Origin: Lysobacterales bacterium
GTDB lineage: Bacteria; Pseudomonadota; Gammaproteobacteria; Xanthomonadales; SZUA-36
Direction of reading: 5' to 3'
Assembly (NCBI GenBank): GCA_014238945.1
Contig: JABAAB010000046.1
Span: 108,300 to 172,299 of the forward strand
Length of the DNA stretch: 64,000 nucleotides
The stretch's first letter is position 1. Each line of letters starts with the position of its first letter. Below the pieces are notes generated by a model. It saw only the letters and a list, made by a program, of their open reading frames with translations, searched no databases and had not been told where the DNA came from. Made by a program: the position numbers and the translations under genes. Shown one piece after another: positions 1-64,000 of this stretch.

Positions 1-981
1 CGCAGTGAAGGAAACCAGTTGCTCGAAGCGGTGGATGAGTTGATCAGTATTGCCCGTGAGGCCGAAATTGGTGCAGAAATCTATCATCTAAAAGCCGCTG
101 GCAAAGACAACTGGCACAAACTGGAACAGGTATTTGAAAAGGTCGAAGCTGCACGTGCAGAAGGTCTCGATATAACGGCCGATATGTATAACTACACTGC
201 CGGGGCCACTGGTCTGGATGCGTCCATGCCACCGTGGGTTCAGGAGGGTGGTTATGATGAATGGGCCAAACGCTTGCAGGAACCGGACATCCGTGCACAA
301 CTGATTGAGGAAATCACCACCCCGACCGATGCCTGGGAAAACCTTTACCAGGCAGCCGGGAGTGCGGAGCGATTGCTGTTGGTCGGTTTCAAAAACCCCG
401 ACCTCAAATATCTGACCGGCAAAACACTGGCTGAAGTGGCGGAAATGCGGGGAACATCACCCGAAATCACCATGATGGACCTGGTGGTGGAAGATGGCAG
501 CCGCGTGGAGACCGTTTATTTCATCATGTCGGAGGACAATATCCGCAAGAAAATCGCTCAGCCCTGGATGGCTTTTGATTCCGATGCCGGGTCAATGGCA
601 CCCGAAGGCGTGTTCCTGCTTTCCAATCCGCACCCACGAGCTTATGGAAATTTCGCGCGTCTGCTGGGCAAATATGTTCGTGACGAGCAGGTTATTTCGC
701 TGGCCGAGGCGATACGCAGGCTGACCTCTTTTCCTGCCGGCAACCTGGGCATCAGTGACCGTGGCAGCCTGCAGTCCGGTTACTTTGCGGATATCGCAAT
801 TTTTGACCCGGCCCAAATCCAGGACCACGCCACCTTTGCCGACCCCCATCAGTACGCCACCGGTGTCCGTGATGTCATCGTAAACGGCGTACCGGTGCTA
901 TTGGATGGTGAGCATACCGGTGCTACCCCGGGACGGTTTGTCAAAGGTCCGGGTTATGTGTCCACCGACAGCGGGCGCTGA
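1..981 (+). CDS. N-acyl-D-amino-acid deacylase family amidohydrolase, 5' truncated by window edge
   Basis: The frame is open from base 1, so the TTG start at 19 in the ORF track is an artefact of the window edge and the N-terminal part with most metal ligands lies outside. The visible roughly 326 residues match the C-terminal half of the amidohydrolase family 3 (D-aminoacylase) group: an IYHLKAAG strand, an ITADMYNYTAG motif, and a C-terminal composite domain with GYFADIAIFDPAQI and VIVNGVPVLLDGEHTGATPG, typical of enzymes that hydrolyse N-acyl-D-amino acids or related cyclic and acyl amides. Substrate cannot be fixed. The next gene starts about 210 bases downstream. Confidence 0.85.
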   Translation, partial: RSEGNQLLEAVDELISIAREAEIGAEIYHLKAAGKDNWHKLEQVFEKVEAARAEGLDITADMYNYTAGATGLDASMPPWVQEGGYDEWAKRLQEPDIRAQLIEEITTPTDAWENLYQAAGSAERLLLVGFKNPDLKYLTGKTLAEVAEMRGTSPEITMMDLVVEDGSRVETVYFIMSEDNIRKKIAQPWMAFDSDAGSMAPEGVFLLSNPHPRAYGNFARLLGKYVRDEQVISLAEAIRRLTSFPAGNLGISDRGSLQSGYFADIAIFDPAQIQDHATFADPHQYATGVRDVIVNGVPVLLDGEHTGATPGRFVKGPGYVSTDSGR

Positions 982-1192
982 CCATATGCAAGACACCAAT
1001 TTGGTATTTTCAACCACAATTTCGACGCAGATACCCGACCGAACTTATGGCGGATACGGCAACAAGTCACCCGAAATCAGGTCTACTTCAAACTTTGCTG
1101 CCGAGTGGCGAAGAAAATCCCGATACAAACTATCCATGCAGTGGATTTAGTCGATATAATTGACCGTTCAAATCGAGAATTCAGGAATCGGA

Positions 1193-2812
1193 ATGAGTGA
1201 GACAGTGACTGAACGCGAAGTCATGGAATATGACGTGATCATCGTCGGGGCGGGACCGTCGGGTCTTGCCTGTGCCATTCGCCTGAAACAACTCAAACCG
1301 GACCTGATGGTCGCGGTCATTGAAAAGAGTGCCGAAGTCGGTGCCCACATCCTCTCTGGTGCCGTCATTGAACCCGGACCGTTGGACGAATTGCTTCCCG
1401 GCTGGCGGGATAATCCACCACCCGTTTGTGTTCCGGTTGAACGTGATGAGCTCTCCTACCTGACGGCTACCTCCAAACGGAAACTGCCCACGCCGCCGCA
1501 GCAGAAAAACCACGGTAACTTTATCGTATCCCTGGGCGCTCTATGTGCCTGGCTGGCACCGCAGGCGGAAGCCGTGGGGGTGGATATTTTCCCGGGATAC
1601 GCAGCATCTGGAATTTTCTACACAGTGGACAACGCAGTCGGTGGAGTCATCATCGGTGATATGGGTGTGGACCGGGATGGACAACCCAAAGACACCTACA
1701 TGCAAGGTATCGAAATCCACGCACCGCTGACGGTGCTGGCAGAAGGCTGCCGTGGCCACCTGAGCAAACAACTGATCAGCAAATACGAATTGGACAAGGA
1801 ATCTGACCCACAGTGTTATGGGGTAGGTATCAAGGAACTCTGGCAAGTTGATGCAGGCAAGTGCAAACCGGGCCTGGTACAGCATTCCATCGGCTGGCCA
1901 CTGGATAAATCCACCTATGGCGGCAGTTTCATATATCACCTGGACAAGGACCGTGTGGCAGTGGGTTTTGTAACCGCCCTGGATTATTCCGACCCTGAAT
2001 TTTCCCCGTTTGAAGCATTTCAGCAGTTCAAACACCACCCCGAAATCAAGCCCCTGTTTGAGGGGGGGGAAATTCTCTCCGGTGGTGCCCGTACGATCAT
2101 TGAGGGTGGTTCCCAGTCCCTGCCCCGCGTAGACATGCCGGGAGCGCTGTTGATCGGCGATGCCGCAGGCTTGCTAAACCTGCCAAAAATAAAGGGCACA
2201 CACCAGGCCATCCGTTCCGGAATGCTGGCCGCGGTCCATATTGCTGACAAGGGTAGCGCCGACGGATTCGATGCCGCCCTGAGGTCGTCGCCGGTCATGA
2301 AGGAACTGCACAAGGTGCGGAATATCCGCCCCGGTTTTAACAAGGGACTTTGGCGTGGCCTGATTACCGCTGGGATTGAGACCATCACCGCCGGTAAATT
2401 ACCCCGCACCCTACACAATCACGCAGACCATTCCTCGTTACGGAATTTGAGTGATACTAAGACCATTGATCGACACTGGGTCAAACGCGACCTGGCACCG
2501 CGTGACCGCCTGGCATCGGTGTATTTTGCCGCCACCGAACACGATGAAGACCAGCCGGTGCACCTGCAAATTCTCGAACCCGATATCTGTATTACCCGTT
2601 GCGGTGAGGAGTACAATCACCCCTGTACGCGCTTTTGTCCGGCCAATGTTTACGAAATTGTCGAAGATGAGCAAGCCGATGCCGGTATTCGGCTGCAAAT
2701 CAATGCAGCAAATTGCGTACACTGCAAGACCTGTGACATCAAGGATCCGTACCAGATCATCAACTGGGTCACTCCGGAAGGTGGCAGTGGACCCAATTAC
2801 CAGAATCTCTGA
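1193..2812 (+). CDS. Electron transfer flavoprotein-ubiquinone oxidoreductase (ETF-QO)
   Basis: Membrane-associated flavoprotein that moves electrons from reduced ETF to ubiquinone, linking acyl-CoA and methylamine dehydrogenases to respiration. The N-terminus has a dinucleotide-binding motif (VIIVGAGPSGLACAIRL). The C-terminus carries the 4Fe-4S cysteines (C-PANVYE and NCVHCKTCDIKDP) and ends in the family signature GPNYQNL. The ORF track begins at a TTG at 1160, but the ATG at 1193 has AGGA six bases upstream and gives 539 residues, the normal family size. etfB and etfA follow directly, so the whole electron-transfer chain is one operon. Confidence 0.96.
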   Translation: MSETVTEREVMEYDVIIVGAGPSGLACAIRLKQLKPDLMVAVIEKSAEVGAHILSGAVIEPGPLDELLPGWRDNPPPVCVPVERDELSYLTATSKRKLPTPPQQKNHGNFIVSLGALCAWLAPQAEAVGVDIFPGYAASGIFYTVDNAVGGVIIGDMGVDRDGQPKDTYMQGIEIHAPLTVLAEGCRGHLSKQLISKYELDKESDPQCYGVGIKELWQVDAGKCKPGLVQHSIGWPLDKSTYGGSFIYHLDKDRVAVGFVTALDYSDPEFSPFEAFQQFKHHPEIKPLFEGGEILSGGARTIIEGGSQSLPRVDMPGALLIGDAAGLLNLPKIKGTHQAIRSGMLAAVHIADKGSADGFDAALRSSPVMKELHKVRNIRPGFNKGLWRGLITAGIETITAGKLPRTLHNHADHSSLRNLSDTKTIDRHWVKRDLAPRDRLASVYFAATEHDEDQPVHLQILEPDICITRCGEEYNHPCTRFCPANVYEIVEDEQADAGIRLQINAANCVHCKTCDIKDPYQIINWVTPEGGSGPNYQNL

Positions 2813-2853
2813 CCAAAAATCACATTTGTAAATCACATTAGTAAGGAATACCC

Positions 2854-3600
2854 ATGAAAATACTGGTTGGCATCAAACGCGTTGTGGATTACAACGTTCG
2901 AATCCGTATCAAACCGGATGGCAGCGGTGTGGATACCGATGGCGTCAAGATGAGCATCAATCCCTTTGACGAAATCGCCCTGGAAGAGGCCCTGCGGATC
3001 AGGGAAGCCGGAATGGCAGAAGAAGTTATCGTGGTTTCCTTGGGTGACAACGCCTGTCAGCAACAATTGCGCACCGGTCTTGCCATGGGTGCGGACCGGG
3101 CCATCCAGGTAGGTGCTCCTGCCAGCCTGCAGCCACTGACCATTGCGCGTGCTTTCATGGAAGTTATCAACAGGGAAAAACCTGGACTGGTATTGCTGGG
3201 CAAGCAGGCCATTGATGGTGATAATTCCCAGACCGCCCAGATGCTGGCGGCATTGTGGGATCGTCCGCAAGCCACTTTTGCTTCGAAAATGTCACTCGAG
3301 GAAGACATCGCCACGGTCACCCGTGAGGTCGATGCCGGTCTGGAGACCATCGAGGTGGATCTGCCAGCGGTCATCTCGGTTGACCTGCGTCTCAACGAAC
3401 CCCGCTTTGTCAAACTGCCGGATATTATGAAGGCCAAGCGTAAACCGCTGGATGTCCTGAGTCTGGATGACCTTGGGGTCAGCATAGAAAATGACATCCA
3501 GTTCAAACACCACGAACCACCACCGGTGCGTGAAAAAGGCATTATGGTTGAAGACGCAGCACAACTGGTTGCAGAACTCAAAAACCGCGGACTGGTTTAA
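2854..3600 (+). CDS. etfB: Electron transfer flavoprotein beta subunit
   Basis: AMP-binding beta subunit of the soluble ETF heterodimer that accepts electrons from acyl-CoA dehydrogenases. The 248-residue length is standard. The N-terminal MKILVGIKRVVDYNVRIRIK and the central PAVISVDLRLNEPRFVKLPDIMKAKRK-type strand are family hallmarks. A good ribosome site (AAGGAA) precedes the ATG. It lies 41 bases after the ETF-QO gene and 10 bases before etfA, so the three are almost certainly cotranscribed. Confidence 0.97.
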   Translation: MKILVGIKRVVDYNVRIRIKPDGSGVDTDGVKMSINPFDEIALEEALRIREAGMAEEVIVVSLGDNACQQQLRTGLAMGADRAIQVGAPASLQPLTIARAFMEVINREKPGLVLLGKQAIDGDNSQTAQMLAALWDRPQATFASKMSLEEDIATVTREVDAGLETIEVDLPAVISVDLRLNEPRFVKLPDIMKAKRKPLDVLSLDDLGVSIENDIQFKHHEPPPVREKGIMVEDAAQLVAELKNRGLV

Positions 3601-3610
3601 GGAAATTAAT

Positions 3611-4549
3611 ATGAGCAGAACATTAATCATTGCGGAACACGATGGAAAGGAACTGAATCCGAGCACCGCCAAGTGTGCCCGTTGTGCAACCGCCATCGGG
3701 TCAGAGTTTGACATCGTGGTACTGGGTTCAGACACAACGAATATTGCCGCGCAGGCTGCCGCCATCGATGGTACACAAACCGTGATAAACATCAGTGCCG
3801 GCCACCTGGAAAACCCACTGGCGGTGAACCATGCCGCGGAGGTTGTGGCCATGGCCGATGGCTACAGTCACATCCTGGGTCCTTCAACCACCTTCGGCCG
3901 GGACCTGATGCCCCGCATAGCAGCTTTGCTGGGGGTTAACCAGGTCAGTGATATTTCCTCGGTCAGTGGCTCCCATCAGTTCAAACGACCCATTTACGCA
4001 GGCAATGCCATCGTGGATGTCGAGGCACCGGAGGGGGTCACCCTGGTGGCAACGGTGCGGACAGCTTCCTGGAAAAGCGCTGGTGACAACGGCAACGCCG
4101 GTGTTGAGGATCGCGAAGCCAGCGCGGCCCCAAGCAATCACACACGTTATATCGACCTCCAGTCCGGTGACACAGAACGGCCCGATCTGCAAACTGCCAA
4201 CCGGGTGGTTTCCGGTGGCCGTGCATTGGCCAGTAAAGAAAACTTTGATCTGATTTACAGCCTGGCCGATCTGATCGGGGCGGGCGCAGGGGCATCACGG
4301 GCAGCCGTTGATGCCGGTTATGTTCCCAATGACATGCAGGTGGGGCAGACCGGAAAGATCATATCCCCTGACCTGTACATGGCGTTTGGAATCTCGGGTG
4401 CCATTCAACATGTCACCGGGATCAAGGACGCGGGTACCATCGTGGCTATAAACAAGGATGCAGAAGCACCGATTTTTGAAATTGCGGACATCGGGCTTGC
4501 GGCTGACCTGTTTACCGTCATTCCGGAAATGAAGCAATTGCTGGGTTAA
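3611..4549 (+). CDS. etfA: Electron transfer flavoprotein alpha subunit
   Basis: FAD-binding alpha subunit of ETF. The C-terminal domain shows the FAD-site pattern VGQTGKIISPDLYMAFGISG followed by IQHVTGIKDAGTIVAINKD. The listed ORF starts at 3491 inside etfB. The ATG at 3611 follows AGGAAATTAAT and gives 312 residues, matching the family, and the extra N-terminal stretch is only etfB read in another frame. It is the last gene of the electron-transfer operon; about 108 bases separate it from aacS. Confidence 0.97.
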   Translation: MSRTLIIAEHDGKELNPSTAKCARCATAIGSEFDIVVLGSDTTNIAAQAAAIDGTQTVINISAGHLENPLAVNHAAEVVAMADGYSHILGPSTTFGRDLMPRIAALLGVNQVSDISSVSGSHQFKRPIYAGNAIVDVEAPEGVTLVATVRTASWKSAGDNGNAGVEDREASAAPSNHTRYIDLQSGDTERPDLQTANRVVSGGRALASKENFDLIYSLADLIGAGAGASRAAVDAGYVPNDMQVGQTGKIISPDLYMAFGISGAIQHVTGIKDAGTIVAINKDAEAPIFEIADIGLAADLFTVIPEMKQLLG

Positions 4550-4657
4550 AGACACACCATGGGCTCGTATGTCCAACAACCAACGGTTCAATTAGGCAGG
4601 GCTGGTGTACATTGAGCCCCTTTGCGGCAGTGTAACACCGGCTCGCGGGGCGCAAAT

Positions 4658-6610
4658 ATGATGACAGATCCTATATGGTCCCCAAGCGCCCGGCGGATAC
4701 AACAGGCCAACATTTCGCGTTTCATGATGCTGGCAAGACTGGAGATGGACCCCGGTATTCGCAGCTATCGGGACCTGCACCGTTTTTCCATTGATTCACC
4801 AGACATGTTCTGGCGTGCCATCTGGGAATTCTGCGGGGTCATCGGCAGCCCCGGTGAGCGAACACTACAACACGCAGATCGCATGCCGGGTGCACAGTGG
4901 TTTCCGGATGCCAGCCTGAATTTTGCCGAGAACCTGCTGCGTTACCGGGATGATCGCGAAGCGCTGGTATTTCGTTCAGAAACCGGTATTGAAAGCAGCT
5001 TAAGCTACGGGCAGTTGTACCGCGAGGTGGCCGGTGTTGCTTCCGCACTGCTCAGGATGGGCATAGGACCGGGCGACCGGGTTGCCGCCTACCTGCCCAA
5101 TCTGCCGGAAACCATCATCGCCATGCTGGCAACCACCAGCATCGGCGCCATCTGGTCATCCTGCTCTCCGGATTTTGGTATCAATGGCGTGGTGGACCGG
5201 CTTGGGCAGATCGAACCCAGGGTAGTGTTCTGTGCAGCCGCTTATACCTACAACGGCAAGCAGCATGATTGCCTGGCCAAGATCCGGCAGATCCAGCAAC
5301 GCATCGGCAGTATCGAAAAAATCGTGGTGACACCCTATGTTGCCGTTGATCCCGACCTGTCCGGTTTGATAAATGCCCAGCTGTGGGCGGACTTCCAGGA
5401 CACAGACGCCAGCGAAATTGACTTTGCCCGCCTGCCGTTCAACCACCCGGTTTACATACTGTATTCATCGGGTACCACCGGTGTACCCAAATGCATCACC
5501 CATGGCGCTGGTGGCACCTTGCTGCAGCACCTGAAGGAACTGATGCTGCATACTGATCTCAAACGTGACGACCGGTTTATGTACTTCACCACCTGTGGCT
5601 GGATGATGTGGAACTGGATGGTCAGCGGTCTTGCCACCGGTGCTGCACTCATACTCTTCGAAGGATCACCTTTCCACCCCGGGCCTGCAGCATTGTTTGA
5701 CCTCGTAGATGAACAGAAAATCACGGTTTTTGGCACCGGCGCCAAGGCCATCTCCGCGTGGCAGAAGGCGGGTGTCAAACCACGCAAAACCCACACAATG
5801 ACCTCTCTGAAAACTATCCTGTCTACCGGTTCACCGCTGGCTCCGGAAAGCTTTGAATACGTTTATTCAGAGATTAAGAACGACCTGTGCCTTTCCTCCA
5901 TCGCCGGTGGTACCGACATTGTTTCCTGTTTCGCACCCGGATGCCCAACGCTGCCGGTATACCGTGGTGAGATCCAGTGCCTGGGTCTGGGGATGGCGGT
6001 GGAAATCTGCCGCGACGATGGCAGTTATGCAGACATCAATGAAACCGGCGAATTATGCTGTCGCACGCCCTTCCCTTCTATGCCCGTGTATTTTTGGGGG
6101 GACGCAGATGGCAGCAAATACCAGTCCGCATATTTTGAACAGTATCCCGGCATCTGGGCACATGGCGACTATGCAAAGATCACCGAACACGGGGGTCTGG
6201 TGATTTTCGGGCGCTCGGATGCCACCCTGAACCCGGGTGGTGTGCGTATTGGAACGGCCGAGATCTACCGCCAGGTGGAGAGCCTGGATGAAGTGGTTGA
6301 AAGTATCTGCGTAGGCCAGGACTGGGATGATGATGTACGCGTAGTGCTGTTTGTGCGTCTGCGCGAACGTCTGACGCTCGATGATGACCTGCAAACGCGG
6401 ATTCGCAAAGTTGTTCGTGATAACGCCACACCAAGACACGTGCCCGCACGGATCATCCAGGTTGGTGACATCCCACGTACCGTCAGTGGCAAAATCGTAG
6501 AACTGGCTGTGCGAAACGTCATTCATGACAGGCCGGTCAAGAATGTGGACGCACTGGCCAATCCAGAAGCATTGGATTTGTACCGGCAATTGCCTGAACT
6601 TAGTCGCTGA
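4658..6610 (+). CDS. aacS: Acetoacetyl-CoA synthetase
   Basis: ATP-dependent ligase that activates acetoacetate to acetoacetyl-CoA, used for ketone-body or leucine/tyrosine-derived acetoacetate. It has the ANL-superfamily P-loop (YSSGTTGVPKCITHGAGG), the aacS-typical TCGWMMWNWMVSGLATGA segment, and a C-terminal catalytic lysine motif (RTVSGKIVELAVR). From the ATG at 4658 it is 650 residues, normal for AacS and longer than most acyl-CoA synthetases; the track start at 4622 adds twelve unlikely residues. The maiA/fahA pair further on produces acetoacetate, so the two could be linked metabolically. Confidence 0.93.
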   Translation: MMTDPIWSPSARRIQQANISRFMMLARLEMDPGIRSYRDLHRFSIDSPDMFWRAIWEFCGVIGSPGERTLQHADRMPGAQWFPDASLNFAENLLRYRDDREALVFRSETGIESSLSYGQLYREVAGVASALLRMGIGPGDRVAAYLPNLPETIIAMLATTSIGAIWSSCSPDFGINGVVDRLGQIEPRVVFCAAAYTYNGKQHDCLAKIRQIQQRIGSIEKIVVTPYVAVDPDLSGLINAQLWADFQDTDASEIDFARLPFNHPVYILYSSGTTGVPKCITHGAGGTLLQHLKELMLHTDLKRDDRFMYFTTCGWMMWNWMVSGLATGAALILFEGSPFHPGPAALFDLVDEQKITVFGTGAKAISAWQKAGVKPRKTHTMTSLKTILSTGSPLAPESFEYVYSEIKNDLCLSSIAGGTDIVSCFAPGCPTLPVYRGEIQCLGLGMAVEICRDDGSYADINETGELCCRTPFPSMPVYFWGDADGSKYQSAYFEQYPGIWAHGDYAKITEHGGLVIFGRSDATLNPGGVRIGTAEIYRQVESLDEVVESICVGQDWDDDVRVVLFVRLRERLTLDDDLQTRIRKVVRDNATPRHVPARIIQVGDIPRTVSGKIVELAVRNVIHDRPVKNVDALANPEALDLYRQLPELSR

Positions 6611-6761
6611 CTGATCCATACCATCCAGGATTCAACCTTGTGATAGCAGAATCCATCATTTTGGGGCTGCAATTACTACAGATACGGAATGACGGGTTTT
6701 GGGTTAAACTTCGATGCTGGGTTAATAATTTTGAACAACTACAAAGGCCCCAAACCAGAGC

Positions 6762-8228
6762 ATGTTACGAGACAAGCACTTTATTTTTCAGCCACGCTTC
6801 ATAAAGGTGCTGTTGGCCGAACATTCAAATTTGACGACGGCGTTGACATTATTTGCGATGTTTTGTGCATCCACTGCCAGTGCCCAACCGGTAGTGACTT
6901 TCGAATATGAAAGCCATATAGGCGATCAGCGCGATTTTTATGCCCAGACTTTCCCCCCAAATCAGGTACCACCAACCGGGTTCAATGCACCCACAGGCGC
7001 GGACTGGTTAAACGCCAGTGAATTGGTAATTGCAGACCGTAGTAACCTCAAATTGCAGAAATGCGATGACACGGGTAACTGTATTTTCATGGGGGCTGAT
7101 GCGGTTTTCGGAACCAGAAATTCCCGATTTACCTTTGACCTGCCCCACGGTATAGAAGTCACGACCGGTGAGACATTTGTTGTAGCTGACGAGGACAATC
7201 ATGCGATCCAGCTTTGTTCTGTCGCAAGTTGTACCTACATTGGTGATGAAGACAGCCAAGCCAATCCGCCGGGTACATCCCTGGGCAAGTGGAGTTCACC
7301 CAAGGATGCCGCCTTTGATTCAGAGGGTAATATTCACGCCCTCGATACCGGTAATAACCGCATCCAGGTATTGCGCGCGGGAGACCTGTTTGTGCAGGAT
7401 GTCTACCTGACCAGCGGGTCAGCCGTCGGACAAATAAATAATGCCAGTGGCATCGCAATCGACAGCGAGGACCGGGTGATAATTGCAGATACCGGTAATC
7501 ACCGAATCCAGATTTGTGATACCACGCCCACCTGCACCTCCTTTGGCATGCAGGGAACGGCGGTTGGGCAATTCAATTCACCCGTTGGGGTTGACGTGGA
7601 TGACCTGGGTCGTATCTGGATCGCCGACACCCTTAATAACCGCATACAGGTATGCGATTATGATGGAGCATGTGTGGCCTTTGGTGAATTTGGTACCGGA
7701 CAGGGTCAGTTTGATGAACCACACGATGTGGCGGTACACCCTTCGGGTCGGGTCGTGGTTGTGGATACGAGAAACCACCGCCTGCAGTTGTTCACCACCG
7801 AGTCCGGTTTCCAGATGAATGCCGGTCTGAATGATGCCTGGTTTTACCCGGTCACCGACGGCCAGGGGTTCTTCATTACTGTTTTTCCCGATCTGGGCCT
7901 CGTATCCCTTGCCTGGTTCACCTATGACACCGAACTGGTCGTGGGAGATGCCAACCTGGGCGATGTTGGGCATCGCTGGTTGACGGCACTGGGGTCCATT
8001 GATGGAAACCGTTCGGTAATGGCGATTGATATCGCATCCGGTGGTCTGTTTGACACCACCACCGAAATCACCCACACGCCCGATGGCAGCATCATCCTGA
8101 CATTTACCGGTTGCAATGCAGGCACCGTGGAATACGACATACCATCAATCGACCAGCAAGGCACGGTACCCATCCAGCGTATCGCCAGCGACAATATCGG
8201 GCTTTGTCTGGAACTGTTGTCTGAATAG
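6762..8228 (+). CDS. Secreted NHL-repeat beta-propeller protein with C-terminal beta-rich domain
   Basis: 488 residues. A long n-region and hydrophobic stretch ending in CASTASA-QP looks like a signal peptide cleaved near residue 42. At least four NHL blades are visible, each closing with an NRIQVxD-type or NHRxQ motif (DTGNNRIQV, DTGNHRIQI, DTLNNRIQV, DTRNHRLQL). The last 135 residues form a separate domain with DGQGFF, AWFTYDTE, GHRWLTALG and FTGCNAG motifs, an arrangement I have seen at the C-terminus of other exported gammaproteobacterial proteins but cannot name. Function unknown; propellers of this kind usually bind proteins or sugars. Confidence 0.75.
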   Translation: MLRDKHFIFQPRFIKVLLAEHSNLTTALTLFAMFCASTASAQPVVTFEYESHIGDQRDFYAQTFPPNQVPPTGFNAPTGADWLNASELVIADRSNLKLQKCDDTGNCIFMGADAVFGTRNSRFTFDLPHGIEVTTGETFVVADEDNHAIQLCSVASCTYIGDEDSQANPPGTSLGKWSSPKDAAFDSEGNIHALDTGNNRIQVLRAGDLFVQDVYLTSGSAVGQINNASGIAIDSEDRVIIADTGNHRIQICDTTPTCTSFGMQGTAVGQFNSPVGVDVDDLGRIWIADTLNNRIQVCDYDGACVAFGEFGTGQGQFDEPHDVAVHPSGRVVVVDTRNHRLQLFTTESGFQMNAGLNDAWFYPVTDGQGFFITVFPDLGLVSLAWFTYDTELVVGDANLGDVGHRWLTALGSIDGNRSVMAIDIASGGLFDTTTEITHTPDGSIILTFTGCNAGTVEYDIPSIDQQGTVPIQRIASDNIGLCLELLSE

Positions 8229-8252
8229 ATCGCAACCGGTTGTAACCCCCGA

Positions 8253-9626
8253 TCAACGGTCTGCTTTTCTCCGCAGGTAGTTGAGCAAATCCACTCTCGT
8301 GATCAGACCCAGGAACTCTTCTCCCTGTTTTACAATTGCGACGTAGTCCTTGTTAAATATCGGCATCAGGCTTTCCACCGGGTCACTCACATCAACTGAC
8401 GCCAGATCGGTCACCATGGCTGTGCTGACCAGGTCCTTGAAGTGCTTGCTGGATTTGGCCACGGCCAGCAACAAATCAGATTCATCGATAAATCCAACCA
8501 GTCGCCTGTTATCAATTACAGGCAACTGTGACACATCGTAAAGTTTCATCCGGCTATAAGCGTTCGCCAACGGTTCATCCGGCCCCACGGTTACCGTGTC
8601 GTTGGACTTGAAGGGCTTGGCAATCAGGTCGAGCAGATTGCCATGTTGCTCCTCCTCAATGAAGCCCTGGTCACGCATCCAGAAATCGTTGTACATCTTC
8701 GATAAATACCGGTTGCCGGTATCACAGGCCAGCGTGAGCACTGTTTTCGGTTCGGTCTGTTCCTGACAGAACTTCAGGGCGGCCGCCAGCAGTGTTCCGG
8801 TGGAAGAACCGGCCAAAACACCCTCTTTGACCAACAAATCCCTGCCAATCAGCATGCTTTCCCGGTCACTGATGGCATAGGCCCGGGTCACTCGGGTAAA
8901 ATCGCTGATGGTCGGCAGAAAATCCTCACCGATACCCTCGACCAGCCAGCTGAAGCTTTTTTCTGACAACACCCCCTCATTGATGTACTGGGCCAGGATG
9001 GAGCCTTCGGGATCTGCAAGGACCAGTTCCAGTTCAGGCGCAACCTTTTCAAAATAATGTGACAGACCGGTGACGGTTCCACTGGAGCCCACTCCCAGCA
9101 CAATGGCATCCAGCTTGTGATCCATCTGTTCCCAGATTTCCGGACCGGTAACCTCTTCATGTGCACTGGGATTGGACGGGTTTCCAAATTGATTGATAAA
9201 GAATGACCCTTCGATCTCATTGGCCATCGACCTGGCCAGGTCCTGGTAATATGCCGGATGTCCCTTGGCCACATCTGAACGTGTCAGTACGACCTGTGCG
9301 CCCATCGCCTTGAGGTTTGATATCTTTTCCCGGCTCATTTTGTCCGGTATGACAAGAATTAGTTTGTATCCTTTCTGCGCGGCCACCAACGCCAGACCCA
9401 GGCCGGTGTTGCCTGCGGTTCCCTCTACCAGGGTCGCGCCAGGCTTGATCAGGCCTGCCTGCTCGGCATCATCTATCATCTTCAAGCCGATTCGATCCTT
9501 GATCGAACCACCCGGATTTTGACTTTCCAGCTTGATGTACAACGTACATGGACCGGTGTCCATGTGATTAATGCGTACTACCGGTGTATTTCCGATCAGG
9601 TCAAGAACAGAATCATAAACTTGCAT
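8253..9626 (-). CDS. cbs: Cystathionine beta-synthase (PLP enzyme with C-terminal CBS pair)
   Basis: Condenses serine and homocysteine to cystathionine in reverse trans-sulfuration; the family can also make H2S. The PLP lysine is near residue 43 in NPGGSIKDR, and the GTAGNTGLGLALVA loop binds the substrate. About 125 C-terminal residues form two CBS domains, which separates it from plain cysteine synthase. The ATG at 9626 (MQVYDSVLDLIGNTP) is preceded by GGAG and gives 457 residues; the longer track ORF from 9662 has no support. It is convergent with the NHL gene and has no cystathionine gamma-lyase beside it. Confidence 0.88.
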   Translation of the reverse strand: MQVYDSVLDLIGNTPVVRINHMDTGPCTLYIKLESQNPGGSIKDRIGLKMIDDAEQAGLIKPGATLVEGTAGNTGLGLALVAAQKGYKLILVIPDKMSREKISNLKAMGAQVVLTRSDVAKGHPAYYQDLARSMANEIEGSFFINQFGNPSNPSAHEEVTGPEIWEQMDHKLDAIVLGVGSSGTVTGLSHYFEKVAPELELVLADPEGSILAQYINEGVLSEKSFSWLVEGIGEDFLPTISDFTRVTRAYAISDRESMLIGRDLLVKEGVLAGSSTGTLLAAALKFCQEQTEPKTVLTLACDTGNRYLSKMYNDFWMRDQGFIEEEQHGNLLDLIAKPFKSNDTVTVGPDEPLANAYSRMKLYDVSQLPVIDNRRLVGFIDESDLLLAVAKSSKHFKDLVSTAMVTDLASVDVSDPVESLMPIFNKDYVAIVKQGEEFLGLITRVDLLNYLRRKADR

Positions 9627-9662
9627 ATATTTAATTACTCCAACAGAAAAAGTAATGAGCAC

Positions 9663-9691
9663 AAAAAAAACGGTCGGGGATTCCCCGACCG
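9663..9691 (-). terminator. Rho-independent terminator of the DUF465 gene
   Basis: On the minus strand the sequence downstream of the DUF465 stop forms a perfect GC-rich hairpin (CGGTCGGGGA / TTCCCCGACCG) followed at once by eight T residues. It lies 27 bases past the stop at 9718 and ends before the cbs start, so cbs most likely needs its own promoter in the short space at 9627-9662 or relies on readthrough. Confidence 0.9.
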
Positions 9692-9717
9692 TACTTTATT
9701 CCTTTATCAATGATTTG

Positions 9718-9933
9718 TCAGGCTTGAACGGCATCCATTAACGTCGCTAATCTGTCTTTTGCCCATAACTTTTCTTTTTTTAACTGATTTAGTGCCAGGT
9801 CTTCCATCGGTGCCGTACCCAGTTCCGCTGCTGTGACCCGTTTGTCGAGTGCCTGGTGGCGGTTGAAGATACGGCGAAAGTCTTCGCTCTCTTTCATCAG
9901 TTTATCCATTACATTACGGCGGTGTTCGAACAT
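9718..9933 (-). CDS. YdcH/DUF465 family small protein
   Basis: A 71-residue, strongly charged helical protein with the DUF465 pattern (FRRIFNRHQALDKRV, then KKEKLWAKDRLATLM), predicted to form a short coiled coil. The function of the family is not established. The ATG at 9933 is chosen over the track start at 9951 because AGGAG sits seven bases upstream of it. It is a single-gene unit with its own terminator. An eight-base inverted repeat lies upstream in its probable leader. Confidence 0.85.
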   Translation of the reverse strand: MFEHRRNVMDKLMKESEDFRRIFNRHQALDKRVTAAELGTAPMEDLALNQLKKEKLWAKDRLATLMDAVQA

Positions 9934-10239
9934 GGCATTACTCCTATACATGATGAATCACACGCAAATTAAGGGTATGCATCAGCAGCCCCGGGGCGTG
10001 TGAAGTAACAGTTGGGAAATTAAAAATCAGGATGTTATAGCTATCAGGAGTGTGCAGCGATATGCTTGAGGCAGCCGCTGCCATTAATCACGAATTCCTG
10101 TTGTGCATCTAATTATCACCATAGCAATGAACTAACATTAGCGCAAACCAAGGAATCTGGCAAGTCACTTTTTGAACATTAAACCGGTGATCTGCACACA
10201 ATCTTTTCTGCTTTTATTCCTTCTGGTTTACTTTGTGGT
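9934..10239. other. Intergenic region without a gene
   Basis: About 306 bases. It holds the ribosome site of the DUF465 gene and a perfect inverted repeat TCACACGC (9958-9965) / GCGTGTGA (9996-10003) that could fold in that gene's leader. A small palindrome GGCAG-CCG-CTGCC lies at 10070-10082. No T-tract follows the latter, so I do not call it a terminator for the OmpA operon. The plus-strand ORF starting at 10172 is a shadow of the OmpA gene. Confidence 0.6.
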
Positions 10240-11226
10240 TCAATTGTCCAGGAGGATCACGTCGACACGCCGGTTTTGCGCACGGCCTTCTTCATCTTCA
10301 TTACTGGCGATCGGAAAATCCTCACCCATGCCGACCGCGGTGATCCTGTCTGCGGCTACACCCAACTCGATCAGGGCATCTCGCACGGCCTGGGCACGCT
10401 GCCCGGACAGGCCCAGATTTCTTTCCGAATCACCACTGGAATCCGTATGGCCTTCAACTCTGATTTTTTTGCTTGGCTCTGTTTGCAACAGGTCAACAAC
10501 TTCCTCCAGACTGGAACGGCCACCTTCCACCAGGCCGGTTTCACCGGATGCAAACAGTACATCGCCCAGAGTGACAACAACGCCGCTTTCTGTTTGCCTG
10601 AGTTGTAGATTTTCCAACTGCCTGGTGAGCGATGTAATCTGCTGGCTGGCCAGGTCTGCTTCCCGGCGGGCGAATTCAGCTTCGGAGGCTCGCGACTCAG
10701 CCAACCTTCTGGCCTGCGCGGCCTCCTCTTCTGCCAACACGGCTGCGCGAGCCGATTCCGCTTCATTCTGCAGTGCCTGGTCCTTTTCTTCCCTTGCACG
10801 CTGTGCGTCTTCCGACGTTGTCGCCACCAGCAAACGTGCGCGCTCAGCCTCCATCCTGGCCTGGTCTGCTTCCAACTGGCTGGCCCTGATCAGCATGTTG
10901 CTGCGCTGCTTCTCCAGTTCACTGTGGGTTTTTTCCAACTGTTCCCGTTCGGCCATGGCACGGGCAACCTGGATACGACGGTCGGCCATGTAAACCAGGT
11001 GGAACCGGTAATTTTCATTTCCGGTCGCCAACTCGGCATTTCGCAATGCGCGTTCCGCTTCACCCAGTGCCAGTGACGCATACCCGGAAAGTTCGGGGTT
11101 AGATTTCAGGTTGTTCAGTTCATCACGAACCCGTTCCAGCGCCAGGTCTTTCTTGGGTGCTGCAGTGCAGGCAGTCAGCAATGTGAGCAGGAAAAGAATT
11201 GAAATTCTTATAATTAAACGGTTCAT
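10240..11226 (-). CDS. DUF4398 and OmpA-domain outer-membrane lipoprotein
   Basis: 328 residues. A lipobox (LLTAC at about residue 20) predicts a lipidated protein. Next come a DUF4398-like helical region, a long Ala/Glu/Arg-rich coiled coil (roughly residues 90-215), and a C-terminal OmpA/MotB peptidoglycan-binding domain with IRVEGHTDSSGD, LSGQRAQAVRDALIELG and NRRVDVIL. It probably ties the outer membrane to the cell wall. Its ATG overlaps the stop of the upstream DUF4398 lipoprotein by four bases (ATGA), so the two are translationally coupled. Confidence 0.88.
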   Translation of the reverse strand: MNRLIIRISILFLLTLLTACTAAPKKDLALERVRDELNNLKSNPELSGYASLALGEAERALRNAELATGNENYRFHLVYMADRRIQVARAMAEREQLEKTHSELEKQRSNMLIRASQLEADQARMEAERARLLVATTSEDAQRAREEKDQALQNEAESARAAVLAEEEAAQARRLAESRASEAEFARREADLASQQITSLTRQLENLQLRQTESGVVVTLGDVLFASGETGLVEGGRSSLEEVVDLLQTEPSKKIRVEGHTDSSGDSERNLGLSGQRAQAVRDALIELGVAADRITAVGMGEDFPIASNEDEEGRAQNRRVDVILLDN

Positions 11227-11588
11227 TTGAATTCATCCCCAAACGACTCGTTCAAATTCTGTTTGAGTTCATTGTTGCTTTTACGCAATTCGTTGACCTT
11301 TCTTCGGGACTTGGCTGTACGGGATTTCTCAATGGCAAGTTCCGCATTGATCTCGGCCTGTTCCAACAGGTAGACGGCTACTTCGAACTTCTGTTTTTCA
11401 ATACCCAGTTGTGCAACTTCAAGTTTCTCGCGAGCGAATCGCATTTCAACGGGTGCAAACTCATCACCCCCTGCCTGTTCCGCCAATTGAATGGACTTCT
11501 GCGCCGAGTCAAATACATCCGGACCGGGTCGGGTGGTGGTACAGGCACTCAGCAACAGACAACAAGTGGAAATCAAAATGGCTTTCAT
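11223..11588 (-). CDS. DUF4398 domain lipoprotein
   Basis: 121 residues. The signal sequence ends in the lipobox LLLSAC, so cysteine near residue 16 should be lipidated. The rest is helical and charged, with the DUF4398 pattern AQKSIQLAEQAGGDEFAPVEMRFAREKLEVA. It resembles the helical part of the following OmpA lipoprotein, which suggests the pair arose by duplication and may interact. It is the first gene of the two-gene operon. The molecular role of DUF4398 proteins is not known. Confidence 0.85.
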   Translation of the reverse strand: MKAILISTCCLLLSACTTTRPGPDVFDSAQKSIQLAEQAGGDEFAPVEMRFAREKLEVAQLGIEKQKFEVAVYLLEQAEINAELAIEKSRTAKSRRKVNELRKSNNELKQNLNESFGDEFK

Positions 11589-11698
11589 TTACTGGCAACC
11601 TGAAATTTAATGGTGATGGAACATCTGAACAATATGATTGAATTATAAACAACAACGGCAAGGGTTATACCCTTTTTTGGAAAACGATTGCTCAAGTC

Positions 11699-12367
11699 TC
11701 AGGCGAGAACGGCGTCCGGCTGATTTTCCGGTGCTGCACTGATGAACGCAGGATGGTTTCTGCACCGGGTCACGATCTCCATGATCTTTGGATAATCACC
11801 CAGTTCAACGCGAAATCTTTCCGCGTTGTAAACCTGAGGCACCAGAAAACATTCGAACAGTCCCGGGGGCTCTGAAATATCTATCACCTCGTTCGCTGGG
11901 CGTTGGGGCAATTGCTGTTCAATGGCCTCAAAGCCATTACCCATCCAGTGAGACATCCAATCGCTGGCATCGTAGGTTTTACCAAACCGGCTTTTAAGAT
12001 GCTTTTGGACACACAGGTTATTGATCGGATGGATCTCACAGGCAATTTGCAAGACCAGCGAGCGAACCCTGGCACGAGCCACCGAATCGGAGGGCAACAG
12101 CGGGTAGTCGGGGTAGTGCTCTTCCAGGAACTCGCAAATAGCCAAGGATTGTGTCAGTACAACTTCTCCGTGCAAAAGCACCGGTACCAGTCCCTGCGGA
12201 TTGATGCCCCTGAATTGTTCGCTCAGTTGCTCACCACCATCACGGACCAGATGTACAGGTATCTGCTGGTAGGCAAGACCCTTAAGATTGAGCGCGATGC
12301 GTACGCGATACGCCGCTGAACTGCGCCAATAGCTGTAAAGAACCAATGCGGTATGGTCAGCTGTCAT
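11699..12367 (-). CDS. maiA: Maleylacetoacetate isomerase (zeta-class GST)
   Basis: Glutathione-dependent cis-trans isomerisation of maleylacetoacetate to fumarylacetoacetate in tyrosine/homogentisate breakdown. The N-terminal SSAAYRVRIALNLKGL holds the SSxxxR catalytic motif of zeta GSTs, and the INPQGLVPVLL and CEIHPINNL segments fit as well. 222 residues is normal length. It overlaps the 3' end of fahA by 11 bases, and the gene order fahA-maiA supports the assignment. No hmgA or hpd gene is in the window. Confidence 0.93.
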   Translation of the reverse strand: MTADHTALVLYSYWRSSAAYRVRIALNLKGLAYQQIPVHLVRDGGEQLSEQFRGINPQGLVPVLLHGEVVLTQSLAICEFLEEHYPDYPLLPSDSVARARVRSLVLQIACEIHPINNLCVQKHLKSRFGKTYDASDWMSHWMGNGFEAIEQQLPQRPANEVIDISEPPGLFECFLVPQVYNAERFRVELGDYPKIMEIVTRCRNHPAFISAAPENQPDAVLA

Positions 12368-13343
12368 AAACTACGATTTTCTGATCTATTGCTCCGAAAA
12401 TGGAACGACCCTGGTCGTCAAACATTTCAATCCTGATGGTGTCGCCATATTTCATAAATGGTGTGGATGGTTTGCCATCAGCGATAATTTCCAGCATACG
12501 GATTTCGGCCAGGCAAGATGCACCTTTTTCCGTGTCCTCATTGGCAATCGTGCCAGACCCAACAATGGTACCGGCGGTCAGTGCACGGGTACGCGCGGCA
12601 TGGGCCACCAGTTCGGCAAAATTGAATTGCATGTCGACACCCGCTTCGGGACAACCGAAAAATGCGCCGTTGAGTGTGCTGTGCAATGGCAACAGGACTT
12701 TGCTGTGCTGCCAGGCTTCCCCAAGTTCATCCGGTGTGACCAGTACGGGTGACAGCGCTGAGCGTGGCTTGGACTGCAAAAACCCAAATCCCTTGGCCAA
12801 CTCGGCAGGAATCAGATTGCGCAAACTCACATCATTGATCAGGCCAATCAGTTGGATATTATCAGTAGCCTGCTGCGGGGATATTGCCATTGGAACATCG
12901 TCTGTAATGATGACAATTTCAGATTCGAAGTCGATCCCATAGTCCTCGCTGGGTACGGGTACCGGGTCCCTGGGCCCCAGAAACCCGGCAGAGACTGCCT
13001 GATACATCAATGGGTCCACATAAAATGACTCCGGAACCTCGGCACCGCGTGCTCTGCGTACCCGTTCGACATGGGGTAAATATGCACTGCCGTCAACAAA
13101 TTCGTAGGCTCTGGGCAAAGGAGATGCGAGCGTTTCCATATCAAGTTCTTGTGCATGTTCACAGATGCCCTGGTTCAATTCGGCATAAACCGTGTTAAGC
13201 CTGGGTGCCGTGTGTTGCCAGTTATCAAGGGCCCATTGCAGCGTAGGTGCGATTTCCTTAACCAGCACATACCGCTCCAGTGCTCGGTCAACAACAATCA
13301 GGCTACCGTCCCGGCCACCTGTTTTCAGAGATGCAAGTTTCAT
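12357..13343 (-). CDS. fahA: Fumarylacetoacetate hydrolase
   Basis: Cleaves fumarylacetoacetate to fumarate and acetoacetate, the last step of tyrosine catabolism. The 328 residues include an N-terminal FAA_hydro_N-like segment and a FAH fold with metal-ligand and substrate segments DYGIDFESEIVIITDDVPM and VGSGTIANED. It is shorter than the 420-residue eukaryotic type and matches the bacterial form that pairs with maiA. Other FAH-fold activities are possible, but the overlap with maiA makes this one likely. The acetoacetate produced could feed the aacS product. Confidence 0.9.
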   Translation of the reverse strand: MKLASLKTGGRDGSLIVVDRALERYVLVKEIAPTLQWALDNWQHTAPRLNTVYAELNQGICEHAQELDMETLASPLPRAYEFVDGSAYLPHVERVRRARGAEVPESFYVDPLMYQAVSAGFLGPRDPVPVPSEDYGIDFESEIVIITDDVPMAISPQQATDNIQLIGLINDVSLRNLIPAELAKGFGFLQSKPRSALSPVLVTPDELGEAWQHSKVLLPLHSTLNGAFFGCPEAGVDMQFNFAELVAHAARTRALTAGTIVGSGTIANEDTEKGASCLAEIRMLEIIADGKPSTPFMKYGDTIRIEMFDDQGRSIFGAIDQKIVVYDS

Positions 13344-13493
13344 CGTTTCGGAAGAGCTCCGTAAATAAAAAATTGAAGCCGCAATTGTAAGTTATTTTCG
13401 CCATGCGAGTGACCCCCGAGACTAAAATCGCAGAAAATACAGCGCATCGCCACAGACGGCGAGATTCAGATCAATAAAAGGTGATTACAGGGA

Positions 13494-14612
13494 TCAGCGC
13501 TGGTTTTGAGCAATCTCGATTATTGCGGAGCGTTGGCCACGTTGGGCAAAACAGACACCGGTTGCATCACCGGTGTGGACAACACCGGTCTTGTGGCCAT
13601 TTTTCGGGTTGAGGATCAACAATGATTTTCCTCCATCGACATAGAGCATCCCACTGTCCGGGTGTATGGCAATCTGATCAATACCGAAGTACTCGGAAGA
13701 ATTGGGAACCGGTTGTACCCAGTCGGCCTGCATAGTGCCGGTGAACGGGTTGAAATCGAAGGATTCCACAGTTTCGGTTGTCCTGATGTAGAGTCTGTCA
13801 CCGCTGTGACTGAAGACTGCCGCCACCGCGATTGCTCCATTCAGTTCCGCTGTATCCGCTTGCTTCAGACCTGGCAGAGTGAAAGAAGTCAGTCCCGATT
13901 CACGATCAAGCAATACTCCGGCCCTGGAACCCGGTGCACAACTGCCATTGTTGGGTTGGGCACCGCTACTCAGCCGGTTACCGATCAGCCCCAGTTCACC
14001 ATCCGCGTTGACACTGGCGTCATACATGGCGTTGTCATAGGGCGCCGCCAGAGTTTGTCCATAAGTTGTCGTTAACAACAATGTGCCGTCATCACAGAAT
14101 TCAGCCGAGGTGTGGTCAATGAACGGATCTGCGATGTTGATCTCTGTTCGTGTCGTGGTATCGATAATGGAAAGGGGTTCATAAACATTTCCTGCACCTG
14201 TGCTGACCAGCAGCCCACCGTCGGGGCTCAACGACATGTCTACACCGGCATTGCTGATGTCAATGCTGGATATGTCTATATTCTGGCCATCGGCCACGTG
14301 CGTTAATTGGTAAACTGCGATTTGCCGGTCGGCATGACTGGAAAAACCCGTACTCTCATCAATACTCATGGCACAGTCACCACTGACTCGACCAGTGGAA
14401 CCCTGCAGGCTGGCAACAATGGAACCGGTCTCGGCGTCGAACAGGCGCAAAACGTCAGAGTCGTTATCCGCAACCATCCCCAGGGAAGCCGCGAAAACCG
14501 AGCCGATTAAAAATTGGGAACAAAATAACGCAGAAATCGCTTTTAGCGTGCTTCCTGACTGCCTTTGTGTAGTTGTACTCCAGTAACTCTTTGCACTGAA
14601 TAACACGCGCAC
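13494..14612 (-). CDS. Exported beta-propeller protein of unknown function
   Basis: 372 residues from a GTG start, chosen because a perfect AGGAGG lies five bases upstream. A long charged N-terminus is followed by a hydrophobic segment ending SVFAASLGM, consistent with a signal peptide. The body has repeated short beta-strand units of the WD40/YncE surrogate type (DVLRLFDAETGSIVAS, DMSLSPDGGLLVST, DQIAIHPDSGMLYVDGG, SLLILNPKNGHKTGVV). Cysteines at GDCAMS, AEFCDDG, GSCAPGS and GVCFAQ may form disulfides. No catalytic motif is visible. Confidence 0.65.
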   Translation of the reverse strand: MRVLFSAKSYWSTTTQRQSGSTLKAISALFCSQFLIGSVFAASLGMVADNDSDVLRLFDAETGSIVASLQGSTGRVSGDCAMSIDESTGFSSHADRQIAVYQLTHVADGQNIDISSIDISNAGVDMSLSPDGGLLVSTGAGNVYEPLSIIDTTTRTEINIADPFIDHTSAEFCDDGTLLLTTTYGQTLAAPYDNAMYDASVNADGELGLIGNRLSSGAQPNNGSCAPGSRAGVLLDRESGLTSFTLPGLKQADTAELNGAIAVAAVFSHSGDRLYIRTTETVESFDFNPFTGTMQADWVQPVPNSSEYFGIDQIAIHPDSGMLYVDGGKSLLILNPKNGHKTGVVHTGDATGVCFAQRGQRSAIIEIAQNQR

Positions 14613-14964
14613 TGAAACCTCCTTGTTTTATCAAATCTTTTGGGTTGTCATTTGAAATTTGATCCAAAGTGACTTTTTTGCTTGCCAATACAACCGTGCA
14701 CAAGTTTGATGTTTACCAGGCGGGACGCGAACTCTAAATGGAAACAAACCACATTAATAGCTTGAATCTGCGTCCTGCAAATCCTTATATTGTCATTACG
14801 CTACCAAATATGCGCCGGAATCCATTCCGGGTCTACTGTTGAAAATACCAGACATTTATATCCTACTAATGTCTTGAGTGTTTCAATATTGGTCGCGGAG
14901 TGTATAACATTAATTAATACCCTTGCATTTTTTAGGCCCTAATATCACTGGAATTACATAATAA
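14613..14964. other. Divergent intergenic region with REP-like palindrome
   Basis: About 350 bases between the minus-strand propeller gene and the plus-strand PLDc_N gene, so it must hold both promoters. I see the AGGAGG site for the left gene and an AT-rich stretch near 14895-14935 (TGTATAACATTAATTAATA) that may contain the right promoter, without a convincing -35 box. The perfect palindrome at 14815-14830 is listed separately. Confidence 0.55.
14815..14830. repeat. REP-like palindrome
   Basis: CCGGAAT-CC-ATTCCGG is a perfect seven-base inverted repeat. It is preceded by a GTCATTACG module of the kind found at the edge of dispersed proteobacterial palindromic repeats. A related set lies beyond the next gene at 15736-15887. 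Confidence 0.55.
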
Positions 14965-15702
14965 ATGTCATCAATTTCCATACTGATCTGGCTGATTCAG
15001 CTTGGCCTGATCGTTCACGTTCTGAAAACTGGCCGCAATCGCTATTGGATCATGATGCTGTTGTTCATGCCATTAATCGGTGGGATCGCGTACCTGGTAT
15101 TGGAATTGGTCCCCGAGTTCTCCGGCAGTATTACCGGTCAAAGAGCGGTTAGGGGTGTGAAAAAGACTCTGAATCCTGGAGCAAACCTGAGACAAAGCGA
15201 GGCAGCGTGGAATCAGTCATCCAACGTGGACAATGGCCGACGCTATGCTGAAGCCTTGCTGGAATCTGGGAAACCCGACGAGGCCGGGAAAATTGTAGAA
15301 CAGTCACTCAAGGGTTTATTTGCAACTGAACCTACGTTGTTATTGATCAAGGCCCAGATTCAATATGAACAGGGACTTGAGTCCGAAGTAGTCAAAACTC
15401 TCCAACTATTACAGGAACACAATCCTGATTTCCGCTCGGCACAGGGACATCTGTTATATGCCCGGGCACTCGAAGATTCCGGCCAGTTGGACCAGGCTGT
15501 CAGGGAATACTCAGCCGTATCCGAATATTTCCCCGGTGTCGAAGCCCGGTACCGCCTGGCACTTTGCCTAAGCATCACTGGAAATATTTCTGCATCCAAA
15601 TCCGAACTCGAGTCCATAATGAACGATGCAAAGCTGGCACCTGCACATTTCCGCAAGAGCCAGAAAGCCTGGCTGGACGCAGTCAGAAAAGAATTGGGCT
15701 GA
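14965..15702 (+). CDS. Membrane protein with PLD-nuclease N-terminal (PLDc_N) domain and TPR repeats
   Basis: 245 residues. Two N-terminal membrane segments (LIWLIQLGLIVHVL and WIMMLLFMPLIGGIAYLVLEL) with the intervening TGRNRYWI turn match the PLDc_N domain, which is often detached from any nuclease. The remainder is helical with TPR-like pairs (RYAEALLESGKPDEAGKIVEQSL, LLYARALEDSGQLDQAVREYS). It may be a membrane-anchored scaffold. It stands alone between two groups of REP-like palindromes. The specific role is unknown. Confidence 0.75.
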   Translation: MSSISILIWLIQLGLIVHVLKTGRNRYWIMMLLFMPLIGGIAYLVLELVPEFSGSITGQRAVRGVKKTLNPGANLRQSEAAWNQSSNVDNGRRYAEALLESGKPDEAGKIVEQSLKGLFATEPTLLLIKAQIQYEQGLESEVVKTLQLLQEHNPDFRSAQGHLLYARALEDSGQLDQAVREYSAVSEYFPGVEARYRLALCLSITGNISASKSELESIMNDAKLAPAHFRKSQKAWLDAVRKELG

Positions 15703-15735
15703 GCAACAAAGAGGTCTCGGGATCACATGTGAAGA

Positions 15736-15887
15736 TTCCTGCATTTGCGGGAAAGACGTTCATACTTCCACCGTCATCCCGGGGCCGCGAGTAGCAGAAC
15801 CCGGGACCTCCCTACGGTCGTATAGCGGTTTGTTGTGGCAATGTCTCAGGCTACGACAGCGTCAGGAGATTCCCGCTTTCGCGGGAA
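15736..15887. repeat. Composite REP-like element with three hairpins
   Basis: Three stem-loops in a row: TTCCTGC-ATTT-GCGGGAA (15736-15753), TCCCGGG (15777-15783) pairing with CCCGGGA (15800-15806), and a perfect TTCCCGC-TTTC-GCGGGAA (15870-15887). Flanking GTCATCCCGG and GGGAACGAC modules resemble the widespread intergenic repeats of proteobacteria. The last hairpin is followed by CGACTTGTTTTT and may also end transcription of the PLDc_N gene. Confidence 0.65.
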
Positions 15888-15934
15888 CGACTTGTTTTTC
15901 CTGTTATCAGTACCTGTGATCGCGCGCGCAATCA

Positions 15935-15963
15935 TTGCCCCACAGCCTCATTTCTGGTATAAA
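15935..15963 (+). promoter_or_regulatory. Candidate rpsB promoter with extended -10
   Basis: TTGCCC (15935-15940), a spacer of exactly 17 bases, then TATAAA (15958-15963) with an upstream TGG that makes it an extended -10. The GC-rich GCCATGC that follows is a discriminator of the kind seen at stringently controlled ribosomal promoters. From memory the layout resembles gammaproteobacterial rpsB promoters. Predicted transcription start is near 15970. Confidence 0.7.
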
Positions 15964-15969
15964 GCCATG

Positions 15970-16197
15970 CTCTCCGGCGCATGCACTTATGGTCGGAAGA
16001 AAGATGCCGGTTTTTTTCGGGGTTGTCCCGACCAATTCACGACATCAAATACGCACACGTACCACAACCGCCCGGTTGGGTGCCCTGTACTGATCAGGGT
16101 TTCCGGGCAGGGTGCGTGGAGGACTAACCCGGGAAGTCAGCTACGCCGAATTTGAGTTACCGGCAGCTGGGTTTCTGCTATGTGAAGGATATTTATA
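15970..16197 (+). promoter_or_regulatory. Structured rpsB mRNA leader, possible S2 autoregulatory site
   Basis: About 228 bases of leader. GGTCGG (15991-15996) can pair with CCGACC (16028-16033). A second, stronger element has an outer stem GCCCGG (16070-16075) / CCGGGC (16103-16108) enclosing CCCTG (16083-16087) / CAGGG (16095-16099). In E. coli S2 represses rpsB-tsf through the leader. This element is the best candidate for the equivalent here, but the pairing is my own by-eye fold. Confidence 0.5.
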
Positions 16198-17496
16198 ATG
16201 CCTAATATTACCATGCGCCAGATGCTTGAAGCCGGCGTGCATTTCGGCCACCAGACACGTTACTGGAACCCCAAAATGGCTCCGTTCATATTTGGGTCTC
16301 GCGGCAAAATCCACATTATTAACCTGGAAAAATCACTACCGCTGTTGGTGGATTCAATGAATTTCATTGGCGGCATTGCCTCCAGACGAGGCAGCGTGAT
16401 TTTTGTCGGAACAAAACGTGCCGCATCAAAATCAATTGCCGAAGAGGCCCAGCGTTGCGGGATGCCCTATGTCTCTCACCGTTGGCTTGGTGGAATGCTG
16501 ACCAATTTCAGTACCATTCGTCAGTCCATCAAACGCCTGCGTCAACTGGAGCAAATGGGGGAGGATGGCTCTTTTGCCAGACTGGTTAAGAAAGAAGTAC
16601 TGCAGTTGCAACGTGAACGCGACAAACTTGAGAAAAGTCTTGGCGGTATCAAGGATATGAAAGGATTACCTGATGCGATGTTTGTGGTAGATGTCGGACA
16701 CGAGGATATCGCTGTAAAGGAAGCACGCAAACTGGGCATTCCCGTGATCGCAGTGGTAGACACCAATTGCTCACCGGATAAGATTGATTACGTTATTCCG
16801 GGCAACGATGATGCCATCCGCTCCATCCGTCTTTACACCCAACTGGCAGCCGACGCCATACTGGAAGGTCGTTCATCCATTCCACACATCGATGACAGTG
16901 ATGAATTTGTAGAACTGGATGAATACGGCAACCCGATCAAAAGGGCGGCAAAAAAAGCCAAGGCCCCGGCAGGCAAGGGTGGCAAGAAAAAAGTCGCCAA
17001 GAAGGTCGTTGTCAAGAAGGCTCCAGTAGTTATACCTGCTGAAACGGCCGAGGCCGAGACTTCGTCTGCTCCCGAAGCAGAATCAGCACCTGCGGCGACC
17101 GATGCCCCTGCTGCAGAGATTGCGGGCAGCGAAAACTCCCAGGCCACATCTGTGAAAACCGATGCCCCTTCCGGAGAAGCTGCAGGCAGCGATGATTCCC
17201 AGGTCAAATCTGTGGAGACAGTTGAAAGCACTGATGCCGAGGCTGAATCTGCGCCTTCGAAAGAAGAAAAGAGCGCCGAGGCTGAGACTTCGTCGACTGA
17301 TGAGAATGCTGCCGGTCAAACGGCACCGGCAGAAGATGAAGACGGTGCTGAGAGTGCTGCAAATCCAAAGGTAGCGGAAGCTGTGCCAGAAACTGAAGGG
17401 ACAGCCGCGACCGAAAAAAAGACTGCGGTAAAGAAGAAGGTTGCCAAGAAAAAGACGACCAAGAAAAAGGTCTCCAAAAAGGTTTCTGAAGACTGA
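16198..17496 (+). CDS. rpsB: Ribosomal protein S2 with long acidic/basic C-terminal extension
   Basis: The first about 245 residues are a normal S2 ([66 protein letters not shown]). The protein then continues for about 187 residues where most bacterial S2 proteins stop: a Lys/Ala block ([22 protein letters not shown]), a long Ala/Glu/Ser/Thr-rich acidic block, and a final lysine block ([18 protein letters not shown]). The ATG at 16198 has an AGGA site. A 60-base tandem duplication lies inside the tail. tsf follows 96 bases later. The tail is probably disordered and surface exposed. Confidence 0.97.
17098..17217 (+). repeat. Two 60-bp in-frame tandem repeats in the rpsB tail
   Basis: Units 17098-17157 and 17158-17217 align without gaps. 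They encode [20 protein letters not shown] and [20 protein letters not shown]. Third-position and some coding differences show the duplication is not recent. A further echo, AEAETSS, occurs before and after the repeats. Confidence 0.85.
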
Positions 17497-17513
17497 GAAT
17501 TGCCAAAAGTACG

Positions 17514-17559
17514 AGACGCTCACGTTATCGAACGGGGCGTCTGCCCGGCTCCATGCCGG
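17514..17559 (+). promoter_or_regulatory. Stem-loops between rpsB and tsf
   Basis: AGACGC (17514-17519) can pair with GCGTCT (17537-17542), and CCGGC-TCCAT-GCCGG (17545-17559) is a compact hairpin. No T-tract follows, so this is not a classical terminator, but partial attenuation or RNA processing between the two genes is plausible. Confidence 0.4.
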
Positions 17560-17592
17560 ACCTGATTAAACTGAATGAGAAGGAATATTGAG

Positions 17593-18468
17593 ATGGCCAT
17601 AACTGCCTCAATGGTTAAAGAACTGCGTGAGCGTACCGGTGCCGGCATGATGGAATGCAAGAGAGCACTGGTTGAAACCAATGGTGACATTGATGCCGCA
17701 ATGGAGCATTTGCGCAAATCCGGGCTTGCCCAGGCTGATAAGAAAGCAACGCGGGTTGCCGCAGAAGGCCGTATTATCTTCGCAGCTAATGACGAAGCGA
17801 GTGAAGCGGTCCTGGTAGAAGTTAATTGTGAAACCGATTTCGTCGCAAAAGATGCGAATTTCCTGACATTTGCGAATGCGGTGGCTGGAATTGCACTGGC
17901 ATCCGGAACTTCGGACGTTGCCACCCTGATGGAATCAGATTTTGAAGACACAAGTCTGGAAGTTGCGCGCCAGACCCTGGTGTCAAAAATAGGGGAAAAT
18001 GTCCAGGTTCGAAGAATCGCCCGGATGAGCACCACTGACACCATCGGCGCTTATGTCCACGGTGGGCGCATTGGCGTTTTGGTTGAAACACAGGGCGGAG
18101 ATGACGAACTCGCCCGCGATATAGCCATGCACATCACTGCACTCAATCCCGCCTATGTCAGCGCCGACAACGTGCCTGCGGATGTTCTGGAAAAGGAACA
18201 GAAATTTTTGACAGAACAAGCGCTTGAAAGCGGCAAGCCTGCAAATATTGTTGAAAAGATGGTCACAGGGCGTTTACGTAAGCACCTGGCTGAAATCACC
18301 TTGCTTGGCCAGCCATTTGTCAAGGATGGCGACTTAACGGTAGCCAAACTCCTGAACCTCAAGGGTGCCAGTGTGAAAGGGTTTACCCGTCTCGCCGTGG
18401 GTGAAGGCATCGAGAAAAAGGAAGACAACTTTGCGGACGAAGTCATGCAACAGGTGAAAGGCGGGTAA
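17593..18468 (+). CDS. tsf: Translation elongation factor Ts
   Basis: Guanine-nucleotide exchange factor for EF-Tu. The N-terminal ITASMVKELRERTGAGMMECKRAL is the UBA-like signature, and the core VNCETDFVAKDANF motif is the second EF-Ts signature. The ATG at 17593 with AGGA upstream gives 291 residues; the track start at 17575 adds six residues with no ribosome site. Cotranscription with rpsB is the rule in bacteria. Confidence 0.98.
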   Translation: MAITASMVKELRERTGAGMMECKRALVETNGDIDAAMEHLRKSGLAQADKKATRVAAEGRIIFAANDEASEAVLVEVNCETDFVAKDANFLTFANAVAGIALASGTSDVATLMESDFEDTSLEVARQTLVSKIGENVQVRRIARMSTTDTIGAYVHGGRIGVLVETQGGDDELARDIAMHITALNPAYVSADNVPADVLEKEQKFLTEQALESGKPANIVEKMVTGRLRKHLAEITLLGQPFVKDGDLTVAKLLNLKGASVKGFTRLAVGEGIEKKEDNFADEVMQQVKGG

Positions 18469-18513
18469 CATCACGACACTCTCAGGAGCTGACTTACAGC
18501 GCAAGGATTCAAG

Positions 18514-18519
18514 TATAAT
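18514..18519 (+). promoter_or_regulatory. Consensus -10 box upstream of pyrH
   Basis: A perfect TATAAT 34 bases before the pyrH ATG; the matching -35 position (near 18491) reads GACTTA and is weak. It suggests pyrH has its own promoter in addition to readthrough from rpsB-tsf. Confidence 0.45.
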
Positions 18520-18553
18520 ATGAACATGGCAGACCAGGTAACAAAGCTACCTT

Positions 18554-19270
18554 ATGCGCGGTAAGACCGCCTACCAGCGAATACTTCTGAAGCTCAGCGG
18601 TGAGGCACTGCTGGGCAATGAGGACTACGGTATCGACCCGGCCGTCATTGATCGAATCGCTGGTGAAATCCACGAAGTTCTCAACATGGGTGTACAGGTA
18701 GCCATCGTCATAGGTGGTGGCAATATCTTCAGGGGCGCCGGTCTCGCTGAATCCGGTATTGACCGTGTTACCGGGGATCATATGGGCATGCTGGCTACCC
18801 TGATGAACTCACTTGCCTTGCAGGATTCCATGGAAAAAGCTGGAATCGCAGCGAGAGTAATGTCGGCTATTTCTGTGCATGACGTCAGCGAAGATTATAT
18901 ACGCCGCCGCGCGACCAGGCATCTTGAAAAAGGCCGCGCAGTCATAATTGCAGGCGGTACCGGAAACCCGTTTTTTACCACAGACACGGCGGCTGCATTG
19001 AGAGCGATAGAGGTCGGTGCAGATATCGTCCTCAAGGCCACCAAGGTTGATGGCGTGTTCTCCGCAGATCCCGCAATTGATGATGAGGCAGAACTATATA
19101 AATCCCTGAGTTATGATGAGGTGATCGAGGGCAAACTTGGTGTCATGGACGCCAATGCAATCGTTCTGTGCCGCGATCAGGGCATGCCCATCCGGGTATT
19201 CAACGTCTTCGGCAGTGGAAACCTGATGCAAATAGTCAAGGGCAAACCGGTTGGAACGATTATTCGGTAG
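18554..19270 (+). CDS. pyrH: UMP kinase
   Basis: Hexameric UMP kinase of the amino-acid-kinase fold that makes UDP for RNA, DNA and sugar nucleotides. Clear motifs are [26 protein letters not shown], and [18 protein letters not shown]. 238 residues is standard. Its ATG is overlapped by the last 11 bases of a 14-codon upstream frame (18520-18564), and no strong ribosome site precedes it, so initiation may depend on local context. Confidence 0.98.
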
Positions 19271-19426
19271 ACTGGTTGGCATCTGGTAACTTCAACAACA
19301 ACATCCTCCTTATTTGCTGCTAAAATTGATTGTTCAACTGTTATCGCAGTTTGAACGGGGATTCAAATTGCTCCGCAATGACTGACCAGTTAATACCTGA
19401 CCATCACTGGCAACAGGGAGAACATG

Positions 19427-19984
19427 ATGATCGAAGAAATTAAGAAAGATACACGCATCCGGATGGGGAAGAGTCTGGCAGCGCTACGTACTGAATTGGC
19501 CAAGATTAGAACCGGCCGTGCCCATCCAAGTTTGTTGGAGCATGTCCACGTAGATTATTATGGAAGTGAGGTTCCGATCAGCCAGGCCGCCAGTGTTTCG
19601 GTTGAAGATGCCCGCACGCTGGCCGTTACCGCATGGGATAAAACCATGGTCCAACCCCTGGAAAAAGCCATAATGAGCTCTGACCTGGGTCTCAATCCCA
19701 TCACCGCCGGCACCATCATTCGTATTCCTCTGCCCCCGCTGACCGAGGAACGAAGGATCGCACTCGGGAAGGTGGTTCACAACGAGGGTGAAAATACCAA
19801 GATCGCCATCCGAAACATTCGCAGAGACGCCAATCATCACATCAAGGACCTGTTGAAAGACAAGGAAATTTCTGAAGATGAAGACCACCGGGCAGAACAG
19901 GAAATTCAAAACCTTACCAACCTGCACGTTGCAAAAGCCGATGAGATTGTAGCGGAAAAAGAACAGGAACTGCTGGAGTTTTGA
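19427..19984 (+). CDS. frr: Ribosome recycling factor
   Basis: Splits post-termination ribosomes together with EF-G. All 185 residues fit the family ([30 protein letters not shown], and VRRDANHxxK-like [14 protein letters not shown]). Two ATGs are adjacent at 19424 and 19427; the second is six bases after AGGGAG and gives the usual N-terminus. A bulged hairpin (19332-19356) lies in the pyrH-frr gap. The stop overlaps an ATG (TGATG). Confidence 0.98.
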
Positions 19985-20012
19985 TGCCTAGCGGTGGAAG
20001 CCAGGAACTCCA

Positions 20013-20753
20013 TTGAGTACCGAGTTGGCCATACCAGCACATATTGCCATCATCATGGATGGCAACGGCCGCTGGGCAAAAAAAAGAAACAGGCCCCGCT
20101 CCATGGGGCACCAGGCGGGTCTCAAGGCACTGCAGACTACCGTTGAACATTGTGTCCGCCTGGGTGTGGAAACTTTGACTGTCTTTGCATTTTCCAGTGA
20201 AAACTGGAATCGGCCGGCCGGAGAAATTTCCAGACTGATGGATCTTTTCCTGCGCGCCCTGGACAAGGAAGCTGGTGAATTACACGAAAATAATATTTGC
20301 CTGCGGTTTATTGGCGATATCACGGCATTCAAACCTGCCATCCAGAAAAAAATGATGAAGACACAAAAACTCACCGCCGAAAACACTGGTCTTAGAGTCA
20401 ATATTGCCGCCAACTATGGCGGTCGTTGGGACATCACCCAGGCCGCTGTTCGTTTGGCTAAGGCGATAGCGTCCGGAGCGCTGGCTGCTGACAACATCAA
20501 TGAGCACACCTTCGCAGAATTTCTGGCACTCGCCGACTCAAGAGACCCCGATCTGTTCATACGAACAGGGGGTGAATTGCGAATCAGCAATTTCCTTCTT
20601 TGGCAGTCAGCGTTTACAGAATTTTACTTCACTCAGGTGTTGTGGCCTGATTTTGGTGCCGCTGAACTCGATGAAGCCATCGCTACATTTCGATCACGCG
20701 AAAGGCGTTATGGTCAAACCTCCGAGCAAATCAGGGGCCATGGCAATGCTTAG
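20013..20753 (+). CDS. uppS: Undecaprenyl diphosphate synthase
   Basis: cis-Prenyltransferase that makes the C55 carrier for peptidoglycan and O-antigen. It has the IIMDGNGRWAKKR catalytic motif, a FAFSSENWNRP segment, and the DLFIRTGGELRISNFLLWQS signature. The only reasonable start is TTG at 20013, six bases after AGGA; the first in-frame ATG is inside the catalytic motif. A ten-codon mini-frame beginning at the frr stop ends on this TTG (TTGA), suggesting translational coupling. 246 residues. Confidence 0.97.
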   Translation: MSTELAIPAHIAIIMDGNGRWAKKRNRPRSMGHQAGLKALQTTVEHCVRLGVETLTVFAFSSENWNRPAGEISRLMDLFLRALDKEAGELHENNICLRFIGDITAFKPAIQKKMMKTQKLTAENTGLRVNIAANYGGRWDITQAAVRLAKAIASGALAADNINEHTFAEFLALADSRDPDLFIRTGGELRISNFLLWQSAFTEFYFTQVLWPDFGAAELDEAIATFRSRERRYGQTSEQIRGHGNA

Positions 20754-21567
20754 GACCCGGGTCCTGACTGCACTGGTCTTGCTGTCACTGGTTATGACAG
20801 CCATTTTTTATCTACCCCCACATTGGTTCATGATATTGATCGCCCTGCTATTTCTGATGGGCAGCTGGGAATACAGACGTCTCTCCAAATTGACGGATCA
20901 CGTGGCAGGTCACCTGCTGGTACCGATCCAGGCTTTGATTTTCATCCTGTTGTTTCTTGAAATGGACCAATGGGATGATGGGATCTGGTTGTATCTCGGG
21001 ATCAGCTGTGTTGCCTGGCTGTTGATGTTCAGCCGGTTGGGCTTTTACCGTCCGGGCAGTAAAACGGTATCCTCCTATGCACCTGTATCTTTTATAACCG
21101 CGATCGTGTCCATAACCAGTGGCTGGTTCGCCATTTCCTGGATCTGTAATCATGCTGCGGGACCATGGTTGTTGCTACTGCTGCTGCTGATTGTCTGGGC
21201 CGCAGATACAGGTGCGTACTTTACCGGGAAATCTTTGGGCCAAACCCCACTGGCGCCACACATCAGCCCCGGAAAAACACGGGAAGGGTTCTATGGTGGA
21301 TTATTGAGTGCCTTTCCTGTTGCACTGTTGGCGATGGGTTGGATGCCGGTGATGGGTATGGATGTTTTGCAGTTGTTGATATTAACGCTGCTGACTGCAT
21401 TGGCATCGGTTGGTGGAGATTTGCTGGTATCACTACACAAACGCAGCAGCGGATACAAGGATTCAGGATCACTGATACCGGGTCATGGAGGAATCCTGGA
21501 CCGTCTTGACAGTTTACTGGCCGCAGCACCATTTTTTGCGCTTGGTTTGCTGGTAATCGGGTATTAA
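20746..21567 (+). CDS. cdsA: Phosphatidate cytidylyltransferase
   Basis: Makes CDP-diacylglycerol, the precursor of membrane phospholipids. It is an integral membrane protein with about eight hydrophobic segments and the CDS signature SLHKRSSGYKDSGSLIPGHGG followed by ILDRLD. The track ORF from 20500 runs far into uppS; the ATG at 20746 (MLRTRVLTAL) after AGGGG gives 273 residues, normal for CdsA, and overlaps uppS by eight bases. Confidence 0.96.
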   Translation: MLRTRVLTALVLLSLVMTAIFYLPPHWFMILIALLFLMGSWEYRRLSKLTDHVAGHLLVPIQALIFILLFLEMDQWDDGIWLYLGISCVAWLLMFSRLGFYRPGSKTVSSYAPVSFITAIVSITSGWFAISWICNHAAGPWLLLLLLLIVWAADTGAYFTGKSLGQTPLAPHISPGKTREGFYGGLLSAFPVALLAMGWMPVMGMDVLQLLILTLLTALASVGGDLLVSLHKRSSGYKDSGSLIPGHGGILDRLDSLLAAAPFFALGLLVIGY

Positions 21568-21579
21568 CGGGGCAAAAGG

Positions 21580-22767
21580 TTGACAACGCGCGGTGTCACA
21601 ATTCTGGGTTCTACAGGTTCTATAGGCAAAAACACGCTGGATGTCGTGGGTCGTCACCCCGACCGCTATCACGTTGTGGCACTCACAGCACACCGGGATT
21701 ATTCCCGGCTTGCGGAGCAATGTAGACAGTTCCAGGCCAGATATGCCGTCATTGGAGATTCAGCAAAGGTTCGTGATCTAACAATGGCACTGGCCGACAT
21801 GGATTGTAAAACCGAAATCCTCACCGGGAGTGACGCTCTGAAGACGGTTGCAGGCTTGGCTGAATCCGACATTGTCATGGCTGCCATCGTGGGCGCAGCG
21901 GGTCTTGAGCCGACCTTACACGCGGTGCAATGTGGTAAAAGGGTACTCCTGGCCAATAAGGAATCCATGGTCATTGCAGGCCAATTGTTCAGGGATGCTG
22001 CCAACCAAAACAACGCTACTATCATCCCGGTAGATTCGGAACACAACGCATTGTTCCAGGTCCTGCCCAGCGGATTTGACCAGGGTCTCGACAGCGTGGG
22101 TGTCGAACAGCTCATGTTGACCGCATCCGGCGGGCCTTTCCTGAACAGGGAGCGTGATTCCTTGCGAAATGTGACACCCGGAGAAGCCTGTAAACACCCC
22201 AATTGGAACATGGGCAGAAAAATTTCGGTCGACTCGGCGACGCTGATGAACAAGGGTCTTGAGCTGATCGAGGCGCGCTGGCTGTTCAATGCCCGTCCCG
22301 ACCAGATTTCGGTCATCATTCATCCGCAAAGTATTGTACATTCGATGGTGTCCTATCGTGATGGCTCGGTGCTGGCGCAAATGGGCATGCCTGATATGCG
22401 CACACCCATCGCCTGCTCTCTGGCATGGCCCGAACGTATTGAAGCCGGAGTGGAACGCCTCCATCTGGCCAGTATGCAAAATCTTGAATTCCATCAACCG
22501 GATCTCGATCGTTTCCCTGGCCTGGGTCTGGCTTTTGACGTTTTGCAATCGGGTGACAATGCCGCTGTAGTATTTAATGCAGCCAACGAGATTGCTGTGG
22601 ACGCATTTCTGCGGGAACGGATCGGCTTCCTGCAAATTCCTTCGGTCGTTTCCTGTGCACTTGAACAATGCGAACGCGGTAAAATAGCCTCGCTGGATGA
22701 CGTATTGGGGTTTGACCGTATGACACGTGAGAAAACGGACGCTATCGTGAAATCGTTCACGCACTGA
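21580..22767 (+). CDS. dxr: 1-deoxy-D-xylulose 5-phosphate reductoisomerase
   Basis: Second step of the MEP isoprenoid pathway (DXP to MEP, NADPH dependent). Shown by the nucleotide loop TILGSTGSIGKNTLDV, the metal and substrate segment PVDSEHNALFQ, the ASGGPF loop, and ISVDSATLMNKGLELIEA. It starts with TTG, giving 395 residues; no better start exists in frame. It supplies isoprenoid for the neighbouring uppS product. The gene follows cdsA by 12 bases. Confidence 0.97.
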   Translation: MTTRGVTILGSTGSIGKNTLDVVGRHPDRYHVVALTAHRDYSRLAEQCRQFQARYAVIGDSAKVRDLTMALADMDCKTEILTGSDALKTVAGLAESDIVMAAIVGAAGLEPTLHAVQCGKRVLLANKESMVIAGQLFRDAANQNNATIIPVDSEHNALFQVLPSGFDQGLDSVGVEQLMLTASGGPFLNRERDSLRNVTPGEACKHPNWNMGRKISVDSATLMNKGLELIEARWLFNARPDQISVIIHPQSIVHSMVSYRDGSVLAQMGMPDMRTPIACSLAWPERIEAGVERLHLASMQNLEFHQPDLDRFPGLGLAFDVLQSGDNAAVVFNAANEIAVDAFLRERIGFLQIPSVVSCALEQCERGKIASLDDVLGFDRMTREKTDAIVKSFTH

Positions 22768-22783
22768 AATATCATGGAAAAAA

Positions 22784-24160
22784 ATGTCTGAAGTACTTGG
22801 TTCAATTTGGTGGTTAATGGTCGCACTGGGATTGTTGATCACGTTTCATGAGTTCGGTCACTTCTGGGTGGCGAGACGGACGGGGGTTCGTGTACTCAAA
22901 TTCTCTATCGGCTTTGGCAAGGCCTTGTGGTCCAGAACCGGACAAGACGGAACAAAATACGTCATTGCAGCCATACCACTGGGCGGCTATGTAAAGATGC
23001 TGGATGAACGCGAGGGTGCGGTTGACCCACAAGAACTGGATCAGGCGTTCAACCGCAAGTCGGTCTGGATACGTATTGCCATCGTCATTGCCGGTCCGGC
23101 CTTTAACCTGATTTTCACACTGCTGGCATTCTGGTTGATGTTTCTGGTCGGAATGCCCGAATCCAGGCCAGTCATCGGCGAGGTGACGGGTATCGCTGCG
23201 GAGGCCGGACTCAAACCGGGCGACCGGATTGTTTCACTGAATGATGAAACAACCGAAACCTGGGTTCATGCCCACCTGGGTCTGGTGGTACACGCACTTG
23301 ACCGCGACAACGTGACGCTGGTGGTGGAGCGCCCCGACACCAGCACACGACCGCTGCAACTGGATCTCAGCCAACTCGGTAGCGATTTCAGGGAGGAGAA
23401 AACCCTGGAAGCCATCGGGATCACACCCTGGCGATTAAAAGTTCCAGCCATCGTAGGTGAAGTCAGCCCCGAGAGTCCCGCTTCCCGGGCGGGTTTCAAA
23501 CCAGGGGACCGAATTGTCCGGGTCGCTTCCGATGATGTAGCTGACTGGGCCTGGGTTGGTGCCCTGATACAAAAAAACGGCAGCGCGGATAAACCCCTCA
23601 TCGTAGCTGTCGAGCGGGCGGGCGGTATTCTGGAACTCGAGGTAAGACCCGAGAAAACCTCAACCGGCGCATTATCCAGCCGTCTGATACTGGGCGTCAC
23701 CAACAAACCTGCAGACGCAACGCTTCAGGCCCAGGCCAGCCGTGCCTATTTCCTGCACAAATATGGCCTGATCGACGGTTTTCGTGCCGCTGGTTCGGAA
23801 ATGTTTCGTTTAACCCGCTCAACCCTCGGTTTGCTTGGCCGGATGCTGACTGGAACCGCCTCTACGAGGAATCTTTCTGGCCCGATCAGCATTGCGCAAT
23901 TTGCCAATGACTCAGCTAATGCAGGGCTTTCCCGTTTCCTGTTTTTCCTCGGTGCAATCAGCCTGAGCCTCGGCATACTGAACTTATTGCCGATTCCGGT
24001 GCTGGATGGGGGGCATTTGTTCTATTACCTGATAGAATTGGTAAAAGGAAGCCCGGTATCTGATCAGATTCAGGCAAAAGGCCAGTATATTGGCCTGATG
24101 GCACTGCTTGGATTGATGGGATTAGCATTTTTTAACGATATTTTACGGCTGGTCGGATAG
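22784..24160 (+). CDS. rseP: RIP zinc metalloprotease RseP
   Basis: Inner-membrane site-2 protease that cleaves anti-sigma factor RseA and remnant signal peptides. The zinc motif HEFGH is near residue 22 in the first membrane segment. Two PDZ domains occupy roughly residues 110-290 (GLKPGDRIVSLND and GFKPGDRIVRVAS). The third zinc ligand is in NLLPIPVLDGGH near the C-terminus. 458 residues. It sits 16 bases after dxr and just before bamA, the usual sigma-E-linked envelope order. Confidence 0.97.
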   Translation: MSEVLGSIWWLMVALGLLITFHEFGHFWVARRTGVRVLKFSIGFGKALWSRTGQDGTKYVIAAIPLGGYVKMLDEREGAVDPQELDQAFNRKSVWIRIAIVIAGPAFNLIFTLLAFWLMFLVGMPESRPVIGEVTGIAAEAGLKPGDRIVSLNDETTETWVHAHLGLVVHALDRDNVTLVVERPDTSTRPLQLDLSQLGSDFREEKTLEAIGITPWRLKVPAIVGEVSPESPASRAGFKPGDRIVRVASDDVADWAWVGALIQKNGSADKPLIVAVERAGGILELEVRPEKTSTGALSSRLILGVTNKPADATLQAQASRAYFLHKYGLIDGFRAAGSEMFRLTRSTLGLLGRMLTGTASTRNLSGPISIAQFANDSANAGLSRFLFFLGAISLSLGILNLLPIPVLDGGHLFYYLIELVKGSPVSDQIQAKGQYIGLMALLGLMGLAFFNDILRLVG

Positions 24161-24203
24161 ACTTTCCGCTCTGAGATCAACAAACCCTTACGGATCTGAA
24201 TAC

Positions 24204-26702
24204 ATGAGACGAATCTTAATCATCCTGCTGTGCGGCCTGTTTGCGGTAAATACTGCCCTGGCACATGAAGCATTCACGATTTCGGACATCAGGGTTGAGG
24301 GGCTTGAGCGTATTTCGGAAGGCACGGTATTCAATTATCTTCCGGTGGATACCGGAGAACTGTTGACCAACGCCAAGTCACGCCAGGCACTGCGGTCGCT
24401 CTTCCGAACCGGTTTCTTCAGCGACATTGAATTCGAACGTGAAAATGACATCCTGGTGATCAAGGTCGTTGAACGCCCGGCTATTTCAAGTATCTCCCTG
24501 TCTGGCAACAAGGCCATCAAGGACGAGGATATGTATCCGGTGCTGGCTGACATAGGGCTGGCCGCTGGCGAAGTCTTTCAACCACAGTCACTGGATCGTA
24601 TCAAACAGGAGTTGGTCAGACAGTACTTCAGCCAGGGACGGTATGCTGTCACGGTGGACAGTCGTGTCGTACCACTGGACCGCAACCGGGTTCGCATTTC
24701 CATCGTAATCGAGGAAGGTGACACAGCTGAAATCCAACACATCAATATCGTAGGAAATACACTGTTCACCGACAAGGAAATCAGGGATGAGTTCGAGTCA
24801 GGCATACCGCCGTTTTGGAAATTCTGGTCAAAAGATGACCAATACTCACGTGAAAAACTATCCGGCGACCTTGAGAAAATCCGTTCCTACTACCAGGACC
24901 GCGGCTATATTGATGCCAATGTTGAATCCACCCAGGTCTCCATCAGCCCGGACAAACAGGATATTTATATCACCGCCAATATCATAGAAGGTGAACAATA
25001 CAGTGTGGACAGGATTCAGGTAACGGGTGACCTGGTCATCGAAGAAGCGACACTGCGGCGTTTGATCATGACCCAGGAAAACGATGTTTTCTCACGTAAG
25101 CAAATGGAACAGAGTGTTGAGAATATTACTGCCCTGCTGGCCAATGTGGGTTATGCATTTGCCAACGTAAACCCCATTCCACAAATTGACCGTGAGAACC
25201 GGTTGGTAACCATCAATTACTTTGTTGACCCCGGCAAGCGGGTCTATGTCAGGCAGATTACCTTCGTCGGCAACAGCGGTACAAAGGACGAGGTACTGCG
25301 TCGTGAAATGCGTCAGTTCGAGGGTGGATGGTTTTCCCAGGCCGCCATAGATCGATCCAGAATCCGTATGCAACGGCTTACCTATTTTGAATCCGTCAAT
25401 ATCGAAACACCCGCGGTTCCTGGCACCGATGACCAGATTGATGTGGTCGTAACCGTTCAGGAGCGTGCCGCAGGAAGTTTCTCGGTCGGACTCGGTTTTT
25501 CCCAGATCCAGGGCCTGATCGCGTCGCTGAGCATACAGCAGGACAACTTCCTTGGAAGCGGCAAACGGGTTGGCATCGCCTTGTCACACAGCAGCATCAT
25601 CAGCAGTTTCAACCTCTCCTATGACAACCCCTACTGGACAGAAGACGGCGTGAGCCGGGGGTTTTATATCCGCTACCAGGAATTTGACCAGGCCGGGGCA
25701 AATATTTCCACGTTTACCAGCACCGAGGCAGCCGGTGGTATGAGTTTTGGTATACCCATAACAGAAGTTGATTATCTGCGTGCCGGTGTGGGTATACGCC
25801 AGACCGACCTGAACATTGGCTCGTTCTTCCGCGAGCAGGAATACCCGGACCCCGATGACCCTGGAAATATCCTTTGTGATGACCGCAACCAGAATGGAAT
25901 CTGTCCGGAAGATTATTTTATCCCCAATCCTTTTGATCCATTGTCAAAGTCACTCGACCACAACGGGGACGGTCAACTGGACGACAAGGAACGGGATTTC
26001 AGAACCTATGATTTCACCGCTTCATGGGTTCGTGACACACGTAATCACTTCCTCAACCCGACCCGTGGTTCGTCCCAGCGCTTCAGTCTTGAATCCTCAC
26101 TACCGGGCAGCAGCAGGGAGTTTTACCGTCTCAACTACCGTGCTGCCAAATATATACCGATATGGGCAGACCTCGTTTTTTCCGTGCATGGCACACTGGG
26201 CTACGGCGATTCCTACGATGACTATGACAAGACATCCCAGGCCATTCCGGTTGACGTTAACCTGCCGGAAGGGGTCGAAGCTGAGTGCCTGGAAGAGGAA
26301 GTCATAGCACTGGATGATGGGCTGCCTTTCTTCGAACACTTCTACGGCGGTGGTGTCCGTGATATCCGTGGATTTGAAGACAACACCCTGGGACCAAAGG
26401 ATGGCGCACTCAGCTGTCGTGCGGTAGGTGGTGACCTGAAGGTATCCGGTGGTATGGAAATTGCCATTCCAACACCTTTTACCTCCGGGGGTGGTTCACG
26501 TATCGCATTATTTTTTGACGTCGGAAACGTTTATGCAAATCTCGATGCTTTTGACGCCAATCTACTCAGGGCATCAGCTGGAATTTCGGTGACCTGGCAG
26601 GCGCCGATCGGTCCGATAATCATGAACTACGCCTTCCCAATCAAAGAGTTTCACGGTGATCGTACAGAAAGCCTGCAGTTCTCTTTTGGTACTTCATTCT
26701 AG
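24204..26702 (+). CDS. bamA: Outer membrane assembly factor BamA with Ca-loop-like insertion
   Basis: Core of the BAM complex that folds beta-barrel proteins. A signal peptide (ending ALA-HEAF) is followed by five POTRA domains (about residues 24-420) and the 16-strand barrel. The lid-loop motif is present as DIRGFEDNTLGP, with Ile for Val in VRGF. The protein is 832 residues, somewhat longer than E. coli (810). The extra length is a loop around residues 545-600 containing DHNGDGQLDDKE, a textbook EF-hand loop pattern, and DDRNQNGICPED, a related one. By alignment with E. coli this is an extracellular loop (probably L4). Confidence 0.97.
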   Translation: MRRILIILLCGLFAVNTALAHEAFTISDIRVEGLERISEGTVFNYLPVDTGELLTNAKSRQALRSLFRTGFFSDIEFERENDILVIKVVERPAISSISLSGNKAIKDEDMYPVLADIGLAAGEVFQPQSLDRIKQELVRQYFSQGRYAVTVDSRVVPLDRNRVRISIVIEEGDTAEIQHINIVGNTLFTDKEIRDEFESGIPPFWKFWSKDDQYSREKLSGDLEKIRSYYQDRGYIDANVESTQVSISPDKQDIYITANIIEGEQYSVDRIQVTGDLVIEEATLRRLIMTQENDVFSRKQMEQSVENITALLANVGYAFANVNPIPQIDRENRLVTINYFVDPGKRVYVRQITFVGNSGTKDEVLRREMRQFEGGWFSQAAIDRSRIRMQRLTYFESVNIETPAVPGTDDQIDVVVTVQERAAGSFSVGLGFSQIQGLIASLSIQQDNFLGSGKRVGIALSHSSIISSFNLSYDNPYWTEDGVSRGFYIRYQEFDQAGANISTFTSTEAAGGMSFGIPITEVDYLRAGVGIRQTDLNIGSFFREQEYPDPDDPGNILCDDRNQNGICPEDYFIPNPFDPLSKSLDHNGDGQLDDKERDFRTYDFTASWVRDTRNHFLNPTRGSSQRFSLESSLPGSSREFYRLNYRAAKYIPIWADLVFSVHGTLGYGDSYDDYDKTSQAIPVDVNLPEGVEAECLEEEVIALDDGLPFFEHFYGGGVRDIRGFEDNTLGPKDGALSCRAVGGDLKVSGGMEIAIPTPFTSGGGSRIALFFDVGNVYANLDAFDANLLRASAGISVTWQAPIGPIIMNYAFPIKEFHGDRTESLQFSFGTSF

Positions 26703-26758
26703 GTCAGAAATTGCATCAGACTTAATTCGTCGGCTCAAAAAGGGTACAATTTCGTGTT

Positions 26759-27286
26759 ATGAAGCGATTTTTCCCCACATTGTCGATGTTTTTGATGCTG
26801 TTCGCCGCGCAGGCGATGGCTCAACAACTGCGTGTCGGCTATGTAGACATGAAGCAGGTACTGGACAACGCACCACAAGTTCTCGCGGGCCGCGAAAAAC
26901 TTGATCTGGAATTTCGTCCAAGAAACGCAACCATAGAATTTCAGGAACAACAGGTGCTCGCCATGGAAAATCGCCTCACACAAGGCGACATGACGGAAGA
27001 CGCAAGGATACGGCTGGATCGGGATATCAGGGAAATGCGCCGCAATGTCAACCGACAAAAAGAAGACCTGCGTGACGAGTTATCCTTCCGTCGCACCGAG
27101 GAAGTTCAGCGACTGGAGGGGCAGATTAACCAGGCCGTGAAGGTAATTGCACGGGACCATGGATACGACCTGATACTTTCAAGCCCTGTTGTTTATGCAG
27201 ATCCAACACTGGATATTACGCATCTGATACTGGACCAGCTCAGACTGGAGTATGAGGCGGATGAGCGGGATGGATCGCTTCGTTGA
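26759..27286 (+). CDS. skp: Periplasmic chaperone Skp/OmpH
   Basis: Trimeric jellyfish-shaped chaperone that keeps unfolded outer-membrane proteins soluble on their way to BamA. It has a signal peptide (MKRFFPTLSM to AQAMA-QQ), then LRVGYVDMKQVLDNAP as in the family, and a long charged coiled coil (residues about 55-135). 175 residues. It lies directly after bamA and three bases before lpxD. Confidence 0.94.
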   Translation: MKRFFPTLSMFLMLFAAQAMAQQLRVGYVDMKQVLDNAPQVLAGREKLDLEFRPRNATIEFQEQQVLAMENRLTQGDMTEDARIRLDRDIREMRRNVNRQKEDLRDELSFRRTEEVQRLEGQINQAVKVIARDHGYDLILSSPVVYADPTLDITHLILDQLRLEYEADERDGSLR

Positions 27287-27289
27287 CCC

Positions 27290-28324
27290 ATGCCGGCTAG
27301 CCTGAAACTTTCGGAGCTGGCCGAGCAGTTCGAACTGCAATACCGTGGTGAAGGTGACATCGTTATTGATGGCGTCGGAAGCCTGTCCGATGCCACTCCT
27401 GCTCAGATCTCTTTTCTGTCCAATCCCGCTTATCGAAAGCAGTTGGATGACACCCGCGCGGCAGCCGTGATTGTCACAGAAGTCGACGCAAAAAATTGCC
27501 CGGTCAGTGTTTTGATCAGCGATAATCCATACGTTAGCTATGCAAAGATCGCTGCCTGCTTTGATCCGGGCAAAGAGATAGTCCCGGGTATCCATGAAAC
27601 AGCCAGTATTGATCCGGATGCAATAATCAGGAGCAATGTGCAAATCGGTGCACATGTTGTTGTCGGCGCGGGCTGTCACGTGGATGAAGGATGTTTGATC
27701 GGGCCGGGATGTGTCATGCTTGCCAATAGCAGACTTGGCAGCAACAGTCGGTTGCTGGCAAATATTACCCTTTGCGAAGGCGTGACCGTCGGTAAACGTA
27801 ACACCATCCATCCAGGTGCAGTTATTGGTGCGGACGGGTTTGGACTGGCATTCGATGGGGACAGCTGGATCAAGGTTCCCCAACTCGGCAGTGTCCGAAT
27901 CGGTGATGATTGCGAAATTGGTGCGAATACGACCATAGACCGCGGCGCGGTCGGAGACACGATACTGGAAGATGATGTAAGACTCGATAACCAGATTCAG
28001 ATTGGTCACAATGTACATATTGGAGCACATACGGCCATGGCAGCCCTGGTGGGTATAGCCGGCAGCACTCACATCGGCGAAAATTGCCTGTTTGCGGGAA
28101 ACTCTGGGGCAGTCGGGCATATCCGGATTGCAGACAGGACAACAGTAAGTTTCTCAAGTACGGTGACCAAGTCCATTACCGCACCGGGGACTGTTTGGGG
28201 TGCAGCCTTGCCAGCGCAACCATTGCGTGATTGGCAACGAACACTTGCACATTTGCGCAAACTTGAAAAACTGGCGCGGCGTGTCTTAAAAATAGAAAAA
28301 TCGCAGGAAAGAAACGAGAAATGA
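27290..28324 (+). CDS. lpxD: UDP-3-O-(3-hydroxyacyl)glucosamine N-acyltransferase
   Basis: Third acyl step of lipid A synthesis. N-terminal uridine-binding domain (LSELAEQFELQYRGEGD, ISFLSNPAYRKQL) is followed by a left-handed beta-helix of hexapeptide repeats and the catalytic HNVHIG/HTAMAALVGIAGSTHIG region. 344 residues. The stop overlaps the fabZ ATG by four bases (ATGA). Confidence 0.97.
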   Translation: MPASLKLSELAEQFELQYRGEGDIVIDGVGSLSDATPAQISFLSNPAYRKQLDDTRAAAVIVTEVDAKNCPVSVLISDNPYVSYAKIAACFDPGKEIVPGIHETASIDPDAIIRSNVQIGAHVVVGAGCHVDEGCLIGPGCVMLANSRLGSNSRLLANITLCEGVTVGKRNTIHPGAVIGADGFGLAFDGDSWIKVPQLGSVRIGDDCEIGANTTIDRGAVGDTILEDDVRLDNQIQIGHNVHIGAHTAMAALVGIAGSTHIGENCLFAGNSGAVGHIRIADRTTVSFSSTVTKSITAPGTVWGAALPAQPLRDWQRTLAHLRKLEKLARRVLKIEKSQERNEK

Positions 28325-28782
28325 CTGACCAATTACTCCAGATACCCATTGAAATCAACCAGATCAAGAAATTTCTTCCGCATCGATACCCATTCCTGCT
28401 GGTTGACCGGGTGACCGACTATACGCTGAAACCGGAAATCACCCTCACTGCAATCAAGAATGTAACCAGCAATGAACCCTTTTTTGAGGGTCACTTTCCC
28501 CACGAACCTGTGATGCCCGGCGTTTTGATACTCGAAGCCATGGCACAGGCGTGTGGAATTCTCGCGCACGTCGCGCTTGCAGCCAAACAGACAGAGGGTG
28601 GGGTTTATTACCTGGTGAAAATTGACAAGGCCAGGTTCAACCGAATGGTGGTTCCTGGTGATCAACTGGTCCTTGATGTGACACAGACACGGGTAATGCG
28701 TGGTCTGGGCCAATATATATGCAAGGCCAGCGTCAACGGCAAACGTACCTCCAGTTGTGAAATTCTGTGCGCTGAAAGGTAA
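28321..28782 (+). CDS. fabZ: 3-hydroxyacyl-ACP dehydratase FabZ
   Basis: Hot-dog-fold dehydratase of fatty-acid elongation; it competes with lpxA/lpxD for 3-hydroxyacyl-ACP. It shows LPHRYPFLLVDRV, the catalytic His in FFEGHFPHEPVMPG, and the catalytic Glu in ILEAMAQACG. 153 residues. Coupled to lpxD by a four-base overlap and six bases from lpxA. Confidence 0.97.
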   Translation: MTDQLLQIPIEINQIKKFLPHRYPFLLVDRVTDYTLKPEITLTAIKNVTSNEPFFEGHFPHEPVMPGVLILEAMAQACGILAHVALAAKQTEGGVYYLVKIDKARFNRMVVPGDQLVLDVTQTRVMRGLGQYICKASVNGKRTSSCEILCAER

Positions 28783-28788
28783 ACACCA

Positions 28789-29559
28789 ATGATTCACGCA
28801 ACTGCGCTTATTGATCCAAAGGCCGAGCTTGCCGAAGATGTTGAGGTCGGTCCGTATTCGATCATCGGGCCGCGACTGCGTATTGATGCCGGCACCAGGA
28901 TTGGCCCACATGCCGTTTTGACGGGTCGAACGAGCATCGGCAAAGACAATCACATTTTTCAGTTCACCTCGATTGGCGAACAGCCACAGGACAAAAAATA
29001 CGCTGGTGAAGACACCGAACTTGTCATTGGTGATAACAACACGATCCGTGAGTTGTGTACCTTCAGCAGGGGCACGGTCCAGGGTGGGGGTGTCACCCGT
29101 ATTGGCAACAATAACTGGATCATGGCCGGTGTGCATATTGCCCATGATTGTCAATTGGGGGACAACATCATCATGGCCAATAATGCTTCGCTGGCCGGCC
29201 ACGTAACGGTTGGCAACCATGCCATTTTGTCCGGTTATTCACTGATCCACCAATTCTGCAGTGTCGGTGCCCACAGTTTTACCTCTTTTGCCAGTCATGT
29301 TAATCAGAGCATTCCACCCTATGTCACGGTTTCCGGTGAGAAGGCCAGGGTCAAGGGCATAAATTCAGAAGGACTCAAACGACGTGGCTACACTTCTGAG
29401 CAAATAAGCCAGGTACGACGTGCCTACAGAGTCATTTACCGTGAAGGCCGTCCGCTGGCAGATGCCAAGACGATGCTGGCTGAAATGGCGACGTCATCGC
29501 CGGAGATCCAACCACTGGTTGATTTTCTGAACGCAGCTGAACGTGGCATCATCCGCTAG
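28789..29559 (+). CDS. lpxA: UDP-N-acetylglucosamine O-acyltransferase LpxA
   Basis: First committed acylation of lipid A synthesis. A left-handed beta-helix of hexapeptides starts at IHATALIDPKAELAEDVEVGP; catalytic His is in GVHIAHDCQLGDN; the C-terminal helical domain (KGINSEGLKRRGYTSEQI) is typical. 256 residues, essentially E. coli length. Its last bases overlap the start of lpxB. Confidence 0.97.
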   Translation: MIHATALIDPKAELAEDVEVGPYSIIGPRLRIDAGTRIGPHAVLTGRTSIGKDNHIFQFTSIGEQPQDKKYAGEDTELVIGDNNTIRELCTFSRGTVQGGGVTRIGNNNWIMAGVHIAHDCQLGDNIIMANNASLAGHVTVGNHAILSGYSLIHQFCSVGAHSFTSFASHVNQSIPPYVTVSGEKARVKGINSEGLKRRGYTSEQISQVRRAYRVIYREGRPLADAKTMLAEMATSSPEIQPLVDFLNAAERGIIR

Positions 29560-30721
29560 GAACCTGACCATCACCCTGGTAGCCGGAGAAGCCTCAGGCG
29601 ATCTCCTCGGTGCTGCACTGATCCGGGCTATCCGGGAACAGGAACCAGGTATCCGTTTTACCGGAATCGGCGGACCCATGATGAAGGCGGCGGGCCTTGA
29701 AGTCTGGTGGGATCTGGCTGAACTGTCCGTCATGGGTCTGTATGAGATCGTCAGTCACCTGCCCCGACTGTTCAGACTGCGTCGCCGGCTTGTCGAGCGA
29801 GTCTTGGAACTCAGACCGGATGTCTTCATTGGTATCGATGCACCCGATTTCAATCTTGGTGTAGAAAAGCGGCTCAGACACAGGTCCATACCAGTTATCC
29901 ACTACGTCAGTCCCACCATCTGGGCATGGCGAGCGGGACGAATTGGAACCATAGCGCGTTCTACGGAACGGGTTTTGTGTCTGTTTCCGTTTGAGCCCCG
30001 TTACTATGATCAACACGATGTAGAAGCTGATTACACAGGTCATCCATTGGCCGACAGGATACCGATGCATTCAAACTCCGAAGTTGCACGTGTATCACTG
30101 GCTCTCGATGTCAGCGGCCCACTGGTCGCATTACTGCCTGGCAGCCGTGCCAGCGAAGTCGAAAAACTGACTTCGGCCATGCTTGAAGCAGCGAGCGAAT
30201 TATCTGAAACTCAGCCAGGCATAACCTTCGTAATTCCGGCTGCAACAGATTCGATCCGGAATCTCCTGGAGTCCAAATTGCAACAATACCCGCAAGCCAA
30301 TTGCCAGGTTATCGGGTGCCGCAGTATCGAGGTCATGACGGCTGCAGATGTGGTCGTTTGTGCATCCGGAACCGCAGCTCTTGAAGCGATGCTGGTCAAC
30401 CGACCGATGGTGGTTTGCTACCGGCTGTCGAACGCCTCATATTTGATCATGAAGCAATTCAAACTGCTAAAAAGCCGCTACATCTCACTGCCCAATATCC
30501 TGGCCGGAGAAGCACTGGTGCCTGAGTTGATTCAACACCAGGTAAGTGGTCAGCGAATTGCCGCAGAGGTGAAACATTGGCTCGACCATTCCGGACATTG
30601 CGGGGAACTGAAATCACAATTCACCCGTATACATCAACAATTGAAAACCGATGCTGCCGCAACTGCGGCCACAGCGGTACTGGGGCATATTTCCAATGCC
30701 CACGAAATTGAATTTAAATGA
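29543..30721 (+). CDS. lpxB: Lipid-A-disaccharide synthase
   Basis: GT19 glycosyltransferase joining UDP-diacylglucosamine and lipid X. Family segments: VAGEASGDLLGAALIRAI, GIGGPMMKAAGLE, IGIDAPDFNLGVEKRL, VSPTIWAWRAGRI, LPGSRASEVEKL and CASGTAALEAML. It starts with GTG inside lpxA (17-base overlap); 392 residues. Its 3' end overlaps the rnhB start by 26 bases. Confidence 0.96.
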   Translation: MASSARNLTITLVAGEASGDLLGAALIRAIREQEPGIRFTGIGGPMMKAAGLEVWWDLAELSVMGLYEIVSHLPRLFRLRRRLVERVLELRPDVFIGIDAPDFNLGVEKRLRHRSIPVIHYVSPTIWAWRAGRIGTIARSTERVLCLFPFEPRYYDQHDVEADYTGHPLADRIPMHSNSEVARVSLALDVSGPLVALLPGSRASEVEKLTSAMLEAASELSETQPGITFVIPAATDSIRNLLESKLQQYPQANCQVIGCRSIEVMTAADVVVCASGTAALEAMLVNRPMVVCYRLSNASYLIMKQFKLLKSRYISLPNILAGEALVPELIQHQVSGQRIAAEVKHWLDHSGHCGELKSQFTRIHQQLKTDAAATAATAVLGHISNAHEIEFK

Positions 30722-31292
30722 TATTGGCCCACATCGGGAAGCCGGTGTGGATGAGGCGGGACGCGGGCCATTGGCGGGTCCGGTTGCTGTGGCCGCCGTC
30801 ATACTACCTGTCCATAACGGAATTGACTGGTTGGACGATTCCAAACGTCTGAGTGCCAGGCGACGGGAGCAACTGGTCCCCAGAATTAAAAGTCTGGCGA
30901 TTGCCTGGGTGGTGGAATTTGTGGAAGTGGAGGAAATTGACCGGGTAAATATTCTACAGGCCACTTTAAATGGTATGGCAAGGGCAGTATCCAGGCTGGA
31001 TCCCAGCCCTGCACGCGCCTTGATAGACGGCAACCAGGCACCCGATCTTGCCTGCGAGGTAAAAACCATCGTTGGTGGTGACCGGTTGATCCCATCGATC
31101 TCGGCCGCATCAATTTTGGCAAAGGTTTATCGGGATGAGCTGATGAAAACGCTGCACGAACGCTATCCCGACTACGGTTTTGATCGCCACAAGGGCTATC
31201 CGACGGCACTTCATCTTCAGCGTCTTAATTCAATTGGACCCTGTCCAATTCACAGAAAGTCGTTCGCCCCGGTGCGTAACTCCATGCGTTGA
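30696..31292 (+). CDS. rnhB: Ribonuclease HII
   Basis: Removes RNA or single ribonucleotides from DNA-RNA hybrids. The catalytic pocket GVDEAGRGPLAGPV is clear, with further acidic residues in DDSKRLSARRRE, LIDGN and FDRHKGYPT. The ATG at 30696 gives 198 residues, the usual length; the track start at 30651 adds fifteen residues encoded by lpxB sequence. It closes the lpx block; the usual next genes (dnaE, accA) are absent, replaced by a convergent gene. Confidence 0.95.
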   Translation: MPTKLNLNDIGPHREAGVDEAGRGPLAGPVAVAAVILPVHNGIDWLDDSKRLSARRREQLVPRIKSLAIAWVVEFVEVEEIDRVNILQATLNGMARAVSRLDPSPARALIDGNQAPDLACEVKTIVGGDRLIPSISAASILAKVYRDELMKTLHERYPDYGFDRHKGYPTALHLQRLNSIGPCPIHRKSFAPVRNSMR

Positions 31293-31322
31293 CAAGGGCA
31301 CGACTGCGACATTTCAGACAGT

Positions 31323-31796
31323 TCAATCGATCAATTTGTTGATAAATGCCTCAATTCCTTCCCGGCTCACGGGCCCCACAAATGTCTTCACCACGAAACC
31401 CTGGGGGTCAATGATGAAGGAGGTAGGCAAAACAGCCGGCGAACCAAATGGTTCCGGTGGTGCATAAACATCGACCAGCAACAGGGGGTACTTCACTTCG
31501 AAATCCTGTAAGAACCGGTCCAATGTCGCGGTATCGACATCCTCATAGGTCAATCCCAGAACGGTGATGTCGTCACGGGCTTCATTGAGTTCCGACAATT
31601 CCGGGATTTCTTTGCGACAGGGTACGCACCAGGTTGCCCAGTAGTTCAATACCACCCAGCCACCACGGTATTGGCCCAGCCTGACCTCACCACCATGAAT
31701 TCCACTCAAGCTAAAGTCAACCGGCTCATTTGATTCAACATCGGCCTGCAGGACAGTGGCCATAGTGATCAGCATGAGAAACAAGATTCTCATCAT
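31323..31796 (-). CDS. TlpA-like thiol-disulfide oxidoreductase
   Basis: 157 residues. A short N-terminal hydrophobic signal (MRILFLMLITMATVLQA) exports it to the periplasm, and the thioredoxin fold carries the redox site NYWATWCVPCRKEIPEL (WCxxC) with the cis-proline in AVLPTSFIIDPQGFVV. Probably reduces or isomerises periplasmic disulfides, for example in cytochrome maturation. Its ATG overlaps the stop of the upstream YihY gene by four bases. Confidence 0.88.
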   Translation of the reverse strand: MMRILFLMLITMATVLQADVESNEPVDFSLSGIHGGEVRLGQYRGGWVVLNYWATWCVPCRKEIPELSELNEARDDITVLGLTYEDVDTATLDRFLQDFEVKYPLLLVDVYAPPEPFGSPAVLPTSFIIDPQGFVVKTFVGPVSREGIEAFINKLID

Positions 31797-33019
31797 GGTG
31801 CACTGTCTCCACGGTACATTTCTTTCAATGACTGTTGCATATTCAGCTTACCCAGTTTTACAGACTTGAAAAAGACATCATCCCATTCAGTCCTGCTCGG
31901 AATTTCCGGCTCCTCGCTAACCGGCAGGTAATATTCACCCGCACGATACAGGTCAAGTAAGCTGACATTTTCGAGGTCCCTTGACAATAACCAGTCACCA
32001 TCCTGATTACGGGTTGCCATGCCCGAGTCAAATAAGACCCCGAGCTGTTTGACCAATTGGGTTTCCGTTGCACCTTCCAACAAGTCCAACAGCACACCAG
32101 TGGCCAGCAAGCGGCCATCCTGTTGCGACTGCCACAGGTGCCCCACCAGCCGGTAGACGAGCAGAAACTCCCATTTATCCGGCCAGCCCCAGTCGGTTTT
32201 ACGATCACTGAATGTCGTCAGCGACGCCGCGAGTGATGCACCCAGCAGGATCACGATCCACACCAGATACAGCCAGAAAAGAAAGATTGGAATGGTCGCC
32301 AGGGTGCCATAAATGACATTAAAGCTGGCCTTGGCCACAAAAGCGACAAACCCTATTTTTGCCAGCCCAAAAAGGATTGCAGACAGGAGTGCACCAACTA
32401 CCGCATGGGGGATTCGAACCCGGCGGTTAGGAACCAGCAGAAACATCAGGGTAAATGCCAGCCAGGACAGGGCAAAAATTCCAACCGCACGCCAGTTGGA
32501 ATCGGAGGACACACCGGTTACAACCTGGTCAAAAACCGGTTGGGCGCTGAGAGCGGCAGCCGCACCCAGGGCAAGAGGCCCAAGTGTCAACACAGCCCAG
32601 TACATCACTACCCTGTTGCGGATGCTTCTTGCAGTGGGTACACGCCAGACCAGATTGAATGCACGTTCAATTCTTATCATCAGCAGCAGGGCGGTGAGTA
32701 TCAAAACCAGGGTTCCCGGCAGGGTCAGTTTTCCCACCGAGGCGAGGAAACCGGCCAGGTATTCCTGGATCAACTCCCCTGAATCAGGGACGAAATTGGT
32801 AAATACAAATGTCTGTAATTGCTGGCTCCAGTGCTGGAAAACAGGAAATGCCGAAGCCACACCAAACACAACAGCCAGCAAGGGCACCATGGACAGCAGA
32901 CTGGTATAACTCAGAGAGGCAGCCTCATCAAACAGCCTGTCCTCCTTGAAATGTCGCCAGACATGGACGGCCAATCGCTTAATGCGGGGAAAACTGCTAA
33001 ACGATTCCAATTCACTCAC
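31793..33019 (-). CDS. YihY/BrkB family inner-membrane protein with C-terminal extension
   Basis: 408 residues. An N-terminal YihY domain has about six membrane segments (LSYTSLLSMVPLLAVVFGVAS, PGTLVLILTALLLMIRIERAFN, WVxG-type SLAASLTTF). A soluble C-terminal part of about 130 residues looks like a winged-helix segment (LLDLLEGATETQLVKQLGVLFDSG) seen in long members of this family. The family was once annotated RNase BN, now known to be wrong; the function is open. Translation is coupled to the TlpA-like gene. Confidence 0.88.
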   Translation of the reverse strand: MSELESFSSFPRIKRLAVHVWRHFKEDRLFDEAASLSYTSLLSMVPLLAVVFGVASAFPVFQHWSQQLQTFVFTNFVPDSGELIQEYLAGFLASVGKLTLPGTLVLILTALLLMIRIERAFNLVWRVPTARSIRNRVVMYWAVLTLGPLALGAAAALSAQPVFDQVVTGVSSDSNWRAVGIFALSWLAFTLMFLLVPNRRVRIPHAVVGALLSAILFGLAKIGFVAFVAKASFNVIYGTLATIPIFLFWLYLVWIVILLGASLAASLTTFSDRKTDWGWPDKWEFLLVYRLVGHLWQSQQDGRLLATGVLLDLLEGATETQLVKQLGVLFDSGMATRNQDGDWLLSRDLENVSLLDLYRAGEYYLPVSEEPEIPSRTEWDDVFFKSVKLGKLNMQQSLKEMYRGDSAP

Positions 33020-33130
33020 TACGCTCTCCCCAACTGCACAGGGCCAACCTTTGGCTCATACTGACTGTATAATCGGATGCAACCGGTGCAATAAACGATT
33101 CCAATCCTCCCATTGATAAAGGTTAACAGT

Positions 33131-33478
33131 TTGAAAGTTCAAATTCTGCACAATCCACGATGTTCAAAATCCCGTGCAACACTTCAGTTACTCAAGGACA
33201 ATGGTTTCGATCCAGAAGTCATCCTGTATCTTGAAGCACCGCCGGACACCGCCCAACTCGTCTCGATCCTGTCCAAGCTGGGACTCAGCCCCCGGCAATT
33301 GATGCGCAGGGGTCAGCCGGAATTCAGGCAATTGGGCCTGGATAACCCGCAACTCAGTGAAGATGATCTCATCAATGCCCTGCACGGTACCCCGATCCTG
33401 TTGGAACGGCCGATTGTACTCGCAAACGGCAAAGCAGCCATAGGCCGCCCACCCGAGTCTGTTTTGGACATACTCTAG
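33131..33478 (+). CDS. ArsC/YfgD-family arsenate-reductase-like protein
   Basis: Thioredoxin-fold protein of the ArsC family. The active-site cysteine is in HNPRCSKSRATLQLL, followed by YLEAPPDTAQLVSILSKLGL and IVLANGKAAIGRPPE. The TTG at 33131, eight bases after AAGG, gives 115 residues like YfgD. The upstream TTG at 33113 lacks a ribosome site. No ars operon is near, so a general reductase role is as likely as arsenate reduction. Confidence 0.85.
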   Translation: MKVQILHNPRCSKSRATLQLLKDNGFDPEVILYLEAPPDTAQLVSILSKLGLSPRQLMRRGQPEFRQLGLDNPQLSEDDLINALHGTPILLERPIVLANGKAAIGRPPESVLDIL

Positions 33479-33499
33479 GGTCCAGGGATTCCACTGCCC

Positions 33500-33874
33500 G
33501 TGCAACGCTGGATCCAACTTATGCAGTTCTCTTACCTGGCGATTCTGGCCTGGCAGCCAATATGGCATGTGCTTTTACCGTGGCCATACGGTGCATCCAA
33601 TATCTGGCTGGGTCTTGCAGCCCTTGTGCCTATGCTGATCCCGCTTACCGGTTTGCTTAAACTAGACCACCGGGCCTTGATCTGGTGCGGCCTGATACTG
33701 TTGATATATTTTGTCATCGCAGTAATGGAAGCCTGGAGCAATCCTCCACAGCGGCTTCCCGCCCTGGTCCAGGCAGTGCTGGTGGTGTGCTACTTTTTCG
33801 CGTTTAAAATGGACACCGCCAGTCGAAAAGATGATCAGGAAGCAGTTAAATTGGATGGAACGCTGAATCGTTAG
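33500..33874 (+). CDS. DUF2069 membrane protein
   Basis: 124 residues from a GTG start with four predicted membrane helices (SYLAILAWQPIWHVLL, IWLGLAALVPMLIPL, ALIWCGLILLIYFVIAVMEAW, ALVQAVLVVCYFFAF). The NPPQRLPALVQ segment is characteristic of DUF2069, commonly found next to ArsC-like genes in gammaproteobacteria, as here (21 bases apart). Function unknown. Its stop overlaps the convergent 1003-codon gene by four bases. Confidence 0.85.
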   Translation: MQRWIQLMQFSYLAILAWQPIWHVLLPWPYGASNIWLGLAALVPMLIPLTGLLKLDHRALIWCGLILLIYFVIAVMEAWSNPPQRLPALVQAVLVVCYFFAFKMDTASRKDDQEAVKLDGTLNR

Positions 33875-36800
33875 CCCTGACCCTGCGTACGTGCCTTGAC
33901 CTCGATTTCCTCAAGTGGCTCGGGCGGGGAGGAGAAAAGCTGCCAGTATATGATGTTTATTCGGGTCAGTGCGTACATCAAACTGACAGGAATTGATCCC
34001 TGGCTCCGCACGGCTTGTGGTTGTTTTAACCATGCCGTCTGCAACTCATTCAAGCGACCGCGAGCAATCCGGTTGACCGATGTCAGGGGCACATTATTTT
34101 CCCTGAAATATCTAAGACTTCTTCTTTCAAGCAATCCATTATCGCCTGCAATTGACAACCGTATCTGGTCGGAAGTAAATAATGATTCGGGGTAGAAAAG
34201 CATTAATAACATGCGTATCAATGACTTGGATGTAGAAACCCTGGACATCTCCTCGAAGAGTGAATTTTCATCCCCCCGCGAATTCCTGTAGGTCGGCAAT
34301 AATACACGCTGGTAAATTTCGGCCTGTTCCGCCTGGTACATGGATTGCAGATGCTGGTTGAGACGGGTGGAAATGTCAGCTACCGCTTGTACCTGGATCA
34401 CCTGAACACCGATTCCGGTAACAAACCAGTCACGCCACTCCGCACCACGGTCCCAGTTGGCTGACAGCAAGCGCGAAGGCAACGTTCTGGATGCAGCCAG
34501 GTAGGTTAATCGGTTCGGCACCAACCCTCCCCTGTCACTTCGGAGTGTTGTGATGACCCGGCTTCCCACCCATTCTACCGGGCAACTGTCCTGCAGCACC
34601 TCGTCGGAACTCTGCGCAAATAAATAATGATGTTCTGCCGGACTGGTAAAACGAAAACCAAATATGTCAGAAGCATCACCACCTTCACGATATCGCCCGA
34701 CCAGGTCAAATCCCAGGTGACCAAAATAATTTGCAACATTTTCGTCATCGGGTCTCACCAGTTCCGAACGTCGATGAATCCATTCCATATTGCGGTAACA
34801 GATTTCAATCTGGCCCATGCCGGACTGGTCTGCTACCAGGTATTGTTCAGGAAACAAGCCTATCAATGCCCGGGTTGTACTCAACTCACCGGACATCTCG
34901 CATACTGCCACTGTGTCACAGGGTTTGATGACCAAGCCGTCGGGTCTGTAGGCAGTATATTGTGATGCATCCTTGTCCAGCGATATATCAGCGAACGGTT
35001 TAAGCCGTTGTTTCCGAAAATCAACTTCCACGGCACTCATACCTGCATCAAGTTGACGTAACGCCAATTCATGTTCTGCCATGCTGCGGATGATCGGGTC
35101 AGCATTCCTGGTCCCTGAACCGGCAAAGCATGCTGCCTGTGCAGACAGGCCCCGGATCAACTGCTCACCTATACTACGCATCCTTTCAAGCCGGGATTCA
35201 TTTTCCGGGGTATAAAAATACTCGGGTGCATATTCGGCCAGCCAAACCATGCCGTTAGCAAGAACCGCCCATTCCAGAGGATTGGGAAGTGATCCCGTTG
35301 GCGGAAGGCAACTGGTTGAATACCTTTGATAAAGGTAACCGATACCGTAATTGATCCTTTGTCCCGAGGCCAGATTCAACTCACGCCGCAACGTCTCATT
35401 CTCAAACGGGCCATTAATATCACCCGATAACTCGGTCATGCGGGCTTCGCGATCAGCCAGCTGCAAGAAGTTTTCGACACAACCATCAAGTTGACGCCGG
35501 GTCATGACCGGATTGCTCTCCGCATCCAGGTTGGCGGCTATACTGGTACAAATATCTATCTCTTCGGCAATCCGTGCGCGCACTGGGGTGTTCAGGTAGT
35601 AGTCCATATCGGGTATCAACAGGGTCAGCTGAGCAACGGCATCAGCGAGGGACTTCAGCAGAGCCTCTTTGTCGAAGACTGTCTCAGCGGGATTCGACAG
35701 GAATTGCAACGCCGTATATACGGTGGCCAGCGTGTTATTCAATCGCGGGTCAACTTGTGCGAATTTGCCGGAATAGTGGGCGGAAAGGGAGGGTAATTCA
35801 TCTATCAGCAGATCGATCACTTCGCCCTGAACTGCCCTGCCATCGGAACGTCTGATCAGCCCCAGGGTGATCGACAACAGTCCCCGTGAAAAATTAAAAT
35901 AACGGTCATCATGCAGACCATCCACGAGACTGGAAAAATGCAGAAAATCCATCGCCTCCAGCCGATCCGTACCCGACAGACCCGGGATATCAGTATAAAT
36001 TGAGTAGCGAAGTCCCATTAGCCGTCTGCTATCCGGCGGACGGGCCTCCACGCTGCTCAGAACCAATTGCGACACACTCGAAGCAATGCTCTCACCGCTA
36101 CTGGCCAACTCTTCGATCCGACCTTCCAATTCTGTGTCCAAAGGCATGGACCGGTCTGCAAACCAACTGGTTTCCACGGCCTTCCACTGTGTATCCGTAA
36201 CGCCCCCTGGCGCGGTGAGTGTCAGAAATTTGTCCCATGATGATCCGCTGTCAGCCTCAAGCCTGAACAGGAGTACCGGCAGGTTCGCAGCGGCCAGTCG
36301 CTCCGCGGAGCGCTGAAAGACCTGGTGAAGCAGTCCAGATACCTGTGTTTGACCTGGATAGACCAGGGGCATGACATCCAGATCATGTTGTCCGAGTTCC
36401 GACAGCAGCACCCAGGCTGCCGGGTCGAGGACCGCGGCGTGTGGCGGTACCCAGCCATATCTTTCAATCAGGCTGGCCAGCCAGGCACGGTCATCAAGAA
36501 ATTTTTGGACCAGTTGCTTATTCTCCGCCTCTGGATTTTTCTCGGCGAAGTTCAATAAATTGACTACCACCGCCAGGTCCAGAAATGCATTTTGACGTAA
36601 AGCCGGGGTAACCAGATCCATGGTCATCTGGTGTGTTTGCGGCAACGTGACAACGATTTCCGCCGGTTCTGCCGGCGGTTCAATATCGGCTGTTGTAACT
36701 ATTTCTGAGGCCACTGGTTTTGCATCTGTCTGTGCCAACAACCCCGTAGAATAGGGAAAAACTGTAATGACCAACAGCCACAAAAGCACCCGGTGCCAGT

Positions 36801-36882
36801 GAGCAACCGGGTGTCTGGGTTCTGCCTCACCTGCAGTGTTTTGTAATTCCATACTTCTGGTCCGTGGTACAGTCTTAATCAT
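33871..36882 (-). CDS. Large exported or membrane-anchored protein of unknown function (1003 aa)
   Basis: I recognise no domain. The N-terminus is positively charged with one hydrophobic segment (about residues 29-50, VLLWLLVITVFPYSTGLLAQ), so the protein is either secreted or anchored with the bulk in the periplasm. A Pro/Glu-rich linker (IEPPAEPAEIV) follows, then about 900 residues of mixed, mostly helical character. Cysteines cluster in the C-terminal half (CLPPTG, AACFAG, PCDTVAVCEM, EICYRN, DSCPVEW), suggesting disulfides. ATG alternatives exist at 36882 and 36852. It stands alone, divergent from the asparaginase gene. Confidence 0.7.
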   Translation of the reverse strand: MIKTVPRTRSMELQNTAGEAEPRHPVAHWHRVLLWLLVITVFPYSTGLLAQTDAKPVASEIVTTADIEPPAEPAEIVVTLPQTHQMTMDLVTPALRQNAFLDLAVVVNLLNFAEKNPEAENKQLVQKFLDDRAWLASLIERYGWVPPHAAVLDPAAWVLLSELGQHDLDVMPLVYPGQTQVSGLLHQVFQRSAERLAAANLPVLLFRLEADSGSSWDKFLTLTAPGGVTDTQWKAVETSWFADRSMPLDTELEGRIEELASSGESIASSVSQLVLSSVEARPPDSRRLMGLRYSIYTDIPGLSGTDRLEAMDFLHFSSLVDGLHDDRYFNFSRGLLSITLGLIRRSDGRAVQGEVIDLLIDELPSLSAHYSGKFAQVDPRLNNTLATVYTALQFLSNPAETVFDKEALLKSLADAVAQLTLLIPDMDYYLNTPVRARIAEEIDICTSIAANLDAESNPVMTRRQLDGCVENFLQLADREARMTELSGDINGPFENETLRRELNLASGQRINYGIGYLYQRYSTSCLPPTGSLPNPLEWAVLANGMVWLAEYAPEYFYTPENESRLERMRSIGEQLIRGLSAQAACFAGSGTRNADPIIRSMAEHELALRQLDAGMSAVEVDFRKQRLKPFADISLDKDASQYTAYRPDGLVIKPCDTVAVCEMSGELSTTRALIGLFPEQYLVADQSGMGQIEICYRNMEWIHRRSELVRPDDENVANYFGHLGFDLVGRYREGGDASDIFGFRFTSPAEHHYLFAQSSDEVLQDSCPVEWVGSRVITTLRSDRGGLVPNRLTYLAASRTLPSRLLSANWDRGAEWRDWFVTGIGVQVIQVQAVADISTRLNQHLQSMYQAEQAEIYQRVLLPTYRNSRGDENSLFEEMSRVSTSKSLIRMLLMLFYPESLFTSDQIRLSIAGDNGLLERRSLRYFRENNVPLTSVNRIARGRLNELQTAWLKQPQAVRSQGSIPVSLMYALTRINIIYWQLFSSPPEPLEEIEVKARTQGQG

Positions 36883-36948
36883 ACTATCTGCAGGCTATAC
36901 TACCTGTAGAAATGTTGGTGCGACAATAAAATCGGGCGGGTAACAAAA

Positions 36949-37443
36949 ATGAACAAACTGTTAATCGTAACCACGGGCGGAACGATCGACAAAATTTACT
37001 TTGACGATATGAGTGACTACCAGATTGGCGACCCGCAAATTGGGCAGATACTGAAACAGTTGCAGGTGGGATTTGATTTTGAGGTCAAGGCCCTGATGCG
37101 CAAAGACAGCCTGCATCTCACCGAAGAGGACAGGCAATTGATCCACGCTGAAGTGGCGAGCAGCAAAGCCACGCATGTTCTGATCACGCATGGTACGGAT
37201 TCCATGATCAACACGGCGCTTAATCTGGCGGATGTCCCAAACAAGACCATCGTACTCACCGGTGCACTCAACCCAGCCAGGTTTCATGATTCAGATGCTG
37301 TTTTTAATATCGGTTGCGCAGTAGGTGCCGTTCACTCCCTGCCGGACGGTGTCTGGATTGCCATGAACGGCTGTATCTGGGAACCCCGGAAGGTACGTAA
37401 GAACAGGGGCAAAAATCGCTTCGAGGCCAACCCGGACACCTGA
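36949..37443 (+). CDS. Single-domain asparaginase-like protein
   Basis: 164 residues equivalent to the N-terminal catalytic domain of type I/II asparaginases: VTTGGTIDKIYFDD holds the first catalytic threonine and THGTDSMINTAL the second. The C-terminal domain of full-length enzymes is missing. The end (MNGCIWEPRKVRKNRGKNRFE) matches what I know of a short stand-alone group, so I treat it as complete, not truncated. Activity on asparagine is uncertain. Confidence 0.8.
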   Translation: MNKLLIVTTGGTIDKIYFDDMSDYQIGDPQIGQILKQLQVGFDFEVKALMRKDSLHLTEEDRQLIHAEVASSKATHVLITHGTDSMINTALNLADVPNKTIVLTGALNPARFHDSDAVFNIGCAVGAVHSLPDGVWIAMNGCIWEPRKVRKNRGKNRFEANPDT

Positions 37444-37514
37444 CGGGGAATACCGTCTAAGAACCCTCTTTTCTGTACCAGGCATCGACCCAAGGCCAGC
37501 ACCCCGGTATTTCT

Positions 37515-37850
37515 TTATTCCAGACCCGCCTTGAATGCCAGACCGGTGGAACGGAAGAAATCTGCCAGGCCTGATTGAATTGAATCCAGCTCATCAGCAA
37601 CATCCGGGGGAAACTCGATGTCCTGCATGTCATGGATACCCCCGGTAATCAGTACCTGCAGTACGCCTTCCTCATCACTGATGTTGCGAAAGCCACGACA
37701 AACTCCCGGTGGTACGGTAAATGTATCCAAAGGACCCAGAAACAGGGAATCCTCTCCCTTGTCACCCCAGCGGAATTCAAACCTGCCCCTGATACAGGTA
37801 AAGGTCTCAGTTGTCTTGTGGTGGGAATGCAAACCGGGGCCGGTACCGGG
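37515..37850 (-). pseudogene. Cupin-domain protein, 5' end missing
   Basis: The conserved part begins at PPGTGPGLHSH and runs through ETFTCIRGRFEFRWGD and LDTFTVPPGVCRGFRN, a cupin barrel with metal-ligand His/Glu residues, to a stop at 37515. Upstream of about 37850 the frame stays open but encodes only the antisense of an acyl-CoA ligase, so about 40-50 N-terminal residues and the start are gone. It abuts the equally truncated ligase fragment head to head. Either a real deletion or an assembly join explains this. Confidence 0.75.
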
Positions 37851-38215
37851 TGGACAAATACACCCGTGACGACAAGGGCTACTTTGTTCACTGCGGCCGC
37901 AGTGATGATTTGCTGAAGGTCGGTGGCACCTACGTGTCGCCCATAGAGGTGGAAAATGTTTTGCTCGGTCATGAGGCCGTGACAGAAACTGCAGTTGTCT
38001 GGGCAAAAGACCAGGATCAACTGGTTAAACCTAAAGCCTTCGTTGTCCTGACACCGGGTCATCAGGCCTCCCCTGAGTTTGCGAGAGAACTTATCCGCCA
38101 TGTACGGGGCAAACTGGCCGCTTATAAACGTCCCAGGTGGGTGGAGTTCATCCCGGAATTGCCCAGGACAGCCACCGGTAAGATCCAGCGTTTCAAGCTA
38201 CGTGACAGCAATTAG
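37851..38215 (+). pseudogene. C-terminal fragment of an aryl/acyl-CoA ligase (benzoate-CoA-ligase-like)
   Basis: About 121 residues equal to the mobile C-terminal AMP-binding domain: DKYTRDDKGYF, GRSDDLLKVGGTYVSPIEVENVL, and the catalytic lysine in PRTATGKIQRFKLR. The first about 400 residues of the enzyme and any start codon are absent; the fragment begins at the hinge motif GDKY, of which the G is already altered. The TTG at 37811 in the ORF track lies in cupin DNA. It converges with the intact synthetase gene with a four-base overlap. Confidence 0.8.
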
Positions 38216-39825
38216 GCCCATTCCCTGGCCCGCAGTTCAACCCTGCGGATTTTACCGGATACGGTTTTGGGCAATTCACCTACAAATTCAATCTTTCGCG
38301 GGTACTTGAACGGTGCAGTTACCGATTTGACATGGTTTTGAATTTCATGTGCGAGTTCATCACCGGGTTCAAATTCATTTGACAGAACTATGAAGGCCTT
38401 TACGACCTCGCCACGGGTCTCATCCGGGCTGGAAACCACCGCTGACTCAGCCACCGCCGGGTGTTCGATCAATGCGCTTTCGACTTCGAAAGGACCGATC
38501 CGGTATCCGGAGGAGATAATGACATCATCCGAGCGACTGACAAACCAGAAATAGCCGTCCTCATCACGCACCGCCCGGTCACCCGTAAAATACCAGTCAC
38601 CTCTGAAGGACTCGGCCATTCGTTCCGGACTTTTCCAGTATTCACGGAACAACCCAACCGGTCTCTCAGGCTTCACCCGGAAGGCAATTTCACCCTCATC
38701 TCCTGCCTCGACCACGTTGCCATCGGCGTCAACCACCTGCAGATCATAGCCAGGGGCTGCCTTGCCCATCGACCCCGGACGAATTTCAATTTCATCCCAG
38801 GAGGCACACAGAATGCAGGTCTCAGTCTGACCGTAACCTTCCCGGATGGTGAGACCGGAAAATGTCTTCCAGGCGGCAATGACTTCGGGATTTAAAGGTT
38901 CTCCGGCACCATAACAGCGTTTCAGGCCTTCGGTGCTGTATTGGGACAGATCCTGCTGTACCAGCAGTCGATATATTGTGGGTGCTCCACACAGGGCATC
39001 GATGGGATAGTCACGGAGTATTTCCAGGGTTCTGACCGGGTCAAATCCCGTACTGACGGAAAAAATGGTTGCGCCCTGGATCATCGGTCCGAAATACGCA
39101 CTGTAAGCAGCCTTTGCCCAACCGGTGTCCGTTATACACCACATCACTTCACCCGCAGTCAGCCGTAACCAGTGGTGACCCGTGAGTTCATGGCCAATAC
39201 CGTATGAGGCCTGCGTATGTAACACCATCTTGGGATGACCGGTGGTTCCCGAAGTGAAATAGCACATGGACACATCATCGGCACCGGTTTCCGGGTCGGT
39301 GAAATCGTCTCTTGCATCCCGCATGGCCTCTTCGTAGTGAATCCAGCCCTCACGCTCAGCACCCACCACGATTTTGCGATCCAATGCCGGGTGATCGATC
39401 CCGATCGCATCAAATTTATGCGCATTTTCTGCATCTGAAATGACACAGGTTGCTTCCGATACTTCCAGCCGGTATTCCAGGTCCTTGCTGCTGAGTTGGG
39501 TGGTTCCAGGTGAGACAATCACACCCATACGAAGACACGCGGTGACGATCTCCCACCAGGCTGGCTGGGGTTTCATTATGACCAATACCAGATCGTTCTT
39601 TTCTACCCCTGCGTTCATCAGGACGTTGCAGAACCTTCGAGAAGACCGGGCCAACTCCGCGTAAGCCAGTTTGACCTCCTGACCGGCACCATCGATCCAC
39701 CATAAAACCGGAACCCCGGGTGTTTTGGCGGCCCATTTATCGACCACATCTGTAGCGAAATTAAACCTGTCAGAGCAATTCCAGTGAAAATTATCGAGCA
39801 TTTTCTGATAGGAAGAGGATGGCAT
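38212..39825 (-). CDS. Medium-chain (ACSM-type) acyl-CoA synthetase
   Basis: 537 residues. ANL ligase that activates a medium-chain or aryl carboxylate via the acyl-AMP. It has the P-loop YFTSGTTGHPKMVLHT, the adenine motif EGYGQTE, YFTGDRAVRDEDGYFWFVSRSDD, and the catalytic lysine in LPKTVSGKIRRVELR. The sequence follows the ACSM pattern (FNFATDVVDKWA, TDTGWAKAAYSAYFGP). The substrate cannot be read from sequence. A possible promoter lies about 130 bases upstream. Confidence 0.88.
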   Translation of the reverse strand: MPSSSYQKMLDNFHWNCSDRFNFATDVVDKWAAKTPGVPVLWWIDGAGQEVKLAYAELARSSRRFCNVLMNAGVEKNDLVLVIMKPQPAWWEIVTACLRMGVIVSPGTTQLSSKDLEYRLEVSEATCVISDAENAHKFDAIGIDHPALDRKIVVGAEREGWIHYEEAMRDARDDFTDPETGADDVSMCYFTSGTTGHPKMVLHTQASYGIGHELTGHHWLRLTAGEVMWCITDTGWAKAAYSAYFGPMIQGATIFSVSTGFDPVRTLEILRDYPIDALCGAPTIYRLLVQQDLSQYSTEGLKRCYGAGEPLNPEVIAAWKTFSGLTIREGYGQTETCILCASWDEIEIRPGSMGKAAPGYDLQVVDADGNVVEAGDEGEIAFRVKPERPVGLFREYWKSPERMAESFRGDWYFTGDRAVRDEDGYFWFVSRSDDVIISSGYRIGPFEVESALIEHPAVAESAVVSSPDETRGEVVKAFIVLSNEFEPGDELAHEIQNHVKSVTAPFKYPRKIEFVGELPKTVSGKIRRVELRAREWA

Positions 39826-40146
39826 AGTTATTTGATTCCTTCTGCTGTGAACAGGGCATTGAAATTGCCCATTGGCTAAAAATATTATCCATCGTGCCCG
39901 ATCAAGAATCCGTTTGTCCCGGAGCGGTATCCCAATCCTGACACTGCCCGCATAAAGTACCTATAACCAATCGCAAGGTCAAGTTTTTTCCATTTAAATC
40001 ATATATTTAGTATACAATCAACAGGAAGAAAGACAAACATGTCTGGACCCGTCTGAATTTGACCTGTCGTTCTGTACCATTTGACACATAACCCCTGCCC
40101 TATTCAATATTGCAACCATACAGCGGGCCATCTGGAGGACCATTGA
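39826..40146. other. Divergent intergenic region
   Basis: About 320 bases between the minus-strand synthetase and the plus-strand hydrolase. It holds an AT-rich core (39984-40020) and a ribosome site GGAGG at 40134-40138 for the hydrolase. A candidate promoter for the synthetase is listed separately. I see no gene or repeat. Confidence 0.6.
39954..39982 (-). promoter_or_regulatory. Possible sigma-70 promoter of the acyl-CoA synthetase gene
   Basis: On the minus strand TTGACC (39982-39977), a 17-base spacer, then TACTTT (39959-39954). The -35 is good and the -10 weak. It lies about 130 bases before the ATG. Confidence 0.3.
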
Positions 40147-41055
40147 GTGCGTTTATTTTATAACCTACTGCTCGCGGCGGCCGGTATATATGTAGTGCTG
40201 GCATTGGCGTTGTACCTGTTTCAGAACTCCATGGTATTTCTCGCCAGTCTGCCGGGCCGGGCCCTGACGGCGACACCAGAAAATGCCGGATTTGAATATG
40301 AAGATGTTTTGCTTACCACCGGTGATGGCCTGCAACTGCATGGCTGGTTTGTGCCAGCGGGAAAATCTGCGGCAACTGTACTTTTCCTGCACGGTAACGC
40401 CGGTAACATCTCACACCGGCTCGACAGTATCGGGGTTTTTCACGAATTGGGACTCAATACCCTGATCTTTGACTACCGGGGATATGGCCAAAGTGAGGGT
40501 AGCCCGGGAGAACTGGGCACCTACATCGATGCTCAGTCTGCCTGGGATTACCTGGTTGGAAGCCGGGGTACCACACCCGACCGTATCATCATTTTTGGAC
40601 GCTCACTCGGTGGCGCAATTGCCGCGTGGCTGGCCAAGGAAAACCGGTCCCGTGCGGTTATTATCGAGTCCAGTTTCAGCTCGGCACTGGATATGGCCCG
40701 TCGTATTTATCCATTCATGCCGACCAAACTGATCACACGTTTGAAGTACCCGGTGAAAGATTATGCTGGCCAACTAAAAAGTCCGCTGCTCGTGGTCCAC
40801 AGCCGGGATGATGAAATCATACCTTTCAGCATGGGCCAGGCGATATTCGATGCCGCTACAGTACCCAAAGCAATGCTGGTAATATCCGGGGACCACAACT
40901 ACGGATTCCTTCTGAACAGGGATCGTTACATACAGGGATTGCGCGAATTCATCGACGGTCAACTGACCGGCGCACAAATTCCGGAACAAAATCAGGAGAA
41001 TGACATTGATCAAGACCGCCGCCGAATTGATAACCGAGGCACAGACGCGAATTAA
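40147..41055 (+). CDS. Membrane-anchored alpha/beta hydrolase (BEM46/YfhR-like)
   Basis: 302 residues from GTG, eight bases after GGAGG. One N-terminal membrane helix (LLLAAAGIYVVLALALYLF) anchors a serine-hydrolase domain: oxyanion HGNAGN, nucleophile elbow FGRSLGGAIAAWL, acid in VVHSRDDEIIP, and His in ISGDHNYGFL. Similar proteins act as esterases or thioesterases with unknown natural substrates. Its last 56 bases overlap the rhodanese gene in another frame, which produces a polar tail (EQNQENDIDQDRRR) not expected in the family. Confidence 0.85.
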   Translation: MRLFYNLLLAAAGIYVVLALALYLFQNSMVFLASLPGRALTATPENAGFEYEDVLLTTGDGLQLHGWFVPAGKSAATVLFLHGNAGNISHRLDSIGVFHELGLNTLIFDYRGYGQSEGSPGELGTYIDAQSAWDYLVGSRGTTPDRIIIFGRSLGGAIAAWLAKENRSRAVIIESSFSSALDMARRIYPFMPTKLITRLKYPVKDYAGQLKSPLLVVHSRDDEIIPFSMGQAIFDAATVPKAMLVISGDHNYGFLLNRDRYIQGLREFIDGQLTGAQIPEQNQENDIDQDRRRIDNRGTDAN

Positions 41056-41356
41056 GTGCGTTGATACAACAACTGCCAGGGCATTGTATGAAAAAACGGA
41101 AAACGCCGTCATAATTGATGTCCGGGAACCCGACAGTGCGGCTGAATCCAAACTCGATGTATCGACCAATATCTCTCGTGGTTTAATCGAGATGAAAGTA
41201 CCAAAACTTTGCCCGGATCCGGATACCCTGATACTGACCCACTGCGGTGGTGGTGGCCGCGCATCTCTGGCAGCCCTGACCCTGCAGGAGATGGGTTATA
41301 CCAATGTGCATGCCATCACGGCAAAATTCGATGATCTGAAGAAGTCGTTTGACTGA
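41000..41356 (+). CDS. Rhodanese-domain protein
   Basis: 118 residues. A single rhodanese domain with VIIDVREPDSAAESKLDVSTNISRG and the active-site cysteine in ILTHCGGGGRASLAALTLQEMGYTNV, a sulfur-carrier or sulfurtransferase loop. AGGAG is five bases before the ATG. The start lies 56 bases inside the hydrolase gene. Such proteins take part in sulfur transfer or cyanide/thiosulfate chemistry; no partner is evident. Confidence 0.88.
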   Translation: MTLIKTAAELITEAQTRIKCVDTTTARALYEKTENAVIIDVREPDSAAESKLDVSTNISRGLIEMKVPKLCPDPDTLILTHCGGGGRASLAALTLQEMGYTNVHAITAKFDDLKKSFD

Positions 41357-41478
41357 CCGGTCACACGTATGGGGCAGGACCGGTATCTTCCCTGGTAACC
41401 GGATCTGAAGCCTGAATCAAAGCATCCATCAGAGTAGTCAACAGTCAGAATGGGTAGCGAAAGTTGATTACCGCTATA

Positions 41479-42498
41479 TCACTGGATATTGGTCAGGCGT
41501 TCGTACGCAGCCAGGAACCGGTTGAAACGCTGGTAGGCATAGGGGATAAAGCGAATTTTCTGGATGGGATTAACCGCCAGGGGCAAGGCGGCCATGGCAT
41601 ATTTGTAATCGGACATCATCATCATGATTTTTGTTTGATAGAGTAGTTTCTCAAATTCCGCAGTTCGTGATTTCGGGCTTTCAAAATCTACGTTATCCAG
41701 GTAGAAATCAATCAGGATGCCCAGCTCACGGTCACCAAACTGAGCCTCACCTATTCGAAAGTAAGGGTATTCCGGTTGCTGGTGTTGCATCACGGTTTCC
41801 GCAAACAGGTTGGCAAAATCATAGGTCTTGTTGTTCATACAGGAAAATTCAAAATCAAGCAGTTTGATCTCACCGCTGTCCAGTTTCATGATATTGCCGT
41901 GGTAGGTATCGTTGTGGCAAAAAACCAGCTCGTCATCGGGCAGGCATCGTCTCACTTTTTCAATGGTATCGGAACTGTAAATGGCACGCAGCTCCCTGCA
42001 CATTTCACGTTCATTGGCAGGAAAGGCCTCTGTTTCCTGCTCCAGAACCCGTTTGGCTATCCGACCCCATTTGTCATGCACCATCTCGAAAAACAATTGC
42101 CGTGGCAGACCCGTGGGCATGAGTTGATGAAATTTGAACAGCTGATTGGCGATCTGGCGCAGGTTATCCGGAATGAACAAATCCTCTGCCACCAGGGTAC
42201 GACCCTGATAGAAGGCCTCGATGCGACAGGTATTGTCGTAATAATGACAGTGTGCCGCAATGTCGTGAGCACCCAGAGTAAGAAACACTTCTTTTTCGGT
42301 CTCAAACTCCAGAATCGCGTTCTCTTTCCCTTCGAGACGGCGGTACAGAACTGCCGCGGGCTGCACCGGTTGGCTGGACCTGATGCCCATGGTAAATGAG
42401 GAAAAGCCTTTGGGGTCATCAAACTCAAAATCCGCCATGGAAAGTCCAACCCAGGCGGGAAAAAGTTTTTGACACTGTTCAAAAATTCTGGTCTTCAT
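41479..42498 (-). CDS. Choline/ethanolamine-kinase-like phosphotransferase
   Basis: 339 residues of the APH/choline-kinase fold. The catalytic loop is ELVFCHNDTYHGNIMK (HxD...N) and the metal motif is IKLLDFEFSCMNNKTYDFANLF, both in the version seen in choline and ethanolamine kinases. The likely substrate is a small amino alcohol, which fits the choline dehydrogenase nearby, but a sugar or antibiotic substrate cannot be excluded. Last gene of the minus-strand series, 21 bases after the MmcQ-like gene. Confidence 0.8.
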   Translation of the reverse strand: MKTRIFEQCQKLFPAWVGLSMADFEFDDPKGFSSFTMGIRSSQPVQPAAVLYRRLEGKENAILEFETEKEVFLTLGAHDIAAHCHYYDNTCRIEAFYQGRTLVAEDLFIPDNLRQIANQLFKFHQLMPTGLPRQLFFEMVHDKWGRIAKRVLEQETEAFPANEREMCRELRAIYSSDTIEKVRRCLPDDELVFCHNDTYHGNIMKLDSGEIKLLDFEFSCMNNKTYDFANLFAETVMQHQQPEYPYFRIGEAQFGDRELGILIDFYLDNVDFESPKSRTAEFEKLLYQTKIMMMMSDYKYAMAALPLAVNPIQKIRFIPYAYQRFNRFLAAYERLTNIQ

Positions 42499-42519
42499 GA
42501 TGATTTGGCATTTCGGCCG

Positions 42520-42891
42520 TTATCGAATTGTACCGGCCAATGACGCGAGTTCCTTTTGTTTTTTCAGGCTGAGTTTAGAGAAATAAAAACGATGAGATTT
42601 CAGAATCATGGCCTCCAGGTCCTGCACACTGAGACCTTCGTCATTGACCAGCGAAACCCAATGGGCACGTGCCCATATAGGGTGCCGGTATGAACTGTGG
42701 TTGATCGGTAAATTCCAGGAAACGGTGCTGCTCCACCTTGAATGAAATCCTCAGCAACATTTCGTCTTCGAAACTGAAGATACAGAACAATCTGCCTCCG
42801 CTTATCGAAAAACACAGAACGTTGCCCATTTCACATCCTCCACCACATGTGGAAGACCACGACAATAATCTGCCAGTACCAGCAATTTCAC
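42520..42891 (-). pseudogene. MmcQ/YjbR-family gene interrupted by two compensating frameshifts
   Basis: Read in one frame from GTG at 42891 the sequence gives ADYCRGLPHVVEDVKW. At about 42826 a missing G moves the match to a second frame (GNVLCFSISGGRLFCIFSFEDE to FIPAPYM). At about 42673 an extra G restores the first frame (ARAHWVSLVNDEGLS to ASLAGTIR, stop at 42520). The whole span is exactly 124 codons, the normal family length. It is either a recent pseudogene or two sequencing errors in GGG runs. The family has a CyaY-like fold and uncertain function. Confidence 0.8.
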
Positions 42892-42916
42892 TGGGAAAAA
42901 CCCTGCTCGTACCGAC

Positions 42917-43510
42917 TCATTTCTGCTTGCGGTACCGGTCGTTCAGACCTTCACCGCGAAGGATCATCGGAGTGATCTTTGCCAGGCGGTTTTCACGGGT
43001 CACCACTTTTTTTGCCATCGTGATGTACTCGGAAAACTCCCGTTGTTTGCCCGCTGTGAATTCATCGAAAGCTGTTGCCAAATGCTTGTTTTGGTCAAGT
43101 GCATCGGCCAGAATCCGGGGAATTTTCAATGCTCCTTTGGCTTTTCGAACGATGTGTTTACCCGTCTTTGCGTTGGCCATTGCCTGGGTGATGTAGGACC
43201 GCACCTGAGTGACATTGACATCATCTTCTGCCTGAAAACGCCACTGGCGCATTCCCCGGGTTCTGCCCTGCTGGGCATTGACCAGCACCTGGTCCGCATC
43301 GGTCAACAGGCTGCCGTCGAAAAACCACAGACCCGCATAACTCTTGAATGCACCCAGGCCAACCACATTTCGGTCGGACAGTGTATAAACCGGTGCACCC
43401 CACTTGACGGTTTCACTCAGTTCACTATCAAGTAACAATGCACGCAGTGGATCCAGTATGTGTGACCATTCGCTGTGTTTTTGCATATATTCTTCAACTG
43501 TTTTGGTCAT
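42917..43510 (-). CDS. YdeI/OmpD-associated family protein (DUF1801 fold)
   Basis: 197 residues. The N-terminal DUF1801-like domain has LDPLRALLLDSELSETVKWGAPVYTL and GLGAFKSYAGLWFFDGSLL, and the C-terminal YdeI segment has IPRILADALDQNKHLATAFDEFTAGKQREFSEYI with a basic end. The family has been linked to peptide resistance and envelope stress in enterics, but no mechanism is agreed. The MmcQ-like gene starts 25 bases downstream. Confidence 0.85.
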   Translation of the reverse strand: MTKTVEEYMQKHSEWSHILDPLRALLLDSELSETVKWGAPVYTLSDRNVVGLGAFKSYAGLWFFDGSLLTDADQVLVNAQQGRTRGMRQWRFQAEDDVNVTQVRSYITQAMANAKTGKHIVRKAKGALKIPRILADALDQNKHLATAFDEFTAGKQREFSEYITMAKKVVTRENRLAKITPMILRGEGLNDRYRKQK

Positions 43511-43603
43511 ATTCTCTCCGCCTGCACCCGCTCAGGGCATGTTATCGGTCAGATTGTACACACTGGTAAAACGGTGTCTTGAATTGCCTGGACCAGATGC
43601 CTT

Positions 43604-45286
43604 TCATCGTTGCCGTTCAAGATAATCCGGAGCCTTGTAGGATGGCACATCCAGTGGTTTCAGAGGAGTTTCCCCGGCAATCAGGTCCGCAGCCTTTTCA
43701 GCCAGCATGATGGTGGGTGCGTTCAGATTGCCACTGACCATTGAGGGAATGATGGATGAGTCGACGATACGCAAGCTCTTGAGGCCCCGCAATCGGCAGT
43801 GTGCATCTACCACGGACATATCATCACTACCCATCTTGCAAGTCCCGCAGGGATGGTAGGAGGATTCCACGGAGTTGACCAGCCAGGCATCGATTTCCGC
43901 ATCGCTTTGCACCGCTGGACCGGGAGACAATTCCGCCCCGCGGTATTCATCCCAGGCAGTCTGGGCAAAAATTTCCCGGGTCAGACGAACCGCGGCCCTG
44001 AGTTCCTGCCAGTCTTCGAACTTTGACATGTAATTGAAGAGTATCCGTGGGGAATCGACGGGATCGCAGGTACGCAATTTGACCCAACCCCTGCTCTTGG
44101 AACGCATTGATCCAACATGGGCCTGAAAACCGTGGCCGTTGTTCGGGCTTTTGCCATCATAACGAATCGCCATCGGAAAAAAATGGTATTGCAGATCCGG
44201 GTGTTCGACACCCACACGACTGCGGATAAATCCACCGGCTTCAAAATGGTTGCTGGCACCCAATCCGCTGCGGGTAAATAACCATTTTGCACCCACCAGC
44301 ATTTTTCCTGGCAGATTGTAGTAACGGTACAACGATACGGGCTTGGTACATTCCATTTGAAGGTAGACTTCCAGATGATCCTGTAAATTCCTGCCCACAC
44401 CCGGGAGATGGAGCAAGGGTTTTATTCCGGTCTCCCTGAGATCATCTCCCGGGCCGATTCCGGACAGCATCAATAGTTTGGGATTGTTGATTGGACCACC
44501 ACACAGGATGACCTCGCGATCTGCCAGCACGGTCCGGCTTTGCCCCTTATGACTGATTTCAAGACCCCGAACGTGTTTGCCATCAATCAGCAGTCGCCGG
44601 GCCTCGGTACGGGTCATTATGGTCAGGTTCGATCGATCACGGACAGGACGCAGATAACAGACTGAGGTGGAGTTGCGCACACCGCCGGAAGTGGTACGAT
44701 CCATCGGCCCAAAGCCTTCCTGCTGACGTCCATTCATGTCCGGGGTATACGGATAACCAGCCTCCTGTGCTGCCCAGATAAAAGCGTTAAATAATGGATT
44801 GCCCATATCCGGTCTGGAAATCTGTAAAGGACCTGAGTGACCGTGGTAATCATCACCGCCGCCCTGCCTGGTTGAGGATTTCTTGAAATAGGGAAGACAA
44901 TGACGATAGTCCCATTTGGCCAGTGCCGGATCCTCACTTGCCCAACGGTCATAATCCAGTGCATTACCTCGTATATAGACCATGCCGTTGATCGACGAGG
45001 AACCACCCAGTACCCGCCCGCGGGGGCAGTGCATCACCCGGCCCTTCAAGGCGGGTTCCGGTTCGGTGTGATAATCCCAGCTGTAGCGTTTGCCATTCAT
45101 CGGATAGGCCAGGGCCGCAGGCATACGGATTCGCCATTCCCAGAACGGATCCCGGCCACCAGCTTCGAGTAACAATACCGAGCAGTTCCTGTCCTTGCTG
45201 AGCCTGTTCGCGAGCACACATCCAGCGGATCCTGCACCGACTACAATGTAGTCATATGTCTGATCTTTGTGTTGATTTTTCGGCAT
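43604..45286 (-). CDS. betA: GMC oxidoreductase, choline dehydrogenase type
   Basis: 560 residues. FAD-binding YIVVGAGSAGCVLANRLS, the GMC signatures PRGRVLGGSSSINGMVYIRG and GGPINNPKLLMLSGIGP, and the active-site region YHPCGTCKMGSDD with SGNLNAPTIMLAEKAADLI at the C-terminus. This matches BetA-type choline dehydrogenases, which oxidise choline towards glycine betaine, but GMC enzymes also oxidise other alcohols and no betB lies alongside. The BetI-like regulator is 12 kb away. Confidence 0.82.
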   Translation of the reverse strand: MPKNQHKDQTYDYIVVGAGSAGCVLANRLSKDRNCSVLLLEAGGRDPFWEWRIRMPAALAYPMNGKRYSWDYHTEPEPALKGRVMHCPRGRVLGGSSSINGMVYIRGNALDYDRWASEDPALAKWDYRHCLPYFKKSSTRQGGGDDYHGHSGPLQISRPDMGNPLFNAFIWAAQEAGYPYTPDMNGRQQEGFGPMDRTTSGGVRNSTSVCYLRPVRDRSNLTIMTRTEARRLLIDGKHVRGLEISHKGQSRTVLADREVILCGGPINNPKLLMLSGIGPGDDLRETGIKPLLHLPGVGRNLQDHLEVYLQMECTKPVSLYRYYNLPGKMLVGAKWLFTRSGLGASNHFEAGGFIRSRVGVEHPDLQYHFFPMAIRYDGKSPNNGHGFQAHVGSMRSKSRGWVKLRTCDPVDSPRILFNYMSKFEDWQELRAAVRLTREIFAQTAWDEYRGAELSPGPAVQSDAEIDAWLVNSVESSYHPCGTCKMGSDDMSVVDAHCRLRGLKSLRIVDSSIIPSMVSGNLNAPTIMLAEKAADLIAGETPLKPLDVPSYKAPDYLERQR

Positions 45287-45376
45287 CGTTATATTGCGGG
45301 CTTACAGGCCTCCCAGCATTCGATTCTACCGGAATTGAGCCGTCTTTTGTCCACTGCCGTCAGCAGGCTGGTCAGC

Positions 45377-46222
45377 TCAGCGAAATCTTGGAGGAATATA
45401 GTGGAAACGGTCCATCTGCTCACGATGTTGGTCTACCATCCGAGCGATCTGTTCTTCGCTCAAGCCTTTCACCCATTGGTTTTTACGTCCCTTGCGGAAG
45501 AAGGACTTTGAATTGGAGCTGCGCTCTATAAATCCGTCACGGCTTTCCTGTTTTTTCAACTCCGTGAAAGATGAATACCGGATAGCACGCTTTATTGCAT
45601 TCTTGTCTTTGCCCAGACCGATCAGTTTTGCCACCTGCCCGAAGGCCTTCAGTGGTCTGTCCAGCATATCTTCATAACGAAGCACAACAATCTGGTCGTG
45701 GACCTGGCGGATCCAGCTACCCACATGGCTGGACCACGATCCCAGAAAACTGACCACGTTTTCCAGGTTGCTGGGTGTCCCGGTTTCCTCGTTGGCCATG
45801 AATTCTATGGTCTCATCGATACTCAGACCGAAGTGGTCGGCTGTAGACAGCACAACATCCAACGGATTCCTGACCACGTAGATGGCACCCGACATGACCG
45901 TAATATTGTGCAGGGGAAGGTCATTAAAACTGCCAAAGCGGTTATGGGTCTTGGTAAAGATACTGCCGCGTGGACGTGACAGGGCAATTTGCCGGTGAAC
46001 CTCGCTTTTCATGGCAATGACTTCTTCACCACCGCAATCTGCCAGATCCCTGCCACCGGTCAGCGGAAGATACCACCTGGGGTCCGATTCTGACTCGAAA
46101 TAATCGGGCAGAATACCAATCCGGCCGGGTCTTGCCGGTTGTTCTATCAGGTTATAAATGAAGGCCCTCAGCCAGGTATTTCCTGATTTTGGATATGAGG
46201 CCAGCCAGACAATATTTCCCAT
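45377..46222 (-). CDS. Sulfotransferase domain protein
   Basis: 281 residues from the ATG at 46222 (MGNIVWLASYPKSGNTWLR). The 5'-phosphosulfate loop of PAPS binding is SYPKSGNTW and the 3'-phosphate motif is IYVVRNPLDVVLSTADHF; the C-terminal RKGRKNQWVKGLS is the family's RKG-type element. Transfers sulfate from PAPS to an unknown hydroxyl or amine. The track start at 46258 adds twelve residues without a ribosome site. No PAPS synthesis genes are in the window. Confidence 0.85.
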   Translation of the reverse strand: MGNIVWLASYPKSGNTWLRAFIYNLIEQPARPGRIGILPDYFESESDPRWYLPLTGGRDLADCGGEEVIAMKSEVHRQIALSRPRGSIFTKTHNRFGSFNDLPLHNITVMSGAIYVVRNPLDVVLSTADHFGLSIDETIEFMANEETGTPSNLENVVSFLGSWSSHVGSWIRQVHDQIVVLRYEDMLDRPLKAFGQVAKLIGLGKDKNAIKRAIRYSSFTELKKQESRDGFIERSSNSKSFFRKGRKNQWVKGLSEEQIARMVDQHREQMDRFHYIPPRFR

Positions 46223-46294
46223 GAAGCAGGTCCAGTTGTGAAAAAGCGCAGCCGGCATAGATAACCGGACTACAGCAATGAAGTCAAGGACTCC

Positions 46295-47539
46295 TCAAAC
46301 AAGTTTGACGGCATGGATGAGCAAGCCAACGAGCCCACCCACCAGCGTTCCGTTGATGCGGATATATTGCAGGTCACTGCCAATCGCCAATTCAACACGC
46401 CGACTGGTATCCTCAGCGTCCCAGGATTCAACCGTATCGCTGATCAGACTTGCGATCTGCTCGCGGTTTCGGGTCACGACCTGGGTTATGGTATTTTCCA
46501 GCCAGCCGTTTATCCAGGCCTGCATTTCCTCGTCATCTTCTAGTTCCTCGACCACCCCGCCCAGCCATTGCCCCACGTGCTGCCTGATGACCGACTCGGG
46601 CTTGTCCAAATCCGATTCAATGCCACCTGCCAACTCGCGCCACAGTCCATACAGGTAGTCCTGTAACTCGTCATTGGCCAGCAACTGCTGTTTGAAATCT
46701 TCCCCCAGACGTTTGTGTTCCGGCGAATGTCTCAGATTGTGTGCCAGTTCCCGCACCCACTGGTTGAATCGCTGACGCATGGCGTGGTCTGGATCCAGTG
46801 TCATCTGGAACAACTGGTTTTCAACCCGTTCGAGTATCTTCTGCATGATGCGATCATCGACAAATCCCGGTACCCACCAGGGGCTTTCCTGCTGCACCCG
46901 TTCACGGATGGCCTCACGGTTGTCATGCAGGACCACGATTGCATATCGTAATACCTGTGTCAGTATCTGTTGATGTCTTTGACCGTGGACCAGCCACTCC
47001 AGAGTGTTGCCCATCAATGCTGCTATATTGACCCTGGCCAATTGCCGGTTGGACAACCTGGACAGAAATTTCCGAACCCGTTCCTCGTGCAGGGCATCAA
47101 GCGCCCAGCGCAGCACACTGGTGACGAGATCTCCGACGCTGTTGCGTCCTTTGTCGCTCCTCGCCCAGCCCGCCACAAAGCTGGCCAGGTTTACTCTGTG
47201 CAACTTGTTCCTGACCACTTCAGGCTCAAGGAAATGATCGCTTACAAAGCGGGACATACTCAGACCCAGATCCGTCTTACGTGTCGGGATGATGGCGGTA
47301 TGCGGGATCGGTATACCCAGAGGATGACGGAACAGTGCCACCACCGCAAACCAGTCAGCCAGTGCACCCACCATACCGGCCTCGGCAAATGCGTGCAGCC
47401 AGCCTGCCCAGCTTGCGGGATGACCCAGTGTCCAGGCAAACAACATGGCCATCAACAACAACAGCAGCAACGGTATGCGCTTCATACGGCGCAGATGATC
47501 CGCCTTGTCCGTCTCGGGCGTTAAAACCCGGGTTTCCAC
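46295..47539 (-). CDS. DUF445 (YjiN-like) membrane protein
   Basis: 414 residues. A hydrophobic N-terminal segment (IPLLLLLLMAMLFAW) and the DUF445 opening GMVGALADWFAVVALFRHPLGIPIPHTAIIPTRK, followed by long charged helices and a second hydrophobic end (GTLVGGLVGLLIHAVKLV). The family is widespread but uncharacterised. It starts two bases after the DUF962 gene. Confidence 0.9.
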   Translation of the reverse strand: METRVLTPETDKADHLRRMKRIPLLLLLLMAMLFAWTLGHPASWAGWLHAFAEAGMVGALADWFAVVALFRHPLGIPIPHTAIIPTRKTDLGLSMSRFVSDHFLEPEVVRNKLHRVNLASFVAGWARSDKGRNSVGDLVTSVLRWALDALHEERVRKFLSRLSNRQLARVNIAALMGNTLEWLVHGQRHQQILTQVLRYAIVVLHDNREAIRERVQQESPWWVPGFVDDRIMQKILERVENQLFQMTLDPDHAMRQRFNQWVRELAHNLRHSPEHKRLGEDFKQQLLANDELQDYLYGLWRELAGGIESDLDKPESVIRQHVGQWLGGVVEELEDDEEMQAWINGWLENTITQVVTRNREQIASLISDTVESWDAEDTSRRVELAIGSDLQYIRINGTLVGGLVGLLIHAVKLV

Positions 47540-47541
47540 GC

Positions 47542-47847
47542 TCAGATCTTTACCCTTCCCATCAGGATATCCCTGAACATAGCCCAGTCCCCTATGAGAC
47601 TGTACACGGGATACTTGAACGTCGCCGGCCGGTTATGCTCAAAAAAGAAATGACCGACCCAGGCGAACCCATAGCCGGCCACGGGTGCCAACAAAAGTAG
47701 CATGGCATTGCGGGTGTAGACACTCATGGCCAGTATGAGCAATACCAACCAGGAGCCTGCAAAATGCAAGCGACGGCAGGTCCGATTGGAATGCTCGGCC
47801 AGATAAAACGGGTAAAACTCGCTGAATGAAGAATATTTACTTGCCAC
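47542..47847 (-). CDS. DUF962 / Mpo1-like membrane protein
   Basis: 101 residues with two or three membrane helices and conserved histidines in the Mpo1 arrangement (FYLAEHSNRTCRRLHFAGS, GYGFAWVGHFFFEHNRPATFKYP). Yeast Mpo1 is an Fe-dependent dioxygenase of 2-hydroxy fatty acids; bacterial relatives may share that chemistry. It probably heads the minus-strand gene series through DUF445. Confidence 0.88.
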   Translation of the reverse strand: MASKYSSFSEFYPFYLAEHSNRTCRRLHFAGSWLVLLILAMSVYTRNAMLLLLAPVAGYGFAWVGHFFFEHNRPATFKYPVYSLIGDWAMFRDILMGRVKI

Positions 47848-47979
47848 AATCCTACTCCCTATATTGATACGGTGAATTATACAAACTCCATGCCATCATC
47901 GAACTTAAATGCAAATTCAAGTGGCTGAATGCCAGCTTGCTGTCAAGATGACATTCGAAAATCTCCCCTGACCCATCGC

Positions 47980-48837
47980 CTACACCGCAAGTAATTGCTC
48001 TCTTTCTTCCCCTGATTCCGAGTGCCACTGAAAGATATTAAGCTCGATAAATATAAATGCCAGCAGCCACAGGAAGGCGTCCCAGAAATCGAGAAAACTG
48101 CCTTCGAAACCCCAGTAAGCGGCGCAAATGAACAATATGAGGTAGAAAAATCCCTTGATGTACTTGGATACACTCATGATCCGGTCGGTCAAAGTGTCCT
48201 TCAACTGCATAAAAACCTCAATTTCGAGCAAGGCAACAATGACCAGCCAGTCGGAGGCATTGACGACATCAACGACCGCGAGTCGTGTGGCATCCCTCAG
48301 TGCCTCCTGCGTGCCAATGATCTCAGTACCTGTTATTTGCATTAACGGCTGCCCGTTCATAACGGCACACACGTTATGATCCAGTGGCATATATTCATCC
48401 AGTGTCGCCACGTAGGTGTAGTCCGTTCCAATCAGACCACAGATATCATCGACAACAAAGGGAACGACGTCGGTAACCACGCCCAACTTGACGCAATACC
48501 CATAGAACGCATAGACAATAAACAGGTAGGCCATTGTACTGAGGCCTTTCAGCAGCCACTTCAGTCTGCCCATGAGCAGGTGATCGGGTATTACGGCGGT
48601 TTCCAATTCAAAAACAAGCAACAGCACCACCCAGGCTGCCGTATCGAACCCGGCTGAATAGGCCTCGATCATATTGCGCCAGCTGATGGTGTCGTATGTC
48701 TCTGCAACCGCAGCGGCATCCGCTTGAAAAAACAACACGGCGTTGTAGGTCAGCAGGATATAAATGGCATATTTGAAGAACCGGAATATATTTTCCGGAC
48801 TGAACAGCACAAATCTATCGGCCGAACCCGGGTTCAA
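47980..48837 (-). CDS. Integral membrane protein of unknown function in the polyamine operon
   Basis: 285 residues with about six membrane segments in two groups (YAIYILLTYNAVLFF, AAWVVLLLVFELETAVI, AYLFIVYAFYGYCVKL; then LVIVALLEIEVFMQL, GFFYLILFICAAYWGFEG, AFLWLLAFIFIELNIF) separated by a soluble stretch of about 60 residues with two cysteines (DDICGLIG, HNVCAVMN). Acidic residues inside helices (FELETAV, LLEIEVF, FIELNIF) recur and could form a cation path. The start overlaps the puuD-like stop by four bases. I do not recognise the family. Confidence 0.7.
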   Translation of the reverse strand: MNPGSADRFVLFSPENIFRFFKYAIYILLTYNAVLFFQADAAAVAETYDTISWRNMIEAYSAGFDTAAWVVLLLVFELETAVIPDHLLMGRLKWLLKGLSTMAYLFIVYAFYGYCVKLGVVTDVVPFVVDDICGLIGTDYTYVATLDEYMPLDHNVCAVMNGQPLMQITGTEIIGTQEALRDATRLAVVDVVNASDWLVIVALLEIEVFMQLKDTLTDRIMSVSKYIKGFFYLILFICAAYWGFEGSFLDFWDAFLWLLAFIFIELNIFQWHSESGEEREQLLAV

Positions 48838-49616
48838 GCTGTGGCCCTCCCGGCTAAGTGCCTGCCTGCATCATGGTATTCACGGCAGGCCCGGCCAAAT
48901 TCTCTGAATATCGCCACCGACAGCGGGTTATCCATCACCTGCCACTCCGGGTGCCACTGAACACCCAGGGTGAACCCACGAGCGCCACCGACCACGAAGG
49001 CCTCGATGAGGCTGTCCTCGGCTCTGGCTTCGATTTTCAAACCCGGTGCCAGCCGGTCGACAGCCTGCGAATGCAGGGAGTTGACGCTCGCCGATGGTCG
49101 ACCACTGATGCGATGCAGCAATCCACCCGGTTCAAAATCCACCCGGTGCGAAGGTCCGTACTGTATCTCGTGTGGCTCGGAGCTGTCCTCCTTATGCACC
49201 AGGTAACCAGGGACCTCGTGGACCAACTGGTGCAGGCTTCCGCCCAGTGCGACATTCATTTCCTGGAATCCACGGCACACCGCAAACAGGGGAATTCCGG
49301 CGTCGATCACAGCCGGGATCAGGCTCAGGGAAACATGATCACGCTCCGGATCGTGCAGGGTGTTGTCCCTGCTGGGATGTCCGTCGTAGTGATATGGCTC
49401 AACATTGGATGGGCTACCGGTCAGGAACAAACCATCCAGACGATGCAGAACTTCAGCAATATCGTGTTCAGTATCCAATGCGGGTAACGCAACCGGGTAA
49501 GCACCCGCAGCAGTCACCAGCGCCTTGAGGTATTTTTCACCCACCACGTGAAAATAATGGTTATCCAGATTACGCCGGTCGGAAACCACACCAATCAATG
49601 GACGTGAATCACTCAA
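48834..49616 (-). CDS. puuD: Class I glutamine-amidotransferase-like hydrolase (PuuD type)
   Basis: Peptidase C26 family, whose best-known member hydrolyses gamma-glutamyl-GABA in putrescine breakdown. The nucleophile cysteine is in PLFAVCRGFQEMNVALGGSL and the His-Glu pair in GVQWHPEWQ; an oxyanion segment is LFLTGSPSNVEPYHY. A TTG at 49616 overlaps the agmatinase stop (TTGA) and gives 260 residues; the longer track start lies inside speB. No gamma-glutamylputrescine synthetase is present, so its exact substrate is open. Confidence 0.85.
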   Translation of the reverse strand: MSDSRPLIGVVSDRRNLDNHYFHVVGEKYLKALVTAAGAYPVALPALDTEHDIAEVLHRLDGLFLTGSPSNVEPYHYDGHPSRDNTLHDPERDHVSLSLIPAVIDAGIPLFAVCRGFQEMNVALGGSLHQLVHEVPGYLVHKEDSSEPHEIQYGPSHRVDFEPGGLLHRISGRPSASVNSLHSQAVDRLAPGLKIEARAEDSLIEAFVVGGARGFTLGVQWHPEWQVMDNPLSVAIFREFGRACREYHDAGRHLAGRATA

Positions 49617-50611
49617 GCAGCGCGTCCACCAGGTCTGGCCGCGAACAGGCACAGAAATTCCGAGGCCAGCGTGGCCGCGGCGAAGGCCGTAATTTCGCCC
49701 ACATCATAGGCAGGCGCCACTTCGACTATGTCCATACCAACCAGGTTGATACCGGCCAGCCCACGGATAATTTCCAGTGCCTGCCATGAATTCAGACCAC
49801 CACACACCGGTGTACCGGTGCCCGGTGCACTGGCAGGGTCCAGGCAATCGATATCGAAAGTCAGGTAGACCTTGTTGTCACCGATGATTTCCCTGGCCCT
49901 GGCCGCAACCGCTGCCGGTCCGTTTTCATGTACCCAGCGGGCATCGAGTATGTTGAACCCCATCGGGTCATCATTGGTTGTGCGCAGACCGATCTGTACT
50001 GAACGACTGACATCGACCAGTCCCTCGTTGGCAGCATGGAAAAACATGGTGCCATGATCGACGCGTTTGCCATCGTCCGGCCAGGTATCCGAGTGAGCAT
50101 CAAAATGCAACAGGGACAGTTTGCCATGGTGCTTTGCATAGCTTCTCAGCACCGGATAGGTCACAAAATGATCCCCCCCCATGACCAGGGCGGCGGCACC
50201 GGCTTGCAGAATGCCATCGATGTGTTTTTCAATGAATGGCGTGATGGTCTCAGGCGCCCCGTAATCAAACTGGCAGTCACCATAATCAACGATGTTCAGT
50301 ACCTCCAGCGGGTCGATTTCCCAGGGCCATGGGCGGCCCCAACTGAGACTGCCCGAGACCGCACGAATTGCCCGGGGACCAAAACGGGCACCCGGACGAT
50401 TGCTGGTAGCGGTATCCATGGGAACACCGGTGACAGCCACGTCGACCCCGGCAAGGTCTCGGCTGTACTTCCGCCGCATAAAGCTCAGCGCACCCGCGTA
50501 GGAAGGCACATGCTGAACCTTGCCTTTCAGTCCTTCACCGGTAAACGCGTTGTCCCAGTCCCTCTCCGGTTCGAAGCCTGAATCCTTGTCGGGCATGTTG
50601 TCACCGGTCAT
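49613..50611 (-). CDS. speB: Agmatinase / ureohydrolase family protein
   Basis: 332 residues. Binuclear manganese enzyme that releases urea from agmatine to give putrescine. Metal-binding motifs are all present: VMGGDHFVTYP, LLHFDAHSDTW, and TFDIDCLDPASAPGTGTP, with a GxEVAPAYD-like IVEVAPAYDVGEITAFAAA. A guanidino-acid hydrolase is possible, but the neighbouring putrescine aminotransferase favours agmatine. The ATG overlaps the aminotransferase stop by four bases. Confidence 0.88.
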   Translation of the reverse strand: MTGDNMPDKDSGFEPERDWDNAFTGEGLKGKVQHVPSYAGALSFMRRKYSRDLAGVDVAVTGVPMDTATSNRPGARFGPRAIRAVSGSLSWGRPWPWEIDPLEVLNIVDYGDCQFDYGAPETITPFIEKHIDGILQAGAAALVMGGDHFVTYPVLRSYAKHHGKLSLLHFDAHSDTWPDDGKRVDHGTMFFHAANEGLVDVSRSVQIGLRTTNDDPMGFNILDARWVHENGPAAVAARAREIIGDNKVYLTFDIDCLDPASAPGTGTPVCGGLNSWQALEIIRGLAGINLVGMDIVEVAPAYDVGEITAFAAATLASEFLCLFAARPGGRAA

Positions 50612-52002
50612 TCAGAATGACCCAGGGACGCTGCTGTCAGATCAAGACAACGCCAGGCTTTATCAACCAGTTCATCAATGTGATCCTGCTCCATGACCAA
50701 TGGGGGCGATACGATCATGGAGTCACCCACGGCCCGCATGACCAGTCCATTGTTGAAACAGAAGTCTTTGCAAGTTGGACCGGCTTTCAGATCCTTGTCA
50801 AAACGCGCCCGTGTAGACTTGTCAGCAACGATCTCAATCGCACCCATCAGTCCTATGCTGCGGGCTTCACCAACCAACGGGTGCTCGGCCAGAGCTGCCC
50901 AACGCTGCTTGAAATAGGGTCCGGTGTCGTCCCGTACCCGCTCGATAATACCCTCGTCACGAAGTATGCGGATATTGGCCAGGGCCACAGCACAGGCTGC
51001 AGGATGGCCGGAATAGGTATAACCGTGGGCAAACTCACCACCGCGGGCAATCACCACGTCGGCCACCCGGTCGGCCACCAGCACTCCACCCAGAGGCAGA
51101 TAACCGGATGTGACACCCTTGGCAAATGGCATCAGGTCAGCCTCGATTCCCAGATGGGTCGAACCAAACCATTCACCCAGCCTTCCAAAGCCGGTAATGA
51201 CCTCATCTGCCACCAGCAGGATGTCATATTGCCTGCAAATCCTCTGGATCTCCGGCCAGTAAGTAGCCGGGGGGATGATGACCCCACCCGCACCCTGCAC
51301 CGGTTCAGCAATAAAGGCTGCAACTTTATCAGCACCCAGTTGCAGGATTTTCTGCTCCAGCAACCTGGCCTGTTGGAGTCCGAATTCATCTTCCGACAAA
51401 TCACCTCCGAGACCATAATAGTAGGGTTGTTCGATGTGCTCCACACCGGGCAACAGTATGGATGTCTGCTTGTGCATTTCATCCATGCCGCCCAATGTGC
51501 TGGCGGCAATGGTACTGCCATGATAGGCATTCTTGCGGCTGATGATGACCATCTTGTCCGTCTGGCCCAGCAGGGTCCAGTAACGTCGAACCAATTTGAT
51601 CACCGTATCGTTGGCCTCGGAACCTGAACCGGTGAAAAAAGTATGTTTGAACTGGGGTGGACTGACCTCGCTCAGGACCGAAGACAGTTCAATTGCCGGT
51701 GGATGGGCCGTCTGAAAAAAGCTGTTGTAATACGGCAATTTCTGCATTTGCCGGGTAGCGGCATCTACCAGTTCCTGACGTCCATAACCCAGGTTGACAC
51801 ACCATAGACCCGCCATGCCATCGAGTATCTGCAATCCGTCGGAATCCCTGATATAGACTCCCTCGGCATCCGTAATGATACGTGCACCCTTGCCACGCAG
51901 GTCCTTGTGGTCCGTGAACGGGTGCATGTAGTGACGATGGTCTCTGTCCTGCCAGTCACGTGTCAGCTTGTTGGCTGAATTTCCTGATTCAATTGCACTC
52001 AT
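50608..52002 (-). CDS. spuC: Class III aminotransferase, putrescine-pyruvate type
   Basis: 464 residues from the ATG at 52002 with AGAGG upstream (the track start adds 40 residues). The PLP lysine is K295 in MPFAKGVTSGYLPLGG, with the DEVITGFGRLGEWFGS and GSGSEANDTVIKLVRRYW motifs. Resemblance to SpuC (MHPFTDHKDL, AGLWCVNLGYGRQELVDAA) and the adjoining agmatinase point to putrescine to 4-aminobutanal. Beta-alanine-pyruvate transaminases are close relatives and an alternative. First gene of the operon. Confidence 0.87.
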   Translation of the reverse strand: MSAIESGNSANKLTRDWQDRDHRHYMHPFTDHKDLRGKGARIITDAEGVYIRDSDGLQILDGMAGLWCVNLGYGRQELVDAATRQMQKLPYYNSFFQTAHPPAIELSSVLSEVSPPQFKHTFFTGSGSEANDTVIKLVRRYWTLLGQTDKMVIISRKNAYHGSTIAASTLGGMDEMHKQTSILLPGVEHIEQPYYYGLGGDLSEDEFGLQQARLLEQKILQLGADKVAAFIAEPVQGAGGVIIPPATYWPEIQRICRQYDILLVADEVITGFGRLGEWFGSTHLGIEADLMPFAKGVTSGYLPLGGVLVADRVADVVIARGGEFAHGYTYSGHPAACAVALANIRILRDEGIIERVRDDTGPYFKQRWAALAEHPLVGEARSIGLMGAIEIVADKSTRARFDKDLKAGPTCKDFCFNNGLVMRAVGDSMIVSPPLVMEQDHIDELVDKAWRCLDLTAASLGHSE

Positions 52003-52142
52003 AACGCACCTCTGAATTTTGCCGTGGCAGATAGCTTCCAACAGTTGCCCCGAATTGTCCACCTGCATTTTGCATGGCGGTCCGGAAATTGGCTTATAGT
52101 TGCCATACACCCGTGATCCCAATACTGGAAATTGAAAAACCC

Positions 52143-52475
52143 ATGAAAAAGTCAGAACTCTTCAAAGCAGCAGATGTACTGGCCGAATTGCCCTCGCCGT
52201 CTTCCGGTGATGAACGCTATCTTGAGCCATTTGTGGATGGAAGCACCTCTTTGGGCATGTATGCGCCCGTCGGCAAGGACCCGCAAATGCCACATGACCA
52301 GGATGAATTGTATTTCGTGGTGTCTGGCAACGGGATATTTGTAAACGATGGGAAACGTAGCCCTTTCGGTCCGGGAGATGCCTTGTTTGTAGCGGCTGGA
52401 ATAGAGCATCGCTTTGAAGAGTTCAGCGAGGATTTCGCAACCTGGGTAGTATTCTGGGGACCGTCAAAGACCTGA
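52143..52475 (+). CDS. Small cupin protein
   Basis: 110 residues from ATG at 52143; the track start at 52074 has no support. A single cupin barrel with metal ligands in MPHDQDELYFVVSGNGIF and ALFVAAGIEHRFEEFS. It is transcribed divergently from spuC and towards the aldehyde dehydrogenase. Probably binds a metal; the role is unknown, and a regulatory or isomerase job within polyamine or amino-acid metabolism is only a guess. Confidence 0.8.
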   Translation: MKKSELFKAADVLAELPSPSSGDERYLEPFVDGSTSLGMYAPVGKDPQMPHDQDELYFVVSGNGIFVNDGKRSPFGPGDALFVAAGIEHRFEEFSEDFATWVVFWGPSKT

Positions 52476-52599
52476 ATTCAGGCGCGTTGGCAACGACTTT
52501 CGGACCGGATATTGACCGCTATGGGAACCTGCGTTTTTCAATGCTATGCTTTGCCGCCCCGAACCAATCTACAGACGCCCCGATTCAGGCAAGGAAAGT

Positions 52600-54099
52600 A
52601 TGATCATGCTGGACAAGACCGTAACCGATTGGCAAAGCGCCGCAGCATCACTGGATATTGAAGGACGGGCATTTATCAATGGCCGTTATGTCGACGCACT
52701 TTCCGGCCACTCCCAGCAAACGCATAATCCGGCAAACGGTGCTGTACTGACCGCAGTCGCAAAGTGCGCCCCAGAGGACGCAGAAATCGCAGTCAGGGGC
52801 GCAAGGGAACTGTTTGAACGGGGTAGCTGGGCCAATATGCCACCCGCTGACCGAAAAATGGTACTGGTGCGTTGGGCGGAACTGATAGAAAAACACGCGG
52901 ATGAACTCGCCCTGCTCGAGAGCCTCGACGTCGGCAAACCGATATCGGACACACTGAACTCGGATGTGCCATCGGCGGTTCGTACCATTCGATGGAGTGG
53001 TGAGGCCATTGACAAGATCTATGACGAGATTAGCCCGGCACCTGCGGATTGTCTGGCACTGATACAGCGATTGCCACTGGGTGTGATTGCCGCCATCGTG
53101 CCGTGGAATTTTCCCCTCTCGACCACTGCCTGGAAACTCGCTCCGGCGCTGGCCACGGGTAATTCGGTCATACTCAAACCGGCGACCAATACACCACTTT
53201 CCGCGTTATTTATTGCCCGTCTTGCCTCCGAAGCCGGACTCCCCGACGGCGCACTACAGGTATTACCCGGCCCCGGCCGCAGTCTGGGCAAATGCCTGGC
53301 GACCCATATGGATATTGATGGCATAACCTTTACCGGGTCAACACCTGTCGGCAAGATGCTGATGGAATATTCCGGCCAGTCCAACCTCAAACGTACCTTC
53401 CTGGAACTCGGTGGCAAGAGCCCGAACATCGTGTTCGCTGACGCAAATCTCGCCAAGGCAGCTTCAATGGCTGCAATCGCAGTATTTTATAACGGCGGTC
53501 AGACCTGCACAGCCGGTACCCGCTTGATTGTCGAGGAGAAAATCAGGGACGAATTTCTTGAACTGGTCATCAACAAAGCTGCGGACTGGATGCCGGGTGA
53601 CCCCCTGAACCCCAACACCCGCATGGGGCCCATGATCGACCGTGCACAGTTTGAGACCGTTGCGGGATATGTCGAGGTCGGCCGTGACGAAGGTGCCGAA
53701 CTGGTATTTGGCGGGAAACGTGTACTGTCGGAGAGCGGTGGTTATTACCATGAACCCAGCATTTTTTCCTCTGTGGATAATCAAATGCGTATTTCACAGG
53801 AAGAAATTTTTGGTCCGGTCATGTCGGTACTGACATTCAGCAGCGCTGATGAGGCAGTACAAATGGCCAATGACTCAATCTACGGCCTGGCGGGGGCCGT
53901 GTGGAGCAACAACATCAATACTGCGCACAAGGTGGCCGCAGCGGTGCGCGTTGGAACCATGGGTATAAATAATTATTTTGGTGGCGATATCACCGTGCCA
54001 TTTGGCGGTTTCAAACAAAGCGGCAATGGCCGTGACAAATCCTTGCATGCTTTGAATGACTATACGGAATTGAAAACCACCTGGATCGAGTTCGAATAG
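52600..54099 (+). CDS. Aldehyde dehydrogenase, aminobutyraldehyde/PuuC-like
   Basis: 499 residues from the ATG at 52600 (AAGGA upstream). NAD-dependent oxidation of an aldehyde to the acid. Catalytic residues E269 in LELGGKSPN and C303 in NGGQTCTAGTR are intact, with PWNFPLSTTAWKLAPAL and FTGSTPVGK for cofactor binding. The sequence and its place beside the polyamine operon fit oxidation of 4-aminobutanal (or gamma-glutamyl form) to GABA; betaine aldehyde is an alternative given the betA-like gene. Confidence 0.88.
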   Translation: MIMLDKTVTDWQSAAASLDIEGRAFINGRYVDALSGHSQQTHNPANGAVLTAVAKCAPEDAEIAVRGARELFERGSWANMPPADRKMVLVRWAELIEKHADELALLESLDVGKPISDTLNSDVPSAVRTIRWSGEAIDKIYDEISPAPADCLALIQRLPLGVIAAIVPWNFPLSTTAWKLAPALATGNSVILKPATNTPLSALFIARLASEAGLPDGALQVLPGPGRSLGKCLATHMDIDGITFTGSTPVGKMLMEYSGQSNLKRTFLELGGKSPNIVFADANLAKAASMAAIAVFYNGGQTCTAGTRLIVEEKIRDEFLELVINKAADWMPGDPLNPNTRMGPMIDRAQFETVAGYVEVGRDEGAELVFGGKRVLSESGGYYHEPSIFSSVDNQMRISQEEIFGPVMSVLTFSSADEAVQMANDSIYGLAGAVWSNNINTAHKVAAAVRVGTMGINNYFGGDITVPFGGFKQSGNGRDKSLHALNDYTELKTTWIEFE

Positions 54100-54157
54100 T
54101 CCGGCAGGAACAGGATTTGTTTCTGGTTTCCGGTCTGAATCCTTGCAGGCAACGGGT

Positions 54158-55360
54158 CTATTCCCTGCCGATGGTATCCAGGTACCAGTCAATAAACATC
54201 CCGGTCCTGGTTTCCATGATTGATAGCGGACCAGGCCGGTAAAATCGTGATTTTACACCGGCCGCGTTATTTTCAATGATGCGTTTATCCGCCGCCGTGG
54301 TCACATCCCACAACCAGGTCAGTTTTTCAACGTCATAGTCCTTTCCCTCTTCCGCATCGCCGTTGACCAGCCAGCTAATGTCACACTCTGAGCGATCCAG
54401 GGATACGGGTGTAAAACGATAGATGACCACGTGGTCACAATATGCGAGTGCAAAGGTGACCGGACCGATCTGGAAATCGGTGGCTCCACCATCATATGCA
54501 CTGATGGTTCCCATTAAAGGCGCCACCGGCTGACCGTCTTCACTACCGGTCACATGACCTTGCCACATGGCATGCCGCTCATAGGCATAATCTGCACCAA
54601 ATCCTTCGGCCTGCAGATTAATCTGGCAAAATTCCTGATCACTGAGACCACAGGCGCCGGCTCTGCTGAGTACTTCTTCCTGCAGATCCAGCCGGTGTTC
54701 CCACGGCCTGGCCAGGCTGTGTCCTTTTGAATATTCAGGGTGGGACGGGGCACAGTGGTAACACTCTGAATAATTTTCCAGCGACAATTTCCAATTGGCC
54801 TTGATCGGATAGCTTTGACGATGAGCAACGCGGGCATTGTCCAGCCGGTACGGTAAGAGACACTCCGTCATGGCGTTGCGAAGCAGATCGAAAGGTGCCG
54901 GATGGTCGGAAAAATTGATATAGATCATGCCCTCGAGCACTTCAACATGTAGTCTTTTCAACGATATTTCAGACTTGTCAAATCCATCACCCATGTATGC
55001 CGCGTGGCTGAGTCGTCCATCCAGTTCATAACTCCAACCATGGTATCGGCACACCAGTCGTTTTGAACAGCCCCGGGACTGGAGACAGATTCTGGAACCA
55101 CGGTGTCTGCAAACATTGACCAGGGCATTGAGTTCGTTCTCTTTGCCACGGGTAATAATCACCGATTCATCGGCCAGCTCAAACACAAACCAGTCACCGG
55201 TCTGGGGAATTTCACTCACATGACCGGCATAAATCCAGCTCCTGAGAAAGATGTCCTCTATCTCACGCTGATAGATTTCCGCGTCGGTATAATACAACTG
55301 GTCCAGCGCCCTGTTCCCGGGGCTGCTATCGAGCCGCTCAGAAGTGATATGTTTTCCCAC
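54158..55360 (-). CDS. Rieske oxygenase alpha subunit of the quaternary-amine type
   Basis: 400 residues from a GTG at 55360 (AAGGA upstream); the track start at 55417 is unlikely. The Rieske 2Fe-2S ligands are C84, H86, C104 and H107 (CRHRG...CRYHGW). The mononuclear iron site has H202 and H207 in NYSECYHCAPSH. The residue in the bridging position is Glu (E199), not the Asp usual in aromatic-ring dioxygenases; from memory, Glu here is a feature of oxygenases acting on carnitine and betaines. A reductase partner is not in the window. It lies about 215 bases after the acyl-CoA dehydrogenase gene. Confidence 0.87.
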   Translation of the reverse strand: MGKHITSERLDSSPGNRALDQLYYTDAEIYQREIEDIFLRSWIYAGHVSEIPQTGDWFVFELADESVIITRGKENELNALVNVCRHRGSRICLQSRGCSKRLVCRYHGWSYELDGRLSHAAYMGDGFDKSEISLKRLHVEVLEGMIYINFSDHPAPFDLLRNAMTECLLPYRLDNARVAHRQSYPIKANWKLSLENYSECYHCAPSHPEYSKGHSLARPWEHRLDLQEEVLSRAGACGLSDQEFCQINLQAEGFGADYAYERHAMWQGHVTGSEDGQPVAPLMGTISAYDGGATDFQIGPVTFALAYCDHVVIYRFTPVSLDRSECDISWLVNGDAEEGKDYDVEKLTWLWDVTTAADKRIIENNAAGVKSRFYRPGPLSIMETRTGMFIDWYLDTIGRE

Positions 55361-55575
55361 CTGTATTTCCTTTTGACGATGATTGATTGGTACCCTGGTA
55401 CACCAAAATCGTAACATTGATCAGATTTCCGGTATGCCGTATTAAATATCAACAGGGTGCGGTCCGGGCTCTTGATGAATCTTAGAGGTCCCTCGGTTCA
55501 TGTGACTCGTGTTCAACCCGGACGACTCGACGGCAGCCAGGAGCCGTTAACCCTGTAATGTTCCCGGCTGAGGTA

Positions 55576-56742
55576 CTACATTCCGTCCAGTCCACGCTTG
55601 ATCAATGCGCGCGCAATGATCAGACGTTGTACTTCACTGGCACCTTCCCAGATACGGTCTACCCGCAATTCACGGGTGAAGCGTTCCGCACAATTTTCCC
55701 GCATATAACCACGACCCCCGAAAATCTGAGTGATGCGATCAGCGATTCGACCCGCAGTTTCAGAGGCGTACAGTTTTGCCACGGAACAACGAGCATGCAA
55801 TGACTTTAAATCATCACCTCGGTCATGGGCAGCGGCGGTCTCAAAGGTCATCAGGCGCGCAGCCCACAACTCCGTAACACAATCGGCCAGCATGGCCTGT
55901 ACCATCTGTTTCTCTATCAACGGTTCGCCGCCGATCATGCGTTGATTGGCAAAGGCCGTGCCCTCTTCTATCAAGCGCGCGGCTGCCCCGCAACAGCGGG
56001 CGGCGATCATCAATCGCTCTCTCCGGAACCAGGCAAAAGTGTAATCCATGCCACCACCCTCTTCACCAATCAGGTTTTCGGCCGCTACAAAGACATCGGT
56101 AAATGACATTTCCTGGTGATGGTGGTCGAAGGTGTGACTGAACGCGGGTGTTCGAATTTCTTCGATACCCGCTGTATCCCTGTCCAGGAAAAACAACACA
56201 TCATGACCGCGGTGGGGCCCGTCACTCAACACGGCCTGTAAAAACAGGTAATCGGCGTGGTTTGCAGAGGTAACAAACCACTTTTCACCATTGATATGGT
56301 AGCCACCTTCAACCCGTGCCGCGGTGGTGTTAACGACCACATCCGAACCCGATTCCGATTCGGTAATGGCGTAACACTCCTTGCGGGAGCCATCCATCAG
56401 TGGCAGCACATAACGTTGAATCTGGTCTTCACTACAGGCATCAAACATCCACAGGTGTGGCTCGGAAAAACACCAGCACAGGGCATTGGTGACCCGTCCA
56501 AGTTGCTCCCACACAGCCACCTGCTCGACGGTACGCAGGGCCAGCCCGCCATAACGCCTGGGTACGTCCATGGAACTGAAACCCAGATCGGCGGCCAGCT
56601 TTTTGTGGTGCTTGCTCGTGTCCGCTGGCAGCCTGCCCGCGTTCATCTCGGCTTCCACCTCCCAGGGGATCAGTTCATGATCAACAAACTGCCTGGCGGT
56701 TGATTGCCAGCGAAGCGTAGCTTCGTCCATGGGGATTTTCAT
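55576..56742 (-). CDS. Acyl-CoA dehydrogenase family protein
   Basis: 388 residues. FAD enzyme that introduces an alpha-beta double bond into an acyl-CoA and passes electrons to ETF. Signatures: CYAITESESGSDVVVNTTAA, GEKWFVTSANHADYLFLQ, and IFGGRGYMRENCAERFTRELRVDRIWEGASEVQR. The normal substrate range is not readable; context suggests a carboxylate with a methylated amine. The gene starts four bases after the TetR gene stop, so they form one operon. Confidence 0.9.
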   Translation of the reverse strand: MKIPMDEATLRWQSTARQFVDHELIPWEVEAEMNAGRLPADTSKHHKKLAADLGFSSMDVPRRYGGLALRTVEQVAVWEQLGRVTNALCWCFSEPHLWMFDACSEDQIQRYVLPLMDGSRKECYAITESESGSDVVVNTTAARVEGGYHINGEKWFVTSANHADYLFLQAVLSDGPHRGHDVLFFLDRDTAGIEEIRTPAFSHTFDHHHQEMSFTDVFVAAENLIGEEGGGMDYTFAWFRRERLMIAARCCGAAARLIEEGTAFANQRMIGGEPLIEKQMVQAMLADCVTELWAARLMTFETAAAHDRGDDLKSLHARCSVAKLYASETAGRIADRITQIFGGRGYMRENCAERFTRELRVDRIWEGASEVQRLIIARALIKRGLDGM

Positions 56743-56746
56743 TAAT

Positions 56747-57397
56747 CTATTCCTTGTTCAATTCTGGATAATGTCGGGGAAACAGATGAAACAGGTATGC
56801 CATGCTGACTTTGCGGGCATAGTCACGGCTCATGTTCCTGGGATTAACCAACATGTCCAGCCACAATCCTTCAGTTAGCGCTGACAGTCCGCGTGCGGCC
56901 AGTTCTGCGTCGATACCGCTGTATTTACCTTCACTGATGATGTTTTTGCACAATTCAAAAATGACTGCATCATACTCCTTGTCCCTGCCCGCACAGAGTT
57001 TGCGATAGGTGGGTCGTGACTTGCTTTCAGCCCAGAACGCAAACCACACTGAAAGCTTGTTGCGATCACAGACCCGTGGGTGGAAATCCACCTGCAACAG
57101 CGCAGCAAGACGCTCTGCACTGCTGTCACCGGCCTCTTTGAGCGCTTTCTCCCACAGGATTTTGTACTCATCAACAATATAGGCCAGGGTTTCCAGCAGC
57201 AATTTTTCCTTGCTCTGGAAATGCAGGTTGATGATTCCCTGGCTGAGACCTGCGGCAGTCGAGACCGTGGAGACCGTGGTATCAGACAGACCGTGGCGCG
57301 CGATCGATCGAATGGTAGCCTGTATCAGTTGTAAACGTCTTTTTTCCTTGGGTTCGGTGCGTTTACCGGAATTTGACCGTACCGATCCAACACTCAT
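56747..57397 (-). CDS. TetR-family regulator, BetI-like
   Basis: 216 residues. The N-terminal helix-turn-helix (RRLQLIQATIRSIARHGLSDTTVSTVSTAAGLSQGIINLHF) and the ligand domain opening (WFAFWAESKSRPTYRKL, LSALTEGLWLDMLVNP) follow BetI, the choline-responsive repressor, more closely than other TetR groups. It probably binds the palindrome at 57501-57520 and controls both divergent operons. The ligand is likely a betaine-like compound or its CoA ester. Confidence 0.87.
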   Translation of the reverse strand: MSVGSVRSNSGKRTEPKEKRRLQLIQATIRSIARHGLSDTTVSTVSTAAGLSQGIINLHFQSKEKLLLETLAYIVDEYKILWEKALKEAGDSSAERLAALLQVDFHPRVCDRNKLSVWFAFWAESKSRPTYRKLCAGRDKEYDAVIFELCKNIISEGKYSGIDAELAARGLSALTEGLWLDMLVNPRNMSRDYARKVSMAYLFHLFPRHYPELNKE

Positions 57398-57745
57398 GTG
57401 GTTACCACCAGATGAAATCTTTTACCTTTATGTTCAGTAGTATGTGAGATAGTCACTGCAGCCCAAAGCTTCGTTATTCATACTTGAAAATGATCAAATA
57501 ATGAATGAACAATCATTCATTTACTATAGACAGAATAGCTCATTTATGATAACCTATGCAATCCCATTTTCACCAGCCCAGCACTTGAAGAGGTTTACAT
57601 GTGGCGTTCGCTCGTCCATTCCAATAAGCATTTCAGAAATGCCATCCAGCGACTGCCTCTGGGTGTGTCTTTCAACTTCCGCTACTGGGGCCATTCAAAA
57701 ATTTAACGTGAAGGCGAAAACTGCCTGATTCCGGGAGTCGGTTCA
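57398..57745. other. Divergent control region of the catabolic cluster
   Basis: About 350 bases separating the TetR operon from the FAD-oxidoreductase operon. It holds the palindromic operator (listed separately), a TATGAT that could be the plus-strand -10 (57545-57550), and GGGAG eight bases before the TTG start at 57746. The plus-strand ORF 57501-57728 begins inside the palindrome and looks spurious. Confidence 0.6.
57501..57520. promoter_or_regulatory. Palindromic operator for the TetR/BetI-like regulator
   Basis: ATGAATGA-ACAA-TCATTCAT is a perfect eight-base inverted repeat, the symmetry and size expected of a TetR-family site and similar in style to the BetI box. It is about 105 bases from the TetR start and 225 bases from the divergent operon start. 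Confidence 0.75.
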
Positions 57746-59362
57746 TTGAAGAAATATGATGCGATCGTAATAGGTGCCGGCCATAACGGCCTGACCAATG
57801 CCGCTTACCTGGCCAAGGCCGGTATGAACGTGTTGATGGTTGAGAAAAATGAATACATTGGTGGCGCCACGGTCAGTCGTAACCTGCACGAGGACTGGAT
57901 CTATTCGAATTGCTCCTACGTGTGCAGTCTGCTGCGCCCCGAGGTTTACCGCTCACTTGACCTGGCTAAGTACGGTCTGCAGGTGGTCCCCTATGGTGGC
58001 AGCGTAACCATCTCTCAAAATGATGATTACCTCGCCAGTTATGTTGACCACGATGCCTCCAGACGAGAGATGCAACGTCACAGCCACCGTGACGCGGATG
58101 CAGAGGCACGTTACTGGCGTGACATCATGCGCCAGTGTCGTTTTATCCGCCAGTTCCTTTTGCGTACAGCCCCGGACCCGACCTCATTCAAGCCGCGTGA
58201 CCTGCTGGAAATGCTGCACCTTGGCAAGGAATTCTGGAAACTCGGTGAAGACGTGCTCTACGATACGATTCGGTTTTACACCATGAGTATCTCCGACTTT
58301 CTCGACGAATATTTCGAGAGCCCGTTGATCAAGGCGGCCCATGCCGGCAGCGGTATCATCGGCTCCGCCATGGGTGTCATGTCACCGGGCACCGCCTATG
58401 TGTTACTGCATCATGCAATGGGTGATGTCGATGGCACCGCCGGCGCGTGGGGATTTGCCCGCGGCGGTATGGGTGCGATCTCGAAAGCCATGGGCGCCTG
58501 TTTCGAAGATAACGGCGGGGAAATTCTCACCGGCTCCGGTGTAGAGCAGATCATGGTCAAAAATGGCAAGGTAACCGGGGTTGCTCTGGAAAATGGCAAT
58601 GAGTATCACTCAGATATCGTGGTATCCAACATGACCCTGCCCCGCACCTTCCTTGAATGCATGGATGCCAACGACCTGCAACCGGAATTCCTAAAGAGAG
58701 TACGAAATTTCAAAATCCGGGGCTCCTCCGGCAAGCTCAATATTGCACTCGATGGGCTGCCAAAAATAACTGCCCTGCGTGATAACCAGGAGATGATGCA
58801 TGCCGACATACACCTGATCGACTCCATCGAACGACTGGAACGGGCCTACGATGACTGGAAGGATGGCACCTGGTCGAAGGACCCCTATATCGACATGATT
58901 ATCCCGACCATGACCGACCCGACGATGGCCCCGCCGGGTAAACACTTCATGTCGGTTTTCGTGCAGTATGTACCACCCAAAATTCACGGCAGAGACTGGA
59001 CGGATGCGGACCGCGACGCCTTTGGTGAGACCGTGATGAACCAGATAGAAAACTATGCACCCGGATTCAAGGACCTGGTTCTGCACGCCGAGGTACGCAC
59101 ACCACGTGAACTGGAAGACGAGGTGGGTCTGACCGAGGGCAATATTTTCCAGGGTGAACTGACCATGGACCAGTTGATGTTCAACCGGCCCATCCCGGGT
59201 TATGCGCAATACCGCGGACCGGTCAAAGGATTGTGGATGTGTGGCTCATCAAACCACCCGGGTGGTGGTGTGATGGCGGCACCGGGAGCAAACGCGGCAA
59301 GGGAAATACTGATGGATCAGCGCAAACCGAACAACGTACCGGAGGGCTGGATCGATGACTGA
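57746..59362 (+). CDS. FAD-dependent oxidoreductase, PYROXD2/phytoene-desaturase-like (copy 1)
   Basis: 538 residues from a TTG start (GGGAG upstream). The N-terminal FAD loop is AIVIGAGHNGLTNAAYLAKAG with VEKNEYIGG, and the C-terminal FAD segment is GLWMCGSSNHPGGGVMAAPGANAA, the signature of the PYROXD2 branch of the amine-oxidase/CrtI superfamily. Given the GcvT-like gene downstream it could oxidise an N-methyl group or a C-N bond. The 3' end overlaps the second copy by eight bases. Confidence 0.85.
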   Translation: MKKYDAIVIGAGHNGLTNAAYLAKAGMNVLMVEKNEYIGGATVSRNLHEDWIYSNCSYVCSLLRPEVYRSLDLAKYGLQVVPYGGSVTISQNDDYLASYVDHDASRREMQRHSHRDADAEARYWRDIMRQCRFIRQFLLRTAPDPTSFKPRDLLEMLHLGKEFWKLGEDVLYDTIRFYTMSISDFLDEYFESPLIKAAHAGSGIIGSAMGVMSPGTAYVLLHHAMGDVDGTAGAWGFARGGMGAISKAMGACFEDNGGEILTGSGVEQIMVKNGKVTGVALENGNEYHSDIVVSNMTLPRTFLECMDANDLQPEFLKRVRNFKIRGSSGKLNIALDGLPKITALRDNQEMMHADIHLIDSIERLERAYDDWKDGTWSKDPYIDMIIPTMTDPTMAPPGKHFMSVFVQYVPPKIHGRDWTDADRDAFGETVMNQIENYAPGFKDLVLHAEVRTPRELEDEVGLTEGNIFQGELTMDQLMFNRPIPGYAQYRGPVKGLWMCGSSNHPGGGVMAAPGANAAREILMDQRKPNNVPEGWIDD

Positions 59363-60896
59363 TACGATCATTATCGGTGGCGGCCACAACGGCCTGGTGT
59401 GCGCGGCTTACCTGGCAAAAGCGGGTCACAAGGTGACCGTATTGGAAGCCAGGGACAAGGTGGGTGGTGCTGCTGTTACACGCGAGTTTGCACCAGGTTT
59501 CAAAGTTTCGGCGTGTGCACACCTGCTCTATTTGCTCGATGAAGGAATCCAGAAGGAACTGGCCCTGGCAAGTCACGGACTGAGCATGGCTGCGACGGAT
59601 TTGGCAACCATGGCCATGGACGAACAAGGACAACACATTCGTATTTCCGGCGCCAGAATTGAAGGTGCCAATGTCACAGATGCCGATCAGGCTGCCATGA
59701 CCGAATACCACCGGTACATGTCACGATTTGCTGCAGTTCTGGGTGGATTGAACAACCGCGTGCCCCCCCGACTGGGCACCTCGACTGGTAAAGACCTGCG
59801 GTCACTGGCCAGGCTGGGCTGGAATATCCGAAAAATGGGCAAGCACGATATGCGGGATTTCCTGCGTATCACCGGTATCAATGTCTACGACGTGTTACAG
59901 GAAGAATTTGACAACGAACTACTCAAGGGTGCACTCAGTGTCGACGGTGTTTTGGGTTCCTTTCTCGGCACCCGCTCCAACAACAGCGTGTTCTGTGCAC
60001 TGCATCGGATGAGCCAGGGGGGCCGCTATTCCCTGCCCGAAGGTGGAATGGGAGCCGTTAGCAATGCCATCGCCGCCGCAGCAACCCAATACGGTGCGGA
60101 AATCCGGACATCGAGCCCGGTTAAGCGCCTGCTGCTGGATTTCGACCAGGTCAGCGGTGTTGAACTGGAAAATGGTGAACAGCTGATGGCGAAGACGGTC
60201 GTTTCCAGTGCCGATCCGAAAACCACTTTTAACCAACTGCTCGGCCCGCAACACCTGGAGGCTGGGTTTGCCAACAAGATCAAGCACCTGCGCTCAAGAG
60301 GCTGTGTTGCCAAGTTGCACCTGGCACTGGATTCATTGCCGGTGTTCACCGGTCTGGGTGAGACCCAATCCGGAAACCGGCTGCTGATTGCACCATCGAT
60401 GAATTATGTTGAACGTGCATTCAACCATGCCAAGTATGGAGAATATTCAGAACATCCGGTGATCGAGATCACACTGCCATCGATACACGACGATTCCGTG
60501 GCACCGCAAGGGCAGCACGTGCTTTCAGCCAATGTGCAATGGGCACCCACGGATCTGAAAATGGGCTGGGCCGAGGCCAAACACGGTTTCACTGAGGCCG
60601 TCATTGATGTCATCGCCCGCTATGCGCCTGACATCCGCTCCTCCATCCTGCACACCGAGATGCTGACCCCGGAGGACATTGAGCAACAGTTCCTCATTGG
60701 TGGAGGACACTGGCACCATGTAGAACTCGCCATGGACCAGTTCCTGATGATGCGACCGGTTCCGGGTGCTGCACAGTACGCCAGCCCGGTCGATGGTCTG
60801 TGGTTGTGTGGTGCAGGTTCCCACCCCGGCGGCGGGGTCATGGGATGCGCAGGGCGCAATGCCGCCAACGCCATACTCAAAACGAACAGAGGGTAG
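59355..60896 (+). CDS. FAD-dependent oxidoreductase, PYROXD2/phytoene-desaturase-like (copy 2)
   Basis: 513 residues, a diverged paralogue of the preceding protein with the same landmarks (TIIIGGGHNGLVCAAYLAKAG, LEARDKVGGAAVT, GLWLCGAGSHPGGGVMGCAGRNAA). The middle regions differ strongly, so the two may form a heteromer or act on successive intermediates. The start overlaps copy 1 by eight bases, and the GcvT-like gene begins four bases after its stop, so stoichiometric synthesis is likely. Confidence 0.86.
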   Translation: MTDTIIIGGGHNGLVCAAYLAKAGHKVTVLEARDKVGGAAVTREFAPGFKVSACAHLLYLLDEGIQKELALASHGLSMAATDLATMAMDEQGQHIRISGARIEGANVTDADQAAMTEYHRYMSRFAAVLGGLNNRVPPRLGTSTGKDLRSLARLGWNIRKMGKHDMRDFLRITGINVYDVLQEEFDNELLKGALSVDGVLGSFLGTRSNNSVFCALHRMSQGGRYSLPEGGMGAVSNAIAAAATQYGAEIRTSSPVKRLLLDFDQVSGVELENGEQLMAKTVVSSADPKTTFNQLLGPQHLEAGFANKIKHLRSRGCVAKLHLALDSLPVFTGLGETQSGNRLLIAPSMNYVERAFNHAKYGEYSEHPVIEITLPSIHDDSVAPQGQHVLSANVQWAPTDLKMGWAEAKHGFTEAVIDVIARYAPDIRSSILHTEMLTPEDIEQQFLIGGGHWHHVELAMDQFLMMRPVPGAAQYASPVDGLWLCGAGSHPGGGVMGCAGRNAANAILKTNRG

Positions 60897-60900
60897 CAGC

Positions 60901-62106
60901 ATGAGAACCGTACGATTTGATTCCCGTGACCACTACAGGAACAAGGTTTACCCCAGCCCGTTTCATTCGAGGCAAAAAGAACTTAATGGGCTGAAGGAAT
61001 GGTCCCGTTGGTTTGATTACCTGTCGGTACCTGCATATACCTGCCCGACAATGGAGTATTTCTCTGGCCGCAACACCTGTGGCGTGTTTGACATAACACC
61101 AATGGTAAAGCACCTGGTCAGTGGCCCCGATGCGCTGGCCTATATGAACAGGCTGGTTACCCGTGATGTCGCCAAGATCAAACCGGGACGGGTTGGTTAC
61201 GCGGTCTGGTGCACCGACGAGGGTCAGGTCATCGACGACGGCACCATCTTCCACCTGCGCGAGGGCGTATATCGTCTGTGCTCGCAGGAACATCAGATCG
61301 ACTGGATGATGATCAATGCCAACGGCTTCGATGTAAATATCATCGAGGACACCCACGATGTGGCGGGACTGGCCCTGCAGGGCCCTACATCCTGTGCGAC
61401 CCTGAAACGTATGGGGCTGACAGGTATCGAAGATCTTACCCCCTTTGGACTGCGCTACTTTGACCTCGACGGCATAGAGTTGATGGTTTCGCGTACCGGT
61501 TATACCGGTGATCTCGGTTATGAACTGTGGATTGACGCAGGTTATGCCGAGTTGTTGTGGGACCGTGTGTTTGCTGCCGGTGAGTTACATCAAATCCAGC
61601 CGATGGGTTCCGATGCACTTGAGATGTTGCGTATTGAAGCCGGCTTTATACTTGCCGGTGCTGATTTTATGCCCGCCCAGCATACCGTACGCCCCACCCA
61701 TACAAGATCTCCCTTCGAACTGGGCCTGGGTTGGCTGGTGGATTTTAAAAAACCGGTTTTCAATGGACGTCGCGCCCTGCTGGCTGAGAAGGAAAACGGG
61801 TCACGCTACGCCCTGGTAAAACTGGATATCGAGGGTAACAAACCGGCGGATAGTTCCTATGTGTATTCCAGTACCAATAAAAACATCGGCTGGATCACCT
61901 CGGCCATGTGGTCTCCTTCGGCCAAGAAGAACATAGCACTGGCAACGGTTGAGACACCACATGGTGCAGTCGGGGAAGAGATGCTGGTTGAAATTTATTA
62001 CCAGCGTGAACTCAAGTGGAGTCGGGTGAAAGCAAAGGCAAGAGTGGTCAAGGACGCTTTCTTTGACCCGCCACGACGCCGCCAGACGCCACCGGCCGAC
62101 TGGTAA
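60901..62106 (+). CDS. GcvT-like folate-dependent aminomethyltransferase/demethylase
   Basis: 401 residues from ATG at 60901; the track start at 60766 runs into the preceding gene. It has the glycine-cleavage T fold: GRVGYAVWCTDEGQVIDDGTIFHL, SRTGYTGDLGYELWID, and GLGWLVDFKKPVFNGRRALL. Stand-alone members transfer a one-carbon unit from an amine or sulfonium donor to tetrahydrofolate (as in dimethylglycine or DMSP demethylation). Next to FAD amine oxidoreductases it probably captures the carbon released on demethylation. Confidence 0.88.
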   Translation: MRTVRFDSRDHYRNKVYPSPFHSRQKELNGLKEWSRWFDYLSVPAYTCPTMEYFSGRNTCGVFDITPMVKHLVSGPDALAYMNRLVTRDVAKIKPGRVGYAVWCTDEGQVIDDGTIFHLREGVYRLCSQEHQIDWMMINANGFDVNIIEDTHDVAGLALQGPTSCATLKRMGLTGIEDLTPFGLRYFDLDGIELMVSRTGYTGDLGYELWIDAGYAELLWDRVFAAGELHQIQPMGSDALEMLRIEAGFILAGADFMPAQHTVRPTHTRSPFELGLGWLVDFKKPVFNGRRALLAEKENGSRYALVKLDIEGNKPADSSYVYSSTNKNIGWITSAMWSPSAKKNIALATVETPHGAVGEEMLVEIYYQRELKWSRVKAKARVVKDAFFDPPRRRQTPPADW

Positions 62107-62123
62107 GCCTGCTCGGGTAATCC

Positions 62124-64000
62124 ATGGCGCACAAACTCGATCCCCTGCTGCGCCCACGCTCGATCGCGGTTCTGGGTGCCACAGAACGATCCGGCTCCGT
62201 GGGGCGGCGCACGGTACATAACCTGCTGGCCGGTGGTTTTGACGGCAAAATATACCCGATCAACCCGGGTCGCGATGCCGTGTTGGGTCTGACCTGTTAT
62301 GCTGATTTCAAGGCCTTGCCAGAAACCGTTGAGCACGTCATTTTTGTCGTCAATGACTACCGGATTGAAGCCGCTCTGCAACAGGCCATTGCCCACGGTG
62401 CGCAAGCCGCAACCATCATGTCACAGCTGATTATCGAGGATGACTCAGTTCCACTGCTGACTGAACGTGTCACCCGCATGGTCCGGGAATCCGGCTTGCT
62501 GGTGTGTGGGCCCAACTGCATGGGATTCTACAATTGCCATGACGGTGTCTGGGTCTGTGGATTCGATACCCGGGAAAACCATGTCCGGGGTGGCAATGTA
62601 ACCCTGATCAGCCATTCAGGATCCGGTATGTCCGGTATCGTGGACTGCGAGGAGCGCATCAATTTCAATCTCGCCGTATCCACCGGGCAGGAACTGTGTG
62701 TCACCATGAGTGACTACATGGACTTCGCCATCGAAAGCCACCGGCCCCGGGCTATCGGCCTGTTCATGGAAACGGTGCGTGATCCGGAGGCCATGACCTC
62801 CGTTTTGGACAAAGCCCGAACACGCAAGATCCCGGTGGTCGCCATCAAGGTCGGGCGAACCGAATTGTCCGCCCGCCTGGCCGTCTCTCATTCGGGTGCG
62901 ATGGCGGGCGAAGACGCCGCCTACCAGGCACTGTTCGATCGCTACGGTGTGCAACGTGTCGATGACATGGACGAGTTCACGACCGCACTGATCATGTTTG
63001 CCCAACCCCACCCCGTCGCTGATGGTGGTCTTGTTGGTCTGCATGATTCCGGTGGTGAACGACAATTGCACATCGACCTGGCGCACCAGATGAATGTCCC
63101 GTTTGCGAGGATCAACCCGCAAACTACAAACCGTTTGAAATCTCTGCTGGACCCGGGTCTGCCAGCAGTGAACCCTCTGGATGCCTGGGGTGCCGGCGGA
63201 GCCGACTACAACCAGATCATGGAGAAATGCCTGACTACAATGCTGCAGGATCCGGATGCCGCCTTTGGCGTGGTGGTACATGACCGGGCACCCCAGAGCG
63301 GTATCTATCCCGAATACGTCAATTATATGCGCCGGGCTCATTCTGTAACCGGGAAACCCGTTTTCCTGGTTGCCAACCGGCAGGGAACCGGGTCGGATCC
63401 GTTGGTTGTCAAGACCACCCATGAAGGATTTCCTGTTGTTGACGGTCTGCGTTCATTTCTGGTCGGTGCGAGGTGTCTGCTCAATTACCACGAGTTTTGT
63501 AATCGCCCACCCATGGAACTGTCCAGCTTAAGTATTGACCTTGCAGTACAAACCCGTGAGCTTCTCACTAGCGGCGTCACCCTGGATGAGACAGACTCGT
63601 CTCAGCTGTTGCGCGACTGCGGTCTGCCGGTCAATCCTGCCATCAGGGTCGACAACCAGGCTGCCGTCATTAAGGCCGCAGCGAACCTGGGTTACCCGGT
63701 GGTACTGAAAACCGCCGAGCCTGGAATTTCGCACAAAACCGATCAACAGGGGGTCTGTCTGGATATCAGGAATAAGGATCAACTCTCAGATGCCTATCGT
63801 GACCTGTCGAACCGACTCGGCCCAACGGTCATGGTCGCACCCAGTATTGATTTGCAGGCAGTGGAAATGGTATTGGGGATGGTGCAGGATCAGCAATTCG
63901 GCCCGTTGATCATGCTGGGTTTTGGCGGAGTCAGGGTGGAAGCCATCAAGGACGTTGTATTTGTCCTGCCGCCATTTGATGTCACGACCGCACACCGATT
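62124..64000 (+). CDS. ADP-forming acyl-CoA ligase (acetate-CoA ligase family), 3' truncated by window edge
   Basis: The frame is open from ATG at 62124 to the window end (625 codons); it is absent from the ORF track because it has no stop. Domains in order: CoA-binding Rossmann (LRPRSIAVLGATERSGSVG), succinyl-CoA-ligase-like flavodoxin domain (ISHSGSGMSGIVDCE, VSHSGAMAGEDAAYQALF with the phospho-histidine loop), and the beginning of an ATP-grasp domain (GYPVVLKTAEPGISHKTDQQG). Couples ADP phosphorylation to acyl-CoA cleavage, or runs in reverse to activate an acid. Last visible gene of the operon. Confidence 0.88.
   Translation, partial: MAHKLDPLLRPRSIAVLGATERSGSVGRRTVHNLLAGGFDGKIYPINPGRDAVLGLTCYADFKALPETVEHVIFVVNDYRIEAALQQAIAHGAQAATIMSQLIIEDDSVPLLTERVTRMVRESGLLVCGPNCMGFYNCHDGVWVCGFDTRENHVRGGNVTLISHSGSGMSGIVDCEERINFNLAVSTGQELCVTMSDYMDFAIESHRPRAIGLFMETVRDPEAMTSVLDKARTRKIPVVAIKVGRTELSARLAVSHSGAMAGEDAAYQALFDRYGVQRVDDMDEFTTALIMFAQPHPVADGGLVGLHDSGGERQLHIDLAHQMNVPFARINPQTTNRLKSLLDPGLPAVNPLDAWGAGGADYNQIMEKCLTTMLQDPDAAFGVVVHDRAPQSGIYPEYVNYMRRAHSVTGKPVFLVANRQGTGSDPLVVKTTHEGFPVVDGLRSFLVGARCLLNYHEFCNRPPMELSSLSIDLAVQTRELLTSGVTLDETDSSQLLRDCGLPVNPAIRVDNQAAVIKAAANLGYPVVLKTAEPGISHKTDQQGVCLDIRNKDQLSDAYRDLSNRLGPTVMVAPSIDLQAVEMVLGMVQDQQFGPLIMLGFGGVRVEAIKDVVFVLPPFDVTTAHR

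Follow-up and report, generated by a model that had tools for sequence, protein, structure and literature searches.

A putative EF-hand-type calcium site in extracellular loop L4 of BamA, conserved in two families of uncultured gammaproteobacteria

The 64,000-nucleotide stretch of DNA analysed in this study (hereafter the window) carries on its plus strand an envelope-biogenesis cluster with the order uppS-cdsA-dxr-rseP-bamA-skp-lpxD-fabZ-lpxA-lpxB-rnhB, the names being assigned from the translations of the open reading frames. The features of Table 1 all lie in bamA. The identity of its product is unambiguous, as the protein scores 801.5 bits against the BamA equivalog profile TIGR03303 (cut-off 297) and is matched by PF07244 (POTRA, five stretches) and PF01103 (Omp85 barrel). 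The VRDIRGF motif of L6 is present, and BamA is encoded by a single copy in the 4.85 Mb genome. When the modelled barrel was compared to known structures using Foldseek, the top matches were BamA barrels (E-values down to 1.7e-29) and nothing but BamA was found among the barrel matches.

Table 1. Positions of bamA and of the features discussed in the text (nucleotide positions are those of the window)
Feature	Position	Strand	Remarks
bamA, outer membrane protein assembly factor	24204..26702	+	832 aa; five POTRA domains and 16-strand Omp85 barrel
Extracellular loop L4, residues 538-597	25815..25994	+	Between strands 7 and 8, AlphaFold2 strand order
Second, non-canonical Dx[ND]x[ND]G-type loop CDDRNQNGICPE, residues 558-569, between two cysteines	25875..25910	+	
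Predicted incoming (E) helix PLSKSL, residues 579-584	25938..25955	+	DSSP on AlphaFold2 models; column counts
EF-hand calcium loop (putative) DHNGDGQLDDKE, residues 585-596	25956..25991	+	Putative ligands D585, N587, D589, D593, E596 and position-7 backbone
Predicted outgoing (F) helical turn, residues 594-597, into barrel strand 8	25983..25994	+	AlphaFold2 models
Insertion at start of L6, residues 674-704	26223..26315	+	In f1 and f9 (see text); skipped by the alignments of other families
C695 in L6 insertion	26286..26288	+	66/66; proposed partner C738 (nt 26415-26417)

Concerning the length of L4, the alignment with BamA of E. coli breaks at residue 535 of both proteins and restarts at residue 592 of the window protein and residue 558 of E. 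coli, leaving 56 intervening residues as compared to 22, and the pairwise alignment thus bears out the suggestion of the initial annotation that this loop is the longer one, by approximately 34 residues. The same annotation had placed an exact DxNxDGxLxxxE calcium loop at residues 585-596, and DHNGDGQLDDKE is indeed found there, constituting a perfect EF-hand loop by sequence. For the strict motif D.[DN].[DN]G.[LIV]...E, shuffling of BamA gives an expectation of 0.00115 occurrences per protein, and a single occurrence is seen among all window open reading frames of more than 60 aa, while the corresponding DNA pattern returned five matches in the 4.85 Mb genome against one for a reversed control.

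Structural prediction was based on an AlphaFold2 model of the barrel, generated from an alignment of 80 sequences, with secondary structure assigned by DSSP. The mean pLDDT of the barrel is 87, that of L4 ranges from 84 to 92 by blocks of ten residues, and the block values over the EF helix-loop-helix segment are approximately 91-92. In this model a helix (residues 579-584) is followed by the loop, by a bridge at L592 (EF position 8) and by a second helix (594-597) that runs into strand 8, so that at the level of secondary structure the predicted helix-loop-bridge-helix topology fits the EF-hand that had been proposed at this position. A model of the isolated 81-residue loop displays the same elements, although the two models are not entirely independent, since the alignment for the isolated loop drew on the same sequences. 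As a prediction only, therefore, L4 has an EF-hand layout, with short helices. When the isolated L4 model was compared to the PDB using Foldseek, neither an EF-hand match nor any other significant match was obtained, an outcome that is uninformative for a fragment of 81 residues.

Profile searches gave weak matches to EF-hands. At the EF loop, 20 of the 21 PDB profile matches were to EF-hand calcium-binding proteins, the best with an E-value of 0.023 and none significant alone. All matches to Pfam EF-hand profiles were under the curated cut-offs (best member E-value 0.0077); PF13202 matched 37 of 65 members weakly, with E-values of 0.25-0.36 for the window BamA, and a Pfam search of the window loop returned EF-hand_5 alone, again weakly. 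The lack of profile significance is expected for a motif of 12 residues, and such weak matches do not constitute proof; as no EF-hand profile match is significant, we refer to an EF-hand-type site and do not assign it to a Pfam EF-hand family.

In order to describe the conservation of the loop, 81 non-identical BamA proteins were aligned, 66 of which derive from the family of the window (f1, 36 proteins) and its sister family (f9, 30 proteins), both composed of uncultured gammaproteobacteria, and 15 from other families. The EF loop is present and gap-free in all 66 proteins of f1 and f9, and each of the side-chain ligand positions (1, 3, 5, 9 and 12) is occupied by an oxygen ligand in 66/66: position 1 is always Asp, position 3 Asn, Asp, Ser or Thr, position 5 Asp, Asn or Ser, position 9 Ser, Asp, Glu, Thr or Gln, and position 12 Glu or Asp, with Glu in 65 of the 66. 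Position 6 is Gly in 61/66 and position 8 is Leu or Ile throughout, while positions 2, 7, 10 and 11 drift (entropy 2.1-3.0 bits) and position 4 is mostly Gly. The strict motif is consequently retained by 59 of these 66 proteins and a looser version by all of them. With the EF positions classed by textbook EF-hand rules, conservation at the constrained positions exceeded that at the free loop positions (exact Mann-Whitney p = 0.015) and that in the remainder of L4 (p = 0.0004), p values which serve only as a guide because the columns are related by descent and not fully independent. At the invariant positions, Asp and Glu are each encoded by both of their codons, and this synonymous variation indicates that the residues are held by selection at the protein level.

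The segments on either side of the loop are likewise conserved, P579 and R597 being invariant (65/65) and L580 and L584 present in 64 of 65, while the stretch ahead of it includes DPLS in the f1 version and RPL[GA] in f9. The initial annotation had reasoned that an insertion which is unique and varies freely among close relatives would speak against a calcium-binding role; since oxygen ligands occupy the ligand positions in all 66 proteins of two families, the insertion is neither unique nor freely varying.

This pattern has a bearing on the notion that the segment is a non-metal acidic turn whose likeness to an EF-hand is superficial and whose conservation reflects packing. Sequences of the Dx[DN]xDG type arise easily in acidic loops (PMC3123361), and the EF-hand profile matches are, as outlined above, individually non-significant; however, every change at a ligand position, in 66/66 proteins, is to a residue that is itself capable of acting as a ligand (N/D/S/T at position 3, D/N/S at 5, S/D/E/T/Q at 9 and E/D at 12), whereas the non-ligand positions vary, and as a packing turn would not predict such a pattern we regard this explanation as highly improbable. 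We also consider it very unlikely that the site accommodates another ion, such as Mg2+, Mn2+ or a lanthanide, or that metal-bridged phosphates of LPS take the place of a Ca2+ EF-hand. The identity of a metal is not fixed by sequence alone, yet Glu at position 12 (65/66) together with the full 1-3-5-9-12 oxygen set is typical of Ca2+-specific EF-hands. On the basis of sequence and model, the L4 site very probably binds Ca2+.

The distribution of this loop is confined. A profile HMM of the loop matched 29 of 30 genomes of f1 and 30 of 30 genomes of f9 (59/60 overall), against none of 190 genomes from other families of the order. In the sole f1 genome without a match (G013) a BamA match is absent from the draft assembly altogether, which indicates that the assembly is probably incomplete. 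No further BamA was matched in samples of the class (approximately 370 genomes) and the phylum (398 genomes), and as independent insertions of another design would escape the HMM, it is this version of the loop that is clade-confined. Weak HMM matches outside the two families were set aside, as they fell in open reading frames that are not of BamA size (1438 aa in G636 and 263 aa in G926), were short, or, in G825, contained stops. A class-wide search with a DNA pattern that combined the EF loop with a fixed spacing to the Trp of strand 8 returned four matches, among which only that of the window lies in BamA.

The loop columns were left out of the tree, a quick reconstruction under a simple model that is adequate for the split between f1 and f9 (100% support). 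On this tree the EF loop is accounted for by one change, which fits a single gain. The named relatives are labelled as Lysobacterales, Xanthomonadales, Oceanospirillales or Gammaproteobacteria metagenome-assembled genomes. Elsewhere in the same order, L4 of a BamA from family f4 (L051, genome G050) contains an acidic run, DDDGDNDPNDVDDDDG / DDDGDNDPNDVDDDDGIPGID, which is not homologous to the EF loop of the window and is possibly, judging from its residues, an independent calcium-type loop.

A second loop upstream in L4 had been described in the initial annotation as related to the EF-hand and as bearing a cysteine pair. The string DDRNQNGICPED does occupy residues 559-570 (nt 25878-25913) and the pair, C558 and C567, is present; the relationship to an EF-hand is, however, less straightforward, as the ligands are out of register in the 559-570 frame, an acid at position 12 is lacking and the motif is retained by only 19 of the 66 proteins. 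Read in register, the segment is D560-x-N562-x-N564-G565-I-C567-x-E569, so that Glu falls at position 10 and position 12 is taken by Y571. The DxNxNGxCxE motif is found in 15 of 36 f1 and 4 of 30 f9 proteins, early-branching members of f9 included, while two cysteines in L4 are a feature of all 36 f1 but only 6 of 30 f9 proteins, and on the tree the motif, there defined by a somewhat different regular expression, requires four changes. The second loop may have been present in the ancestor as an accessory calcium or disulfide element and then repeatedly lost, and a disulfide-tied accessory site is possible. EF-hands are usually paired and a lone EF-hand may bind weakly; that both L4 loops form a canonical pair appears doubtful, given that the one at residues 558-569 is without a position-12 acid and is gone in many relatives. 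The EF-hand claim for residues 585-596 stands without the second loop.

We consider it probable that L4 of this BamA contains a genuine, single EF-hand-type Ca2+ site, which was gained a single time, before f1 and f9 diverged, within gammaproteobacteria of the Lysobacterales/Xanthomonadales type, has been kept since, and most likely acts as a structural brace. One Ca2+ at the cell surface would be held by D585, N587, D589, the backbone of residue 591, D593 (directly or via water) and E596, and this ligation would clamp the short helix 579-584 onto the turn that starts barrel strand 8, thereby producing a rigid base of L4 from which the hypervariable tip (residues 541-577), which may be disulfide-tied in f1, would project over the barrel. 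Such a site would be permanently loaded with Ca2+, bracing a surface loop of an essential machine in a calcium-containing environment, and the retention of the EF loop by all species examined suggests that calcium from outside keeps L4 in shape. Loops of the Dx[DN]xDG type bind Ca2+ in many unrelated folds and have repeatedly evolved by convergence, with structural stabilisation as a common role (PMC3123361).

The tip and base of L4 differ in their variability, the former (541-577) having a mean entropy of 2.03 bits and 31% gaps compared to 1.06 bits and no gaps for residues 579-597. A receptor or defence role would make L4 a surface contacted by phages, by toxins of contact-dependent inhibition (CDI) or by predators, with the calcium loop serving recognition or its avoidance. 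In its favour, BamA is a known CDI receptor (PMC5371414), and few parts of the protein are as variable and as rich in gaps as the tip. However, variable surface loops are normal in outer-membrane proteins, and the variation is confined to the tip while the EF segment is invariant, the opposite of what diversifying selection would produce; such a receptor or defence role is accordingly quite unlikely.

In relation to known calcium loops, the window BamA shares with the EF-hand and Dx[DN]xDG loops of Rigden et al. 2011 (PMC3123361) the 12-residue DxNxDGxLxxxE sequence, a predicted helix-loop-bridge (position 8)-helix topology and conservation of the ligand positions, but differs from them in that a single, unpaired loop forms part of a surface loop on a 16-strand beta-barrel, and the text of that paper does not refer to outer membranes or barrels. 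BtuB presents a parallel in which Ca2+ orders an extracellular loop of an outer-membrane barrel, a role that would be comparable in the window BamA; in BtuB, however, which is a TonB-dependent transporter, a five-aspartate cage binds two Ca2+ close to the substrate site (PMC7360065), whereas the window BamA has a putative contiguous EF-hand in an Omp85 protein that does not transport a ligand. The BAM complex of Flavobacterium johnsoniae, a precedent from BAM itself, similarly combines calcium on the extracellular side with enlarged BamA surface loops, but there the seven Ca2+ are located in BamM, a lipoprotein distinct from BamA, and it is L5 and L6 that are enlarged (PMC12611786), in contrast to the putative site within L4 of BamA itself described here.

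A further comparator is L4 of E. coli BamA, the same loop of the same protein, which carries the epitope of the antibody MAB1 and has been linked to BAM function (PMC6287456), although it is shorter by some 34 residues and is without the EF motif or the cysteine pair. Folding of the barrel is inhibited when MAB1 binds to this loop, and resistance mutations that map to distant sites suggest that L4 exerts an allosteric influence (PMC6287456), while in BtuB the restriction of loop L2 by Ca2+ alters cobalamin affinity approximately 1000-fold (PMC7360065). As L4 thus appears to be linked to BAM activity in E. coli, a regulatory role, in which the site is not always loaded but senses external Ca2+ and shifts in the state of L4 tune BAM activity, is possible though unlikely, as a housekeeping machine which is constantly needed makes a less likely sensor than a braced structure. 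Equally doubtful is its extended form, in which BAM of the f1/f9 lineage would be calcium-gated, the Ca2+ occupancy of the L4 EF-hand setting the conformation of L4 and the barrel and thereby coupling outer-membrane protein assembly to environmental calcium.

We found no prior report of an EF-hand or calcium in surface loops of BamA or other Omp85 proteins in the open-access papers covered, which form an incomplete set. Since convergent Dx[DN]xDG loops are already well known (PMC3123361), BamA L4 would be a novel setting for an established type of calcium loop, one in which the evidence of constraint is unusually clean, and the surface loop of an outer-membrane beta-barrel would join the contexts in which such loops have converged. 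BamA is essential and its surface loops, which are targets of drugs, antibodies and toxins, are usually seen as fast-evolving decoration; here, one of these loops appears to have gained a textbook calcium site once and to have kept every ligand position across two families. The putative site would also offer a natural handle, through the addition or removal of Ca2+ or the mutation of one Glu, on whether the conformation of L4 affects barrel assembly.

The BamA proteins of f1 and f9 are also remodelled at L6, where the insertion contains a conserved YDxYD stretch together with C695. Its proposed partner C738 is likewise present in 66/66, while among the 15 BamA proteins sampled from other families C695 occurs in none and C738 in two. 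The remodelled L6 may pack with L4.

EF-hand-like sequences were also encountered elsewhere in the genome of the window. One of the five genomic matches to the DNA pattern (L127, G000:C24:31193-31228, minus strand) lies in a short open reading frame with the EF-hand-like stretches DDNKDGVISRGE and DANHDNVISRDE, the product of which looks, from its sequence, like a small EF-hand protein. Another of the five (L129, G000:C53:81578-81613, minus strand) lies in a locus that encodes a short, secreted-looking protein containing DEDGDGQLELSER, in which the EF loop is followed by Arg, as it is in the window BamA.
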